Below are positions 1-64,000 of a stretch of 64,000 bases of DNA, one piece after another. Positions within the stretch are counted from its first letter, which is position 1; each line of letters opens with the position of its first letter. This stretch comes from Candidatus Anaerobiospirillum pullicola (GTDB lineage Bacteria > Pseudomonadota > Gammaproteobacteria > Enterobacterales > Succinivibrionaceae): contig JAHLFE010000044.1 of NCBI GenBank assembly GCA_018884035.1, positions 1 through 64,000 of the forward strand, in the 5' to 3' direction. Below the pieces are notes generated by a model that was not told where the DNA came from, did no database searches, and saw nothing but the letters and a program-made list of their open reading frames with translations. The translations under genes were made by a program, and so were the position numbers.

Positions 1-172
1 TTTTTTTTTTCACGTGAAACCTAAATTATGACGGCATAGCGGCTTGCGTGGACGTAGGGCGTGCAAGGTAATGGGGAGTGGCGTGGGGGAGGCGGTAGAG
101 GTGAGGAGAGGCGCCTCGTGTGGCGGCGCCAAGCTGGTAAGGGAGGGGACAGTGCGGTGCGCGGGCGCGGTT

Positions 173-275
173 AGGAACAGTCAGAAAATAAGATACCTAA
201 CTTGTTAACGCCAAACTGCTATCTTTCTCGATTCTATGCGGTATCAATTAGGGAAGTTATTTACTGACTGTTCCT
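173..275 (-). mobile_element. MITE-like element, copy 1
   Basis: This 103-bp imperfect palindrome has ends AGGAACAGTCAG and CTGACTGTTCCT (12-bp perfect terminal inverted repeats, extending imperfectly to about 20 bp). Its reverse complement aligns over its full length with the element at 20402-20503, with 9 mismatches and one gap by hand count. It encodes no protein. Its right end touches the last base of the ispB stop codon. I see no clear target duplication at this copy. Confidence 0.75.
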
Positions 276-1318
276 TAGTGCGAGCGGTTAACTGCTTTAT
301 GGCACAGGGCAATGAGCTCGTCCTTGGCCGCACTTGGGGGGAAGACCTCTAAGGCGGAAATAGCAGCAGCGCAAGCTTGCTGCGCTTGCCTCTCACACTG
401 CTCAAGAGCATGTGTCTCGGCAATGGCAGCACGGACGGCCTCTAAGTCTGCCGTCTTAATAGCAGCTAAAAGCTGCTCTTGCTTGTGTGCATCTCTCTCG
501 TAGGCCTTTAAGGCCATGAGCACAGGGAGGGTGATACGCTGGTCGTTTAAGTCGGTACCTGCATCCTTGCCTAAGGTGCTGCTGTCAGCTGAGTAGTCAA
601 GCATGTCGTCCTTAATCTGGAAGGAGATGCCCAGTTGACGGCCAAACTCTTTTAAGGGCGCTTGATACTGCTCCATGCCCTCCACAATAAGCGCAGGGGC
701 CGATGCTGCCAGCTCAAAGAGCACACCGGTCTTATGGTAGATAGTCTCATAGTAGACGTCTAAGGAGAGGTTGACATCACCCTCGTGCTCTAACTGATAG
801 AGCTCGCCTACGACCAGCTGACTTAAAGTGCGGTTAAGTTCCTCGATCACGTCGAAGTTACGTGGGCGCTGCAAAAGATTAAAGCAACGGGTAAAGAGAT
901 AATCGCCTGCTAAGACAGCGGCATGGTTGCCAGCTGTCTCGTTTAAGGTGGGTTTACCACGGCGCAGGGGGGCCTTATCAATGACGTCATCGTGCACTAA
1001 GGTGGCGGTATGTAAAAGCTCAATGGCAGCAGCGATGTGACAGATGTTGTCGAGATCTTGCGCCACATCAAAATGCGGTAAGGCTAAGGCACTTAAGAGC
1101 ACGAGACGTGGACGCATGCGCTTGCCACCTGCTTCAATCACGTGCATGCACAGGGCGTTAACCTGCGTCTCTAAAGAGTGTTGGGTGTAGGTCTCCATAA
1201 GCAGCTGCTCGACCTTGCTCATGCTAGAGGTGAGCAGTGTAGCCGTCGTGCTCGCAGCGGCGGAGGTAAGAGGAGCGTTTGGCTCCAGAGCGCTGGGCGA
1301 AATGCTGTGCGACGCCAT
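275..1318 (-). CDS. ispB: Octaprenyl (polyprenyl) diphosphate synthase
   Basis: This is a trans-prenyltransferase that extends farnesyl diphosphate with isopentenyl diphosphate to make the side chain of ubiquinone or menaquinone. At 347 aa it is slightly longer than E. coli IspB because of an Ala/Ser/Thr-rich N-terminus of about 30 residues. The first Asp-rich motif is HDDVID (D110, D111, D114) followed by RRGKPT, and the second is KDDMLD (D237, D238, D241). GGKRMRPRL near residues 64-72 is the family's substrate-binding segment. ATG at 1318 is preferred over an upstream TTG because AGGAAA lies 8 bases before it. The gene is divergent from rplU, as in E. coli. The C-terminus is of normal length even though the stop codon abuts a MITE-like element. 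Confidence 0.93.
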   Translation of the reverse strand: MASHSISPSALEPNAPLTSAAASTTATLLTSSMSKVEQLLMETYTQHSLETQVNALCMHVIEAGGKRMRPRLVLLSALALPHFDVAQDLDNICHIAAAIELLHTATLVHDDVIDKAPLRRGKPTLNETAGNHAAVLAGDYLFTRCFNLLQRPRNFDVIEELNRTLSQLVVGELYQLEHEGDVNLSLDVYYETIYHKTGVLFELAASAPALIVEGMEQYQAPLKEFGRQLGISFQIKDDMLDYSADSSTLGKDAGTDLNDQRITLPVLMALKAYERDAHKQEQLLAAIKTADLEAVRAAIAETHALEQCERQAQQACAAAISALEVFPPSAAKDELIALCHKAVNRSH

Positions 1319-2479
1319 AAGAGAGTTTCCTACAAAAAAGCGCAAGAGTGGGGGCGGCCCTAATCGCGTACCGCAGGATTAGCTGTAAGAGCTGCCGACA
1401 GTGGTAGCCTAAATTTGAGCGGGGCTACGTGTCATCGAACACAGAGAGGCGCCGCTTACAGGAGAGATGGCACTGTTCTCCGGAAGTTTAAGGAGGGCAG
1501 TGTCGTCAGTGTTGGAAGTAGCGGTAGTGGCGCTGGTGGCGATAATGTTTTAGGGGCGCTACCTGCTGCGACAGGAGGCGTCGCGGCGGAGTGCTGTGGT
1601 TTCCTTTTTGTGGTAAGGGTAGCCAAAAGCAGAGGCTATTTTATCATCATTGATGGGAGCAAATGGCGGGAGTGCTGGGGGAGGAAGCAGGCGAGGGAGA
1701 AAAATGCGCAGCAAGCAGGCTTGGGGCAAAGGTAAAAAGGCGGCGGCACAGAACAGAGGGAAGCTGCTTAGTGCTGGACATGGGCAGGCTGTGGCTTTAT
1801 GGTGCAAGGGGCCCAGTCCTGACTGACCTTGCCATGTCAAGCCCAGACAAACTAGCCCAGAGCACAACGCACTCTTGAGGAGTAGGTGCCATCAAGGCGC
1901 AGCCACCACCACCACCACCTCCACCTTCAGCGACAACTCTAGGGTTCCTCAAGTTGATAATTTTCTTTACCTAAAGTTGTAACCCTCTCTGTGGTAGGTT
2001 TAGGAGCTTCTCAAGCTTGCCTCAAGATAGAACGTTTTATCGCGCGTTATACCATGTTCCTCACTACACATATGGGGAGGTAAGGCTGCCTGTTATAGAG
2101 GGTGATACTTTGAGTAATCTTTATACAAAAGGCGCGTCCAGACACCCTGTCTGACAAATTTTCTGAAAGCCTGTATGACACCCTGATGAGCTTCTCTGCA
2201 CAGGCACCAATGCTCCTGCTCAAATGCGTCCCAAGGCAGTCCTGACCTCTGATGAGGTAGGCTATAGGTGGCCACATTCCAAGATACCCTAGAGCCACCA
2301 AGAACCATCCATGTTCTATTCCGCGCCCCAGAGCTTCAAAGGGTGTTGACGCTCACCAAGAGCACCATAAAGCCATGGTGGGCTTAAGTTCGCGTGTATG
2401 GGCAGGGTGTGGTGGTGGCTTAGACACCAAACGCTGAGCAGAGCTTATTTATCCCTGCCTCAGCTGACTCTGACAAAAA
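1319..2479. other. Intergenic region between ispB and the rplU promoter
   Basis: About 1.1 kb without a convincing gene. The short open frames overlap one another and lack ribosome-binding sites. A stretch at 2093-2260 on the minus strand has protein-like composition (W, H, K and E rich) but no start or family I recognise, so it may be a decayed gene. A 47-bp sequence at 2354-2400 recurs at 44219-44265. Confidence 0.5.
2354..2400 (+). repeat. Dispersed 47-bp intergenic repeat, copy A
   Basis: Matches 44219-44265 at 41 of 47 positions without gaps by hand count, including an identical first 20 bases and a shared GGGCTTAAGTT core. Both copies lie between genes, so this is probably a dispersed non-coding repeat or a remnant of one. 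Confidence 0.6.
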
Positions 2480-2501
2480 TCAAGTTTGCACTCTGCTTTT
2501 G

Positions 2502-2510
2502 TGGTATAAT
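2502..2510 (+). promoter_or_regulatory. Promoter for rplU-rpmA (extended -10)
   Basis: TGGTATAAT is a perfect -10 hexamer (2505-2510) with an upstream TGn extension. No good -35 element lies 17 bases upstream, which fits an extended -10 promoter. Transcription from about 2517 would give a leader of roughly 420 nt before rplU. Confidence 0.6.
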
Positions 2511-2516
2511 TTCGCG

Positions 2517-2938
2517 GTTTTGAAAGTGACGTTTGTTTGCTTTTCAAACACTGAGTGTGTAAGATATGCGCTCACTATTAGCCTAGAAAAGGTGTTGATT
2601 CCCTGCGAGTCAAGCTTGTAGTCGAAAGACTAGAATTGTTGCAGACGGCCGATTGCTGGCCTGTGGTTATCACGTCTCTGCAAGCTCCTTATCCACACAT
2701 TGCCCACAGCGCAGACTGTGGCGGTGCCCCCTAGACATCTCTAGGATGTGTCCCTGTGGACATCAACAACGCGGCGCGGATAAGACGGCTTAATTTGAAC
2801 GATCGGCGTTAAGCCTCGGATGCGAGTGTTTCGCTCAGATCTGTCATCTACTAGCTTTACGTTCGGATGTGCCTTGTAGGCGAGAATGATTTGATTTGAG
2901 CGGGAGCGCAAACTCCTGCGTTCAAACGGAGTTTGAGC
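2517..2938 (+). promoter_or_regulatory. Structured 5' leader of rplU with SD-masking hairpin
   Basis: This long non-coding leader contains several hairpins. CCACAG/CTGTGG lies around 2704-2721, and CCTAGA/TCTAGG and GTCC/GGAC lie around 2731-2763. The most telling is an 8-bp perfect stem, CAAACTCC (2909-2916) with GGAGTTTG (2928-2935), which encloses the rplU Shine-Dalgarno GGAG (2928-2931) three bases before the ATG. Masking the SD is the classical design for feedback control of ribosomal protein synthesis. That L21 or L27 is the ligand is inference. Confidence 0.6.
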
Positions 2939-3250
2939 ATGTACGCAGTTATTTTTTGCGGTGGCAAGCAGCACAAGGTCTCCGAGGGTGAGAAGCTTCG
3001 CGTTGAGCTCCTCAAGGCCGAAAAAGACAGCACTGTTGAGTTAGATAAGGTTCTCTTAATCTCTGATGGCTCCAACGTTAAGGTTGGTGCTCCTTACATC
3101 GAGGGCGCTAAGGTCAGCGCTAAGGTGTTAGGTGAGGTCGCCGGCGAGAAGATCAAGATCGTGAAGTTCCGTCGTCGTAAGCACCATCAGAAGGTTACTG
3201 GCCACCGTCAGTGGTTCACCGAATTAGAGATCACCGGTATTACCGGTTAG
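2939..3250 (+). CDS. rplU: 50S ribosomal protein L21
   Basis: Large-subunit ribosomal protein that binds 23S rRNA; 103 aa, the usual length. It begins [14 protein letters not shown], the conserved L21 start, and carries the basic [16 protein letters not shown] segment near residues 76-91. A TTG two codons upstream would also be open, but the ATG at 2939 sits 7 bases after GGAG and matches the family start. It is followed after 13 bases by rpmA, the standard L21-L27 pair. Its Shine-Dalgarno lies in one arm of a stable hairpin, so translation is probably regulated. Confidence 0.97.
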
Positions 3251-3263
3251 GAGATAAGGATCC

Positions 3264-3530
3264 ATGGCACACAAGAAAGCCGGCGGTTCCGTTCGTAACG
3301 GTCGCGATTCTCAGGCCCAACGTCTTGGTGTAAAGCGTTATGCTGGTGAGTTAGTAACCGCTGGTAGCATTATCGTGCGTCAGCGTGGTACCCACTTCCA
3401 CCCAGGCGCAAATGTCGGTATTGGCAAGGATGACACTCTGTTTGCCAAGAAGACTGGCAAGGTTTCGTTTGTGACTCGTGGTCCTAAGGGCCGCAAGTTC
3501 GTGCAGATCATTGCTGACGACGCTGCATAA
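3264..3530 (+). CDS. rpmA: 50S ribosomal protein L27
   Basis: Large-subunit protein whose N-terminal tail reaches the peptidyl-transferase centre. At 88 aa it has the normal length. The start [16 protein letters not shown] and the later [20 protein letters not shown] are diagnostic. It begins 13 bases after rplU with AGGAG-type spacing and is almost certainly cotranscribed with it. A hairpin with a T-rich tail lies between it and obgE, so readthrough into obgE may be partial. Confidence 0.97.
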
Positions 3531-3597
3531 TAAGTTTGCCGCTATCAGCGGTAACTTAGCAGCGTAGGTAGTACTCTGCCGACGCAAACACCACATT

Positions 3598-4943
<1,346 letters not shown>

Positions 4944-5328
4944 CTGAAAGTTTCCTTTTACGTTACTGCTATCGCTTCAACCATTACCACCACTACCACA
5001 CCACTACTACTACTACTACTACTACCGCTACCGTTCACGCTACCACTACCACTACTGTACAGTACCGTTAGTGCCTGCTGTGTTGTAAGCAGAAGCGACA
5101 TTAAGTGCAGTAAAGTGCGTAGCTCCGCGTGGTTATAACCATAAGTGCTAACCCGCTTTTACACTTCCCTTGATGATGTCTTGATGCCCCTCTTCAGGCA
5201 CATATATGCGCATCAATGAGCAGGGTAGGGGAAGCTTAAAAAGAGAGGGTGGACACTTTGCGTGTTTTGGGCGCGCTTTTGTCGGTGCGCTGGGGTGACC
5301 AACGGCTTTGTATTTGTGAGGAATTACT
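4944..5328. repeat. obgE-folA intergenic region with CTA/CCA microsatellite
   Basis: From about 4984 to 5058 the sequence is a run of (CTA)n and (CCA)n triplets with eight or more uninterrupted CTA units around 5002-5026. The same triplets encode the poly-Thr tracts in several proteins of this window, but here they are non-coding. No gene is seen in the rest. Confidence 0.7.
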
Positions 5329-6210
5329 GTGACGCAGACCACTGAGACTACTGACAATAGCTCCACTGCTAAGCCAACTACAGTGCCGGTGCTGTTGGTG
5401 CCAGGCCACAAGATTGATGTCCAGTTGGTTGTGGCCTGCGGCCTTGATCGTGCCATTGGCGAGCGCGGCACTATGCCGTGGTATGTGCCAGATGACCTCT
5501 CGCACTTTAAGGAGCTGACCCTACGCTCGTGCGTGATTATGGGGCGTAAGACTCTTGAGTCTATTGGTAAGGCGCTGCCACACCGCCGTAACATTGTGGT
5601 GAGCTCGGACTTTACGCTTAAAGATCGCTTTGCCAATATCGAGGTGGTCAGCAGTCTGCCCCTTGCCATTGAGCGGGCTAAGACCGCCCGCCCATGGGCA
5701 GAGGTGCGCTGCGAGGAGCGTTGCCGCGTGCATTACTACCATACGGTGTCGATCATTGGCGGGGCGCAGCTTTTTGCCGAGGCGCTTAACTACGCCAATA
5801 CGCTGCAGGTGACGCAGCTGTGGGCGCGCTTTCCTCATGCTGATACCTTCTTCCCTGAGGTGGAGCGTAAGAACTGGCGCTGGGAGTGTATGCCTCAGCA
5901 GTGCGCGGGACGTGATACCTTTTTCTTCTGCGCTGCGCCGCAGCCTGAGGGGTTTGCCCAAGAGATTCCGCCTTTAGATGAAGCTATTGTGCAGGATCCA
6001 CGTACAGGTGAGGTGCTTGATCGGGAGCACTTACCACAGGGGTTGTGCTATCGCTTCTCGACCTTTAGACGGAAAAAGGAAATGCGCCCAGTAGAGGAGG
6101 CAGGGCAGGAGAGCGGGGCTAATGCCAGCGTCTCTGTGGCTACAGCTGACATAGCGGAGGCTGGCACGAGCAGCGCAGAGGCTCCTGCAGAGGTTCCTGC
6201 AGAGGCTTAA
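5329..6210 (+). CDS. folA: Dihydrofolate reductase with terminal extensions
   Basis: Reduces dihydrofolate to tetrahydrofolate with NADPH. The core spans about residues 29-245 of 293; E. coli FolA has 159. MPWYVPDDLSHFK carries the catalytic acid (D56, matching E. coli D27), followed by VIMGRKTLESIG and the cofactor-binding IIGGAQLF. A 28-residue Thr/Ser-rich N-terminal extension and a C-terminal Ala/Glu tail of about 45 residues are absent from the usual enzyme, and there is an insertion around residues 118-140. The start is GTG, 5 bases after GTGAGGAA. It converges on apaH; the two genes are also neighbours in E. coli. Confidence 0.9.
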   Translation: MTQTTETTDNSSTAKPTTVPVLLVPGHKIDVQLVVACGLDRAIGERGTMPWYVPDDLSHFKELTLRSCVIMGRKTLESIGKALPHRRNIVVSSDFTLKDRFANIEVVSSLPLAIERAKTARPWAEVRCEERCRVHYYHTVSIIGGAQLFAEALNYANTLQVTQLWARFPHADTFFPEVERKNWRWECMPQQCAGRDTFFFCAAPQPEGFAQEIPPLDEAIVQDPRTGEVLDREHLPQGLCYRFSTFRRKKEMRPVEEAGQESGANASVSVATADIAEAGTSSAEAPAEVPAEA

Positions 6211-6277
6211 GCGCTGCACCAGAAGGGGCGGATATAGGATCAACCTGAGATGTCTCAGGAGTCCCTGCGATGTTTTA

Positions 6278-6322
6278 GGCGGTAGCCCTGTACTTTTAGG
6301 TAGTTTTAGGGCTGCCGCCTTT
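6278..6322 (+). terminator. folA terminator
   Basis: A 12-bp stem GGCGGTAGCCCT (6278-6289) pairs with AGGGCTGCCGCC (6308-6319) with one G-T pair and an 18-nt loop. A short T tract follows, and the minus strand also carries T residues (TAAAACA), so it could serve both convergent genes. Confidence 0.65.
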
Positions 6323-6352
6323 AACTCTCAACAGGGCGAGGACACTACCGTA

Positions 6353-6412
6353 GTGGGTGGACACCACAGTGGTGGGTTAGACACCACAGTGAGGGATACA
6401 CCACAGTGGGTG
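6353..6412. repeat. Short tandem repeats between folA and apaH
   Basis: ACACCACAGTG occurs three times at intervals of about 20 bases between the convergent genes. No function is evident. Confidence 0.5.
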
Positions 6413-6431
6413 GTGTTGAGCCTTGATGTGC

Positions 6432-7274
6432 TTAGATCTGTGCGTAGCCTAATGACTTCACGGAGAAGAACTTATCGTCCTCCATACGCCAAGCGCTTAA
6501 GCGGTCGCCCCAGACGCAGCCTGTGTCCAGGGCTCTAATGTCTATCTCGTCGCACTTGGCGTTTAACGCAGCCCAGTGACCAAAGACCACCTTATAGTGG
6601 CGCTTCTTGTAAATGGTAGGCTGGGCCAACTTAAACCATGGGGTGAGGCCGTCTTTAGCGACTAAGTCAGGGTTGACAGCACTGTTCTTGTAGTCAAGGG
6701 TGCTGTCGGCATAGACCAAACGCATGCGCGTAAAGGCGTTAAAGGCAAAGCGCCAGCGTGTTAAGCCCTCATCGCTTGGGTTGTAGTGGTCAGGCTGGTC
6801 GTTGTACATATTGCGCAGCAATACCCGACGGCGATAGGGATCACGTAAGGCCTTACACGCTTCTTTGGCTTCCTTTTTGGCCTGCTTAATATCCCAGAGG
6901 GGATAGATGCCCGCGTGCGTGACCACAAGGTTCTTGCTCTCGTGCAGGTAAAGCAGTGGTCGTTGCAGGAAGTACTCGACGATTTGATCGCACAGCTTGC
7001 TTTGCAGGATTACCTCGAGGTTGTCCTTTGGGCGTGGCTTGTTGATGTCGTAGTAGACGGCGAGGAAGTTGAGGTCGTGGTTGCCTAAGACGGAGGTGAC
7101 TGCGGAGCCTAGCTTAAAGATCTCCTGCATCGTTTCCACAGGCATTGGGCCACGGCCGATAAGGTCACCAGTGAGGATGAGCTCGTCGGATTTTTCGTTA
7201 AAGCCGATGAGACTGAGCAGTTTGACGAATTCGTCGTGGCAGGCGTGGATGTCTCCAATGCAGTAGGTAGCCAT
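6432..7274 (-). CDS. apaH: Symmetrical bis(5'-nucleosyl)-tetraphosphatase
   Basis: Hydrolyses Ap4A to two ADP and, in enterobacteria, removes Np4 caps from RNA. At 280 aa it matches the family. The calcineurin-like metallophosphatase motifs appear in order: GDIHA (7-11), GDLIGRGP (36-43) and GNHD (64-67), then HAG and FGHWA further on; the second motif usually reads GDLVNRGP and here has I-G in place of V-N. The start ATG at 7274 gives MATYCIGDIH, the typical N-terminus. It converges on folA. Its common partners apaG and ksgA are not here. Confidence 0.93.
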   Translation of the reverse strand: MATYCIGDIHACHDEFVKLLSLIGFNEKSDELILTGDLIGRGPMPVETMQEIFKLGSAVTSVLGNHDLNFLAVYYDINKPRPKDNLEVILQSKLCDQIVEYFLQRPLLYLHESKNLVVTHAGIYPLWDIKQAKKEAKEACKALRDPYRRRVLLRNMYNDQPDHYNPSDEGLTRWRFAFNAFTRMRLVYADSTLDYKNSAVNPDLVAKDGLTPWFKLAQPTIYKKRHYKVVFGHWAALNAKCDEIDIRALDTGCVWGDRLSAWRMEDDKFFSVKSLGYAQI

Positions 7275-7711
7275 GGTTTTCCTCAGAAAAGGACAAAGTG
7301 ATAGTGGCCGCAAGGGACAAGGGATGATTACAACTTGGAGCCAAGTCTATTGTCATGGTTTTGGGCCAATATCTCAAGAGATGGAGATAAAAAGCTGTAA
7401 GGGGAAAAAAAGAGAGGAGTGGCCTCAGCAAAAGCTAAAATAAGGGCAAGCGCCATCAAGGAGTAATGCTCCGCAAAAAGCGTGAGGAAAGCTGTCAGCG
7501 TCAAGATGCAGCCCCTAAAGCGCCCCAACCACGGCCAAAGATCCCTAAGCCCCATAAGAGCCTATTAGGGCACAAAAGGCCCATCTCAGGGGCCAACAGG
7601 GCGCTCTGGCCATGGCTTAAGCTTGTTGTCCCTAGCCTTATTCAAGGCTCAGCTGAAATCACTGGCATCGCATCTGCGGTATGTAGTGATGACCGAGATA
7701 ACGGAGTCCAT
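7275..7711. other. apaH-dnaG intergenic region
   Basis: The dnaG frame stays open upstream to 7466, but the translated product is not family-like and dnaG has a good start at 7712. I see no rpsU, the usual gene ahead of dnaG, and no clear promoter. Confidence 0.5.
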
Positions 7712-10700
7712 ATGCCATATATCTCCAAAGATTTTATTCGGCAGCAGCTGATGCCACGCGTGGACATCGTGCAGCTGGTGCGGCAGTATGTGACGCTGAC
7801 CCGCTCGGGGCAAAACTACACTGGCAAATGCCCTTTTCACAACGACAAGTCACCATCGCTGGTGGTAAGCCCAAGCCGCCAGAATTTTCACTGCTTTGGC
7901 TGCAACGCCCATGGTAGTGCCATCGATTTTATTGAGCTATACAAGCACGTTGACTTTGTGGAGGCGGTGGAAGAGCTGGCGCGCTTTGCCGGTCTTGATG
8001 TGGTGTATGGCGCCTTAACGCCTGAGGCGCAGCGCCGTGCGGAGAAGTCGCGCCATTACTACTCCTTTATGGAGCGTGCTACGCGTTTTTTTGTCGAGCA
8101 GCTGCCAAAGAATCAGGCTGCGAGCGACTACTTTAGCAATGTACGTCAACTGTCGCAGACGGCTATTGCAGAAGCCCGCTTAGGCTATGCTCCGGATAGT
8201 AACGACTATTTAAAGGATCTGTGCCCAAACGACTTTGACCGTCAGCTGGCTCTTGACTTAGGTATCATGCGCGTCAAGGAGAACGAGCGTGGCACCTACA
8301 ACTTCCCTTTTTTCCGCAACCGCGTCATATTCCCGATTCGCGACACGCGCGGACGGGTGATTGCCTTTGGTGCCCGTAAGCTCGATGATGCTGTCGAGGG
8401 GCCAAAGTACCTCAACTCGCCAGAGAGCATGATCTTTAAGAAAAGACGTGAGGTCTTTGGCCTGTACGAGTGTCTGCAGGCGACGCGCAATAAGCCTAAG
8501 AGCATCTTGGTGGTCGAGGGCTACATGGACGTGATTTCTTTGCGTGAGGCGGGCTTTCCTGCGGTAGTGGCGACCTTGGGTACGGCGCTAACGGCTGATC
8601 ACATCAACTTGCTCTTTCGTTACACCGATGACGTGGTGTGCTGCTTTGACGGCGATGAGGCCGGAATGAGGGCCTCTTGGCGTGCCTTAAAGACGGTGGC
8701 TCCGGTGTTACAGGATAACAAGAGCGTGCGTTTTATGACCATGCCGCCGAGCCATGACCCTGACACGCTGGTGCGTGATGGGGGCCTAGCGGCTTTAAAT
8801 CGCCTCCTTGAAGAAGAGACCTTCACCTTTGAAGAGAGCTTGATTGCGCACTATGCGTTAAATAGCGATCTGACTATGCCTGACCAAAGAACCCGCTTTG
8901 TGACCAATGTGGTGCGTGCGGCCAAGGCATTAGATCACGTGCCAATGGTGAAGCACAACATTTTTGAGCTCTTGGGACTTTATGGCAACGTCTCCATGGA
9001 TTTGATTGCGGAGAAGCTGGAAAAAGAAACAGCTGATCCTGAGTTTATGGGGCAGGAGTGGGGTAAGCGCGATCGCTATGGCCATAGTCAAAGCAATGGC
9101 AATGGGCGTAACCAGTTCTCGCAGCAGCCGCAACAACAGCAGCAGGCAGGGCAGGCGCCCTTTGACGGTGGGAATGCGCTTTCTCACAGTCAGGGCTTTG
9201 GTTTTAATGGCCGTCCCGTGCAGCAGCAACAGCAATTGCCGCAGCAACTACCACAGCCACAGGGCCAAGGCCAAAGACAGAGCTCAGGCCAAGGACAGCA
9301 GGTGCAGAACTTGAGGCCGCCAGCTATGAGCGAGGATCCGGTCTACGAGGCCGATGAGGTGATTCCTCCGGATCTGGCGCCGCAGATGCCGCGTGGTGGC
9401 TATAAGGGCTCGCGCCTTGACCAGCAGCAAAACGGCTATAACCATGGCAACCATGGCTATGGTGGCTACCGTAATGACAACCGTAACCAAAACTACGGCC
9501 GCAACGCTGGCTATGGCCATAAGCAAAACTACAACCGTGGCCAGAATAATGGCTATGGGCAGAATTATGGCGCTGGCCAAAACTACAATCGTGGCTCGTA
9601 TCAAGGTTATGGGCGGCGTGACGGTTATGGCCATGGCCAAAGTCAGGGCGGCGCCTATGAGCAGCAGGATGCGCAATGGGAGCAGCAATTTAACAGTACG
9701 TTGCAAGAGGGCATGAATGGCTCGGCACTGGGTAAGGGGTACTTTACGACCAATAGTGAGGGCGATATCTCCGTTTTTGCGACGGTGGTAGAGAGAGCGA
9801 CGCATGTGGTTAATGCGCAAGCTCCGACGCCTGCCCAAATTCAGCAACAACAGGTGCTGGCACAAAATGGCCAAGCCGCACCTGAGATGACGCCACTCAT
9901 GGCACCAATCATGGCTGAGCAGCAGATGCATCAGCCACAGCAGCAGTCACAGATAACGCCGCATATGGCGCAGGGAGCACCTTATATGGCGCAAGCACAA
10001 GAGAGCAATCAGGCGCAGATGGCGCGTATGCAGGGACAAGGAGCCATGAATAATGGCATGCAGGGTACGCCACAGCAGTACCAGCAACCATATCAAGGCC
10101 AGCAGTCATACCAAGGCCAGCAAGGTTACTATGGTAGCCAGATGTATGGACAGCAACCACACCAAGGCCAGCAAGGCTACTACGGTGGGCAGCCATATGG
10201 GCAGCAGCCTTATGTGGGACAGCAAGCCTACGGCGGGCAACAGGGCTTCCCACAAAGGGGGGGCAATGGCTATGGCGCGCCACAGGGGTACTACCAGCAA
10301 CAGCAGCCTCAGCCTTACATGGGGCCACAGGGGCAAATGTATCAGCAGGGGGGTATGTCTGCACAAGGTCAGCAGTACATGCAGCAGGGTCAGTCGTACC
10401 GTCAAGGTGGCATGGGCATGAACGCAGGCATGAACCCACAGAGCCAGCCTTTTATGCAGCAGCAACAGATGCCACAGCAGATGCAGCAGCAACAGATGCC
10501 ACAGCAGATGCAGCAGCAAATGCAGCAGCAACAGCGCCAGAGTGCACCCCAGCAGCAGGCTGGGGCCCAGCGCATGGGCAATGGGCCACAACGGGGGAAT
10601 CCCATAGCCAGCACAACAGTGGTAAATGTTCCAGCGGCAGGTGGTGAGATTAGTCTCGAGCAGCTGCAAGAGCGAGCCAACTTTGAGATGCAGGCACGGA

Positions 10701-13700
10701 GGCAGAACACGCCAGGTGCTGACTATATGCAGTTAGGGCCTGACGGCTCACCGATGTCGCGTCACGATAGCTTGGGCGATGGAGATGACAGTGCTGGTGA
10801 GTATTACGTTGGTGGGCGTGGCCCTGGCAGCGCCAGCGGTACTGTGCCTGCGCTCCGTGAGGGCAAGGTCGTACTGCAGACGCCAGATGTGATTGGCTCG
10901 GTGGTGGTAGGCGAAGAGATTGAGGCTATTAAGCTGGCAAGTAGCCCGCTGACGGCTGAAGAGCTCGAGCACTACACGACGGTAGTGGGCTATGAATTTT
11001 TCAAGGAGGATATCCAAAGGGCGGAGTACAGGCTCCTTCAGTTTATCCTGCAACAGCCAGGCATAGTGACGGAGCAGTATGAAGAGCTGCGGCTTGATGA
11101 CTTTTTGTTTTTTGCGCATGACTTTTTTATGCGTGAGTACCCGTGTATAGAGCGGGTTTTGCATTTTATAAAGGCGCGGAGAAGACACGGTGGTACCAAC
11201 TGTGCCGATCTCATTGAGGAGTATCGCGGTACGGTATTTGAGCCGCTGTTTACAGTGCTATCAAGAGAGCCATACTACCGGACGCTGAATATTTTTGAGG
11301 AGCCTGATGTTAGTGTACGGCGTGAGGAGTTAGCGCAGCTTATTAATGCGGCGCTGGATACGCTTGTATCTGAGCATCAGATGATTATGCTACGGCAGCA
11401 AGAGGATCAGGTGGATGGTAATCTGATCTCGCTGTTAACGAAGGTTAAGAACCTGAAGCTGGATGATCTCAAAGATGACCGGTTTATGGATAGTTTTCAC
11501 AAGTTGCAGGTACAGGGTGATGAGAAGTACCAGCACAAGCGGGCACTGTTAACGGCGCCGGTGGTGAGGGGGAAGGCAAAGGAGGAGGCAGTTAGTAAGG
11601 AGCAGGCAACAACTCAGGAGGTAGCAGCGTCTGAGGCAATTGCGGCCGAGGTTGCTACAGCTACTGAAGCTGCTACTGCTGATAAGCAGAGTATGTCACC
11701 AGAGGCAGCTGAGTCTACTGCCGTGTCTTCAGAGGTGGCTGTTACAGAGGCTGTTTCCAACGATGGGCAGAGCATTACCCCAGAGGTTTCTGAGGCTATT
11801 GCAGAGACTGCTCAGCCAGAGTCCGTGGCTGCTGCGGCTCATGTTACTGACATCACCGATCAAGTAGCGTCAGCTACCACAGAGAGTGATTCTGAGTCTG
11901 CTGAATCTAAAGAGGTAACTACCTCTAGCGAGACTGCTACCACTAATGAGCAGACCGCTGCTTCAAATGCGTCTGAGGATATCGCAGAGCCAGTCCAGCA
12001 AGAGTATGTAGCTTCTGAGGCATCGGCTGTTGATGTTGTGGAGCACGCTGCTCCAGATGCTAATGAGAGTACTTCTGAGCCAGCTGGGTCTTTAGAGGCA
12101 GCTATCGCTACTGAGGCTGATACCACTGGTGAGCAGAGCACTACCTCAGAGGTTTCTGAGGCTACTGCAGAGACTGCTCATACAGAGTATGTGGCAGCTG
12201 AGGCACAGACTACAGCGGCTACGGATCAAGCTACTCCAGAGACCTCTGAGAGTACGTCAGAGCCAGCTGTGTCTTCAGAGGCAGCTATCTCTACTGAGGC
12301 AGATACCACTGGTGAGCAGAGTGCTACCCCAGAGGTTTCTGAAGCTATTGCAGTGACTGCCCAGCCAGAGTTTGTGGCTGCTGAGGCGATGGTGGCTGAC
12401 ACTACTGAGGCAGATACCACTGGTGAGCAGAGTGTTACCCCAGAGGTTTCTGAAGCTATTGCAGAGATTACCCAGCCAGAGTCCGTGGATGCAGAAGCAC
12501 CAGCTGCTGATGCTATGGAGCAGGCTAAGCCAGAGTCTGTGGATACAGAGGCTCATGCTACTGATATCACCGATCAAGCATCTTCAGCTACCACAGAGAG
12601 TGATTCTGAGTATGCTGAAGCTCAAGATGTGACTACCTCCAGCGATACAGCTACCACCGATGAGCAGAGCGCTACCCCAGAGGTTTCTGATGCTACTGCT
12701 GAGATTGCTCAGCTAGGGTCTGTAGCTGCTGAAGCTATGGTGGCTGACACTACTGAGAAAGCTGCTGCGGAGTCCTCTGAGATTACGTCTGAGCCAGCTG
12801 TGTCTTCAGAGAAAGCTACCTCTACTGAGGCTGCTATCACCGATAAGCAGACTGCTGCTTTAGATGCTTCTGAGGATATCGCAGAGCCTGTCCAGCCAGA
12901 ATCTATGGATCCTGAGGCTCATGCTACTGACATCACCGATCAAGCATCGTCAGACACCTTAGAGAGTGATTCTGAGTCTGATGAATCTCAAGAGGTGACT
13001 ACCTCTAGCGAGACTGTTACCACCGATAAGCAGATTGTTGTTCCAGAGGAGTCTGATGCTGTCGCAGAGCCTGCTCAGCCAGAGTCTGTGTTTTCTGAGG
13101 CACAGTCTACTGACGCTACGGAACAAGCTGCTCCTGAGACCGCTGAGAGTATGTCTGAGCCAGCTGTGTCTTCAGAGGAAGCTACATCTACTGAGGCAGA
13201 TACCCCTAATGAGCAGAGCACTACCTCTGAGGTTTCGGTAGCTACTGCCGAGACAGCCCAGCCAGAGTACGTGGCTGCTGTGGCTCATGTTACTGACATC
13301 ACCGATCAAGTAGCGCCAGCTACCACAGAGATTGATTCTGAGTCTGCTGAAACTCAAGATGTGATTACCTCCAGCGATACAGCTACCAACGATGAGCAGA
13401 GCGCTACCCCAGAGGTTTCTGATGCTACTGCCGAGATTGCTCAGCCAGAGTCTGTAGCTGCTGAAGCTATGGTGGCTGACACTACTGAGAATGCTGCTGC
13501 GGCTACGGAACAGGCTGCGTCAGATACCGCAGAGATTACGTCTGAGCCAGCTGTGTCTCCAGAGACGGCTACCTCTAGCGTGGTTAATACCACCGAGGTA
13601 CAGCCTGCCGCTTCAGCAACTCTTGATGTGGTCGCAGAGACGGCTAAAGCTGAGAGCGTGTCCGCTGCGGTAAAGGCAGCTGATACCGCCGATCAATCCA

Positions 13701-14275
13701 CGTCAGAGGCCACTGCAAACGCTACTGCACAGGCTGTTTCTCTAGACACTGCTACTGCTACCACCTCTGCTACTGCTGAGCATCATGCTGGGGCGGACGC
13801 TGTTAGCAATGAGACCGCTACCACCACGAAAAAAGGTAGAGGTAAGAAGAAAAAGGCTGAACTCGTGGAAGAAGAGTTTAACGACGATCCAATGTCCTTA
13901 TTGCAGCCAGAGATCGCGCCTAAGATCCGTGATAAGGAAGCAGAGCGTGTAGCTGCCGCTAAAGCCCTCGATTCTATCGTGGTGCCAGAGGCCTTTGCTC
14001 AAGACCATGAGCCAGATATGGCACAGGTCGGCCTCTTTGGTGAGATCGAAAAAACTGAGCCAGAGCCTGAGTCACAGGAGCTAAGCGAGGAAGAAGCCAC
14101 AGCTGAAAAGCCAAAGAAGACCAAGGGTAAAAAGGACGATAAGTCAGACAAGGCCATAAAGAAAGGCGCAAAGGACGCCAAGGGCTCTAATGCCAAAAAG
14201 AAAGAAAAAGACCCTGAGGAAATGACCGAAGCGGAGCTTGTGAACGAGTTTGGCCTGCTCCTCGATATCGACTAA
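7712..14275 (+). CDS. dnaG: Giant DNA primase DnaG
   Basis: Makes RNA primers at the replication fork. It has 2187 aa against 581 in E. coli, in one uninterrupted frame. The zinc finger has C40, H43, C61 and C64, the same numbering as E. coli. The Toprim core has E269 (VEGYMD) and D313/D315 (FDGDEAG). Residues about 450-970 are a Gln/Gly/Asn/Tyr-rich linker. About 1085-1270 resembles the helicase-interaction domain. About 1285-2040 is an acidic Ala/Thr/Ser/Glu tail of degenerate repeats near 60 residues, and the end is Lys-rich with a final acidic helix. ATG at 7712 has GGAG 5 bases upstream and gives MPYISKDFIRQQL, as in the family. The catalytic parts look intact; the expansions have no known function. 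Confidence 0.93.
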   Translation: MPYISKDFIRQQLMPRVDIVQLVRQYVTLTRSGQNYTGKCPFHNDKSPSLVVSPSRQNFHCFGCNAHGSAIDFIELYKHVDFVEAVEELARFAGLDVVYGALTPEAQRRAEKSRHYYSFMERATRFFVEQLPKNQAASDYFSNVRQLSQTAIAEARLGYAPDSNDYLKDLCPNDFDRQLALDLGIMRVKENERGTYNFPFFRNRVIFPIRDTRGRVIAFGARKLDDAVEGPKYLNSPESMIFKKRREVFGLYECLQATRNKPKSILVVEGYMDVISLREAGFPAVVATLGTALTADHINLLFRYTDDVVCCFDGDEAGMRASWRALKTVAPVLQDNKSVRFMTMPPSHDPDTLVRDGGLAALNRLLEEETFTFEESLIAHYALNSDLTMPDQRTRFVTNVVRAAKALDHVPMVKHNIFELLGLYGNVSMDLIAEKLEKETADPEFMGQEWGKRDRYGHSQSNGNGRNQFSQQPQQQQQAGQAPFDGGNALSHSQGFGFNGRPVQQQQQLPQQLPQPQGQGQRQSSGQGQQVQNLRPPAMSEDPVYEADEVIPPDLAPQMPRGGYKGSRLDQQQNGYNHGNHGYGGYRNDNRNQNYGRNAGYGHKQNYNRGQNNGYGQNYGAGQNYNRGSYQGYGRRDGYGHGQSQGGAYEQQDAQWEQQFNSTLQEGMNGSALGKGYFTTNSEGDISVFATVVERATHVVNAQAPTPAQIQQQQVLAQNGQAAPEMTPLMAPIMAEQQMHQPQQQSQITPHMAQGAPYMAQAQESNQAQMARMQGQGAMNNGMQGTPQQYQQPYQGQQSYQGQQGYYGSQMYGQQPHQGQQGYYGGQPYGQQPYVGQQAYGGQQGFPQRGGNGYGAPQGYYQQQQPQPYMGPQGQMYQQGGMSAQGQQYMQQGQSYRQGGMGMNAGMNPQSQPFMQQQQMPQQMQQQQMPQQMQQQMQQQQRQSAPQQQAGAQRMGNGPQRGNPIASTTVVNVPAAGGEISLEQLQERANFEMQARRQNTPGADYMQLGPDGSPMSRHDSLGDGDDSAGEYYVGGRGPGSASGTVPALREGKVVLQTPDVIGSVVVGEEIEAIKLASSPLTAEELEHYTTVVGYEFFKEDIQRAEYRLLQFILQQPGIVTEQYEELRLDDFLFFAHDFFMREYPCIERVLHFIKARRRHGGTNCADLIEEYRGTVFEPLFTVLSREPYYRTLNIFEEPDVSVRREELAQLINAALDTLVSEHQMIMLRQQEDQVDGNLISLLTKVKNLKLDDLKDDRFMDSFHKLQVQGDEKYQHKRALLTAPVVRGKAKEEAVSKEQATTQEVAASEAIAAEVATATEAATADKQSMSPEAAESTAVSSEVAVTEAVSNDGQSITPEVSEAIAETAQPESVAAAAHVTDITDQVASATTESDSESAESKEVTTSSETATTNEQTAASNASEDIAEPVQQEYVASEASAVDVVEHAAPDANESTSEPAGSLEAAIATEADTTGEQSTTSEVSEATAETAHTEYVAAEAQTTAATDQATPETSESTSEPAVSSEAAISTEADTTGEQSATPEVSEAIAVTAQPEFVAAEAMVADTTEADTTGEQSVTPEVSEAIAEITQPESVDAEAPAADAMEQAKPESVDTEAHATDITDQASSATTESDSEYAEAQDVTTSSDTATTDEQSATPEVSDATAEIAQLGSVAAEAMVADTTEKAAAESSEITSEPAVSSEKATSTEAAITDKQTAALDASEDIAEPVQPESMDPEAHATDITDQASSDTLESDSESDESQEVTTSSETVTTDKQIVVPEESDAVAEPAQPESVFSEAQSTDATEQAAPETAESMSEPAVSSEEATSTEADTPNEQSTTSEVSVATAETAQPEYVAAVAHVTDITDQVAPATTEIDSESAETQDVITSSDTATNDEQSATPEVSDATAEIAQPESVAAEAMVADTTENAAAATEQAASDTAEITSEPAVSPETATSSVVNTTEVQPAASATLDVVAETAKAESVSAAVKAADTADQSTSEATANATAQAVSLDTATATTSATAEHHAGADAVSNETATTTKKGRGKKKKAELVEEEFNDDPMSLLQPEIAPKIRDKEAERVAAAKALDSIVVPEAFAQDHEPDMAQVGLFGEIEKTEPEPESQELSEEEATAEKPKKTKGKKDDKSDKAIKKGAKDAKGSNAKKKEKDPEEMTEAELVNEFGLLLDID
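9060..10620 (+). repeat. Prion-like Gln/Gly/Tyr/Asn linker inside dnaG
   Basis: Coding low-complexity region. The first part is rich in N-Y-G and G-Y-G units with arginines, the middle in Gln runs, and the part near 10075-10260 in repeats such as YQGQQ and GQQGYYG. The DNA shows imperfect tandem copies of CAAGGCCAGCA-type units. The composition resembles FUS-type low-complexity domains. Confidence 0.8.
11570..13820 (+). repeat. Tandem repeat tail inside dnaG, ~60 codons per unit
   Basis: About a dozen degenerate units, each near 180 bp, encode a phrase around GEQS..PEVSEAIAE and another around SEPAVSSEA. Units differ by substitution and by loss or gain of sub-units, as expected from unequal recombination. 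Two unit types seem to alternate in places, one containing HATDITDQ. Confidence 0.8.
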
Positions 14276-14400
14276 TGGTAGTAACCTCCCTTCACTCCCT
14301 CCATCCCGCCAGATAGTGACTACAGCCTTAAGTGCAACAAAGTCACTGTCGCTATGAGGAACCTCCTCTAGAGCAGAAGCCGTTTAAAACAAAGGTCTTA

Positions 14401-14429
14401 TTTACCACAGTATTGAGAATCGGTATAAT
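14401..14429 (+). promoter_or_regulatory. Promoter of the tRNA-Ile2 gene
   Basis: TTTACC (14401-14406) and TATAAT (14424-14429) are separated by 17 bases. The tRNA begins 12 bases after the -10 box. Confidence 0.7.
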
Positions 14430-14441
14430 GCACGCACCTAA

Positions 14442-14518
14442 GGCCCATTAGCTCAGTCGGTTAGAGCAGGCGACTCATAATCGCTTGGTCTCCCGTTCAA
14501 GTCGGGAATGGGCCACCA
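14442..14518 (+). tRNA. ileX: tRNA-Ile2 (CAU anticodon)
   Basis: A 77-nt cloverleaf with encoded CCA. The acceptor GGCCCAT pairs with ATGGGCC, and the anticodon arm is GCGA-CTCATAA-TCGC. The anticodon CAT could mean Met or Ile2. The D-arm and anticodon-arm stretch GCAGGCGACTCATAATCGC is, from memory, identical to E. coli tRNA-Ile2 and unlike elongator Met. C34 is therefore expected to be changed to lysidine by TilS so that it reads AUA. A 6-bp hairpin without a T tract follows at 14527-14542. Confidence 0.9.
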
Positions 14519-14652
14519 CCACCCGCCCAGCGCTAGAGCGCTGATATCTCCTGCCAGCTTTTCCCTGCTTTTCTTTTGCCACTCTAACGGTAGAACCGTA
14601 GTGTGCTTGTTGTGCCTGCATACTACCTTTGGCTTTACCTGTCACCAGAGAT

Positions 14653-14679
14653 AAAAAGCCTCGCTCTTAAAGGGCGAGG
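14653..14679 (-). terminator. Terminator of the glycine-zipper lipoprotein gene
   Basis: On the minus strand CCTCGC pairs with GCGAGG across a 9-nt loop and is followed by CTTTTTA. It lies about 50 bases after the stop codon of the lipoprotein gene. Confidence 0.75.
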
Positions 14680-14731
14680 GTGTTGAGATACATGGCCACT
14701 GGAGCCATAATTGAAGCGCGGTACAGCGCAA

Positions 14732-15256
14732 TTAGAGTGGGCACTCCTTTGGCGAGTTCTTCTCGGCCGTGATATAGCGGCCGTCCACTAAAACCTGCAC
14801 CTGCACCGTGTTGTCGCTCTGGTTTATAAGACGCACATGAGCGCCCTTCTTGTAGTTGCACGAGAAAGGCTGATCCACCAGAATCAGACCCTGATTGGTG
14901 TTAACCGTAATACGGGCACCATCTGTAGTGCGATCCATAAACGTGGACGCAGCACCAGCCAGCAGTGCACCAATACCTGCACCAATTAAGGTGCCCTTGG
15001 TGTCATGACCAATCATCTGGCCAGCCGCCGCACCAACCGCACCGCCAACAATGGCTGTATTGGTGGTGTTATATTTGTCTAAGTCGATCGTGATGTACTC
15101 GATGTCGGTAATCACACCCTCTGTAAAGTAGGAGACCTTACCGGCAGTACTGGTTGGATTGGTGCAACCAGTAGCTACTAAGGCCGTCGCTGCCACCACA
15201 GCTAAGGCTGTGGCTTTAAGAGAGCGTAAGCGTGGCAAATGAGTGTTAGTAGGCAT
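14732..15256 (-). CDS. Glycine-zipper outer-membrane lipoprotein (SlyB/17-kDa antigen type)
   Basis: A 174-aa predicted lipoprotein. The signal sequence ends in the lipobox VATG-C with C31 as lipidation site. After a short region, residues about 69-104 form the glycine zipper (GGAVGAAAGQMIG then GAGIGALLAG), a membrane-inserting hairpin seen in SlyB, PcpY and rickettsial 17-kDa antigens. The C-terminal 60 residues form a small domain with two cysteines (C142 area and C172 area). GGAGG lies 7 bases before the start. It probably stabilises the outer membrane; no specific function can be assigned from sequence. Confidence 0.85.
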   Translation of the reverse strand: MPTNTHLPRLRSLKATALAVVAATALVATGCTNPTSTAGKVSYFTEGVITDIEYITIDLDKYNTTNTAIVGGAVGAAAGQMIGHDTKGTLIGAGIGALLAGAASTFMDRTTDGARITVNTNQGLILVDQPFSCNYKKGAHVRLINQSDNTVQVQVLVDGRYITAEKNSPKECPL

Positions 15257-15525
15257 GGTTATACCTCCACCAAAATAAGTTTATGTAAGTGCGCAAACCC
15301 AGCCTCCATACCTGTACCTACAGGCGGCAGAGGGAAGAGGCACCTTTGATCGCGGCTATCATAACAGGGCAAACTTAGGGAAGCCTTAAAACAGCATCAT
15401 GCTGCCATGGTAATGCAGCTGTCAGGATGCGGGCAAACGCTGCAAGGGCCTTACGAGCTTTATTGTTATGTAAGCATACACCAGACTCTGTGCTTTACCC
15501 CATTGTTTTGTTGAGGAGTTGTCCT

Positions 15526-17139
15526 ATGTCGTTATCCACCCCACAGCGCCTCACAGTTACCGTTAGTGCCTTATCCCCTTATGGTGAAGGCATTGCTGTG
15601 GCTGAGGGTAAGGAAATTTACCTACCACAGACCATGATCGGAGAGGTGCTGGAAGTTGAGGTGGGCGAGCCTTTTACTCCCAACTCTAAGCGCTGTCCTG
15701 GCAAGGTGCTGCGCTTTATTAAGGCCGATCCCCAACATGTCTTGCCAGAGCATTATGAGTGCGCGTTCTATGGCCGCTGTGGTGGCTGCCAGCTACAACA
15801 CGTCAGCTATGAGCAGCAGTTGGTCGTAAAGCAGCAGGCGATCATATCAGCCTTACATGAGGTTGAGCAGCAGGTGGGGCCAGAGTGTAAGCTGCAAGGT
15901 GCTATTGATGATCTGGTCACGTGCACCAGTCGTCCCTGCCGCTTTAAGTCGCTGCGCTACTTTGGCACTGACGTGCAGGGGGCGTTAACGCTGGGCTTTT
16001 ATGCAGGGCGCTCGCATGAGGTGGTACCTGTAGATTCCTGCCCACTAGAGCCCGAGCGCTTTGGGGTGTTGTCACAGAGCCTCCTCAAGCTGTGTCAGGA
16101 CTTGCATTTAGCAGCTTATCAAGAGCCTGCATCGCCCCCAGTGGCGCGTAAGGGTAAAAGCAAAGGCAAAAAGCAGGAGTCACCAGCTGCGAGCGCTGCA
16201 ACAGCCGCGCAAGCAGCAACAGATTCTGAAGCCACCTGTTTAGCACAGACAATGTCACAGCCACATCCACAGCTACGGGCCTTGCTGTGGCGCGAGGGCG
16301 ATGACGGTGCCATCTTAGGCTGCTTAGTGCTAACGCAGCAGCCAGAAGATAGGATCGAGCAAGCGTTGCGCGATTGGGCCCAAACGCACCATGTGCAGAG
16401 CATGGTACTGAGTGTCAATAACAGCAGTGGTAACGCCCTGCACATGACTGTAAGTAAGAGCTTAGTAGGGGCAGAGGGGATTACTAAGACGTTGCTTGGC
16501 CAAAAGTTTCAGGTGCAGGCGCCTACATTTTTGCAGGTCAATTACGAGGTGTGTGAGCGTCTATACCAAGCAGCCATTGCGCACTGTGTGCAGCAGGAGC
16601 AGAAGCTGGAGACGGCGCAGCGTACAGGGGCGGGCGCTGTGACAGCGGCAGATGGTGCTGTAGCGTCAGCAGACGGTATGGTAAGTGGCCTGGCTCTGGA
16701 CTTGTACTGTGGTGTCGGCACCATGACCTTAGGCTTAGCGCCGCACTTTACGCAGGTGTGGGGTGTGGAGGTGGTGTCTCCGTCGATTGCCGCTGCGCAA
16801 GCCAATGCTGTTGCCAATGGACTTAGCAATACTCACTTTGTGGTGGCTGATGTGGCCACTGAGCTGCCACGCTTGCTTACACAGCTTAAGCACGAGGCGC
16901 TGCCACTTAAAGCGATTATTGCCGACCCATCACGAGCGGGCTTAGGTGCGGCCGTTAAGGCGCTGGCCACGGTAAAGGGGCCATGTCAGTTAAGCTTAGT
17001 GTTTTGTGCGCTGACGGCGCTAAAGCGAGATTTGCCGCCACTTCTTCAGGCTGGTTGGCAGCTTAATAAGGTGCAGGGCTTCGATATGTTTCCTCACTCG
17101 CAGCATGTGGAGACTTTGGTGTGCTTAAGCAAAAACTAA
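15526..17139 (+). CDS. rlmD: RumA/RlmD-type 23S rRNA (uracil-C5) methyltransferase
   Basis: Transfers methyl from SAM to C5 of a uracil in 23S rRNA, or less likely tRNA. It has 537 aa. The N-terminal TRAM-like domain covers residues 1-65, followed by iron-sulfur cysteines C79, C85 and C88 (Cx5CGGC) and a fourth in DSCPLEPE. The SAM motif is DLYCGVGTMTLGLA, then IIADPSRAGL, and the end is DMFPHSQHVETLVCL. The usual nucleophile motif SCNP reads FCALT, so the cysteine is kept but the N-P is not. Ala/Ser-rich inserts lie near 215-245 and 365-385. ATG at 15526 follows GAGGAG. RlmD rather than RlmC or TrmA is a best guess. Confidence 0.82.
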   Translation: MSLSTPQRLTVTVSALSPYGEGIAVAEGKEIYLPQTMIGEVLEVEVGEPFTPNSKRCPGKVLRFIKADPQHVLPEHYECAFYGRCGGCQLQHVSYEQQLVVKQQAIISALHEVEQQVGPECKLQGAIDDLVTCTSRPCRFKSLRYFGTDVQGALTLGFYAGRSHEVVPVDSCPLEPERFGVLSQSLLKLCQDLHLAAYQEPASPPVARKGKSKGKKQESPAASAATAAQAATDSEATCLAQTMSQPHPQLRALLWREGDDGAILGCLVLTQQPEDRIEQALRDWAQTHHVQSMVLSVNNSSGNALHMTVSKSLVGAEGITKTLLGQKFQVQAPTFLQVNYEVCERLYQAAIAHCVQQEQKLETAQRTGAGAVTAADGAVASADGMVSGLALDLYCGVGTMTLGLAPHFTQVWGVEVVSPSIAAAQANAVANGLSNTHFVVADVATELPRLLTQLKHEALPLKAIIADPSRAGLGAAVKALATVKGPCQLSLVFCALTALKRDLPPLLQAGWQLNKVQGFDMFPHSQHVETLVCLSKN

Positions 17140-17397
17140 GGCGCTGAGCTGGCATGCAGGCGGGCATGCAGCTAGGCTTACTGGTAGCACGTACACAAGT
17201 GAGAAAGTCTCTTATTGCCACCTCAAGTCACGGTTAAGAGGGCTTTGAGGAAGTACAATGCCTTAAGCGCTGCTTGCGGGGGAGCTTGAAGGCTCTCCAC
17301 AAGGGTAAGCGCATGGACTTACTATTGTGTTTCCTAAAAAGGCACTTCCCTAACGAGAAGCCAATCCAGAGCAACCAAGCAAGGAAGGAGGGGCGCT

Positions 17398-17913
17398 ATG
17401 ACCTCGGCTGTGTTAGCGAATATGGAAGTGCGCTATTCCTGTCGTGGGTTTAGCGCTCAAGAGGTTAGCGAGGACGATCTCGATGAGATCCTCCATGCGG
17501 GGCAGATTGCGCCATCAGCTTGTAATCTGCAGCCGTACTTCTTTTACGTGGTGCGTGGTGAGAGCTTACAGCAGCTCAATAGCATGCGCTCGTGGTATGA
17601 GGCACCGGTACTGATTGTGGGCTGCTTATGTGAGCAGCAGGGCTGGAAGCGAGGCAGCGACGGCCTGTCCTTTAAGCAATTTGACCTTGCGCTGGCGATG
17701 GGGCAGATGGCGCTGCGGGCTACAGACTTAGGCTTAGGCTCCTGCTTTATTGCCTCGTTTACCCCGTATAAGCTGCAAGAAGCGCTGAAACTGCCAGCCG
17801 AGCACTGTCCTGAGATTGTGCTGGCGGTAGGCCACCCTGAGGCCAACCTTGTAAAGAATACGCAGCACTCTACGCGTAAGAGCAAAAGTGAGCTGGTGGG
17901 CTATCGCTCGTAA
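17398..17913 (+). CDS. Nitroreductase-family flavoprotein
   Basis: A 171-aa FMN-dependent oxidoreductase of the small nitroreductase type. RYSCRGFSAQEVSEDDLDEIL is the typical N-terminal FMN-phosphate region (R12, R16). APSACNLQPYFFYVV follows, then the GLGSCFIASF helix region and VLAVGHPE near the C-terminus. The physiological substrate is not predictable; quinones, flavins or nitro compounds are typical for the family. A strong GGAGG lies 7 bases before the ATG. It stands alone between rlmD and pyrI and faces pyrI convergently. Confidence 0.88.
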   Translation: MTSAVLANMEVRYSCRGFSAQEVSEDDLDEILHAGQIAPSACNLQPYFFYVVRGESLQQLNSMRSWYEAPVLIVGCLCEQQGWKRGSDGLSFKQFDLALAMGQMALRATDLGLGSCFIASFTPYKLQEALKLPAEHCPEIVLAVGHPEANLVKNTQHSTRKSKSELVGYRS

Positions 17914-18050
17914 GGGAGCAGGCTGAGGATAACTAACCATTGAGGGGGAGGGCTATCCTGAGGTGCAAGGCAACTCCCAAAGGCGTACTGTGGTTGTCCT
18001 TCCGTGGAGTTATAGTGCAGTAATGTCGTTTATACTGCTGTCATTGCTCC

Positions 18051-18089
18051 AAAAACAACAAAGCCGCAGGCTCTGGTGAGGCTGCGGCT
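18051..18089 (-). terminator. pyrBI terminator
   Basis: On the minus strand AGCCGCAG pairs perfectly with CTGCGGCT across a loop of about 12 nt, followed by TTGTTGTTTTT. It lies 30 bases past the pyrI stop. Confidence 0.85.
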
Positions 18090-18119
18090 TAGCATCGTAA
18101 CTTTTAAGGTGTGAGCTGA

Positions 18120-18623
18120 TTACTGCTCTTGCTGGTTAACGGTGCCTAAGTTGTTGTGCTTTAACACTAATTTGCGGGCAAAGACGCGCTCGCAGTAGTG
18201 GCAACGCATCATGACGTGCCCATCTTCCATAAAGATCTTAAAGCGTGGCTGCGCACCTTTTTCGACGTGGGTGATGCAGTTGCTGTTAGGGCACTCAAAG
18301 GCACCCTTGATCTCATTTGGCAGACGCAGGTTGTACTTGTCGACAACCTTGTAGTCCTTAATGGAGTTGACGGTAGCATCAGGGGCTAAGATAGCCAGCT
18401 GCTCAGTCTCAGATGGGGAGAAGGTTACATCCTTAATCTTGATGATGTCCTTAGAACCCATGTGACCCGATGGCAGATAGAAGCCCACCGTGATTTGGTT
18501 GTGCTTACCCAAGAAGTTGAATAAGCGCAGGATGTTCATGGCCTGACCAGGGGCAATGTGATCAATCACCGTACCGTTGTCGATAGCCTCAACCAAGAGC
18601 TTGTCGTTGGTGGTCTCGCTCAT
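18120..18623 (-). CDS. pyrI: Aspartate carbamoyltransferase regulatory chain
   Basis: Allosteric subunit of ATCase. It binds ATP or CTP in its N-terminal domain and contacts PyrB through a C-terminal zinc domain. At 167 aa it is slightly longer than E. coli PyrI. The four zinc cysteines are C111, C116 (CPNSNC), C141 and C144 (CHYC). The N-terminus IDNGTVIDHIAPGQAMNILRL is diagnostic. It starts one base after the pyrB stop codon, so the two are translationally coupled. The presence of pyrI argues for a c6r6-type holoenzyme subject to CTP feedback. Confidence 0.97.
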   Translation of the reverse strand: MSETTNDKLLVEAIDNGTVIDHIAPGQAMNILRLFNFLGKHNQITVGFYLPSGHMGSKDIIKIKDVTFSPSETEQLAILAPDATVNSIKDYKVVDKYNLRLPNEIKGAFECPNSNCITHVEKGAQPRFKIFMEDGHVMMRCHYCERVFARKLVLKHNNLGTVNQQEQ

Positions 18624-18624
18624 T

Positions 18625-19551
18625 TTAGATCTCCTTGTTTAAGACTAAAGCTAACAGAGCTTGGCGGGCATAAACACCATTGGCGGCCTGCTGGAAGTAG
18701 TAGGCGTGAGGGGTGTCGTCAACGTCCAAGGTGATCTCATCGATACGTGGCAGTGGGTGCAGGATCTTCATGTTGCTCTTGGCTTCAGAGAGCATATCCT
18801 TGCTTAAGATGAACTTCGCGCGCAGGTTCTGGTACTCAGTTTCATCAAAACGCTCTTTCTGCACACGGGTCATGTAGAGGATATCCACCTTAGGGATGAC
18901 CTCTTCGATGGTCTTGTGCACGGAGAACTTCACGTTGTGCTTGGTTAAGTGCTTTAAGATGTAGTCAGGCATTGCCAGCGACTCAGGTGAGACGAGGTAG
19001 ATGCGGACGTTTTGGTAGAGACTTAAAGCTTCGGCCAGCGAGTGAACGGTACGGCCGTACTTGAGGTCGCCGACGAAAGCGATGCTGATTTCATCGACAT
19101 GGCCTTGGGTCTCGTAGATGGTGAAGAGATCTAAGAGCGTTTGGGAAGGGTGTTGATTGGCACCGTCACCAGCATTGATGACAGGAACAGGGGAGAGGTC
19201 GGCAGCTAAGCGTGCAGCACCTTCCATGTGGTGACGCATGACTAAGGCGTCGGTATATGAGGTGATGATGCGGATGGAATCGGCGAGCGTTTCGCCCTTT
19301 TTGCCTAAGGAGGTGTTGGCGGCATCAGCAAAGCCAATCACCTGACCACCTAAGCGATGGATAGCGGTTTCAAAGGAGAGACGAGTTCGGGTCGAGCCCT
19401 CGAAGAAAGTGACACCGATTAATTTGCCTTGCAGCAGATCGTTGCGTGGGTTGGCTTTAAGGGATCGGGCGGTTTGTAACACCAGCTCTAAATGGTCACG
19501 GCTGAACTCAGAGATAGAGATGATGTCTTTTTGAAAGAGGGGATTTGTCAT
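18625..19551 (-). CDS. pyrB: Aspartate carbamoyltransferase catalytic chain
   Basis: Condenses carbamoyl phosphate and aspartate, the first committed step of pyrimidine synthesis. At 308 aa it has the family length. STRTR (53-57) binds carbamoyl phosphate, with [15 protein letters not shown], the switch loop near RVQKERFD and HPLPR following. ATG at 19551, preceded by AGGGAAA, is preferred over a start eight codons upstream because [13 protein letters not shown] aligns with E. coli PyrB. It is cotranscribed with pyrI. The leader carries an attenuator-like structure, as in enterobacterial pyrBI. Confidence 0.97.
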
Positions 19552-19573
19552 TGCGTTTCCCTGAACTGTCGGC

Positions 19574-19626
19574 AAAAAACAGCGTGGAAACAGGCGGAAG
19601 GTTCTTCAAGAACATATTGCGCTGTT
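19574..19626 (-). promoter_or_regulatory. Candidate pyrBI attenuator
   Basis: In the minus-strand leader AACAGCG (complement of 19620-19626) pairs with CGCTGTT (complement of 19578-19584), followed directly by a run of T. The loop holds a smaller hairpin GTTCTT/AAGAAC. A possible leader peptide starts at 19615 (ATG after CAGGAA) and reads through the structure into pyrB in another frame. This resembles UTP-sensitive attenuation of E. coli pyrBI, but the stem is short. Confidence 0.45.
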
Positions 19627-19638
19627 CCTGAAAAACTC

Positions 19639-19668
19639 ATTATACAGACATGCAGTGACCACTGGCAA
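19639..19668 (-). promoter_or_regulatory. pyrB promoter
   Basis: On the minus strand TTGCCA (19663-19668) and a perfect TATAAT (19639-19644) are separated by 18 bases. Transcription would start near 19632, giving a leader of about 80 nt. Confidence 0.7.
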
Positions 19669-19916
19669 TTATCTTCAGGGTCAGATTTAGGCCTAAAGAT
19701 GGGAGCTAACGATGAGGAGATGTGAGTAAAAACGGCATGAAAATCACGGTGGTAGTTGCTGTGGTGCGGGACAAAACAAGTGTGATTTTGCTTGCAAAAA
19801 GTTGGAGATGGGGTTGTATACAGAGGAGAGGGCACGGGAAGCGGCTCTCTCAGGGGCGGTACAAGGGCGGCGCAGGGGCTTTTGACAAATTTTTTACATT
19901 TTTTTGCCCAAGGGGC

Positions 19917-19945
19917 TTTACAGCGGGCGCAAAATTGCGCATAAT
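19917..19945 (+). promoter_or_regulatory. tRNA-Trp promoter
   Basis: TTTACA (19917-19922) and CATAAT (19940-19945) are separated by 17 bases. The -10 is followed by GC-rich GCGCG, a stringent-type discriminator. The tRNA starts 13 bases after the -10. Confidence 0.7.
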
Positions 19946-19957
19946 GCGCGCCATTGC

Positions 19958-20033
19958 AGGAGCGTAGTTCTAATGGTAGAGCAGCGGTCTCCAAAACCGA
20001 CGGTTGAGGGTTCGAGTCCTTCCGCTCCTGCCA
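19958..20033 (+). tRNA. trpT: tRNA-Trp (CCA anticodon)
   Basis: A 76-nt cloverleaf with encoded CCA. The acceptor AGGAGCG pairs with CGCTCCT. The anticodon arm CGGTCTCCAAAACCG carries CCA, and the T arm has GGTTCGAGTCC. The sequence closely follows E. coli tRNA-Trp. Confidence 0.97.
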
Positions 20034-20047
20034 ACGAGAAACAAAGG

Positions 20048-20067
20048 CCCCTTTTAGGGGTTTTTTT
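20048..20067 (+). terminator. tRNA-Trp terminator
   Basis: CCCC TTTTA GGGG followed by seven T, 14 bases after the tRNA. The stem is short but has a strong T tract. A pyrimidine-rich CTTTT/CTTCT tract of about 80 bases follows. Confidence 0.7.
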
Positions 20068-20401
20068 GTTTTTGGGCCTTTTGTGGCTTTCCTTTCGTCA
20101 TTTCCTCTCTTCTTTTCTCCTTTCCTTCTGCCCTTTTTTGTTCTCTTCTCTTCTCTTCTTTTCCTTGCTTGTATCGTCCTTACGGCTGCATGGCTGGTTT
20201 TTGCGTGTCTTTGCTGCAAGCAAGTGTGCTTTCTTTGCCACCAGTCGTAACTGTATGGTCTTTGCACGCCGTGCCATCACAGGTGAGATAGCCTCAAAGA
20301 TGCAGCAGCAAGTGCCTGATGGCTAATTATCTCGAGAGTAGAGCCACAGCCACCACCTGCTTGCAAGAAAACATTTGCGTGGAGGCGGCTAAGCTAAGCT
20401 A
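20068..20401. other. Intergenic, pyrimidine-rich
   Basis: A CT-rich tract at about 20090-20170, then unremarkable sequence up to the MITE-like element. No gene is supported. Confidence 0.5.
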
Positions 20402-20503
20402 AGGAACAGTCAGTAAATAACTTCCCTGTTTGATACCGCATAGAATCGCTGAAGATAGCGGTTTGGCGTTAAAAGTTAGGCATCTTATTTTCTGAGTGCT
20501 CCT
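20402..20503 (+). mobile_element. MITE-like element, copy 2, with target duplication
   Basis: A 102-bp element bounded by AGGAACAGTCAG and its imperfect inverse CTGAGTGCTCCT (10 of 12 paired). It is flanked on both sides by AAGCTA (20396-20401 and 20504-20509), a likely 6-bp target-site duplication. About 90% identical to copy 1 at 173-275 in opposite orientation. It has no coding capacity, so it would be mobilised in trans. Confidence 0.75.
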
Positions 20504-20683
20504 AAGCTACATTCCGTGGGGGGCTTTTGGGAGAACTAAGCCCAGTTTCACCTTCAAGCTGTGGCGTGGTGTTGCTTTTTGGGCTGCTGCCAACATCATC
20601 ACTTTAGGTGGTGCTGCTGTGGCCTATAATCAGCGGGACAGACGGTTAGCGTCTCGGTAGCAAAACTGAATAGAGGAAAGGCA

Positions 20684-21691
20684 GTGCGGCGTCTTACGTT
20701 TTTGTACCACAGTGGCTTCTTACTTGAGAGTGACAGTGCCTATGTGGTCTGTGATTTCTTTTTGGATGGCTGGCAGCAAAGGCAAGCTTCTTCTCGCAGC
20801 TCGGATGGGCAAGGTATTGTGCCGCTTATTGGCACGGAGCGGGAGGTATTTAATCCCGCCATCCATCAAGACATGCAGGTAAGCAGCCCTGATGAGCAGG
20901 CGGTAGGTGTCTTAGCGCAGCTGTTTACGCACTTAGACAAGCCGTGCTTTTTCTTAGCTAGCCACTTCCATCGGGATCACTTCAATCCCTTTATCATGCG
21001 CATCTACGACTACGTGCAAGCACAAAGAGCACAGGGTAAGGACATCCCAGCGGTGCATCTGGTGCTGTCTTCAGATATCCGCCGAACGCGCAAAAAGATG
21101 TGCTTGCCGTACATGGAGCAGGGCGCAATTAGCTTTTTAGCCAAAGGCGAGAGCGTCAGCTTTCCTGAGGCCAATTTGCAGGTAGAGGCTTTTGGTTCGA
21201 CTGATGTCGGCGGCTCGTTTCTCTTCACTTTAGATGGGGCGCAGTACTTCCATGCCGGTGACCTCAATGAGTGGCACTGGCAAGAAGAAAGCACGGCCTC
21301 GGAGATCAAGGCTGCCCGCTCGCTTTATGCGCGAGAGCTGGATTTCATTGCGGAAAAGGCGAGCTCTAATGCGCCACTGACGGCGGTGATGTTTCCTTGC
21401 GATCCCCGCATGAAAGTCTCGTACTTTACGGGAGCAACTAAGTTTTTACGGCGTCTGCCAGCCTCGCTCTTAGTGCCGATGCATATGTGGGAAGAGCCTC
21501 AGACTGTCGTGGCAGCCTTAAAAGAGGAGCCATGGTTGAGCAAGTGGCAGCTTTTTACGGGAGTGCAGGAGCAGCCACTGCCGCTTGCCATGCAGCCGTG
21601 TGCGGCGCTGGAGGGAAAGGAAGGTAGTGGCACGAAATACACAGGGCTGGTGTGGATCGCTGAGCACGCAGGTGACTATTGTGTGCTGTAG
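20684..21691 (+). CDS. MBL-fold metallohydrolase
   Basis: A 335-aa metallo-beta-lactamase-fold protein. The metal motif SHFHRDHFNP gives H94, H96, D98 and H99, and YFHAGDLNEWHW later supplies the next His and Asp ligands. A final histidine is likely in LVPMHMWEE. The family covers hydrolases and nucleases; the ending LLVPMHMWEEP resembles L-ascorbate-lactonase-like (UlaG-type) members. It contains about 30 extra residues after residue 30. The start is GTG with GAGGAAAGG upstream. It is monocistronic with a hairpin terminator about 105 bases downstream. Substrate unknown. Confidence 0.82.
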   Translation: MRRLTFLYHSGFLLESDSAYVVCDFFLDGWQQRQASSRSSDGQGIVPLIGTEREVFNPAIHQDMQVSSPDEQAVGVLAQLFTHLDKPCFFLASHFHRDHFNPFIMRIYDYVQAQRAQGKDIPAVHLVLSSDIRRTRKKMCLPYMEQGAISFLAKGESVSFPEANLQVEAFGSTDVGGSFLFTLDGAQYFHAGDLNEWHWQEESTASEIKAARSLYARELDFIAEKASSNAPLTAVMFPCDPRMKVSYFTGATKFLRRLPASLLVPMHMWEEPQTVVAALKEEPWLSKWQLFTGVQEQPLPLAMQPCAALEGKEGSGTKYTGLVWIAEHAGDYCVL

Positions 21692-21795
21692 TTAACAGCT
21701 ACCAACAGTATGCCCCTCTAGATTTGACCTGGTAGCAGCTGGCTATCCTTTGAGATGTGCCGCTCGGCAAGGGTTATCTCAAAGATGTTAGTGTG

Positions 21796-21840
21796 GTCAG
21801 CTACCCCATTACCAGAGGGGGCTGACTTTTGGTGATAATT
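21796..21840 (+). terminator. Terminator after the MBL-fold gene
   Basis: GTCAGC then CCCC pairs with GGGG then GCTGAC, with a 2-nt bulge and a loop of about 9 nt, followed by TTTT. It lies in the roughly 400-bp gap to the next gene, which holds nothing else I can identify. Confidence 0.65.
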
Positions 21841-22090
21841 GGTGGGATAGCACGTGACCGCAGAGGGGAGCTCTGTTATGGAGTCTGGGCAAAACCACTG
21901 CTGAGTGGTGTGAGCAGCGGCGGCAATGAGGCTACAAGGTGGCCAAACAGTGGCCGCCAGCAAGTTGCAGGTGACGGCCGTCTCATAGCGGTGGTGCGTC
22001 TTTTCTGACTGCATGCCGCTTTAGGCTAAAATAGTTACACCGGCCCCTTGAGTAGAAGTGGGGGCAATGTTTTTGAGGAGAATACGTCGC

Positions 22091-22471
22091 ATGCAGATTA
22101 CCGCACGCTTTGAACACTTCAATATTAATGTCACGAACTTAGAGCGCTCTATGGCCTTCTATCGTGAAGCTTTAGGTCTGGAAGAAGTACGCCGTAAGGA
22201 AGCTGCTGACGGCTCGTTTACTCTGGTCTACTTGGGCGATAAGCAGTCTAACTTCCTGTTAGAGCTGACTTGGCTTAAGGATCGTACCGAGCCTTACGAG
22301 TTAGGCGATAACGAGAGTCACTTATGCCTGCGGGTGCGTGAGGACTACGACGAGGTGCGTGCTTTCCACAAGCAAATGGGCTGTGTCTGCTACGAAAACG
22401 AGAAGATGGGCCTGTACTTTATTCACGATCCTGATGACTACTGGATTGAGATCCTGCCAGAAAAGAAGTAA
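22091..22471 (+). CDS. gloA: Glyoxalase I-like VOC-fold protein
   Basis: A 126-aa vicinal-oxygen-chelate protein resembling lactoylglutathione lyase, which converts the methylglyoxal-glutathione hemithioacetal to S-lactoylglutathione. FEHFNINVTNLERSMAFYREALGL is the first VOC module and ends in NFLLELTW; the second is SHLCLRV through DDYWIEILPEK. The four metal-ligand positions of GloA are all filled: H9, E58, H77 and E120. ATG at 22091 is preferred to one 11 codons upstream because the family begins here and GAGGAG lies 10 bases before it. Other VOC activities are possible. Confidence 0.75.
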   Translation: MQITARFEHFNINVTNLERSMAFYREALGLEEVRRKEAADGSFTLVYLGDKQSNFLLELTWLKDRTEPYELGDNESHLCLRVREDYDEVRAFHKQMGCVCYENEKMGLYFIHDPDDYWIEILPEKK

Positions 22472-22611
22472 GCCTCTGTAACGCTGCACGGCTTTGCTTT
22501 GCTCTGCTCTGTAACAAAGACTAAGCCCCAGAGGAGAGCCGGAGCTGCATTTGTCTACACCACTTATTTGCTTTTGCTTTACGCCAGAGAGCACGCCAGT
22601 TGAGGTGACCC

Positions 22612-24678
22612 ATGTTTAAACCGCGTCTTACTTGGACTTTAAATCCTGGTGTCACCTTAGCGGTGGACTACAATCCTGATTTTGTCTGGCCTGCCGAGGC
22701 AACTGTCTCAGCAGCAGAGGTGCAAGCACCAGAGGTGTCTGTCGCTGAAACCGCTACTCCTGCGGAGATCGCGGCAGTCACAGCTAATGCTAAGGTTACG
22801 GCTACAGTGGAGACGAGCTCAGTAAAGAACACAGTAAACGCGCCAACACCAGCGACCGAGCAAGGCAGTGCTACGGGCGCAACTACAGCTGAGGGGACAG
22901 CGCAAAGTGCCGTTGCTGCGCAAAGTGCCGTTGCTGCGCAAAATGCTGTTGCTGCGCAAAATGCTGTTGCTGCGCAGAGTGCCTGTGCTGCGCAAAGTGC
23001 CATAGCAGCGCCCGCCCCTGATACCAAGCCTACTGAGGCGCCTGTGGCTGAGCAACAGGCTGCACCGGTATTAGTAGGCAGTGAGAAAACTGAGACTGCG
23101 GCTATGGCGCCACAGCCTGACAAAGCAAAGTCTACAGGGGAAGCGCTAACAGCACCCGCCCCTGCTATGGATGCTGTTTGTAAGATAGAGCAAGACAAAG
23201 TGTCAGCAGTTGAAGACGCGTTGCCTGAAAAGGCAGCTGCCGATGATGAACAGCTCAGTCATGAAAAATTATTCGCCAAAGCGAAAGCGGCGCTTTATGA
23301 TGCGCAAAAGGCGGCGGAGCGGGTGATAGCAAATATCGATCGCAATCGCACCTCTAGTCCTGAGGCTGAAGCACTGGCTCAAGCTGTGGAGCAGGAGTTT
23401 ATAAAACAGGGCCTTGCTTCTCCGGATCCTGATCCGGCTCCGGCGCCAAACTATCAAAGGGAAGTAGATCCTGACTTTGTTAAGTATGTGGCAGAGGTAA
23501 GTAAGGCTAATGAGGCTGCTGTTGCCGCTGCCGCAGTAGCTGCTACTGCTACACCTGAAGCAGGACAGGCGGCGATTGCAGAGCCTACTTTTGACAGCAG
23601 CAGCGCAGCAGCACCTGAGGCTACAGTGACGGCGGCTACTGAGCTTGCTACTACTGCTACTACTACTACCGCGTCGGAGATAGCCCCGCAAGCTCCTTTA
23701 GAGTTTGACTTTTCCGCTAACACGGCCGCCCCTGCGCCTAATGAGGAGCAGGGCCTTGATGAGGCCACCAAGAGCATTTTTGCGGCGAGCATAGCGCAAA
23801 TGCGGGCAAGTGGGCTGCGTATGGAAGAAGAGCTCAAGAATCTCAATGCCAAGATGAATCGGGATCAGGAGCAGTACGCAGCGCTCTTCAATGGAGGCAA
23901 TGGTCAGCAGATGATGGGTAATCCTGCTTTTTATGATCAGGGTAATAACGCTTTTCCTCAAAACGACCAGTTCATGCAGGATCCCGCTATGACAGGCTAT
24001 AACGGGTATAACAGCATGGCTCCTCAGGAGGATCCATGGCAGCAGCCAGCGCCGCCACTATATGGGCAGCAAGCACCACAACAGGGCTATGATCCTGCTA
24101 TAGATGATCCTTACTGGGAACAGAGCGCTATGAACAATGACTACGCTGAGCCACAGGGCAACAATCAAGGTTACATGCCATCTCAGGGGACGTCTAACGT
24201 GTGGCAGGGACAAAACGCTGGAGTGCAAGGCCCTCAGGGTGACTACTGGGGCGAGATGAACAATGGTGATTATGGCTATAGTGGGGCAGATATGAACCAA
24301 GCATCCGGTTTTGGCCAAAACTACGGTGGTAACCCTAATTACGGTGGCAACAACTACGGGGGCAATCATAACTACGGTGATAACTCCGGCTCCGGCTTTG
24401 ATCGCTACAAGGTGTCTATGGCAACGCGCTCGCGTCCTGATGCGGATGTCTTTATTGATCTGTCGGTGAAGTTTACCTTTTTACCAAATCTCGTGTTCTA
24501 CCTGCTGGAGCGGGGGTTACGCGTAGCGCACTACACTCCAGAGTGGAGTTACACGCAGACTGATGTGATTTTGCTATCTCACAGCATTGAGGGCTTTTTA
24601 AGCAACAAGTGCTTTGTGATGCGTGAGGACAACAAGCGCGATCTGTGGGCATTCTTGCAACAAGAGTTTCGCATTTAG
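22612..24678 (+). CDS. Large low-complexity protein upstream of rimI, possible divergent HolD (Pol III psi)
   Basis: A 688-aa protein. Residues 1-30 (LTWTLNPGVTLAVDYNPDFVW) and the last 85 or so look folded; all between is low complexity: Ala/Val/Thr/Glu to about 420, including AAQSAV hexapeptide repeats, then Gln/Asn/Gly/Tyr-rich to 598 with NYGGN units. The C-terminal part has a hydrophobic helix, HYTPEW, LLSHSIEGFLS and NKRDLWAFLQQEF. In enterobacteria holD lies directly upstream of rimI, and HolD begins with a LxxWxLxxP-type strand and ends in a LW-containing helix. On position and these weak matches I propose a HolD homologue with a giant insert; this is inference. TGAGGTG precedes the ATG, and rimI follows after 24 bases. 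Confidence 0.6.
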   Translation: MFKPRLTWTLNPGVTLAVDYNPDFVWPAEATVSAAEVQAPEVSVAETATPAEIAAVTANAKVTATVETSSVKNTVNAPTPATEQGSATGATTAEGTAQSAVAAQSAVAAQNAVAAQNAVAAQSACAAQSAIAAPAPDTKPTEAPVAEQQAAPVLVGSEKTETAAMAPQPDKAKSTGEALTAPAPAMDAVCKIEQDKVSAVEDALPEKAAADDEQLSHEKLFAKAKAALYDAQKAAERVIANIDRNRTSSPEAEALAQAVEQEFIKQGLASPDPDPAPAPNYQREVDPDFVKYVAEVSKANEAAVAAAAVAATATPEAGQAAIAEPTFDSSSAAAPEATVTAATELATTATTTTASEIAPQAPLEFDFSANTAAPAPNEEQGLDEATKSIFAASIAQMRASGLRMEEELKNLNAKMNRDQEQYAALFNGGNGQQMMGNPAFYDQGNNAFPQNDQFMQDPAMTGYNGYNSMAPQEDPWQQPAPPLYGQQAPQQGYDPAIDDPYWEQSAMNNDYAEPQGNNQGYMPSQGTSNVWQGQNAGVQGPQGDYWGEMNNGDYGYSGADMNQASGFGQNYGGNPNYGGNNYGGNHNYGDNSGSGFDRYKVSMATRSRPDADVFIDLSVKFTFLPNLVFYLLERGLRVAHYTPEWSYTQTDVILLSHSIEGFLSNKCFVMREDNKRDLWAFLQQEFRI
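22899..23006 (+). repeat. 18-bp tandem repeat coding AAQSAV units
   Basis: Six near-identical 18-bp units of the type GTTGCTGCGCAAAGTGCC within the low-complexity part of the gene upstream of rimI. The units are nearly identical at DNA level, which points to recent expansion. Confidence 0.8.
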
Positions 24679-24702
24679 CGTCCACAGGACAAGGAGGTCG
24701 CG

Positions 24703-25248
24703 ATGGGACTGCGCCAGCATGCCTTACAGGCTAAAGTGACCTTTAAAGAGTTACGTTCTTTTGATGAGGCGTTATTAGAACAGCTGCATGCGGTGGAAGT
24801 AAGTGCCCATGCTGACCCGTGGTCAAAAGAGGACATTGCGCAGAGCATGTCCCCTTTTACGCACTGCATTGGCCTCTTTATCGATGACCTCTTAATTGGG
24901 TTTACGATCACCTCACTGGTAGTAGATGAGGGGGAGCTGTATACCATTGGTGTCAATCCTAAGTATCAGGGCTTAGGCTTTGGGCATCGCTTACTGCATA
25001 TGGCCTTATGGCATTTGCAGCAGCTGGGGGCGCGCACGTGCTTTTTGGAGGTGCGTGTCTCTAATGAGGTGGCTATTCATCTGTACGACTACTATGGCTT
25101 TGAGACGCTGGCGGTGCGGACTCACTACTATCCTGCTACGGAGACGACGCCGTGTGAGGATGCCTTTGTTATGAGCTGTGCTTTAGAAAAGTTACCGGAG
25201 CTGCCAGAGGCGTTAGTGGCGTATGGGGACAAGCTACAGCAGCAATAA
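24703..25248 (+). CDS. rimI: Ribosomal protein S18-alanine N-acetyltransferase
   Basis: GNAT-family enzyme that acetylates the N-terminal alanine of S18; 181 aa, longer than E. coli RimI (148 aa) at both ends. The acetyl-CoA loop is VNPKYQGLGFG (84-94). The RimI-specific C-terminal signature is LEVRVSNEVAIHLYDYYGF, then RTHYYPATETTPCEDAFVM. GGAGG precedes the ATG. It is cotranscribed with the low-complexity gene ahead of it, consistent with the holD-rimI pair of enterobacteria. Confidence 0.93.
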   Translation: MGLRQHALQAKVTFKELRSFDEALLEQLHAVEVSAHADPWSKEDIAQSMSPFTHCIGLFIDDLLIGFTITSLVVDEGELYTIGVNPKYQGLGFGHRLLHMALWHLQQLGARTCFLEVRVSNEVAIHLYDYYGFETLAVRTHYYPATETTPCEDAFVMSCALEKLPELPEALVAYGDKLQQQ

Positions 25249-25641
25249 AGTGGGAGTCGAGGCGCCCAAGACGTGCAAAAGGTAGGCACCATAGCACTAA
25301 CCTCAAAGCACGCAGCACAGGGCGGTGAAGACAGCGCAGCTGAGGACAGGTAGGCCCAAGCGCAAAAAGTACATGAGAGCATGTGGTAGCAAGCAAAAGG
25401 GGGGAGTGCTCACATAGACCACGGCCAGCCCTTGAGATCCCTTGAACTAAGGCGCCGTGAGACGCTACGCTGCGTTGTGATGCTGTTAATCACAATAAAG
25501 GCGGTAGCCCTCACCAGCTAAGCCGTGGAGATTAACGCCACAAGCAGGGAGTGGCTGGGCGTGGAGAAGAGATATAGGGAGTGGATGGGAGTGGCTAGGA
25601 GTGGGGGAAAGTGACGGAGGAAGCCGCCTGCGGAGAAGCGA
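25249..25641. other. Intergenic with GGAGTGG-rich stretch
   Basis: No gene seen. Around 25548-25612 there are several degenerate copies of GGGAGTGG; similar GGGAGTGGCGTGGG strings occur near 75 and 29635. Confidence 0.5.
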
Positions 25642-26259
25642 CTAGCCGCGACGGTTAATCAACTGTTGCAGGCGCTGGTCAATGTTACGCAGCTTCGCTT
25701 GCTGTTGCTGGTGCAGATGCTTTTGGCGCAGTCGCTCCGCCTCACGCTGCTGGTACTCCTCCCAGAGGTTGCTGTACTTGTAGTAGCGGTTGTGAGGGTT
25801 TTGTGGCAGGTTCTCGCTTAGAGGAACATGCTTGACCATGAAGCCCAGCTCTAAGCTGCGCGAGTCGTCTTTAGGTTCGACCTTAAAGATTTCCTCACGC
25901 TCCACTGGGTTTGGGTACGCCTCTACTTGCAGCTGTTCCAGCAGCTGTGGTGGATTTAAGCGGTGCATGGATTGCCAGTAAGGGTACAGCTCGTGGTTCC
26001 AAAAGAATAAGGCACTGGCAGCCATACCAATGAAGTTGACCCAAAAGCAGGCGTCCATGAAGAGTCCCATAGGGATGCCACGCAGCTTCTTGTTGAGACG
26101 GCCCATGCGGGTGGTAGTTTCATACTCGCGCTGCAGCTCGCGATCGAACGCTTGGAAGTGCACCTCGTTAGGGTAAAAGAGTGGCTCGATCTTGCTGAGG
26201 TCAGGCTGATCCATCAGCTTGTGCAGCACCGTCGAGAGGTTAAAGATAAAGTTAGACAT
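25642..26259 (-). CDS. Hypothetical protein with one membrane segment
   Basis: A 205-aa protein not recognised. The N-terminal 60 residues are soluble and charged. One hydrophobic segment spans about 64-87 (GLFMDACFWVNFIGMAASALFFW), and the C-terminal half is hydrophilic, ending in a Gln/Arg/Lys-rich probable coiled coil (EEYQQREAERLRQKHLHQQQQ). No signal peptidase site is evident. ATG at 26259 has GGAGG 5 bases upstream, good support for a real gene. The next two large genes upstream run the same way but gaps of 750 and 460 bases make an operon unlikely. Function unknown. Confidence 0.7.
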   Translation of the reverse strand: MSNFIFNLSTVLHKLMDQPDLSKIEPLFYPNEVHFQAFDRELQREYETTTRMGRLNKKLRGIPMGLFMDACFWVNFIGMAASALFFWNHELYPYWQSMHRLNPPQLLEQLQVEAYPNPVEREEIFKVEPKDDSRSLELGFMVKHVPLSENLPQNPHNRYYKYSNLWEEYQQREAERLRQKHLHQQQQAKLRNIDQRLQQLINRRG

Positions 26260-27007
26260 AACCCTCCAATAACAGGAGAAGCGGGACAAAGGCAGGCTGG
26301 CAGTAAAGCCTGCTTGTCCACCAGAGGCGCTTTAGTAAAACCTCACTAAAGCTGGGATAGAACAAGCGTGTGGCTTGCACCGTTGGTTTGTCCTACGAAA
26401 AACGAAAGTGACAAGTAAGGGAGTGCGTACACGGGAGTGCGAGAGGTAACCTGTAGGTTGCCTCGGTGGGAGCGTGTACGGTTGGTACAAGACTCTAAGA
26501 GCCACATCTCAGGCAAGAGCGTAACTACCACCTCCAAGGCAGACGGTAAGCAGCGCTAAAACGAGAGCTTACAGGGGAGGGGTTGCCTCTAAGGTGCACT
26601 TTCCCCATTAGTCGCGGTGTTGTAACCACACCGCCAGCGAGCTCACTACTCACAGTTGCAAAGTCAAGACAGCGCTCCTGCAAAAGGCAAGAGAGTCACG
26701 GCCTCAATGCAAGAGGTTATAAAGAAACAGCTTGGGCCATGGCCATGGCAATAGCCATAGCCGTCACTACAGCGCAAAGCTCAGTCATGACAGCCCTAAC
26801 CACAGTAGGTCGAGCCAAGAACGCTCGCAGAGAGGCCACCACAAACAGGTAGTGCCCTCGCACCAGTAAGCGCAACGTTGCGGCAGTCTGTCAGCTGTGC
26901 GTAGCCCCTACAGGGAAGTGCACCGTAAGGGCTATTACCAGCGGCCGCAAGCTGCTCTGCTGCTGGCCTACGTCTGCAAATGCGACCGCACTACCAAGCC
27001 GAGCGCT
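26260..27007. other. Intergenic, no gene seen
   Basis: About 750 bases. The open frames are short, lack ribosome-binding sites and have atypical composition. A GCCATGG/AATAGCC repeat lies near 26737-26761. Confidence 0.5.
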
Positions 27008-29218
27008 TTAGCGCTTGCTCTTTTTGTTGTGGCGCTTGCTCAGACTGTGGCTCTTGTGCCCCAAGATGTGACCACGACCTAGGTGATGTGGGCGCATCTT
27101 GATTTTCTTCGGCGCGCTGTGACGCTTGGTCGTGACCACCTGGGGTGGCTGTGGTGGCTCAAGCTCATGTTGTGACGGCTCAGGGGTAGAGCTTGGTGCG
27201 CTCTGCTCTTGGGAGGTAGCCTGTTCGCCCTTGTCCAGCTCCGCCGTGGAGCCTGCACCGGCATCAGGTGCAGTGGCAGCATCGTCGTTGAGCTTCTGCA
27301 TCATGAACTCCGCCGTTTGCTGGGCCAGAGCATGAGGCATCCCGCCATTGATGCAGGCCTCATAGTAGGACGACCTAATGATGTCGCTGGCGCACTCAGT
27401 GATCTGCTCATCGCTAAAGTGCAGGTCACTACCAACACCACCGTCATTCGCCATTTGCAGCAGAGTCATGAGCTGCGAGATGTCCCCCACGGAAGAGTCA
27501 GCAGCTGACAGTGCAGGCAGACCTTGCAGTGCAGGCAGACCTTGCAGTGCAGGCAGCCCCTGCAGGGTAGCCTCCTTAGGCAGCTGGCGCGTGCTTAAAG
27601 CCAAGCCAGACACCAGTGGAGAGCCCATTAGTGGGGTAGCCTGCTCCTGCATTGGCATGAAGTGGCGTAACAGCTCCGTGCTGCTGGCCTCTAAGCCCAT
27701 GGCGTTCTCCGCGCGGTCAGTGCCCATGAAGACTGCGAACGGAGTGCTTGGCGCGGCAGGAGTGGCAGGAGTGGCAGGAGTGTCCACAGAGCTCGTGCTG
27801 GTGTCGTTAGGGAAGCTCTGCACGACAGGGGAAGCAGCAGTGGTACTGCTATCAGTGGTGGCTGCGATCTGCTTGCTGTCAGTACTGGCAGTAGCAGCAG
27901 TTGCGGTCTTGTTCTCTGGAACAGCTTGGCGCTGAGAGTTATTGCTCTCTGGGGCTGGCTTGTCCGCAGTGACGGTGGTGCTCACTGGGGCGGGCGCTGG
28001 AGTTGGCGCGTTTTCAGTGACCACGCTCTTCTCTGGCGCTGAGCTGGAGTTCTCGCCGGTGGATATAGTGCTGGTCTCGACCCCAGAGTCAGTGTTGGAC
28101 TCAACACTGTTCGCAGTGTCCGAAGCCACACCGGCGTCAGTAGCCGTTACAGGACGGGACACGTCGCTGGTGCTGTCCTCAGATGCAGGCTCGGACATGA
28201 CATCGGCCGCAGGCTGCACCTCAGTCTCAAACACGGAGTCGGACTTGCTCGCAGCCTTCTTGGCTTGCGCCTGACGGCGTGCCTCCTTCTTGGCCTCGAT
28301 CTCAGCTAAGCGCTGACGGACAAAAGCCGAGCTGTCCTCTGGCACAAAAGGAGCGCAGACCAGACCACCAGCGTAGCTTGGATCGTAGTGCTGGCACTGG
28401 TGTCTAAACTCCACATCAGGATCAAAGAGTGGGTCATGTGGCACCAGATAGACGAGGCCGTCCTTTAACAGTACTCGGCCCACGGCAAGCAGACGCTGTA
28501 GCAGACGCTCTAAGGTCTTCTCAGGGTAGATCTCTAAGAGATCATCCACGCGGCTGCACTTGGAGACTTCCAAGATCATGAGCAGTAAGCACATGTCACG
28601 GCCCATGCTGTGGTTGTACAGCGCCCCCAGTGGTAAGTTGACGCGGTGCGGAGCTTCCTCCTGACGGCGGTTGGCCTCGGCGCAAGCGGCGAAGTCAAAA
28701 GGCTCCACTGCCTCTGGCTTAAAGTCAGGGTCAGCAGGAATAAGGTAGGAGTGCTCCTCGTTGGTGCGGATGCAGCCTAAGTTCTGCAGCATCAGCAGGT
28801 TGTGCGCGAAGCTCTTGTGGGTTAAGTGCAGGATCTTGCGTAAGACCTCATTTCCTAAACCATTGAAGTGCTTCAGGCCCTCTAAGACTGCATTAGTGGC
28901 AGCGGACAGCTTGCCGGAGGCGAAAGCCTCAAGATGCAGGGTGAAGGAGATGTTGCCGAGCTTGATTTGGCGCACCGCCTTGTTGGTGGTGGCAGAGCTG
29001 CTCGCAACGCTCTTCTCTGTGGTAGTAGCCGCTTCAGCAGAGGTTGCTACCTCAGCAGAGGTCGCTACCTCAGACGAGGTGTTCACCTCGCTGTGAGGTA
29101 CCCCCGCAGGGGCTAAAGACGCAGGGGACGCTGTGGTAGCGGGCGCCACGTCGGGTAAGACGCTACCAGCGGCCGCAGGAGCGGTTGTGGTTGCGTCTTT
29201 GGTGAGAGGATCTGACAT
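27008..29218 (-). CDS. Unknown protein with tandem winged-helix-like modules and low-complexity tail
   Basis: A 736-aa protein of unknown family. After a Ser/Ala/Thr-rich N-terminus, residues about 85-270 contain two alignable modules of roughly 75 residues. Each has several short helices with LL and G, then a beta wing and a closing motif: SYLIPADPDFKPEAVEPF in the first, VYLVPHDPLFDPDVEF in the second. The pattern suggests tandem winged-helix domains, hence nucleic-acid or protein binding. Residues 310-700 are Ala/Ser/Thr/Glu-rich with three LQGLPA repeats. The end is strongly basic (KRHSAPKKIKMRPHH through NKKSKR). AAGGAAA precedes the chosen ATG. No function assigned. Confidence 0.7.
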   Translation of the reverse strand: MSDPLTKDATTTAPAAAGSVLPDVAPATTASPASLAPAGVPHSEVNTSSEVATSAEVATSAEAATTTEKSVASSSATTNKAVRQIKLGNISFTLHLEAFASGKLSAATNAVLEGLKHFNGLGNEVLRKILHLTHKSFAHNLLMLQNLGCIRTNEEHSYLIPADPDFKPEAVEPFDFAACAEANRRQEEAPHRVNLPLGALYNHSMGRDMCLLLMILEVSKCSRVDDLLEIYPEKTLERLLQRLLAVGRVLLKDGLVYLVPHDPLFDPDVEFRHQCQHYDPSYAGGLVCAPFVPEDSSAFVRQRLAEIEAKKEARRQAQAKKAASKSDSVFETEVQPAADVMSEPASEDSTSDVSRPVTATDAGVASDTANSVESNTDSGVETSTISTGENSSSAPEKSVVTENAPTPAPAPVSTTVTADKPAPESNNSQRQAVPENKTATAATASTDSKQIAATTDSSTTAASPVVQSFPNDTSTSSVDTPATPATPAAPSTPFAVFMGTDRAENAMGLEASSTELLRHFMPMQEQATPLMGSPLVSGLALSTRQLPKEATLQGLPALQGLPALQGLPALSAADSSVGDISQLMTLLQMANDGGVGSDLHFSDEQITECASDIIRSSYYEACINGGMPHALAQQTAEFMMQKLNDDAATAPDAGAGSTAELDKGEQATSQEQSAPSSTPEPSQHELEPPQPPQVVTTKRHSAPKKIKMRPHHLGRGHILGHKSHSLSKRHNKKSKR

Positions 29219-29679
29219 ATGGCAGATTTCCTTTACAGGGCAGTCAGCGCGTGTTGTCAGGGACAGAAACAAGGTCATGTAGGTGTACCCCTGTTACGCC
29301 GCGTAACTGCGGAGAGGCCATGGCTGTTACCGCCGAGGTGTTGCTATTTTTAGTGGCGGCGGCTAGCGCCTCACAAGCGTAGTGCTTGTTGACGGGGTAG
29401 CCTTTAAAGCTTATGGCAGATGGCTGGTAGGGACTACCAGTCGCTCGTGAACAAAACGGCCGTGCAGTGAGGCCGTAAGGTCTGAGGCCTTAAGACTGAC
29501 GACACGTTATTGGTTAAAGGTGGAAGAAAACGTTCTCCAGCGCTGAGGCCACTAAGCCTCGTGGGCCTCCCTCAGCGGCAGCGATAAATTAAAGGGAGTG
29601 ATCAGAAACTCAGGGGAGCAAGTGGTAACTCTGGGAGTGGCGTGGGCGTGAGAGTGAATTAGTGATTGGTGGTAAAGCC
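29219..29679. other. Intergenic, no gene seen
   Basis: About 460 bases between two minus-strand genes. It holds short inverted GC-rich stretches but no convincing promoter, terminator or gene. Confidence 0.4.
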
Positions 29680-32600
29680 CTACGACACCAAGATGTAAGG
29701 TGGCGTCAAGAGCTCGGTGATAAGGCGCGATAACACCTCTGGCAGTTGCTGTGGGTGCTCTAGCTCCTCGAAGTAACTAAACAGCTGCCTGTTATCAGGG
29801 CAGTTAATGCCGAGGGTATAGACCTCAACCTGCTGTTGCTGGCAAGCCTCTAAAGCTTTACGTGTTTGCTTGATGTCATCAGGGGCACCGTCGGTGATCA
29901 GCAAGATGATGTTGCGCGCGCAGTTAAGAGTGAGCGCACAGTGCAGGGCAAACCACAACGCCTGCGCTGTTGGGGTTTCACCATGAGGTGGGTAGTAGAA
30001 GCGTGAAGCCACTTGTGACGCCCGCTCGGTAGGGTTGAGCACGTTTAAGCAGGACAGGTTGTCGTTACCTGGAAAAAAAGTCGCCATGGTCTGTACCTGT
30101 GGTAGGCCCTCAAGAGCCATAGCCATGGCTAAGGCCGCTTGGCTGGCTTGATAGGCCCGCGAGTGCGCAGGCAGAGGCTCAAAGCTGTTAAGCGGGATAA
30201 CGTCCGCGGCAAGTAGGGCGGCGCGCTCTTGTTGCGACATGAGCACCGTGCCTTGGGAGTACGGCTTGCGACTAGGGGTAGAGTGTTGGTGTTGATATTG
30301 GTGGCGGTAGTCATCAAGGCTTTGTACGACCTCGGCGCTGTTTAAGAGCTGAGGCTTATTGCCCCACGAGACGGGGCGATAGCCGTGTGGGCCCTTGATG
30401 TAGTTCTTTTGCACCATCTCATTGAGCTCATAGAGCTCCTTTTGCCAAGACACTTGGTTGAGGGAGCTCATATAGAGCGGGTGGTCAGTAAACTCAGATT
30501 CGCTGTGGGGCTCATTGGCGACGTTGCTGCCATTGAATCTGCTGCCATTAAGGCTGTTGCGTGCAAGGCTGCTGCGTCCCACACTCCCAGTGCCAGTGCC
30601 AGTGCCAGTGCCAGTGCTGGCGGCAGAGCCGACGGTGGCTAAGGGGTTAAAGATGCCTGCCCCCATTCCCTTGTGATTGACGTCAGTGCGCATCGAAGCG
30701 GACATATCAAGCAGCAGGTGTAAGGAGGTGCTGTCGCTACTTTGCATCACCACTGGGGCCATGACATGGCGCTCACCTAAAGGCGAGAGTACCACGCGCG
30801 CGGGAATCACATGCTTGCTCTGTGGAGTGCTATCTTGCTCTAAGCGCTGGCGTAAGCTCTGACGCACAGCCGTAGTCTGCTGCTCTACTGCAAAGACAAA
30901 GGCGTCATGGGGCTCGTCATAAATGTCCCCACTCTCACGCGGGGAGATCAGCATGGGCTTGCTGCAATCCTCAGCATGGTGGAGCGCCATCTTCGTCACG
31001 ACGTCAGCAATGGTTGGCAGCGCAAAGCGTGGCTGCGGGCGCTCTGACAGTGAGTTGTAGCTGCTGCTGGCAGTTCCACCTAAGATGGGCAAGCCCCTAC
31101 CGTCAACATCCAGCAGGTTGACGGGAGTCGACTGATCGAGAGCACGTGTGGCGGCGGAGAAGGATGGCAGTGGCTTTTGGTTGTGCCAGAAGGCCTGTAA
31201 GGCATCACTGAAGGTACACTCAAGGCGTGGGTCACGAGTGTTGGTTTCAAGCAGCGCGTACTGTCTGCGCTTGATGTGGTACTCGTTTAAGATGTCCGTA
31301 AAGCGTGGCTGCTCACGCACGGTTTCATCCTCCGCCTCCGTGCTCTCCCAAGCTGGTTTGTGCGCTTGCAGCTTGAGCATGCGCTCACGCTCCTGAGCCA
31401 ACTTGCCTAAGACCTCTTGCAAGGCGTGTAGTTGCGCAGGGGTAAAGTCCAGCGTGGTGGCAATGGCGCCTACCATTTGGCTCATGCGCGCATAGTCCAC
31501 GTCCCATGGCTTGTAAGTGGGCTCTGGTGGCTCTGCGGGCACGCTAGGCGTAAACAGGAGGTTAGAGTCCGCAGCGTCAGAGTCAGCCGCAGTGCGGCAC
31601 TGCGACGGTGGCAGCGTTAGTCCCTGCTCTTGCTCTAAGGTCAGCAGCTTGGCGCACAGCGACATGACAAAGTAGTCTTTGGCGAAGACTTCGCCTTGCG
31701 CACTACGGCAGTAGAAGTGTGGGTCTAACAGCGGCAGAGCGCTGATAAAGAAGCGTGGCAGCAGCCCTTGCTCTTGCAAGATGCTCTCAGTGCGGACAAA
31801 GGATAGGCGCTGGCGCCACATCTCACGTATGCGACGCTGCTCGCGGAGAATGCTAGTAGTAGGTGGCAGCGGCGCGGTGACGAGGTCGCGATCTAAATGG
31901 AGGATGGTCAGCTCCTCAGGCTCATGCGCTAGCTGGTAGATGGGGAAGTACAAGCCGTTGTCCAGCTCTTTTTTGCTGTAGCGCAGCTGCGCAATATCAA
32001 TGCGCAAAATGAAGCGGGCCAGCTCAGGGGTAAAGTCCTGACCGAGGCGGCGCTTGATGTAGTCCTTGATGTTGGCAAGGTGCGCCTGCTCGTCTGGGCT
32101 GAAAAAGGCAGCACCGTTCTGCGCTCTGACATGGCAGTAGAGGACAAAGCGGGCATACTGTTGGATTTGGCTTAAGCCATCGATGTGGGAGAGGAGCTCC
32201 ATGAGCAGCTGTTGCAGGCTGTGCTGCGTAAGATTGGCCGACAGCTCAAGGGATGTAGGCAGACGCAGTGGTGGCAGGCAGCGGTATTCGTTAAGGGTCG
32301 CAATTTGCGCTTGTTGCGACATCTGGTCTTTGCGGGCGGCCATTTGCAGTGGTGCAGGCAGCTTGTCAACTTCCAGTTGCTGCAGTTGTGGCTGCAGATG
32401 GATAGGGTTGATGAGACGCTCACGGCGGATACGGGTGACCAGCTCCGCAGGGCTGGAGGTGCTCACCAATAACGGCTTGGTGCTTGGCCCTAGGTCAAAG
32501 GCGTGTAGGGCGTGGCCAGTGGCGGCAGCCGTATGCGGCAGGGAGAACTCTGAGGACAGGGGCGCCATGCTTCCCTTGCTGACAGTTACCCCAGAGGTAG

Positions 32601-33741
32601 CGGTTCTTGGTGCCACAGAGCTGGTAATACCGTTAACATTGCTGGAAGCGCTATCAACACTGCTGGCGGCAGCGTCACCACTACTGGTAGCAGAAATTGG
32701 CGTGACCACTGGCGCCGCGTCTGTTGCTGCCTCAGCAGCAGCAGTAGTAGTAGTAGTATTAGTAGTAGTAGTAGTAGTAGTAGTTGGAGGGGAGGCCATA
32801 GCCTTGACGCTAAGCTTGGTGGGCATGCCTTGCGTGGAGCTTAAGGACAGAGCTGGGCACAATGCTGGGCTGGCGGCTGGTGGCACGTGCACCTGTGGGG
32901 TGAGCGTGTAGTAGTCATGCTGCAATTGCGGCAGGGAGAAGGGGCTGTGCAGGGCAGTGACGATGTCCTCGGCGGCCACGACTGGCACGGAAGCCTGAGG
33001 CTGTGGCGGCTCTAAGCTAAAGTCCTGCTTGTAGATAGCCGCCAGTTGCTTGCAGTGCTCGTAGTCGAAGCGGCTTTGGGTGTTGTGGTGCTTTGCAAAG
33101 GCGGTAAAGTTAGGCACAAAGAAGTCTGCCCCCATTAAGGAGCGGATCTCATGCGCTAAGTCCACGGTGTCTTGCGTGTTCTGGCACTTGCTGATCTGAC
33201 CCAGCTTATCTTGCAGCTTAGGCAGCGCCATAGGGTTGATTAAAGCTGCGACCTCATAGCCAAAGATGGTGGCCATATGGGCGCTTAATGGGTACTCGAG
33301 GAGCTGTTGCTGCGTGCAAAAGAGCATGTAGCTTAAGATGATTTGCAGCTTGCTGAAGCGGTAGCAGGTGTCAGCCTCGCCTAAGTGATCCTCGTAGAGG
33401 TACTGGTTTAAGGCGCTGAGGTTATCGTAGGCGCCAGGGTAGTTGTCTACGATTTTGCGCTCGACGCGGCTGTCCTCGAGGGCGTTGACGAGGAAGCGGT
33501 CGAACTCGCTTGGGAGTTTGTTTAAGAGGTCGAAGTCGCTGTAGTGGATGTGACCGGCCTCATGAGCGATGTAACCGGAGATAACGCGGGCCTTTTGGGG
33601 CGTGGTGAGCGCCACCTCAGGGATGACGATGGTGTCGCGGGTTGAGTAGGCTTGTTGGCCGTGGATTTCAATGTCCACCTTAAAGCGGTGGGCGTAGTTA
33701 CGGGCGACGAGTGGCAGGTATTGTTGCCATGAAGCAGGCAT
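29680..33741 (-). CDS. CobT-like protein with HEAGH metallopeptidase motif and C-terminal VWA domain
   Basis: A 1353-aa protein. The N-terminus has SGYIAHEAGHIHYSDF (H60, E61, H64) followed by FLVNALEDSRVERKI (E89 to E94), the layout of zincin-like domains in CobT-type proteins. Residues about 280-450 are Thr/Ala/Ser-rich with a poly-Thr run from an ACT microsatellite. A mostly helical middle part follows. From about 1005 a von Willebrand A domain has MIDAS residues DMSASM, and later LLITDGAPDD. Near 1045 lies a TG dipeptide repeat. CobT-like VWA proteins normally work with a CobS/MoxR-type AAA+ ATPase, but none is in the window. GGAGT precedes the ATG. Likely a metal-chelatase-like or remodelling factor; substrate unknown. 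Confidence 0.75.
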   Translation of the reverse strand: MPASWQQYLPLVARNYAHRFKVDIEIHGQQAYSTRDTIVIPEVALTTPQKARVISGYIAHEAGHIHYSDFDLLNKLPSEFDRFLVNALEDSRVERKIVDNYPGAYDNLSALNQYLYEDHLGEADTCYRFSKLQIILSYMLFCTQQQLLEYPLSAHMATIFGYEVAALINPMALPKLQDKLGQISKCQNTQDTVDLAHEIRSLMGADFFVPNFTAFAKHHNTQSRFDYEHCKQLAAIYKQDFSLEPPQPQASVPVVAAEDIVTALHSPFSLPQLQHDYYTLTPQVHVPPAASPALCPALSLSSTQGMPTKLSVKAMASPPTTTTTTTTNTTTTTAAAEAATDAAPVVTPISATSSGDAAASSVDSASSNVNGITSSVAPRTATSGVTVSKGSMAPLSSEFSLPHTAAATGHALHAFDLGPSTKPLLVSTSSPAELVTRIRRERLINPIHLQPQLQQLEVDKLPAPLQMAARKDQMSQQAQIATLNEYRCLPPLRLPTSLELSANLTQHSLQQLLMELLSHIDGLSQIQQYARFVLYCHVRAQNGAAFFSPDEQAHLANIKDYIKRRLGQDFTPELARFILRIDIAQLRYSKKELDNGLYFPIYQLAHEPEELTILHLDRDLVTAPLPPTTSILREQRRIREMWRQRLSFVRTESILQEQGLLPRFFISALPLLDPHFYCRSAQGEVFAKDYFVMSLCAKLLTLEQEQGLTLPPSQCRTAADSDAADSNLLFTPSVPAEPPEPTYKPWDVDYARMSQMVGAIATTLDFTPAQLHALQEVLGKLAQERERMLKLQAHKPAWESTEAEDETVREQPRFTDILNEYHIKRRQYALLETNTRDPRLECTFSDALQAFWHNQKPLPSFSAATRALDQSTPVNLLDVDGRGLPILGGTASSSYNSLSERPQPRFALPTIADVVTKMALHHAEDCSKPMLISPRESGDIYDEPHDAFVFAVEQQTTAVRQSLRQRLEQDSTPQSKHVIPARVVLSPLGERHVMAPVVMQSSDSTSLHLLLDMSASMRTDVNHKGMGAGIFNPLATVGSAASTGTGTGTGTGSVGRSSLARNSLNGSRFNGSNVANEPHSESEFTDHPLYMSSLNQVSWQKELYELNEMVQKNYIKGPHGYRPVSWGNKPQLLNSAEVVQSLDDYRHQYQHQHSTPSRKPYSQGTVLMSQQERAALLAADVIPLNSFEPLPAHSRAYQASQAALAMAMALEGLPQVQTMATFFPGNDNLSCLNVLNPTERASQVASRFYYPPHGETPTAQALWFALHCALTLNCARNIILLITDGAPDDIKQTRKALEACQQQQVEVYTLGINCPDNRQLFSYFEELEHPQQLPEVLSRLITELLTPPYILVS

Positions 33742-33886
33742 AGGTGACTCCTATGATTGTGCAGTTGCGCTTGCGGCACGGGAGGCGGTGCGAGGCCGCG
33801 TAGTGGCCTCTAGGGAGGCGAGCGCCAACACGAGGCGACGCACTGCCTGTTGTCTTGGGGAGCGAGTGTGTGTGTGTGCAAGGAGG

Positions 33887-34168
33887 TTAGTAAGTAAAGT
33901 TGCGGCGTGCTTGCAGCTCGTTCTTTACTGAGGACTGGATCAGACGGTGCGAGCCAGAGCGCTGTAAGTCGCCGTAAGCAGGGCTTAAGCGGCTGGTCGC
34001 AGAGCGTGATGAGTGGTGGTTGCTCGCTTGGGCGGGATTGGCCTGCGTTAAAGACATGAGCGTAAGCGTCAGCAGGAGCAGTAGCAGCGGTGTGCGGGCA
34101 AGGTCGCATGCTGTGGTGGTAGCCACGCTGCTGAGTGCAGCTTGGCGCTGGTTGTTGTTAGTGGTCAT
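33887..34168 (-). CDS. Small secreted protein
   Basis: A 93-aa protein of no known family. After a polar start (MTTNNNQRQAAL), a leucine-rich hydrophobic segment (LARTPLLLLLLTLTLMSL) ends in ANPAQA-S, a good signal peptidase I site near residue 46. The mature part is about 47 residues, Ser/Arg/His/Gln-rich and basic. GGAGA lies 8 bases before the ATG, unusually good support for a small gene. It lies 145 bases upstream of the CobT-like gene in the same direction. Its upstream region is duplicated at 34933-35407. Confidence 0.6.
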   Translation of the reverse strand: MTTNNNQRQAALSSVATTTACDLARTPLLLLLLTLTLMSLTQANPAQASNHHSSRSATSRLSPAYGDLQRSGSHRLIQSSVKNELQARRNFTY

Positions 34169-34200
34169 TGGTGTGATCTCCTTTTGATGGATGGGGCGTT

Positions 34201-34567
34201 GTTTGGGCACGGCCTCTTGTCATGTAGGGGGCTTAGGGAGCGTTGCGGGGGTGAAAGTCGTAAATGAGAGGTACTACCCGCAGCTAGTGCGTATGCGCCC
34301 GCATTTACTGTTTTTGAGTTTCTCACCTCGTCAATGGCGAAAAGGGCCTCAGGAGTGACGTAGCGTTTTTTGTAATGTTGCTAAGCTGAAATTTCCCTTA
34401 TTTATCAGCTTTAATAAGGTAGCTGGCAAAAATATTCGTATCTTTGTTTATAAGACATAAACGATGATGTGCACTACATAGGGGCGCTTGATTTGGCGGC
34501 GTGGTGGTGATTAATGGCTTATTTATCGCGTTTATCATGCTTTTTAGCTCTCATAGACGGTTGATAA
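34201..34567. repeat. Duplicated non-coding segment, copy 1
   Basis: Aligns collinearly with 34933-35407: both begin GTTTGGGCAC, share AGCTAGTGCGTATG, GTTTTTGAGTTTCTCACC, GGAGTGACGTAG, TTTCCCTTATTTATCAGC, AAAAATATTCGTAT and end with AATGGCTTATTTATCGCG plus a TTTAGCTCT block. Copy 2 carries extra sequence before the last block. Copy 1 lies just upstream of the small secreted protein gene and may include its promoter. Confidence 0.75.
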
Positions 34568-34932
34568 ATGGCATGTATATTGCTAAACAGGCCGACTTTT
34601 TTTCATGTACGGAGGTGGCTTAGTTCCTGAGAAAGGGCGTATTTACGGTGTTTCTTTGGGGGAGTGATCTCTCCTATATGTAGGTAGTGGTATGCCCTAT
34701 GGTTAGGGCTGGTCAGAGGTGCAGTGGCTTACTGGTGGCTGTAGTGGTCGTTGAATCTGTAGTCGTTGCTCTCCTTTATGAGATGGCGGTATGCCCTGCG
34801 GTTAGGGCTGGTCAGAGGCGCTACCTCGAGGTCATGACTTTGGTCATGGCTAAGCAGCCTCACTCTTGGTGCAGGCCAAAGCCTCACTAGAGGTAGCAGC
34901 GGCGCAATGTTGAAAGCTGCGTTTTGGGCGCA

Positions 34933-35407
34933 GTTTGGGCACTGCATCTTGTCAAGTCAGGGCTAAAGGTGCTTTTGGGGGCTAAAAGTAGTAAATGAGC
35001 GGCACCACCCACAGCTAGTGCGTATGTGCTCTCGCGTCCTGTTTTTGAGTTTCTCACCCTGTCAACGGCAAAAAGGCCTGCTGGAGTGACGTAGCTGTTT
35101 TTGCAGTTGTGGTAATGCGCCCTAAAAAGCTGAAAATTTCCCTTATTTATCAGCTTTATTGAGCACTTGTAAGACAAGTAGTAAAAATATTCGTATATTG
35201 TTGTAAATAAGAATAAAGACGTCAAAAACGAAAATTTGCACTGTTTTGGTAAGAAAATGCTTTAAATTGGTGCAAAAATCCCAGCGGGAATGGGAAAAGA
35301 GGCATGAGGAGTTTTCACCGCCGAGGTGAGCACAGTTGAGCTCTGTTGTGGTCAGTAATGGCTTATTTATCGCGTTTTATAGGGGGTTTAGCTCTAATAG
35401 ATGGTTA
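34933..35407. repeat. Duplicated non-coding segment, copy 2
   Basis: Second copy of the element at 34201-34567, in the same orientation, longer by about 110 bases before the last conserved block. No small-protein gene follows this copy. Confidence 0.75.
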
Positions 35408-36217
35408 GTGCTTGGTACAATTCTTGGCAAAGCTGTCAGATGGCCAGCGTCGAGCGGGTGTTGTGGGCTGCGGAAAAGGGCTCTCCTTGTGGTGCAGACA
35501 GCGGAAATGACTGCCGGAATAGCGTGCTATTATCTGTAGCACGTGAAACATAGAATGCTCACAAAGGGCTGAGATAAGAGCTTTTGTGAGGGAGGAGTGC
35601 AGTAATAGAGGTGCGCCTCTCCTTTTCCTGCACTGTTAGCTGCACGTGGCTGCTTGCCCTGTGGTGTGGTCTAAGCCAATTGCAGCTGTGCGTTGAGGCT
35701 TAGGGATAGGGACAAGCGAGGTGAGCACAAAGAGGAGCGCGGCAGGCACTGGAGCTGGCGTAAGGTAGTGGCTATCCCGCCTCGGGTTGTGGTTGCCATA
35801 AGTAGGCTTAGAGCTGTAAGTAAGAACGGCTACTGGCACTTACAGCGCAGCGCCTCTGACCATCTGGGAACAAAGAGGGTGTCAGACCGGTCTTACCCAT
35901 GTCGTCAGGCAGTAGCGGCACGCTGCCTCCAAGGGGGCTCTGAGACATCTGTGATAAAATTTCTGGCACAATTGCGCAGATGCAGCTTGTATGCGGCCTC
36001 TTTGCAGCCACAGCTCTGCTCTGCAACGCCACCTGTTATCGCTCCTTAAGAGCCGGTAGTGACAGCAAGCTTGTGTACAAGCACCAGTGCTCTGCCTGTC
36101 GCTAATTTGCAGCACTTAGGCGGGCGGATAAGGTAGTGTTCTAACCCCTAGCGACGTGCAGATCCTTTTCTTTGGTCGTCACCTTTCCTTGGCGGAAGGC
36201 TTGTGAGGCAGGCTCCC

Positions 36218-38452
36218 ATGAGCGAGAACTTCAATCCCCTGAAGCGTTTCTCTTACAAAGAGCAAGTGTCGCGTGCCATCACTTGGGGCCACTACTTTAT
36301 CTTTATCAATATCCTGCTCGCCTGCTTGCTCGGCTTTAGCTACGTCTACGCCGCCCCTCCTACCACCAGTTTCTTAAGCTTCTTTTACCTCATCGTCTCG
36401 TGGCTCGGCCATATGAGCTTTTTGACGGTGGTGGTCTACCTCGTTATCTTCTTCCCGCTCGCCTTTATCGGTAACTTTAGGTATTACCGCGTCCTGTGCG
36501 TGTGCATAGCCGTTATCATGCACACCATCTTGCTCTTTGACATCAAAATCTACCTCCTCGTCAAAGTGCACCTCAGTATGACCGCCATCAACCTCATTGT
36601 GCGGGAACTGGACTTCGATACCGGCCTTAATTACAACTTCCTTTTTATTGCCGTCCCGATCTTAATCGCCCTTGAATGCGTCTTTGCCAAAATCACCACG
36701 CACTCGCTTTATCGGGCCCACCATCCTTACTTTGTGCGCACGGTGCTGATCATTGTCTGCTCCTGCTTTGTGACCTCCCATGTGCTGCACATTTGGGCTG
36801 ATGCCACTAAGTACGAGCGTATCACCCTCTTACGCTCGACCTTTCCTGCGCACTATCCAATGACGGCGCGCTCGTTTTTAAGTAGTCATGGTTGGCTTAA
36901 CGAAAAGCAGCTCATGGCTAGCGATGGCTTGGGTGCGGAGTACATCAATTACCCTCTTACCAACTTAGAGATCGACCCGCATTTTGTAAATGAGCGTCCG
37001 GCCAATGTGCTCCTTATTACGCTCAATGGCCTCTCCTATAGCAACTTAAGCAAGGAGACCACGCCGCAGCTTTTAGCGTTTAAGGAGCAGGTGCAGAGCT
37101 TTGATTCGCACTACCTCTTATATAAGGAGGAGCTCAATAACGTCTTTGCTATGACGTATGGCCTGCCACTGCAGTATCGTCAGGGCTTATTTGCAGGGCA
37201 AATGGTGCCAGTGACGCTGGAGGAGATGTTTAAGCAGGACTATGTCAGCCGCGTCATTGTCAGTGCTTTAAAGCGCACGCCGCAATCGGTGCAGCCATCG
37301 CTGCAGGGCATGAGCGTCAGTGATGTGGCTATGCAGGCAGCGGCCTATCAGACGGATACAGCGGTAGCGTCAGCTGTAGACGATGCTAAGGATACTAAGA
37401 CGGATACTAATACGGCCAATGGTACAGCGCCAGAGGCCGTAACGACCTCGACTAATGAGAGCAGCGCAGATGCTGCGGATGCTGCCTTTGCAAGTGAGAG
37501 CAGCTCTCCAGCCTTAGGAGCAAAGGATACTACTGCTACTGTTACTGCTACCATGACCACGGCCTCTACGCCTAAGGAGCAGGCGGTGGTTAATGCCGCC
37601 TGGCTGGAAGCGCAAACGCAGTTTGATCACGCCGATCAGGAAACACTGCGCCGCTACTTTAGCCTGCTGGTGCAAAACTCCGGTCTGCGCAGCATGCAAT
37701 TTGGCCATGTGCACAATGTCCATGAGGTTTTTGCTCAAGCGCTACAACAAATCCGCGAGTACCGCTTACGGGAGCAACGTCCTTACGCCCTCTCGCTGGT
37801 GATTAATGATTTGCGCGACTTTGATAGCAGTGTGCAAGCTCTGCTGCAATCGCCACAGGGACAAAAGCTGCAAGCGGCTATGGATGAGGATTTAACCAGT
37901 ACGGTTAACCCTCTGATGCAGTCACTGCTCTACTATGAGCTCTCTTTAGAGGATGTTGATCAGGCCTTTGGTAAGTTCATGACGCAGTTACGCTCCCAAG
38001 GCTTGTTAGACCATACGCTGGTTATCGTCACCGCCGCCGAGGGCAATAAGCTCTTAGCCCGTGAGCCCCAGATCTTTGATCGTGAGGTGCAGCATGTGCC
38101 TTTAATGGTGCTCTGGCCACAGGAGGTGCACCAAAAGCCAATGGTGGGCTCAGAAGTGCACAACTTAAGCTCACCACAGGATTTGAGCGCCACGATTGCG
38201 CGTGAGATCCTGCACGTCACAACCAGTGTGGGCAACTTTAGTTTAGGCGCCTCCTTAAAGGAGTTACCAGACCGTCCTTATGTGGCTGTAGATGGCGTCG
38301 ATGAGCTGATTCTGGTAGGCACAGAGAACAACATTATCTACTCTATGGATGGCTCGTCCTACATTGAGAATAATGGGGAGCGCTTACCGGTGCGACCTAA
38401 TCTCGAGAACCTCATTGAGGCCACGCGCGACTTAAACCGCTTCCTGCGCTAA
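36218..38452 (+). CDS. yejM: Inner-membrane LPS-synthesis regulator YejM/LapC (PbgA)
   Basis: Senses LPS at the inner membrane and, by antagonising LapB, controls LpxC degradation. It has 744 aa against 586 in E. coli. Five transmembrane segments lie within about residues 1-195 (KEQVSRAITWGHYFIFINILL onward), then the family's IWADATKYERITLLRSTFPAHYPMTAR linker, then a sulfatase-fold periplasmic domain. NVLLITLNGLSYSNL replaces the metal-binding sequence of true hydrolases, consistent with the non-catalytic family. An Ala/Thr/Asp-rich insert occupies about 375-458. ATG at 36218 follows GAGGCAGG; a GTG five codons earlier is less likely. It stands alone and not next to yejK or yejL. Confidence 0.9.
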   Translation: MSENFNPLKRFSYKEQVSRAITWGHYFIFINILLACLLGFSYVYAAPPTTSFLSFFYLIVSWLGHMSFLTVVVYLVIFFPLAFIGNFRYYRVLCVCIAVIMHTILLFDIKIYLLVKVHLSMTAINLIVRELDFDTGLNYNFLFIAVPILIALECVFAKITTHSLYRAHHPYFVRTVLIIVCSCFVTSHVLHIWADATKYERITLLRSTFPAHYPMTARSFLSSHGWLNEKQLMASDGLGAEYINYPLTNLEIDPHFVNERPANVLLITLNGLSYSNLSKETTPQLLAFKEQVQSFDSHYLLYKEELNNVFAMTYGLPLQYRQGLFAGQMVPVTLEEMFKQDYVSRVIVSALKRTPQSVQPSLQGMSVSDVAMQAAAYQTDTAVASAVDDAKDTKTDTNTANGTAPEAVTTSTNESSADAADAAFASESSSPALGAKDTTATVTATMTTASTPKEQAVVNAAWLEAQTQFDHADQETLRRYFSLLVQNSGLRSMQFGHVHNVHEVFAQALQQIREYRLREQRPYALSLVINDLRDFDSSVQALLQSPQGQKLQAAMDEDLTSTVNPLMQSLLYYELSLEDVDQAFGKFMTQLRSQGLLDHTLVIVTAAEGNKLLAREPQIFDREVQHVPLMVLWPQEVHQKPMVGSEVHNLSSPQDLSATIAREILHVTTSVGNFSLGASLKELPDRPYVAVDGVDELILVGTENNIIYSMDGSSYIENNGERLPVRPNLENLIEATRDLNRFLR

Positions 38453-38572
38453 GAAAGACTAAGACTTTCACCCAGCCACATGGTTGCACTCTGAGGCGCA
38501 GCCTATCCCTGATTTCATTTGCTTTTGACTTTGCAAGTGGGGTAAGCCCCACGTATTGCTTTTGAGAACAAG

Positions 38573-39403
38573 ATGATCGTTACGCAAGAAAATATCGAGC
38601 AGGTGTTTGCCACCTCGATGAGCAAGCCGCTGTTTTGCCTGTTTTACACTGATGACCCAACTTGCGACACGGCCAAGAACGCTCTGACCACAGCTATCAG
38701 TGACACCAATGAGTATGTGACCTTGGGCCTCTTTAACCTCAAAGAGGAAATTTGCCAAGGCGTGGCCTTGCAGCTTGGCCTCATGAACGCGCCTTCTTTA
38801 GTGGTGGTGGATAAGGGCCAGCCAGTGGCGATTGCTGAGGGCAACGACATCGTGGCCCACCTGCCAGAGCTGCTCAAGCAGTATCTGCCCTCTGAGGCGG
38901 AGACGCTGATGCGTGCTGCGCTGCAAGCTGAGGCGGCAGGTGACCTCAACACCGCTTGCTCTAAGGCAGCCGAGGCTTATGCGCAGGATGACAAAAACTT
39001 ACAGTTTAAGTTCATCTACGCTCGCATGCTCATTGCGCAGAAGAACACGGCTAAGGCGCATGAGCTCTTAGACAATCCTGGCCGCGAAGAGCAATCCATG
39101 CCTGAGTACCAGCAGCTGCTCTCAGCTCTGACCTTAGCTGAGCAGGCGCAGAACAGCCCAGAACTGTTAGAGCTGGCTCAGAAGTATGAGCAGGATCCAT
39201 CCGACGAGAATGCCGTGGCTTATGCGGTGGCGTTAGCGGATGCGGGCAAGAAGGAAGATGCCTTAGTGCTGCTGTTTGCTAAGCTCAAGGCCGACCTCAA
39301 TAAGGAAGAGGTGAAGAAGACATTCCTCGATATTCTGAGCACCATGGATGGTGACAAGTTGCAGAGTACTTATCGGCGCAAGCTTTATACGTTGCTGCAC
39401 TAA
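38573..39403 (+). CDS. cnoX: Thioredoxin-like co-chaperone CnoX/YbbN
   Basis: A 276-aa chaperedoxin, close to E. coli CnoX in length. It has an N-terminal thioredoxin fold (residues 1-105) without a CxxC: FYTDDPTCDTAK has a single cysteine at the active-site position. The TPR region follows (MRAALQAEAAGDLNTACSKAAEAY onward). The last residues STYRRKLYTLLH match the conserved CnoX C-terminus, which binds GroEL. It protects oxidised client proteins and hands them to GroEL or DnaK. No strong Shine-Dalgarno precedes the ATG (GAGAACAAG). Monocistronic between yejM and perM. Confidence 0.9.
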   Translation: MIVTQENIEQVFATSMSKPLFCLFYTDDPTCDTAKNALTTAISDTNEYVTLGLFNLKEEICQGVALQLGLMNAPSLVVVDKGQPVAIAEGNDIVAHLPELLKQYLPSEAETLMRAALQAEAAGDLNTACSKAAEAYAQDDKNLQFKFIYARMLIAQKNTAKAHELLDNPGREEQSMPEYQQLLSALTLAEQAQNSPELLELAQKYEQDPSDENAVAYAVALADAGKKEDALVLLFAKLKADLNKEEVKKTFLDILSTMDGDKLQSTYRRKLYTLLH

Positions 39404-39686
39404 GAGTGTCTGTAGGAGCGGCCTCGAGAGAGCGTATTAAAAGGATAGGCCCCTGCCGCTGCTAATAAGACGTGGCGGCTGGGGGTTGCTGTTACCTGAG
39501 TGGTGCGGTCTTGTGCGCTGCATTGTTAACAGCGCGGCAGCCATTTCCTTGCAAGTACAATGGACGCTGCAGCTCGTGCTCCCTTATTGATAAGGTCACG
39601 AGTAAGGGCACGAGTAAGAGAAAGAGCAAGCGTAAGGGCAAGGGCGGCGCCCCATAAGCCCAAGTTGGGCTTTGCTCTGGTGACTC

Positions 39687-41570
39687 TTAGATGCGCGTAG
39701 ATGGCTCGTGGTGGGACTCGTTGCTGGCGTCAGGAGAGGTGTTAGTAGTAACTGGCGCTTTATTGCGGCCTATTCTGCGGCGCGGTAGCTGCGGTGTGGT
39801 CTCAGAGTTTGGCCAGCGCACAATCAGGGTCTTGATAAACGTGGCTAGCGGAATGGCAAAGAACACACCCCAGAAGCCCCAGAGGTTACCAAAGATCAAG
39901 ATCGCCGCCAGAATGGAAAAGGCGTCCAGATTCATCGCCTTGGAAAAGAGCATTGGCGTCAGCACGTTACTGTCTAAGAGCTGAATAATGGTGTAAATCA
40001 CCAATACCCAGAGCAGGCCTGTACTAAAGCCAAACTGGAAGATAGCAACCAAGACTACAGGTACGGCAATGATCACCGCACCCACATACGGGATCACGAC
40101 TGAGAGACCCACACCCACACCTAAGAGCATGGCGTAGTTGACACCTAAGAGCATAAAGGCAAGGGTGTTGGCAATGGAGATGACAATGATGTGGATGATC
40201 TTGCCGCGAATATAGCCTGCAATCTGGCTATGTAGGCTTGGCCAGAACTCCTTCATCAGCACCTGATTGTTGGGCAAGAGAAAGGTCGCCGCATTGTGCT
40301 GTAAGCTCTTTTTGTTGTAGAGCATCAAAAAGGTAAAGATAGGCACAATGATGAGGTAGACTAGCCACGTAAAGGCGTTTACTACCGATGGCATCAGCTG
40401 CGTGCGCATCAGCGAGGCAATTTGATTGGTGGCGGCAATACGAGCATTGCGCACGTACTGCTCCAGCATCGGCATCGTCACCATGGATGGTATGGGCTCT
40501 GGCAGATTGACGACAAAGTCGTACACCTCTTGGGCGATGCGTAAGTCAAAGTCCGTAACTGTCAGAGTAAAGGTACCATCACCACCGCTAGGGTTTAGCG
40601 TGAGATTGCTAAGACGCAGCGCTGGGGTAACCACAGCGTGGTTGACGTTATGCGGATCGGCCAGTAGCTCTGGTCTTTGCAGCGATTGCTGAGTTAAAAC
40701 CTGCAGATACTCCTCATCCATAAAAGCCTGCTCGTCGCCTGCGGCAACTGCGATGTCCTCACTCTTGAGCGTGGCTACAGGCACATTTTCTTCAGAGGCA
40801 GACGCACTGGCAATGGTAGCAGGAGCTGCGCTTGCAGCGACCATAGGCGCCGCTGCTACAGGGGCAGCACTAAGAGTAGCACGGGTGGACGTTGTGGCTG
40901 TAGCAACATGAGGGGCAGTGGTAGCTGTAGCTGTAGCGGTGGAGATGGCAGCTGTAGTAGCAGGGGAAGCCGTGGTTGCTGTAGGGGGGGTAGCCGTCAG
41001 TGTAGCCCCAGCATTTGAGGTTGGAGCTGGTGTCGTCTCATATGGCGGCAGCATGATGCGCTGATATTGTGCTGTTGGGGCGGCGAGGCTGCGTGGCAGG
41101 GGCTGCAGCGTGGCAGTAGGAGTAGGCGTAGCCGTAGAGCTCGTGGTTGGGGTAGGGTGAGTAGCCTCTGAGGCAGAGCCGTGTGTAGAGGCAGCCGATG
41201 GGGTAGCGGCGGGGGGAGTGGTGGTAGTGTTTTTACCGTTATCGAGGCTAAAAGCGACAATGGAGTTATAGAACTCTGCACCCTGCTTAATCACATTTGG
41301 CACGATCAGCACCATGGTAAAGACGACCAAGGAGCAAAAGAGGATCATAACCACAATGGAGGCTAAGTGCCGTCCCATTTTGCAGGTGCGGCTTAAAGCC
41401 ACAACTGGCCAGTCAAGGCAAAAGGCGAGGCATAAGGCGACAACGAGCGGCCCCACCAACCACATAAAGTAGTAGACGGTAATAAAGGCCCCCAGCAGCA
41501 CCAGCGCAAACTCAATGGTGCCTGGCTGGGAGAAGTGGCGCTGATACCAGCGACGAAGCAGGTTTAGCAT
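39687..41570 (-). CDS. perM: AI-2E/PerM-family transporter with large loop insert
   Basis: A 627-aa inner-membrane protein; the family is usually near 350-370 aa. The first two or three hydrophobic segments lie within 20-95 and the rest in the C-terminal 300 residues (TWLVYLIIVPIFTFLML, LAFMLLGVNYAMLLGVGVGLSVVIPYVGAV, LLWVLVIYTIIQLLDSNVLTPMLF, AILIFGNLWGFWGVFFAIPLATF). VVIPYVGA is a family signature. About residues 112-280 are Ala/Thr/Pro-rich low complexity, placed in the family's extracytoplasmic loop. It is divergent from bepA, the same pairing as perM-bepA in E. coli. Transported substrate unknown. Confidence 0.88.
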   Translation of the reverse strand: MLNLLRRWYQRHFSQPGTIEFALVLLGAFITVYYFMWLVGPLVVALCLAFCLDWPVVALSRTCKMGRHLASIVVMILFCSLVVFTMVLIVPNVIKQGAEFYNSIVAFSLDNGKNTTTTPPAATPSAASTHGSASEATHPTPTTSSTATPTPTATLQPLPRSLAAPTAQYQRIMLPPYETTPAPTSNAGATLTATPPTATTASPATTAAISTATATATTAPHVATATTSTRATLSAAPVAAAPMVAASAAPATIASASASEENVPVATLKSEDIAVAAGDEQAFMDEEYLQVLTQQSLQRPELLADPHNVNHAVVTPALRLSNLTLNPSGGDGTFTLTVTDFDLRIAQEVYDFVVNLPEPIPSMVTMPMLEQYVRNARIAATNQIASLMRTQLMPSVVNAFTWLVYLIIVPIFTFLMLYNKKSLQHNAATFLLPNNQVLMKEFWPSLHSQIAGYIRGKIIHIIVISIANTLAFMLLGVNYAMLLGVGVGLSVVIPYVGAVIIAVPVVLVAIFQFGFSTGLLWVLVIYTIIQLLDSNVLTPMLFSKAMNLDAFSILAAILIFGNLWGFWGVFFAIPLATFIKTLIVRWPNSETTPQLPRRRIGRNKAPVTTNTSPDASNESHHEPSTRI

Positions 41571-42320
41571 GGCAAACTCGAAGCGAGGGACAGGGGAAAA
41601 GTGGCTTTAGATTGCAGACTGCCTCTCGTGAGCGCAGGTAGCAAGCGTCGCTGTGAGCTGACACTTACTGCAAGGGCGATAGCGACATGCTCGGGAAGTG
41701 GTGCTTAAGGAGCTGAGGCTTAAGATGACAGCTTTTGTTTAGGTAAGAATTATAGCAGCTGGCCATTTGCATATGTGAGGTGAGCCTAAGGCAGGCATAA
41801 GGGCATTTTGCTAAACTTAGGGGGCAAAGCCTCTGCTGCCAACGTGGAGTGAGTGCTTGAAGGAGCAACCTACACTGCTGTGGGCGTAGAGACGATGATT
41901 GCTGTGCTTACTGCAACTTATCATTACCAGCAAGCAGAGCCATGACCTTGAGCTCGCTGTTTACCACAGTGGCGTCTGCGTTGAGCGGGCACGTGCTCTT
42001 TATCTCAAGGCGTGGCTGCTAAGGCATAACGTTCTCATTGAGCTTTCTGGTAATAGTCAAGACCACAGCAGCAGTTGCTGCTGTGCAGCTTTACTGCTAG
42101 TAAGCAAGAGCGTAGATAGCTTGAAAGGTTCATATGTGAGCAGAGCTCACCCTAAGCAGGGTATTGCCCTGCCCTGCAGGGCGTGCCATGCCTCGCCCCT
42201 GCATCTACATCTGCATCTGCATTGCATCTGCAAGGGATCTTCAGTGCCTTGCGTTAGAGGCCGCAGGACACAAGCCTTTGAGGTTATTTACGTAGTATCC
42301 ACGCGCCGCTGGCTCCTGCT
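41571..42320. other. perM-bepA divergent intergenic region
   Basis: 750 bases with no supported gene. A CATCTGCATCTGCATTGCATCTG repeat lies near 42200-42233. A promoter for each gene is expected here but I could not place one with confidence. Confidence 0.4.
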
Positions 42321-43904
42321 ATGACTCTTACCCTGTCTTCTCTTATGTCATTTTTGCTTGCTGCTAAGCCGCGCACTGTGGCTACCCCTGTAGCAGCATC
42401 TTCTCGTAACTCCTCTAAGCGCTTACGCCGCTTGAGCTTATCTTGTGGTGGGGCCTTGCTTTTCAGCGCCGCCGCTATGCTGGTGACCCCATCAGCTACT
42501 GCCGCTGAATTCTACGATGACAGTAACATTCTCATCCCGCAAATGGGTACGGCTGGAGCCTTAGGCATCAGCGTCCAGCGTGAAAAGGCCATTGGCGATT
42601 TCTTTTTACGTACCGCCCGCGCCAATCTGCCGGTGATCGACGACCCTGTACTTAATGAGTACGTGACCTCCTTAGGCAACAGATTGCTGTCTCATGCGGA
42701 CAATGTGCAATTTCCTTTTGACTTTTTTGTAGTCAAAAACAACGACCTCAATGCCTCGGCCTTTTTAGGCGGTAAGGTCGTGATCAACACCGGACTCTTT
42801 AACTACGCTTCCACTGAGGATGAGTTTGCTTCGGTGCTGGCGCACGAAATTTCGCACGTGACGCAGCGTCACATCGCGCGCTTTGTAGAAAAGATGACCA
42901 TGGCCAACCGTCTCTCGACAGCGGGTGTGGTCGGTTCCATTGTCATGGCGATCTTAAACCCAGCAGTGGGCTTAGCTGCCATGTCGACCACCATGGGCGC
43001 TTCCATGCAAAGCGGTATTAACTTTACGCGTGACAACGAGTACGAAGCCGATCGCATTGGTATCACCCTGCTTTATCGCGCGGGCTTAAACCCTCAAGGT
43101 ATGGTGGACATGTTCCGCTACTTAAACTCGCAGCAGGGCAATATCAACCCTGCCTTTACGCTCCTTATTGACCACCCTTTGTCTGATGTGCGTATGGCCG
43201 AGGCGCAAAATCGCGTCGCCCAATTTGAGCATCGTCCTGATTCGACCAACCCTGACTATCAGTATGCACGGGCGCGCGTGGCGGTACGCTACACCATGCC
43301 TGATGATGAAAAGTCCTTACGAGACTTTAAGCAGGGCTTAAAGCACAATGCCCGTGGCTATACGGAGTACTACCAAAATTATGCGCTGGCTTTGGTGTGC
43401 TACGAGCTTAAGGAATACGATGAGGCGGCGGGCTATTTACGGCGCTTACCACAGTCGCAGCAGAGCAATCTCTTTGTGCTCGATCTTTTTACAGACATCG
43501 ATATCGCCCGTGGCCAACCTCAGCAGGCGGTAGCGCGTTTACAGCCTTTTTATAAGCGCACGCCGCGCAATCAGGTGATTGTGGCTAACTTAGCATCGGC
43601 ATATAACGAGAACATGCAGTACTCGCGCGCCCGTGATCTCTTAGTGGGCTATTTGCGTTATAAGCCAAAGGATGTGCTGGCGCTTAACCTGTTAGCGACA
43701 ACCTACACGAAGCTGAAGAATCAGTGTGATACCTTACAGACGCGTGGTGAGGTGTATGCGCTGTCTGCGGCCTATCCTCAGGCTATGGGCATGTTTAATC
43801 AAGCTCTGCAGACGTGCACCGAGATGCTGACGCGTGAGCGGATTAAGGCTCGTGTCAGTGAGCTGGTGACGCAGCGCTCTTTTGATGAGAGCCTCTTGCG
43901 CTAA
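42321..43904 (+). CDS. bepA: Periplasmic M48 metalloprotease BepA (YfgC) with TPRs
   Basis: Periplasmic chaperone and protease that assists LptD assembly and degrades stalled BAM substrates. It has 527 aa; the E. coli protein has 487. A basic N-region and hydrophobic stretch (GGALLFSAAAMLV) end in TPSATAA-E, a signal peptide around residue 62. The peptidase domain has HEISH (H175, E176, H179) and the downstream EYEADRIG glutamate. From about 315 the C-terminal half forms TPRs. The exact start is uncertain: the extended N-terminus lacks a clear Shine-Dalgarno and later ATGs are possible. Divergent from perM. Confidence 0.92.
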   Translation: MTLTLSSLMSFLLAAKPRTVATPVAASSRNSSKRLRRLSLSCGGALLFSAAAMLVTPSATAAEFYDDSNILIPQMGTAGALGISVQREKAIGDFFLRTARANLPVIDDPVLNEYVTSLGNRLLSHADNVQFPFDFFVVKNNDLNASAFLGGKVVINTGLFNYASTEDEFASVLAHEISHVTQRHIARFVEKMTMANRLSTAGVVGSIVMAILNPAVGLAAMSTTMGASMQSGINFTRDNEYEADRIGITLLYRAGLNPQGMVDMFRYLNSQQGNINPAFTLLIDHPLSDVRMAEAQNRVAQFEHRPDSTNPDYQYARARVAVRYTMPDDEKSLRDFKQGLKHNARGYTEYYQNYALALVCYELKEYDEAAGYLRRLPQSQQSNLFVLDLFTDIDIARGQPQQAVARLQPFYKRTPRNQVIVANLASAYNENMQYSRARDLLVGYLRYKPKDVLALNLLATTYTKLKNQCDTLQTRGEVYALSAAYPQAMGMFNQALQTCTEMLTRERIKARVSELVTQRSFDESLLR

Positions 43905-43910
43905 GATGAG

Positions 43911-43960
43911 CAAGGATAAGCAAGGATAAGCAAGGATAAGCAAGGATAAGCAAGGCGAAG
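43911..43960 (+). repeat. 10-bp tandem repeat after bepA
   Basis: Four perfect copies of CAAGGATAAG (43911-43950) and a fifth degenerate one, starting 6 bases after the bepA stop codon. Confidence 0.9.
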
Positions 43961-44489
43961 CTCGCTCAGGATAGCGGATAACCCGTGGTAGCCTTCTTAT
44001 CTTAGGTGTGCGGCGCGTTGATTTCAGATGCACTGTCTTAGGCCGAGCTCAGCTGCGTCATCCATATGGCTACAGAACCATACCCGCGAAACTAAGAGCT
44101 GACAGCTCAACTCAGAGCGTCAGCAACTCATCCCTAAGGGTGATTAAGATGCGCCAAACCAGCTTGTAAGCGCTATAGCTGCCACTTACAGCACTCATCC
44201 CTAAAGAGCATGGAAGCACACCAAGAGCACCATAAAGCTAGGGGGGGCTTAAGTTTGCTGGTATGCTACAGAACCCTTATGGTGGTGCTTTCCTTGGGAG
44301 AGGCGAATGTATATCATCCATGTATATCATCATGGGACAAAAGGTGTGCACCGCTCGCGTAAGTTATGATGTGTTAAGGGCTGTTAGATGAACGCTGCCT
44401 GTAAACGCGCTGGTGTCTACTAAGCAGCAGCAGCAGCTGCTGCTGTTGTGTGGGGGTGTTCAGGTTTTGCTTGTGGAGAGAGGAACTGC
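43961..44489. other. Intergenic region with dispersed repeats
   Basis: Contains copy B of the 47-bp repeat (44219-44265) and two copies of an ACTCATCCCTAA string (near 44126 and 44190). No gene seen. Confidence 0.5.
44219..44265 (+). repeat. Dispersed 47-bp intergenic repeat, copy B
   Basis: Matches 2354-2400 at 41 of 47 positions, same orientation. Confidence 0.6.
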
Positions 44490-46820
44490 ATGTCTAGCAA
44501 CGAAAGTAATGATATGGCTGTGTCTGGCGCCTCTCTGGCTGCACCAGAAGCAGATGCTGCTACAAAGAAAGCTACAGAGGTTGTTGCGGCTCCAACCGAC
44601 GGCGATGAAGGACAAAACGCTGCCTCTTTGACCAAAGCCCCTAGTGGCGATGCAGGGGCACTGGCAGCAGAAGCTCCTACAACTGCACCTGCTGTTGCTG
44701 CTGTAGAGGTGAATCCGGCAGATGCTTACGCAGAAAAAGAAAGAGTGGTGGTTGGTACCACGGCAGACGGTTATGCCATTACTGAAGATGATATTCCGGT
44801 TACTGTAAAAGCAAGTGGGGGCAGAAGAGTATTTAGCTCCGTGCCTAATAACACCACGGTGACGCTGGGCATGAAGCACGATTTACAAGGCTTCTTTGGT
44901 AGCGTGGCTTTTGCGAGCTTTGATGACAATGCTACCGAGGAAAAAAGCCGTGACGCTGTGCTTGAGGCAACGGTGTCTCAGGGCAGAGAAAGAGAAAAGG
45001 CCGAGGCTAATGCGCCGCAACGAGAGCTTACTGTTAGAGAAATGCTTGCAGCTCAAGCTGCTGTCAAAGCACAAGCTAGAGAGCAAGCGGAGCGTAGCGC
45101 TGCTGCAGCTCGTGCTTGCGAAGAAGCTACTACTGCAGCTTCTACAGCAACTGCGCAAGAGGCAGAGACCAGTGCTCCTGTAGGTGCAAGCGAGCCGTTG
45201 TCTGTAGCTACCAGCGACCACTCGGGTGAGTCTGTGCCAGCACCAGTGGCTGCTGAATACGCCTCCGCTGTGGCAGATGACACTAACGTGCAGGCTAATG
45301 CGGTTGCTGCTGATGCTGCTGATGATGATGCGGACAATAATGAGGAAGAGTATGCGGCTCCGCCTTTAGATGTGTTTGTATCTGCGCCTCAATCCCCAGC
45401 TGTTCCAGCATCAGCCTTAGCTTCAGCGCCTGACGCGCCAATGCCAGAGGTCAGTACCCCTGCCTATAGCAGCGAGGACGCTGTCTACGTGCCTTACCCT
45501 CAAGATGATGCGGAGGCAGTTGCGGCGTATTCGTCATACGATCGTGACTACGATATTTATAATGACGCTGATAGCGCCCCCGCAGAGGAAGATGCGCCAC
45601 CTCTCTATGCTTTTGGTGGTGCTGCTTCGTATGGACAAAGTGGCTCGGTGGTAGAGTCTGGTGCCGCTGCTTTTGCTGAATTCAGCTCTCAAAAAGGAAA
45701 ACCTAAGGTCAAGCCGCCTAAGACCACGCTGAGCTTGGGCTTACGTCGTGACTTACATGGCTTTTTTGGTAATGTGTCTTTAGAGCACAAGGCCGATGCA
45801 AGCTATGACTTTATGGAGAGCACAACCCGCTTTGAAAAGAGCAGGCTAGCCTCACGTGAGGCACGGGCGCAGGCTAAAGCTGAGGCGCAAAAAGTTGCGC
45901 AAGCGGAGGCACGGCAAAAGCTCTTACAGAGCATTCAAAAGGGCCAAGATGCCCGCGAGCAAGATGCGGTACACAACATTGTTGATCACAATCCGGTCAA
46001 CGAGGTAACACGTCCTGATTATAGTGAGGATGAGGTCAATGATCTGACCGACATCTACTCGATTACGCTGCCGGACAACTGGCATGATGCTGAGGAGTGG
46101 TCACCGAAAAATGAAAGGGGGCGTGGACGGCGTCCGCTGTTTCGTCCGATGAGTGACGGCTTTGATAAGCTGCCGATTGAGGTACGCGAGCGCTCGCTGA
46201 AGGCTGCTTTTGAGTATATCTGTACGAGGTATGCTGCCTTAAAAAAAGCTAAAAGCCTCGAACCATTATTAGCGCGTACTCCGCAAAAAAGTGTTCGAGG
46301 CTTAATTCGCATGGCGGCGGTGGACGAACTGCGAATGCGCTACCCAACCAGCTTTGTCATGGTGTTCTTTGACGAGCTCAAGGTGTCTCCTTCGACTTAC
46401 CAGCGGTACAAAGAGGGAACGCTGCGCATTTTTGTGGAGCGGCCTAAGACCAAGCCACGTCCTGTGGATCGCTTTGATCTTCCTTTAAATAACGAGCCCG
46501 TAGCGCCAGTTGCTGCGGTGCTGTTTCGTCTGATCTCCGAGTTTGAGAACAAGCTGTCTCTGCGTCATTTACAGATTAAGCTCAAGCGCGCTGGTTTTTA
46601 CCTGAGCCAGGATAAGATCAAACAACTCATAGCGATCAACCAAGATAGGCTGCAACGCTTTTCGTTTCTTCAAGTTTCACGCACCAAGCGACATGAGGAT
46701 AATGGTGATGACTTGGCGGTTTTGGCGGCGCGTCAGCAGAAGCGTAGCGGCCGTGCCAAGAGCACCAAGAAAGCAGCTGCCGCTACGGATGCGGCTGAGG
46801 CTAAGGACGAAGAGCCTTAG
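44490..46820 (+). CDS. Unknown protein with duplicated DLxGFFG motif
   Basis: A 776-aa protein, family not recognised. Two separated segments align: NTTVTLGMKHDLQGFFGSVAF (about 119-139) and KTTLSLGLRRDLHGFFGNVSL (about 411-431). Between them lies Ala/Glu/Asp-rich low complexity plus a tyrosine-rich acidic part. A helical Ala/Glu/Gln/Arg stretch follows the second motif. Residues about 555-730 look like a globular helical domain (AAFEYICTRYAALKKAKSL, LRMRYPTSFVMVFFDELKVSPSTYQRYKEGTLRIF), possibly nucleic-acid binding since it is basic. The C-terminus is Lys/Ala-rich. ATG at 44490 follows GAGAGGAA. It converges on the DUF2066 gene. Confidence 0.7.
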   Translation: MSSNESNDMAVSGASLAAPEADAATKKATEVVAAPTDGDEGQNAASLTKAPSGDAGALAAEAPTTAPAVAAVEVNPADAYAEKERVVVGTTADGYAITEDDIPVTVKASGGRRVFSSVPNNTTVTLGMKHDLQGFFGSVAFASFDDNATEEKSRDAVLEATVSQGREREKAEANAPQRELTVREMLAAQAAVKAQAREQAERSAAAARACEEATTAASTATAQEAETSAPVGASEPLSVATSDHSGESVPAPVAAEYASAVADDTNVQANAVAADAADDDADNNEEEYAAPPLDVFVSAPQSPAVPASALASAPDAPMPEVSTPAYSSEDAVYVPYPQDDAEAVAAYSSYDRDYDIYNDADSAPAEEDAPPLYAFGGAASYGQSGSVVESGAAAFAEFSSQKGKPKVKPPKTTLSLGLRRDLHGFFGNVSLEHKADASYDFMESTTRFEKSRLASREARAQAKAEAQKVAQAEARQKLLQSIQKGQDAREQDAVHNIVDHNPVNEVTRPDYSEDEVNDLTDIYSITLPDNWHDAEEWSPKNERGRGRRPLFRPMSDGFDKLPIEVRERSLKAAFEYICTRYAALKKAKSLEPLLARTPQKSVRGLIRMAAVDELRMRYPTSFVMVFFDELKVSPSTYQRYKEGTLRIFVERPKTKPRPVDRFDLPLNNEPVAPVAAVLFRLISEFENKLSLRHLQIKLKRAGFYLSQDKIKQLIAINQDRLQRFSFLQVSRTKRHEDNGDDLAVLAARQQKRSGRAKSTKKAAAATDAAEAKDEEP

Positions 46821-47061
46821 AGCTACTCTGCTAAGTAGGTTCAAGGACGGGGCATGAACGTATGGTGCGGTGATGTTGTGGCTCCACCGCTGGCGCCTGT
46901 CATTGAGCAGACAATAAGAGTAGACAATAAGAGGAAGAATGGCGGGTAGAGTAGAGGGTGACCCGAAGGGGCGGGAGAGAGAGAGAGGATTGGCTAACGT
47001 GGCGTGAACGAGAGTGGTGGGGAGAGCAAGGTAGCAGTGACCACCTGAAGTGGCAGCCACT

Positions 47062-47098
47062 GCGTGCTGCGTGCTGTGAGCTGCGTGCTGTGAGCTGC
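47062..47098. repeat. Short tandem repeat between convergent genes
   Basis: Two copies of TGCGTGCTGTGAGC with a degenerate third, in the 284-base gap before the DUF2066 stop codon. The gap has no clear terminator. Confidence 0.5.
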
Positions 47099-47104
47099 TA
47101 CAGC

Positions 47105-49168
47105 CTAAAGTAAAGTGGCCTGAGGCTTAGCCGCACTGCGCGTTTGTGATAGCTGCGAGTTTGGACGATTAGGGTTGGCAGGGCCAATCTGGCTATTTAC
47201 AGGCGTGCGCATTAAGCCATCACCCCTGAAATTAAACGTCCATGGGGCTAAGTAGGAAAAGTCGCCACTGTGACGCATCGAGCCCTCTAAGTTGGTGGCA
47301 TCAGAGTTAGTGTTGACGTCAATGACAAACTGACCCTGATCGTAACCCACTACTTGCACATCACCGTCAAAACCGTAGGTGACAAAGGCGTTTCTCACCT
47401 TTTTGATGTCTTCTAACGAGCGGACATTACCGATACGTAAGCGGACAAAGCCCTCACCAGGGCCTAAGAGGTCGATATCCGCACTGTTAACACGAATTTG
47501 TGTGGTTTGCGTCTCTTGGGTTAAGGTCTGTTGGAAGGTCATTAAGGCACGGGCAATATCACCTGCACCTAAGGAGGCTACCTCATCCATTAAGCCCGAT
47601 AAGGCTGACGAGGCGATGGCAATGCCGTCCTTGTTATAGAGGTTCCACTTTAAGGTGACGCCACTCTCGTTTGGCACCGAGCTAATGGCCGCAGCGACAA
47701 AGTAGTCGGCACCATAGCGCTTGCTTGCCTGCGTGAGCACTTGGTCTTGGTGGTCTAAGACGGTGTTGACGTTAACCTTTTGCATGTCCTCAAGATCGAG
47801 GATAGGGAACATTAAGCGGTACTTGTAATCAGGAGCAGCTTGCAGAATGGCTTGAGCAAAGGTACTTAAGTTTTGACCACTGACAAGGCTTAAGTCCGAG
47901 TCGCTCTGCGTGCCATCGAGGCCTACCATCCATACGAGGACAGGATTGGATAAGCCATCCCATGAGGTGATACCACCTTGCTTTAAGATATTCTCCGCCA
48001 TTGGCAGGCTAAAGCGCAGGACTAAATTGCCATCAGCATCTGAGCTCAGTGAGCGAATAGACGGGGCAATCTGATCTAAGGTGAAGTCACTGGTAGAAGA
48101 TCCTAAGGTGATGCCGCTCTCTAAGCTCTTAAAGGCCTCTTTAATGGCGTCATCAAAGGAACCTAAAACAGTAACCGAGACCTCTTGGGTATTGGCTAAG
48201 TCAGGATCGTTAGTAGGTGTAAGTGGCTGGCCATCAGGGCCTACAGCAACGGTAGCACCACCTACAGTGGTGGTTTGGTTAGTAAAGGAGAAGCTTGGCT
48301 GGTCAGCAGATGGGGCTGCGCTGTCTGGGGAAAAAGCACCACGGGCGTAGGCGTCATTGCCAGCTGGGTAGAGCTGGTCAGTGACGTATTGCTGATTTTG
48401 GATCTCCTCGGCCGATGGCGTTGGGGTATTGAGCTGATCCTCAATGGTGTTAGTAGCAGTTGGGACAGTGGCTGTAACGGTAGACACAGCAGGCGCTGTC
48501 GTCTGGGCCGGAGCTGCAGTAGTGGTAGCAGGGGCCCAAGCCTGACCTTGGCCTTGGTAAGGAGCAGCCTGACCATAAGTAGTAGGTGTGGCTGTAGTAG
48601 CTGCAGGAGCCGTGGTAGTGGTTGTGGTAGTGGTAGTAGTGGTCTGTGTCGTCACCGCAGCGGTGCTAGCGCTGCTAGAGGCGGGCTCGGCTATAGAGAT
48701 CTCATAGGCTGGGGCCTCTGTTTGTGGCAGAGGCGAGCGCATCATTGGCTGCTGGCGTGGCTGTGGGTAAGCCTGCTGTGCTGGCGCTGCTTGTGGGGCG
48801 GGCGCTGTAGCAGTCGTGTTTACCTGCGCTGGCGCGGCATATTGGGACTGCGCTTGTGCTTGAGCCTGCACCTGCGCCTGTGGCGCGGTCATTTGCGCTA
48901 AAGCCCCCTGTGGTGCTGGCTGGGCAGCAGCTGGCGTAGCAGAAGGTGCGGCTGGTGCAGCGGTCGCTGCAGGCGCTGGGGCGGGCGCTGCTACCGGTTG
49001 GGCAAATTCCACCGTGTAGTTTGGCTGCGCGCCATTAATGGTGATATTGCTGGCGCCCTGCGCAGACTGGGATGCGGGGACAGGTGTCGGAGCAGCCTCA
49101 GCAGCAGCGGTAGATCCAATTACTACCAAAAGCGATGTCGTAAGGAGCGAAAACTTGGTTGTCTGCAT
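47105..49168 (-). CDS. DUF2066-type exported protein with low-complexity linker
   Basis: A 687-aa protein. A signal peptide (MQTTKFSLLTTSLLVVIGSTAAAEA) is followed by a Pro/Ala/Gln/Thr-rich linker, including a poly-Thr run, to about residue 270. The folded part resembles DUF2066: FSLPMAENILKQGGITSWDGLSNPVLVWMV, then YRLMFPILDLEDMQKVNVNTVL and ASKRYGADYFVAAAI. Proteins of this family lie next to purM in several gammaproteobacteria, as here, where purM is divergent. Their biochemical role is not established. A GTG five codons upstream is possible, but ATG at 49168 gives the cleaner signal peptide. Probably periplasmic. Confidence 0.72.
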   Translation of the reverse strand: MQTTKFSLLTTSLLVVIGSTAAAEAAPTPVPASQSAQGASNITINGAQPNYTVEFAQPVAAPAPAPAATAAPAAPSATPAAAQPAPQGALAQMTAPQAQVQAQAQAQSQYAAPAQVNTTATAPAPQAAPAQQAYPQPRQQPMMRSPLPQTEAPAYEISIAEPASSSASTAAVTTQTTTTTTTTTTTAPAATTATPTTYGQAAPYQGQGQAWAPATTTAAPAQTTAPAVSTVTATVPTATNTIEDQLNTPTPSAEEIQNQQYVTDQLYPAGNDAYARGAFSPDSAAPSADQPSFSFTNQTTTVGGATVAVGPDGQPLTPTNDPDLANTQEVSVTVLGSFDDAIKEAFKSLESGITLGSSTSDFTLDQIAPSIRSLSSDADGNLVLRFSLPMAENILKQGGITSWDGLSNPVLVWMVGLDGTQSDSDLSLVSGQNLSTFAQAILQAAPDYKYRLMFPILDLEDMQKVNVNTVLDHQDQVLTQASKRYGADYFVAAAISSVPNESGVTLKWNLYNKDGIAIASSALSGLMDEVASLGAGDIARALMTFQQTLTQETQTTQIRVNSADIDLLGPGEGFVRLRIGNVRSLEDIKKVRNAFVTYGFDGDVQVVGYDQGQFVIDVNTNSDATNLEGSMRHSGDFSYLAPWTFNFRGDGLMRTPVNSQIGPANPNRPNSQLSQTRSAAKPQATLL

Positions 49169-49407
49169 GACACACAGTCCCACGATAAGAAAACACAGGT
49201 GTTTGGTGGGGGACGCTGAAGAAAAATCAGGCGCTTTTTACCACGGACACACTTCGTCAATCATAACACAGCCGCCGTGCTTACGCGGCAGGCACTCATG
49301 GGGCAAGGCGCAGAGCTATTAGTGCAATGCAGAATAAATGGGGATAGGATGAAGTAACTATGCTTGCGGTGAAGGAGATCGATAAATATGCGCTTGCATC
49401 AGTGTCA

Positions 49408-49415
49408 TGTATAAT
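49408..49415 (+). promoter_or_regulatory. Likely purM promoter -10
   Basis: A perfect TATAAT (49410-49415) lies 38 bases before the purM ATG. The -35 region is weak. I did not find a convincing PurR operator. Confidence 0.5.
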
Positions 49416-49453
49416 AGGGGCCTGATTTGGCTCATCATTTTGAGAGGCAGTTA

Positions 49454-50506
49454 ATGGCTACCAATTTGACCTACAAAGACGCCGGTGTTGATATCGATGC
49501 AGGCGAGGAATTAGTCGAGAGAATCAAGGCTCCGGTAAAGCGCACCCAACGTTCAGAAGTGATTGGCGGTTTAGGTGGCTTTGGTGCTTTAACTCGCATT
49601 CCACAGGGTTATAAGGAGCCAGTACTGGTTTCTGGTACTGATGGTGTAGGCACTAAGCTGCGTCTTGCTATTGATTTAGCTCGTCACGGCACTGTGGGGC
49701 AGGATCTGGTAGCAATGTGCGTCAATGACCTCATTGTACAGGGTGCCGAGCCACTGTTCTTCTTAGACTACTATGCCACGGGCAAGCTCAATGTGGATGT
49801 GGCCACTGATGTGGTGACGGGCATTGCCCAGGGCTGCGAGATGGCAGGTTGCGCCTTAGTTGGTGGTGAGACCGCCGAAATGCCTGGCATGTATGAGGTT
49901 GGTGACTACGACTTAGCTGGTTTTAGCGTGGGTGTGGTTGAGGCTTCCCAGATTATCGACGGTGGCAAGGTTAAGACTGGTGACACTTTAGTAGCTTTAG
50001 CTTCGAGCGGCCCACACTCCAATGGCTATTCTTTAATCCGTCACATCTTAAAGTTAGCTGACGTCAAGCCAAATGAGGACAAGCTGCCATCGGGCAAGAC
50101 TGTCGCTGATGCGGTGATGGAGCCAACCCGCATTTACGTCAAGCCAATTTTGGCTTTATTAAAGATGGTGGATGTGCACGCCATTGCACACATCACTGGT
50201 GGTGGTTTCTGGGAGAACATTCCCCGCGTCTTACCTGAGGACAATGTGGCGGTGGTTGATGCTGCTACTTGGCAGTGGCCAGAGATATTTACCTTCTTAC
50301 AGCAGAAGGGTGGCGTCTCGACCTACGAGATGTATCGCACCTTTAACTGCGGTGTGGGTATGCTGGTAGTGGTTGATGCCGCTGATGCGCAGAAGACTGT
50401 GGACGTCTTAAATGCGCAGGGTGAGAAGGCATGGATTGCCGGTCACATTGCAGCTAAGAGCAGTGCTGAAGAGAAGCAAGTGCAGATTCTCAACATGCAG
50501 CCATAG
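49454..50506 (+). CDS. purM: Phosphoribosylformylglycinamidine cyclo-ligase (AIR synthetase)
   Basis: Closes the imidazole ring in purine synthesis using ATP and FGAM. At 350 aa it has the family length. [19 protein letters not shown] is the conserved start, then [51 protein letters not shown] and [18 protein letters not shown] at 49454 has GAGAGG 7 bases upstream. purN, usually next, is absent; a strong terminator follows, so purM is monocistronic. Divergent from the DUF2066 gene. Confidence 0.97.
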
Positions 50507-50538
50507 TCTGTAGTTTTCTCTACAGACACCAAGCAAAG

Positions 50539-50576
50539 GCGCTCTTATCTTGCGGGGTAAGGGCGCTTTTGTTTTT
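50539..50576 (+). terminator. purM terminator
   Basis: GCGCTCTTA (50539-50547) pairs with TAAGGGCGC (50558-50566), followed by TTTTGTTTTT. Confidence 0.85.
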
Positions 50577-50912
50577 GGGGATGCAACAAGGTTGGGAAGA
50601 GACTTTGGGGTGAGGGGGTAGCAGCTTGTGCGTTATCTTCAGGTGCAGACAAGAGGGCTTTGCTCATCCTTAGAGGTGGTAGAGGTGAGAAGAGGGCTTA
50701 CTTTGGAGTGGTGTCAGGAGTGACGTTGGCAGGTGATGTCTGCAGATGATATCTGCAGAAGACATCTGCAGCTGACGTCTGGCTGCGTCTGCTCTCAAGG
50801 TGTAAGAGGGGGCAAAGATACCCTCCTGCGAGGTGGTAAGACTGCTGCTGTGGCGTACTCTAAAGTAACGTCAGCAGAGGCGTCTTAGCAGCAGCCAAAG
50901 CCTGCGCTAAGC
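50577..50912. other. Intergenic with CTGCAG-containing tandem repeat
   Basis: From about 50735 to 50780 a unit of 14-15 bases around ATCTGCAGA is repeated three times, each with the palindrome CTGCAG. No gene or clear promoter seen. Confidence 0.5.
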
Positions 50913-51935
50913 TTGCGGCGCTATACTCTACCTGCTCGTTATGGTCAGCCCTGCTTTTGGGGCGAGGAGTGTTTTCTGAAGACGATTTTGCAGCAAGCCC
51001 GTTCGGCCCTGACCCGCAGTAAGGACACAGCGGCAGAAAAAGAGGCGCCATCACCGGATAGCGCCAAGTACCAGAGTGCTGCCGCAGCAGCCACGCCAAG
51101 TGCTGGCAGTGCGCAGCAAGCCACTGCGCGCTTAAATGCGCTGTTAGGAGCGGCTGACAGAGCTGCGCTGCAGGCGCAAACACCAGAGCAGACCGAGCTG
51201 GTTGGGTTGCCACCACAAACTACGGTAGAAGTCGTGGCGTCCTCGGAGCTTATTGAGGGCAAAACAGTTACAGAGAGCGTAACAGCTGATTCTCAGGAGC
51301 TCTTGGCTGCTGCTGCTGCGGCGTTGGCTGCTACCACTGCTACTGATACCTCGGAGACAGTCACTACTACTACTACTACTACTGCTACTACTACTACTAC
51401 CGCCACCAACACCATCCAACAGTTCTACCCCGTGGTAGTCAGCACACCTGCTGAGCTGGCCGCTGCACATAAAGCTGGTGCTAAAAAGATCCTCGTGAAA
51501 GGCGAGCTCGCCTCAAAGTTAGAAACGGCCTTTGGTGGCTTACGCTCCTTAAGTAGTGCGTCCTTGAATGCCTTAGCGCTGGTGCTCAGTGGGGCGGCGC
51601 TACTGGCACCGTTTACTGGTGGGGTCTCTTTAGGAGCTGCCGGTACCGTAATGGGAACCTTAGGAGCGGCGCTTACGGCTACAGCGATTGCGGCGATTTC
51701 TGCGATTGGCCTGTCACTGGTGGTAGCTGTCTTTAAAGGCTACGACGAGATTAAGCTGGCCGGTGGTGGTGTGGAGTTACGCCTCAAAAAGCATGTGCCC
51801 AAGGCGGAAAAGCAGGCTACGGAGATGGAGGCAGCTGCTCCTGTTACTGTGGCTGATACTGAGGTGAAAACAGATGCTGCGGCTAAAGCTGAGGATAAGG
51901 CTCACGAGCTTAAACCGTCAGAAGCAAAGCCGTAA
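50913..51935 (+). CDS. Membrane protein of unknown function with poly-Thr stretch
   Basis: Up to 340 aa; the start is uncertain. The first in-frame initiation codon is a TTG at 50913 with no Shine-Dalgarno, whereas GAGGAG at 50966-50971 would serve a rare CTG (50978) or a nearby TTG. The N-terminal half is Ala/Thr/Glu-rich with Thr runs from an ACT microsatellite (51360-51400). A short folded segment (PVVVSTPAELAAAHKAGAKKILVKGELA) precedes two Gly/Ala-rich hydrophobic segments forming a membrane hairpin. Then YDEIKLAGGGVELRLKKH and an Ala/Glu/Lys tail follow. The hydrophobic hairpin suggests a membrane-inserting or effector-like protein; no family assigned. Confidence 0.6.
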   Translation: MRRYTLPARYGQPCFWGEECFLKTILQQARSALTRSKDTAAEKEAPSPDSAKYQSAAAAATPSAGSAQQATARLNALLGAADRAALQAQTPEQTELVGLPPQTTVEVVASSELIEGKTVTESVTADSQELLAAAAAALAATTATDTSETVTTTTTTTATTTTTATNTIQQFYPVVVSTPAELAAAHKAGAKKILVKGELASKLETAFGGLRSLSSASLNALALVLSGAALLAPFTGGVSLGAAGTVMGTLGAALTATAIAAISAIGLSLVVAVFKGYDEIKLAGGGVELRLKKHVPKAEKQATEMEAAAPVTVADTEVKTDAAAKAEDKAHELKPSEAKP

Positions 51936-52103
51936 GGACACAGCGCACTATGCAATTTAATGCAAGATCTCAGAGCCGAAGCTTAAGCACAGCCATGCGC
52001 TAGGCGCAGCAAGCCACGCAAGACTTCAGGGACAGATCTGCTGCTGTAAGGGTAAAGCTGGAGGAGGAAAGAGGGAAAAAGCAGGTAGGGAAAAGAATAG
52101 GCA

Positions 52104-52152
52104 GCAGAAGAAGAGGAAGAATAATAATAATAAGAAGAAGAAGAAGAAGAAG
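52104..52152. repeat. AAG/AAT trinucleotide microsatellite
   Basis: Runs of GAAGAAGAGG, (AAT)4 and (AAG)7 between the stop codons of two convergent genes. Confidence 0.9.
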
Positions 52153-52202
52153 CGGGAAAGCGCGCCTGCACCGAGCAAAGCTTGGCGGCGCGCGGGAGCC
52201 AC

Positions 52203-52220
52203 AGGGCGGTGTGCACCGCC
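52203..52220. terminator. Hairpin after the sugar-binding protein gene
   Basis: GGGCGGTG-TG-CACCGCCC is a perfect palindrome, without a T tract on either strand. It lies 16 bases past the stop codon of the minus-strand gene and may end or stabilise its mRNA. Confidence 0.4.
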
Positions 52221-52235
52221 CCGCAAAAGACAAGA

Positions 52236-53507
52236 CTATAAGCCTACTTGCATCTCAGCATTGGTCTGAGTGTCTTTTAAGACTTCGTCGATGTCCTCAC
52301 CTGCTAAGACGCGTTGCAGCGCCTCAGAGACCACGCTCTCAATAGCGTAGGTGTGTGGGCCATAGTTTAAGGCTGGAACCTGCGTGTTCCAACGGGCAAA
52401 GTCAGCGTAGATCTTTTGGTCACCAAAGAACGCATTAGCCACGTTGTAGTTGGAGATCTTGGTAGTGTCCTTTAAGGAGTTAACCAAGGAGATCTTGGTG
52501 ACCAGCTCGTTTAACAGCTGCTCATCGGTAGCAAAAGTCTCATTTAAGAAGTCGACCGCGACGTCAGCATTCTTAGAGTAGTTGTTGACGTACCACTGCG
52601 AGCCACCTAAGTTCGAGTAGTGGGTGCTCTCTTTTACCGTAGAGAGCTTTGGAATAGGGGCAATACGCCAATTGCCGCTGTTCTCAGTGTTCGCTTCAAC
52701 CGATGGGGTAACCCAGCAGCCTTGCACCACAGTTGCGACCAGACCTTGCTGGAAGCTAGCGAGCATCTGCGTCCAGCCATTGTAGTAGGTCACTAAGTCT
52801 TCATCCTGCATCTTCTTTAAGATCAGCATGGCCTCTTTTAAGGCTGGGTTGTCAGCAATGGTCACCTTGGTGGCATCGTTGTTGGTGTACCACATGCCCG
52901 CAGATTGCATCATGACACGGATGATACCTAAGTCGCTTGGGTCATAGCCAAAGAGGTAAACGCCAGTGGTCTCTTTGACCTTTTTACCCATCTCGATGAA
53001 CTGATCCCAAGTGATGTCTTGGAAGTCATCTAAGGTGTAACCAGCCTTTTCAAATAAATCCTTACGCAGGAAGGTGGCAGTAACACCAGAATCAAAAGGT
53101 ACACCGTAGACCTTACCAGAGGTGTCAGAGGAGGCCTTGACCTTGTAATCGACAAAGCGCGAGGTATCGATAGTGGAGCCGATTTCCTTTAAGAAATCAG
53201 GGTAGCCGATGAGGAAGTTTTGGATGCGGTTGTCCTCGATGAGTACCACATCAGGCAGAGAGCGCACATTATTGGCGCCTAAAGCTGCATTTAAGCGTTG
53301 TACGATATCGGCTTGAGCGATGGACTCGACTTTAACGGTCACACCTGGGTGGCGGGCTTGATAGCGCTGCGCAGCCATTTTGGCGGCAGGCACATTGAAG
53401 TGATCATCCCAGCACCAGACTTTAAGTTCGGTTTCAGCGGAGGCAGCGGCGGAGCCGAATAACAGCGCACTGCCAACTAAGGCAGCTAAAGTAGCTTTAA
53501 GCTTCAA
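52236..53507 (-). CDS. ABC transporter sugar-binding protein (family 1)
   Basis: A 423-aa periplasmic solute-binding protein. The signal peptide MKLKATLAALVGSALLFGSAAASA is followed by ELKVWCWDDHFNVPAAKMAAQRYQARHPGVTVKVESI, typical of sugar-binding proteins of the MalE/LacE type. LPDVVLIEDNRIQNF, GVPFDSGVTATFLRKDLFEKAGY and GGSQWYVNNYSKNADVAVDFLNE are the later conserved blocks. The first codon is TTG with GAGGG 8 bases upstream. No permease or ATPase gene is adjacent, so it is an orphan or its transporter lies elsewhere. Ligand unknown, probably an oligosaccharide. Confidence 0.9.
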   Translation of the reverse strand: MKLKATLAALVGSALLFGSAAASAETELKVWCWDDHFNVPAAKMAAQRYQARHPGVTVKVESIAQADIVQRLNAALGANNVRSLPDVVLIEDNRIQNFLIGYPDFLKEIGSTIDTSRFVDYKVKASSDTSGKVYGVPFDSGVTATFLRKDLFEKAGYTLDDFQDITWDQFIEMGKKVKETTGVYLFGYDPSDLGIIRVMMQSAGMWYTNNDATKVTIADNPALKEAMLILKKMQDEDLVTYYNGWTQMLASFQQGLVATVVQGCWVTPSVEANTENSGNWRIAPIPKLSTVKESTHYSNLGGSQWYVNNYSKNADVAVDFLNETFATDEQLLNELVTKISLVNSLKDTTKISNYNVANAFFGDQKIYADFARWNTQVPALNYGPHTYAIESVVSEALQRVLAGEDIDEVLKDTQTNAEMQVGL

Positions 53508-53905
53508 TTGTCGATCCCTCTATATTGGCCACGATCGCGCCATCAAGGAGTTAGAGCCTCTTTCATAGGGGGCGGCAAGCGCGTTATTGGCCAGAGACAA
53601 GAGCTAAGAAAGCTCCTATTGCCTATACCTACACAGAGTGCGCGGGCAAGTAGGTGCAGCTCTCGTTATTTATGGTAAAAGCAGCGCAGTGCAGTGCAGT
53701 GCAGCAGAGCAAAGCCAGCACAGCTGCGACGATCATGGTGGCAGAAGCAAGGAATATTCTCACTTTGCTTGCTCATCTTAACAAAAGCAAGAGCCTAAGC
53801 CGCACGAAGATAGAGAATTGCGACAATGGTTGCATTTTGCCAATTGCGGCGGCAGAGAATGGTGCAAACGTTTACATTTGTACCACTAAAGAAGGGTGGA
53901 GTCTG
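53508..53905. other. Intergenic, no gene seen
   Basis: Contains a short GTGCAGTGCAGTGCAG tandem near 53690. No promoter located with confidence. Confidence 0.4.
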
Positions 53906-54562
53906 TTACTTGTCCTCAGGCTTGAGCGGGACTAAACCAAAGTTCTGGAACATGAGGGAGAAGTAGTCACGCTTGAGCTTTTGGCTCTGGCTTGCGTACT
54001 TGCTCTTAGCTTCAGCAGGGGCAATAGAGGCCATCTTAGGTAGCGCTACTTGCTGGAGGTCTGATACAAAGCGAGTGTCCTCGAGCGTTTTGAGGCAAGC
54101 CTCCAGCGCCTCGTAGCTCATACGCGACAGCATTTTATGCAAGCCCTCGAGAGAGGGAGTACGGGCTTTGATGGGGTCAGCTTTGTCGACAGGTAACTTG
54201 GGGAGTGCCGCGTGGATAAAGGTAGCGATGTCCTGCCAGATGGTAATAGCAGAGCGATATGAGCTGGCACCGCACGCGACACAGAGAGTGAAGGCGACAA
54301 AGAGCTCGATGATAGGGTAAGTGGTCTTGCGGTGAAAGCGGATGGTTACCCACTCTACGTCCAGCTCATAGAGTCTTTGGGTAAGAGCGGTGGTCTTGGC
54401 TACAGTGGCTGTAAAGTTCTGCGTTAGCGCTTTTTTGGCCCTGTAGGCAGCATCCTGACGCTCTTTGAGGCGGCTCATGATAATACTCGGTGCTTGCTGC
54501 GCTTGAAATTTGGCTGGGGCAGCATTGTGCGGCGCGGGGCTGTTGTGGCTTGGCGTGGACAT
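53906..54562 (-). CDS. Lone transposase-type N-terminal domain (ISAs1/H-repeat like)
   Basis: A 218-aa protein. Residues about 72-160 resemble the DDE_Tnp_1-associated N-terminal domain of ISAs1/H-repeat transposases: basic FHRKTTYPIIELFVAFTLCVACGAS, then an IWQDIATFI helix and RTPSLEGLHKMLSRMSYEALEACL. The catalytic DDE part is absent, and the last 55 residues do not resemble the rest of such transposases. No terminal repeats were found. It could be a remnant or a domesticated DNA-binding protein. The start is uncertain: neither the ATG at 54562 nor the one at 54478 has a good Shine-Dalgarno. Confidence 0.6.
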   Translation of the reverse strand: MSTPSHNSPAPHNAAPAKFQAQQAPSIIMSRLKERQDAAYRAKKALTQNFTATVAKTTALTQRLYELDVEWVTIRFHRKTTYPIIELFVAFTLCVACGASSYRSAITIWQDIATFIHAALPKLPVDKADPIKARTPSLEGLHKMLSRMSYEALEACLKTLEDTRFVSDLQQVALPKMASIAPAEAKSKYASQSQKLKRDYFSLMFQNFGLVPLKPEDK

Positions 54563-54762
54563 GACAAGGAGCTTAGTGTGGACTCAGCGGAAAAGCTGAG
54601 GGGAGGTCTCATTTGGTGCTGCGCCCTGCTGTAGAGCTGTAGAGATGGTTAGAGCGTAGGTGATAGATGGAAAGGGAGTGTCACCGCATGCAGCTTAGTG
54701 AGGGGGCGGTTCTGAGGTGATTGCTCTCATCAGTGTGGAGCGCGCTTTTATCTCAGCTCAGC

Positions 54763-55365
54763 TTAAGCTTGGGCTTGAGGCACCAGTAAGGCTTCTAAGC
54801 CACGGATAAAGATGTGAATAATGGTGGTGTGCACTTCCTGAATGCGGTCAGCATATCCCATGTGTGGTACCACAATAGGCACATCGCAGAGGTTATCGTG
54901 CTTTAACTTACCGCCATCTTTGCCTAAGAGGCAGATGGTCTTCATGCCCTTGTCTTTACTGGCGCGGCAGGCTTCGATGATATTGCGCGAGTTACCCGAG
55001 GTGGAAATGCCTAAGAAGACATCGCCCTTGGCGCCTACGCCCTCGATAAAGCGCGAGAAGATGTAGTCAAAGCCGTAGTCATTGCCGACGCAGGTGAGGT
55101 GGCTCGGATCGCAGATAGCGATGGCAGCTAAGGCGGGACGGTCATCACGGTAGCGGCCGGAGAGCTCTTCGGCAAAGTGGAGGGCGTCGCACATGCTGCC
55201 ACCGTTACCAGCACTAATGACTTTGCCACCAGCGCGCATGCTGTCTGCCATGATGGCGATGGCTTCTTCGATAAGTTCTTTGGTGCGTGGTGCAGCGATA
55301 AAGGCATCAAAGGTCTGACGGGACTCTTGCAAGTCGGCCATTACATCAAAAGGAAGCAGGGCCAT
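54763..55365 (-). CDS. gmhA: Sedoheptulose-7-phosphate isomerase
   Basis: Converts sedoheptulose 7-phosphate to D-glycero-D-manno-heptose 7-phosphate, the first step to LPS inner-core heptose. It has 200 aa, 8 more than E. coli. SIS-domain blocks SAGNGGSMCDALHFAEELSGRY, VGNDYGFDYIFSRFIE, LGISTSGNSRNI and PHMGYADRIQEVHTTIIHIFI are conserved. AAGGAG lies 6 bases before the ATG. It follows dnaQ in the same direction with a 240-base gap. Its presence implies a heptose-containing LPS. Confidence 0.96.
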   Translation of the reverse strand: MALLPFDVMADLQESRQTFDAFIAAPRTKELIEEAIAIMADSMRAGGKVISAGNGGSMCDALHFAEELSGRYRDDRPALAAIAICDPSHLTCVGNDYGFDYIFSRFIEGVGAKGDVFLGISTSGNSRNIIEACRASKDKGMKTICLLGKDGGKLKHDNLCDVPIVVPHMGYADRIQEVHTTIIHIFIRGLEALLVPQAQA

Positions 55366-55607
55366 GGAGACTCCTTAAGCTGAGTGAGAACAGATAGGGG
55401 AGTGTGTGCGGAGTGGTTACGGTGTGGTTGGGAATGGTGTGGTGGCAGTGGCAGCAAGTGCGGGCTGGGGAAGCTACAGGTTTGGCCAAAGGACAAGGTT
55501 TTGCGATGCGCCATACCACCAAAGAACTGACTTCCTTTGGCCAGTGTCCTTTGCCCTTTGCCTTTTACCATGTACCCTTTACCCTTTTGGGCGCTGAGAG
55601 AGTCCGC

Positions 55608-56543
55608 TTACTCCTGTTTATTGCGGCCTAAGACGCGATCTTCCCACACCTTATGGGCATGCTTGTGCTCATCTAAGGTGAGGTCTAAAGCAGCACACTC
55701 CTCACGGTTTAATAAGCGGTAGCTCTGCTCAAAAAGCTGTGCTTGCAGGCGCTTTTTAAAGTCGCCCTTACTTTCTTCAGGGCCCTTTTGCAGCATCGGG
55801 AAGTAGAAGTTTGCGCCCCACATGCTGCCAGCAAAAGGCTGGTCGTTTTCGCTGCCAATCTGCTGCGTCTGGCCTAAAGACACCATGTTATACACATGCT
55901 CGGCATGGCGCTCCGGCTCTACGCGCATCAGCGGTAGGCACATGCCTGGCTGACGCTGCCAGCGTCTGGTCTCGGTGGTGGTAGTGTCGACCTTAAGATC
56001 AAAGTCACGCTGGCCACCGGTCATAGCCAGATAGACTTCCGCTAGTAAGCGCGCGTCGAGTAAAGCACCGTGTTGCACACGATGTTTATTGTTGATACCA
56101 AAGAGGTTACAGAGGTTATCGAGGTTAACTTGGTGGCCTGGGTGTAACTTTAAGGCCACGCCAATGGTATCCGTGACCTTGGCCATGTCAGCGACATGCT
56201 CATTAAGGCCCATGCGGTCAAATTCCATGTCGAGGAAGGAAACGTCGAATTTGGCGTTGTGGATGAGCAGCTCGCTGCCACGGATAAAGTCAATAAATTC
56301 AGCGGCGATTTGCGGGAAGGTTGGGCAATCACGCAGTTGTGCCCATGTCATACCGTGCACACGGGTCGCTTCTTCGTCGATTTCGCGCTGTGGGTTGAGG
56401 TAGATATGCAGTTCGCGTGAGGTTATTTTGCGGTCGATGATTTCCACGCAGCCGATTTCGATGATACGGTGATCGCCTGGGGTACCATCATCAGTTTTAC
56501 CGGTGGTTTCGGTGTCCAGAGCAATTTGACGCAGACTAGGCAT
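55608..56543 (-). CDS. dnaQ: DNA polymerase III epsilon subunit (3'-5' exonuclease)
   Basis: Proofreading subunit of the replicative polymerase. It has 311 aa against 243 in E. coli. Exo I is LDTETTG (D10, E12), Exo II IHNAKFDVSFLDMEF and Exo III HGALLDARLLAEVY. After MTGG the E. coli clamp-binding QTSMAF is replaced by QRDFDL. The C-terminal segment is about 70 residues longer and unlike the E. coli tail that binds the alpha subunit. ATG at 56543 follows GAGGGCGG; one five codons upstream is less likely. Divergent from rnhA, as in E. coli, though here 857 bases apart. Confidence 0.94.
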   Translation of the reverse strand: MPSLRQIALDTETTGKTDDGTPGDHRIIEIGCVEIIDRKITSRELHIYLNPQREIDEEATRVHGMTWAQLRDCPTFPQIAAEFIDFIRGSELLIHNAKFDVSFLDMEFDRMGLNEHVADMAKVTDTIGVALKLHPGHQVNLDNLCNLFGINNKHRVQHGALLDARLLAEVYLAMTGGQRDFDLKVDTTTTETRRWQRQPGMCLPLMRVEPERHAEHVYNMVSLGQTQQIGSENDQPFAGSMWGANFYFPMLQKGPEESKGDFKKRLQAQLFEQSYRLLNREECAALDLTLDEHKHAHKVWEDRVLGRNKQE

Positions 56544-57114
56544 GGGGGCCGCCCTCACAAAAGAAAAGTCTGGGGAGAATTTTACCGCATTCTGGTTCTA
56601 CTCAGAGTTTGGTGGCGACTACAACGTAGCCACACAACAAAAGGCTCAACAAAAGGAGTGATAGAGCTGGGCGCACATGTTAATACTCTCGCTGGAGCAT
56701 AGTGTGTGTAAGAGTAGTAACAGCTGCTGCTCCTAAGATTCCTAACTCCGCACATTATTGGGCAGAGGCGCTTAGTGCGATGGTAGCACTGTGTTAGTAC
56801 TCACCTTGTGATTGCAGCCTATAAATAGGCTGTTTTCGCCAGCAACAGCATCGAGCTATGCTCTAGTTGAGGTCACTCTGGAGTGGCCTTTTACTGGCAC
56901 AGAGTGCAGCTCCATGCTCTTTGCCTGGTTTGCCGATAAATAAGCGCTTTTTGCTGGTACCATAGAGTATGTTACGGTATACAACTAATAGGGTAGTGAT
57001 AGATAGTCGCAACAGACAACTATCTTCATGCGTATATAGCTTATATAAGCCGTTTATCGCGGACTTGTATGACAACTACCCTGCTTTTTTCTGTCTTGGT
57101 AATGGCCTTTTTGC
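56544..57114. other. dnaQ-rnhA intergenic, left part
   Basis: No gene seen. It contains GCCGATAAATAAGCGC near 56932, the complement of the CTTATTTATC string repeated around 34-35 kb. Confidence 0.4.
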
Positions 57115-57400
57115 TATAATAGAGGCTGTCAAAAGGGGGAAATTAGCCCTCTACCGGCCCGCACGGTGAGTACGATTTTTTGTTCAGTGAGACAGCCGCA
57201 CCCAGCGGGGTACAGACTGCGCTTAGCGCGGTGTGACAGGGTGGAGTCATAAGGGGCCAGCGTTAGCTGGTCTGCATGCTGCGGCAGTAATGCTGTGGCT
57301 CTGCGGTCAAAGCCAACCAGCTTTTAGGGTAATACGCGTAAGCGTGATACTCTGAGCCGTTTTCCGCAAGGATAAGCAGACTCGCAAAGGAGGGAAGGCG
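57115..57400 (+). promoter_or_regulatory. Promoter and structured leader ahead of rnhA
   Basis: A perfect TATAAT (57115-57120) precedes about 270 nt of hairpin-rich sequence. Clear hairpins are CCC-AGC-GGG (57201-57209), GCGC-TTA-GCGC (57219-57229), CCAGC-GTTA-GCTGG (57257-57270), and ACGC-GTAA-GCGT (57334-57345, a GNRA loop). A T6 run at about 57177 could end a short transcript of about 55 nt. It matches no riboswitch or small RNA I know. Confidence 0.4.
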
Positions 57401-57865
57401 ATGAAAGAAGTGCAGATCTTTACTGATGGCTCTTGCTTGCGCAATCCAGGTCCTGGCGGTTATGCCGCTATTCTGAAATATCAGGAGCATGAACTGGAGT
57501 TAAGCCAAGGCTATAGCATGACGACCAACAACCGCATGGAACTCATGGCAGTGATTGCGGCCTTAAGTCGTTTGACTGAGCCTTGTGCCGTCACCTTGAC
57601 GAGTGACAGTATGTACGTCAAGAGCGGCATTAACTCGTGGATTCATACGTGGAAAAGCAACGGTTGGTTAACAGCTGCCAAGCAGCCAGTGAAAAATGAA
57701 GACCTGTGGCGCTTACTAGACTTACTCTGTGCGCGTCATCAGATCAACTGGCGCTGGGTCAAGGGCCACTCTGGACATGCAGAGAATGAGCGCTGCGATA
57801 CCTTAGCACGCAACGCGGCCCAAGGCCTAAGTGGTGAGCTGCTTTTGCAAGATAATCGGTGGTAA
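57401..57865 (+). CDS. rnhA: Ribonuclease HI
   Basis: Cleaves RNA in RNA-DNA hybrids, removing R-loops and primers. At 154 aa it matches E. coli. Catalytic acids are D9 (IFTDGS), E47 (NNRMELMA), D69 (TSDS) and D133, with H123 in [21 protein letters not shown] lies 8 bases before the ATG. Divergent from dnaQ. The long structured leader is unusual for this gene. Confidence 0.97.
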
Positions 57866-58736
57866 GTGCGTACAAGAAAGAAGGCGACGCACGATGCCCT
57901 GTGTACTGTCCCGTAGGAAGTACAGACAAGTGAACCCTATACTTGTCGCTACGGTGATCCTTCCCCTAATTACTGCCAAAGGTGCAGGCTTACAAAGAAA
58001 AGAGCTGTCCTCTGGCAACCTCTCGCGCATGAGGCGCGTTTTCTTTCCTAATGCCGCGCAGCAAGGATGTGCGCGGGACTGCCGCCAAGCTTTATGGGTA
58101 AACAACAAACCTAAGGCACTAGCGCGGTAGCGGCTGGGCTTTTGTTTTTGCTGTCGCAAGCTTTACGTGTGGCAACGAGGGGCTTAAGACATTCTTTAGA
58201 CAGGGCACGGCCAAAAAAGTTTCGTCGGCATTTGGCTTTGAGCGTTTTTGTGCACCAAGGCCTGACATAAGCTCTTAGTGCTTATGAAGGTTGCAGTCCG
58301 CGAGGACTTAAAAGCGCAAGCGAACGCCAAAGTACATCCTGACGGTGGAGACGCTGCACCAAGACTCCGTAAGACGGTAAGACACGGCAAAAGCTACTCT
58401 CTTTGGTGTCCCAAGGAAGCTCAAGCTAGAAAAGCCGTCAGGGCGCGTAAGCGCTTGCCTTACAGCAGTGGCTGTTGGGGTAGGGGGTTTTTGGTTTTTT
58501 CCTTTGCTGCAAACGATTACGAAAGCACGCAACTCTGACGCTATCTCTTGCTGTAAGAGCGCAGAGACAAGGACTGGCAGCGTAAGCACATCTCCTCTGA
58601 AGTAGGTGCTCCCATACATAGCTTACATCCCCGCCACCAACAACAGTTGGTGGTACAAGCATCTTTCACCTGATGGTGGGTGCAGGGCAGGGCAGGTGCT
58701 GCGATTGATTGCTGGCCGCAGGCCGTTTGTTGTGGA
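57866..58736. other. rnhA-mltD intergenic region
   Basis: About 870 bases. gloB and a yafS-like methyltransferase lie here in E. coli but are absent. The open frames lack ribosome-binding sites and known families. Confidence 0.5.
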
Positions 58737-59894
58737 ATGATTAAGAGAACATTTGTAGTTTTTCTCAGTACTTTACTGCTGGTGTTAGGTCTGGTTGGTT
58801 GCTCTAGTGAAAACTCGGGGCAGAAGCTGGCGCTGTCATCGACGGTAACAGCGGCTACGGACGCACAGGATAGTACTGAGGACAGCGTGCAGCAGGTTGA
58901 TACTTTAACCTCTGCGCAAGCTGCCGCAACCACAGAGAGCTCAGAGACCACTGCACAGAATACTGCTGCTGTTGACGGCATGAGTGGCGCTGCTGCCCTT
59001 AACCCAGAGGCACAGGCTCGTCCGCAGAAGCTTAAGGAGTATGGCTCCTTATGGCAGAGCGACTTGTTTGCTGACAGTCGTTTCCAGCTCAACATTAAGC
59101 TTACCCCTTCGGAAAAGAAGGAGGCCAAGATCTTAGCGCGTTCCTTTGAGAGTCATATGGAGCGTGCTAAGCCATTTATGCACTACCTGCTCACGGAGCT
59201 TAAGGCCCGCAACCTCCCAGTGGAGTTAGCTGCTATTCCTCTGGTAGAAAGTGGCTTTGACTTACGTGCGCGTTCGCATGCTGGTGCTCATGGCCCATGG
59301 CAGTTTACCCGTCAGACGGGTAAGAGCTTTGGCTTAGAGGTGAGCTCCAACTACGACGAGTTCTATGACTTTGTCGCCTCGACGCAAGCTTCGCTTGACT
59401 ACTTAACCCACCTGCACAAGGAGCTGAAGCGCTGGGACTTTGCCCTGATTGCTTACAACCAAGGTGAGTTTGGGGTAAAGCGTGTGATTCGTCGTGCTAA
59501 GGCCGCTGGTATTACGGACTTAAGTGTCGACAAGTTAAGCTTTTCGCGCATGGGCCGTCTGTACTTAAAGCGCGTGCGTGCTTATGCTGACATTATGCAT
59601 CACCCAGAGAAGTATGGTGTGGAGCACCCTGAGATTGAAGACCGCGAGGTCTTTAAGCAGGTACAGGTTGCCGGTCGCGTGAACTCGATGAAGAAGGTAG
59701 CAGAGCTGTCAGGTGCTGACTTACAGCTGTTAAAGACCTTAAATGCGGGCTACTTAAGCGACAGGCTGGTGAGCAAGAAGCAGCGTAGCATCTTAGTGCC
59801 AGTGGAGAATGTGGCGGCTTTGGAAAAGGCCTTAGGCATTAGAGCAGAGGTGCCATTTAGTGGCGAGGGCGTGGCAGCATTAGCTACGCGCTAA
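58737..59894 (+). CDS. mltD: Membrane-bound lytic murein transglycosylase D, short form
   Basis: Outer-membrane lipoprotein that cleaves peptidoglycan glycan strands to 1,6-anhydro products. It has 385 aa; E. coli MltD has 452. The lipobox LGLVG-C puts C22 as the lipid site. A Ser/Thr/Ala-rich linker runs to about 105. The SLT domain has the catalytic glutamate in IPLVESGFDLRARSHAGAHGPWQF, plus AYNQGEFGVKRVI. The following MltD-specific region (VNSMKKVAELSGADLQLLKTLNAGY) is kept, but the C-terminal LysM domains are missing, so cell-wall anchoring must differ. ATG at 58737 is chosen for its signal peptide. Confidence 0.9.
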   Translation: MIKRTFVVFLSTLLLVLGLVGCSSENSGQKLALSSTVTAATDAQDSTEDSVQQVDTLTSAQAAATTESSETTAQNTAAVDGMSGAAALNPEAQARPQKLKEYGSLWQSDLFADSRFQLNIKLTPSEKKEAKILARSFESHMERAKPFMHYLLTELKARNLPVELAAIPLVESGFDLRARSHAGAHGPWQFTRQTGKSFGLEVSSNYDEFYDFVASTQASLDYLTHLHKELKRWDFALIAYNQGEFGVKRVIRRAKAAGITDLSVDKLSFSRMGRLYLKRVRAYADIMHHPEKYGVEHPEIEDREVFKQVQVAGRVNSMKKVAELSGADLQLLKTLNAGYLSDRLVSKKQRSILVPVENVAALEKALGIRAEVPFSGEGVAALATR

Positions 59895-59960
59895 CGCTCA
59901 AACCTCTAGGCACAAGAGTGCTGTCTGCTAAGCTTCCTGCGCTCAAGCTCTGGTAGAGGA

Positions 59961-60016
59961 CAAAAGCATTGCTGGGGCGGTGGCAACACCGCTTGAGCAG
60001 TGCTTTTGTTGTTTTT
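59961..60016 (+). terminator. mltD terminator
   Basis: An outer stem AAAAGCATTGCT pairs with AGCAGTGCTTTT with one G-T pair; the inner stem is GCGGTG-GCAA-CACCGC with a GNRA loop. TTGTTGTTTTT follows. Confidence 0.85.
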
Positions 60017-60164
60017 GGGCGGGATAAAGTGCGCGTATGGTGCGGGAAGTGTGGGCGGGTCTGAGCGCTGATGACCAAGGGACTGACTGCCACGGCGCTG
60101 ACTGCGCTTAGAGCAGGTGGGAACGGCTTATAATGGCTGTAAAGCTTTTTGCAGAGGAGGCGGT

Positions 60165-60563
60165 ATGTACAAGCGTGAATTTACCCCTGAGCGCATCGAG
60201 TCCTTAAAGCCTCAGGAGATCTTTGTCTTTGGCTCCAATTTAGGCGGTTATCATGGTGGTGGCGCAGCGGCCATTGCTTTGCGTAAGTTTGGGGCTATCT
60301 GGGGGCAGGGCGTCGGTCTGCAAGGCCAGAGCTACGCCATTCCGACCATGCAGGGTGGTGTTGAGACCATTAAGCCTTATGTTGACGAGTTTATCGCCTT
60401 TGCCACAGAGCATCCGGAGCTTAAGTTTTATGTGACACGTATTGGCTGTGGCATTGCGGGCTTTAGGGATGAGGAGATTGCCCCGCTGTTTGCGGCGGCG
60501 CTGGAGAGGCCGCAGGTGATTTTGCCAGAGAGTTTTGTGCAGCTGCTGGAACAGAACAAGTAA
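60165..60563 (+). CDS. A1S_2505-like (macrodomain-like) protein
   Basis: A 132-aa protein. EIFVFGSNLGGYHGGGAAAIALRKFGA (19-45), GVGLQGQSYAIPTM (49-62) and FYVTRIGCGIAGFRDEEIAPLF (88-109) match a small family known from phages and bacterial chromosomes (A1S_2505 type), whose glycine-rich loops recall macrodomains that bind ADP-ribose-like ligands. Function is not established. ATG at 60165 has GGAGGCGG upstream; an ATG 16 codons earlier is less likely. It is monocistronic, directly after the mltD terminator. Confidence 0.75.
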   Translation: MYKREFTPERIESLKPQEIFVFGSNLGGYHGGGAAAIALRKFGAIWGQGVGLQGQSYAIPTMQGGVETIKPYVDEFIAFATEHPELKFYVTRIGCGIAGFRDEEIAPLFAAALERPQVILPESFVQLLEQNK

Positions 60564-60827
60564 GGCGGCCAGTAAAGCCCGCAAGAGCAAGCGCAAGAGC
60601 AAGCATTGTCGGGGCTGCAAAATGCGCAAGGAGCAACAACAGCAAAGAGGAGGGCTCTGCTCGCTGTCTGTAGGTGAGAGCGCATATCTCAAAGGATTGG
60701 CACATATGCATGCCATAACGCTCTCAACCGACCAACCAATCAACTACTCTTGATGTCAGCAGCAGAGCAGAGTAGCATCAGAGTGTACTCCCAAGAGCAC
60801 TCTGGATTCCTTGCCCGTAGTCAGCGT

Positions 60828-61895
60828 TTAGTAGATGAGCTTCTGGTGCGTGTAACTGCTGCTCACACTGTCTGTAGGCGGAGGCGTAGGCGTGCTCTTA
60901 AACTTTGCAGACATAGTGCTGTCTGCCTCTTTGGCCGTAAGTGCCGAAAGGAGTTTGCTGTCGAGTTTCAGCTGCTTGGTACCAATGTCCCGTAAGGCGG
61001 CACACAGCTCCTCAAGCGCGATCTTTTGCTCAATGTTTTTGCGCACAAAGAGGCTTAGCGGACGACGCAGTGGCTGACCATTTTTGGTGAGCGTAAAGCG
61101 GTTGAGCTTAGTGTGCGTGGTATTGTCACCACGCATCAGGCTGCGATCAAAGATTAAGGCCGCACCCGTGCTCTGAGCTATTGCACGGCGCCCCTCACTT
61201 AAAGTGCTCACCGCATGTATAGGGCAAGTAAAGCCCAGCAGCTGTGTCAGCTGCCGCCGCTCCTCATTAAACTGGCTGACCTCAGTGATGATGTAGATCT
61301 CAAGCTGCCGCTCCTTGATGGTAGCTACGTCCAGCTTGCGCTTGTTTTTACCCTTGTAAGGGACATCCAGAGCCCGTGGTAGCTCACATTGCAGCTTCGG
61401 GGAAAAGAGCGCAAATTTGCCTAAGGTCTCGCTCTCGCCTAAGCGCGTGCTGTCAGAGATAAAGGCGTTTATGATGCCGTTACTAAAGTTCTCGTAGAGC
61501 TCGTCAGGCGTGCCGTAGGCAAAGCTAACCTCACAGCCTGCCGAGTAGAAAATGATGCGCTTCAGGGCCTCATTCAGGGCCTCGGTCTTGTCCATGGAGG
61601 AGAGCAGACCTAAGCGCAGATTGAAGTTTTGGTTGTGGTGTACCCGCTGCACATGCGCAAAGAGATCATCAATTTGCAGGAGCAGGGGCTTTATACGGTG
61701 GTATAAGAGAGTACCGGCAGGAGTGAGGGTAAAGGAGCGGCCATGGCGGGCAAAGATCTTGATCTCGATGGCTTGCTCAAGATTTTTCATTTGCTGGGAG
61801 AGCGCAGACTGAGAGATAAAGCATTGCTCAGCAGCCGTGGTAAAGCTGTGTTTATCAGCTATGGTCACAAAGTTCTGGAGATGCTTTAATTCCAT
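60828..61895 (-). CDS. LysR-family transcriptional regulator
   Basis: A 355-aa regulator, longer than the usual 300. The N-terminal winged HTH is MELKHLQNFVTIADKHSFTTAAEQCFISQSALSQQMKNLE, followed by a linker helix and a substrate-binding domain (LRLGLLSSMDKTEALNEAL onward) that is divergent and has extra residues. The C-terminal 40 residues are Thr/Ser/Pro-rich. ATG at 61895 gives the typical LysR start; no clear Shine-Dalgarno precedes it. LysR regulators often control a divergent neighbour, but ligA upstream lies in the same direction, so the target is unclear. Confidence 0.88.
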   Translation of the reverse strand: MELKHLQNFVTIADKHSFTTAAEQCFISQSALSQQMKNLEQAIEIKIFARHGRSFTLTPAGTLLYHRIKPLLLQIDDLFAHVQRVHHNQNFNLRLGLLSSMDKTEALNEALKRIIFYSAGCEVSFAYGTPDELYENFSNGIINAFISDSTRLGESETLGKFALFSPKLQCELPRALDVPYKGKNKRKLDVATIKERQLEIYIITEVSQFNEERRQLTQLLGFTCPIHAVSTLSEGRRAIAQSTGAALIFDRSLMRGDNTTHTKLNRFTLTKNGQPLRRPLSLFVRKNIEQKIALEELCAALRDIGTKQLKLDSKLLSALTAKEADSTMSAKFKSTPTPPPTDSVSSSYTHQKLIY

Positions 61896-62217
61896 AGACA
61901 ATCTGCGCGGTGCAGCCCTGTAGTTGTAGTTGTAGTTGTGGCAGCCGCACAGCCTCTGCTGCTGTGCTCTAAGAGCAAATGGGACGTAGCGCAGCTCACT
62001 GCTCTTAAGGCCAAGACTAAGGTCATAACCTCAAGGCAGGTGTGAGTGGTGAGGGGTAATGGAGTGACCACGACCTGTTGAGCGTGACTAAAGCCCACAT
62101 CTTAAAGAGTGAGGTCTATAACCTGAAGAGCAGCACGCGCCTAAAGCCCCCTGAAAGTGACTTTTTACAGGGGACTCTTGTGGATAGTGGTGATTTAGTG
62201 CTGGCAGCGCTTTGTCC
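61896..62217. other. Intergenic between the lysR-type gene and ligA
   Basis: Holds a TGTAGT/TGTAGT hexanucleotide repeat near 61918-61940 and the probable ligA terminator. No gene seen. Confidence 0.5.
62143..62175 (-). terminator. Probable ligA terminator
   Basis: On the minus strand CCCCTG pairs with CAGGGG across a 14-nt loop, followed by GGCTTTAGG. The T tract is short. Confidence 0.4.

Positions 62218-64000
<1,783 letters not shown>

Follow-up and report, generated by a model that had tools for sequence, protein, structure and literature searches.

A candidate cis-regulatory leader RNA upstream of rplU in Anaerobiospirillum, with mutually exclusive pairings at the Shine-Dalgarno sequence

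The window analyzed here, a stretch of 64,000 nucleotides (positions 1 to 64,000 of contig JAHLFE010000044.1), belongs to an Anaerobiospirillum (Succinivibrionaceae) genome. It carries rplU, followed by rpmA and cgtA, with ispB lying divergently upstream of rplU (Table 1). Among the upstream regions of relatives, the conserved rplU start is the ATG at 2939; the open reading frame listing begins at TTG 2933. No convincing gene occupies the roughly 1.1 kb that separate ispB from the rplU promoter (window 1346-2500), a region that includes a CCACCACCACCACCACC run near 1900.

The rplU transcript is expected to start near 2517, because an extended -10 element is conserved in nine Anaerobiospirillum species and the sequence 5' of this element cannot be aligned. 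A generic promoter scan returned no -35/-10 pair. With the start predicted from the -10, the leader measures about 422 nt, which bears out the roughly 420 nt proposed in the initial annotation, and the several further hairpins that it described in the leader are present. Leaders in Anaerobiospirillum span roughly 330-500 nt, with conservation beginning at the extended -10, and in most other inspected family members with the hairpin directly 5' of the Shine-Dalgarno (SD) sequence (hairpin A), a promoter-like sequence lies some 100 nt from rplU.

Table 1. Features of the rplU leader and start region, in window coordinates
Feature	Position	Strand	Sequence, evidence or remark
Extended -10	2502..2510	+	TGGTATAAT; kept in nine Anaerobiospirillum species; expected transcription start ~2517
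Helix P1	2516..2549	+	GGTTTTGAAAGT...ACTTTTCAAAC type; RNAalifold consensus of 10 leaders; one- and two-sided changes keep pairs
Hairpin P2	2552..2574	+	TGAGTG/CGCTCA; alignment and consensus fold; nearly invariant, so uninformative for covariation
Conserved block with small hairpin	2607..2635	+	GAGTCAAGCT..TGGTCGAAAGGCTAGA; alignment, consensus fold
Helix Px, 5' strand	2801..2804	+	GATC; pairs with 2838-2841
Candidate pseudoknot strand	2806..2814	+	conserved RCGTYAAGC; complements 2854-2862 bar one central mismatch
Helix Py	2815..2826	+	CTCG/CGAG; closes variable-length insert in relatives
Invariant motif	2828..2833	+	GTTTCG; alignment
Helix Px, 3' strand	2838..2841	+	GATC; register left free in test; one-base shift in two species
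Hairpin Pz	2845..2869	+	CATCT/GGATG; leader comparison
Candidate pseudoknot partner	2854..2862	+	conserved GCTTTACGT in hairpin loop; alignment
Small hairpin	2871..2881	+	GCC-TTGTA-GGC; pairs retained, both-sided changes
Hairpin A	2900..2919	+	GCGGGAG-CGCAAA-CTCCTGC, directly 5' of SD; arms 2900-2906/2913-2919
Stem B	2909..2935	+	CAAACTCC 2909-2916 / GGAGTTTG 2928-2935; the earlier-noted stem; excludes A and C
Hairpin C	2920..2938	+	GTTCAAAC (2920-2927)-GGA-GTTTGAGC (2931-2938); GGA of SD in triloop
Shine-Dalgarno	2928..2931	+	GGAG; 7 nt ahead of ATG
rplU	2939..3250	+	ribosomal protein L21; then rpmA (L27) 3264-3530

Conservation in the long leaders falls into a 5' domain (2513-2635) and a 3' domain (2820-2938), with a middle of variable length between them; these comparisons draw on only nine or ten distinct leaders from one genus. 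A model of the 5' domain gave a strong match at rplU in 10/10 genomes of the genus and in 0/47 other genomes. The 3'-domain model likewise matched rplU in 10/10 genus genomes and returned only weak matches, most of them at rplU, in the other 47. Models of hairpin A and of the two domains detected no strong copies of leader elements elsewhere in the searched genomes, and the leader models select a single site in each genome of the genus. As a whole, the leader is more stable than its shuffles (z from -1.1 to -5.6 in nine species); the isolated segment 2795-2885 of the window has the same stability as shuffled sequence (z 0.0). The leader of A. succiniciproducens (L037) contains an insertion of about 165 nt between P2 and the GAGTCAAGCT..GGCTAGA block, about 88-300 nt after the -10. 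The 5'-domain model finds a second, weak match within this insertion (E 0.04), so part of the 5' domain may be duplicated there.

Several helices of the leader vary in ways that keep their pairs. In an unadjusted MAFFT alignment, Py ranked first of 44 candidate 4-bp helices for covariation. Helix Px did not stand out in that alignment but was spotted by eye and then tested with its register free; within the genus it pairs as GAUC/GAUC, as AACC-like/GGUU, or as CGUG/CACG, three types in all, and native combinations of its strands beat swapped ones (p 0.001), with swaps between forms pairing worst. RCGTYAAGC (2806-2814) may pair with GCTTTACGT (2854-2862) in a pseudoknot, backed mainly by one-sided changes, whose candidate outer pair occurs as A-U, G-U, and G-C types. 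In most species the AGCTT loop (2853-2857) could instead pair with AAGCT (2611-2615), but this site is nearly palindromic and the pairing would compete with the pseudoknot; we do not claim it. Sequence comparison shows the upstream part of the Anaerobiospirillum leader to be a structured RNA specific to the genus, with helices that covary, and this upstream domain is likely to be a functional cis-acting RNA.

We also searched for other identities of the leader. It has no family match in Rfam, where raising the threshold to E 10 yields three chance-level matches to unrelated families, and the Rfam L21 leader covariance model does not match it. A consensus scan identified no intrinsic terminator in the leader before rplU, which argues against a transcription attenuator of that kind, and no short open reading frame with a plausible SD recurs across species as a leader peptide would. 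Autoregulatory leaders often, though not always, resemble the rRNA site of their protein. The 23S rRNA of order-level relatives gave only short matches, in a search in which one comparison used the wrong strand segment and the searched genomes contained no full 23S of the genus. Three sister species carry GGAGCGTT, a match to a conserved 23S segment, but chance predicts such short matches and mimicry is not claimed. The GTTAAGC motif presumably resembles part of the 23S terminal helix and is likewise short enough for chance.

At the 3' end of the leader, the initial annotation had drawn a perfect 8-bp stem with an 11-nt loop over the SD, and this stem (stem B) is exact in the sequence. When the SD was held fixed and the 60 nt upstream were shuffled with dinucleotides preserved, a perfect Watson-Crick complement of at least 8 beginning at the SD arose in only 0.02% of shuffles (P ~2e-4), so the complementarity exceeds chance. 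Stem B hides the SD and excludes both neighboring hairpins: it shares CUCC (2913-2916) with the 3' arm of hairpin A and GUUUG with hairpin C. As isolated stems, A reaches -11.8 kcal/mol versus -10.0 kcal/mol for B, and A and C together (-19.5 kcal/mol) form the local minimum-energy fold. Stem B has a pair probability of 0-0.04 in short segments of the window, A and B are equal at 0.4 each in a 251-nt segment, and both lie near 0.2 in the leader with the start of rplU. Thermodynamics alone thus leaves A versus B unsettled, though B is not favored. Hairpin C occurs in Anaerobiospirillum only and never varies within the genus, so covariation cannot speak for or against it.

We collected 158 loci, most with the rplU upstream region, and compared 33 distinct Succinivibrionaceae sequences from the clade carrying hairpin A. 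Hairpin A keeps its pairs in 95% of cells of the unadjusted MAFFT alignment, with changes on both sides, and in 99% with manual assignment of the arms; it becomes weaker when arms are swapped from one species to another (native versus swapped, z -6.7). A covariance model of A plus the SD finds one strong match per genome, always at rplU, in 40/57 family genomes and 10/14 genera. Stem B, by comparison, is paired in 83% of cells with no measure clearly departing from column shuffles, and its swap test (z -3.1) is similar to a control with the SD strand reversed (z -2.9). In L116, L121, L124, L127, and L022, the arms of A are altered, mostly together, and B is broken or weak. Complementarity for B is retained in most species having a CUCC arm, where the B duplex reaches -10.6 versus -7.9 kcal/mol with shuffled loop and post-SD bases (p 1e-4, from related sequences), and B lies within the computed minimum of about 10 of the 33 leaders. 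In three sister species (L033, L036, L038), the SD reads GGGG instead of GGAG, and stem B pairing is retained as U-G.

The check for compensatory changes proposed with the initial annotation, run over the 33 leaders, goes against stem B as drawn, because there is no covariation beyond controls and B is lost in several species that keep A. Pair counts and the swap test with its reversed-strand control led us to reject it as a conserved structure, and the claim that the SD-hiding stem is the conserved regulatory form is unsupported. It survives as a possible alternative OFF state, a role that we consider doubtful. A perfect stem over an SD, a tempting reading, need not be a structure maintained by selection. 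Comparison of relatives shows hairpin A, preserved through compensatory changes, to be the conserved element in Succinivibrionaceae, and it is very likely functional. In Anaerobiospirillum, all of 2899-2938, spacer included, is near-invariant.

Other Gammaproteobacteria have a hairpin of unrelated sequence a few nucleotides ahead of the rplU SD, at the same place as hairpin A, and the E. coli K-12 leader fits this pattern with a hairpin just 5' of its SD. Over the 45 nt before the SD, the mean folding z is -2.64 in the family and -1.89 in 60 other gammaproteobacterial leaders, a sample that leans to relatives of the query; three control segments farther upstream give means of -0.24 to +0.18. 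These values suggest that what Gammaproteobacteria conserve ahead of rplU is a hairpin in a set position and not any one sequence. In L052/L118, the SD context GGAGTTTGA occurs a second time within the hairpin upstream of rplU, in its 5' arm and loop. Many rplU leaders outside Succinivibrionaceae show a -10-like sequence, GCGCCC, the hairpin, and the SD in that order, and the GC-rich segment after the -10 resembles stringently controlled promoters.

The anatomy of the leader suggests that rplU translation is controlled at its start site, with hairpin A holding the anti-SD strand. The best explanation in our judgment, and a moderately probable one, is that stem B is one of three competing pairings that end a structured 5' leader of rplU-rpmA. 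Hairpin A would form first during transcription and occupy the CUCC strand; with CUCC locked away, the SD would be free for the ribosome or, in Anaerobiospirillum, for pairing in hairpin C. Were A opened, the freed CUCC could capture the SD as stem B and reduce initiation. The upstream domain would bias the choice between A and B in response to a signal, with L21 or L27 as the leading candidate; that either protein is the ligand is a guess by analogy with other ribosomal protein leaders, plausible but on balance unlikely. Equally tentative is the fullest version of this scheme, in which a new, genus-specific pseudoknotted leader would respond to L21, L27, or some other signal of ribosome assembly by shifting the rplU start site between an open state (A) and a closed one (B or C).

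The proposal of the initial annotation, in which regulation runs through stem B itself as an SD-sequestering autoregulatory site stabilized by L21 or L27, draws on the improbability of a perfect 8-bp stem over the SD (P ~2e-4), on complementarity that most CUCC-arm species retain at more than shuffled strength, and on its presence in the computed minimum of some 10 of 33 relatives. Yet the local minimum in the window is A plus C, no covariation is specific to B, species retaining A have lost it, and E. coli is reportedly negative for such feedback (PMC10931766); we regard this proposal as improbable. A constitutive, ligand-free hairpin A, which would insulate the SD from upstream RNA or protect the 5' UTR, with the SD complementarity a by-product of the SD-like GGGAG in its 5' arm, fits the unrelated hairpins at the same rplU position across the class, which lack an anti-SD in the inspected leaders, and the reported lack of feedback regulation in E. 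coli (PMC10931766). This alternative is a real possibility that we would stop short of calling probable; it leaves unexplained the genus-specific conserved leader domains of Anaerobiospirillum and the near-invariance of 2899-2938, spacer included. Lastly, the upstream domain could be a small RNA in its own right, made from the shared promoter, processed off the rplU mRNA, and acting in trans. The domain does begin at the promoter, exists as a single copy and, with inserts that vary, shows strong conservation, but the consensus scan places no intrinsic terminator before rplU, and conservation continues through hairpins A and C to the rplU start codon, so that we consider a separate RNA very unlikely.

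Among these readings, the competing-pairings leader would, if true, add a candidate ribosomal protein leader in front of rplU-rpmA, an operon that in E. coli is reportedly free of feedback control (as related in PMC10931766). The leader RNA probably sets the amounts of L21 and L27 made. Taken whole, it makes a good candidate for a new cis-regulatory RNA; all of it but hairpin A is restricted to a single genus, and a structured rplU leader RNA of this kind has apparently not been described before.

Ribosomal protein leaders of Gammaproteobacteria include those of S15/rpsO and the S4/alpha operon. Like these, the Anaerobiospirillum leader is a structured 5' UTR of a ribosomal protein operon, as placed by the predicted promoter, whose fold can affect the SD, with covariation supporting conserved structure in hairpin A, Px, and Py; unlike them, it has a candidate ligand only and no Rfam family match. 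The part of the initial annotation that saw here the form of a ribosomal protein autoregulatory site holds for a leader that is long, structured, under selection, similar to ribosomal protein leaders, and without an Rfam match; it fails for the stem that was named as the conserved structure. The L21 leader of Rfam lies upstream of rplU in Firmicutes, in the same position as ours, but its model does not match our sequence. The accompanying statement that no L21 leader of this form had been described in Gammaproteobacteria was close to correct: a single computational prediction of 2009 placed a motif in the Shewanella rplU 5' UTR (rank 163, score 0.956; PMC2659441), the nearest prior report that we found among open-licence papers. 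It concerns the same gene and class and is also a 5' UTR structure. A passage in PMC10931766 citing Aseev et al. 2016 reports E. coli rplU-rpmA as unresponsive to its own products. The two leaders share a hairpin just 5' of the SD, whereas the E. coli leader is much shorter, judging by the position of its -10-like sequence, and is described in that passage as without translational feedback. If the proposed switch is real, it would give Anaerobiospirillum the feedback control of rplU-rpmA that E. coli reportedly lacks.
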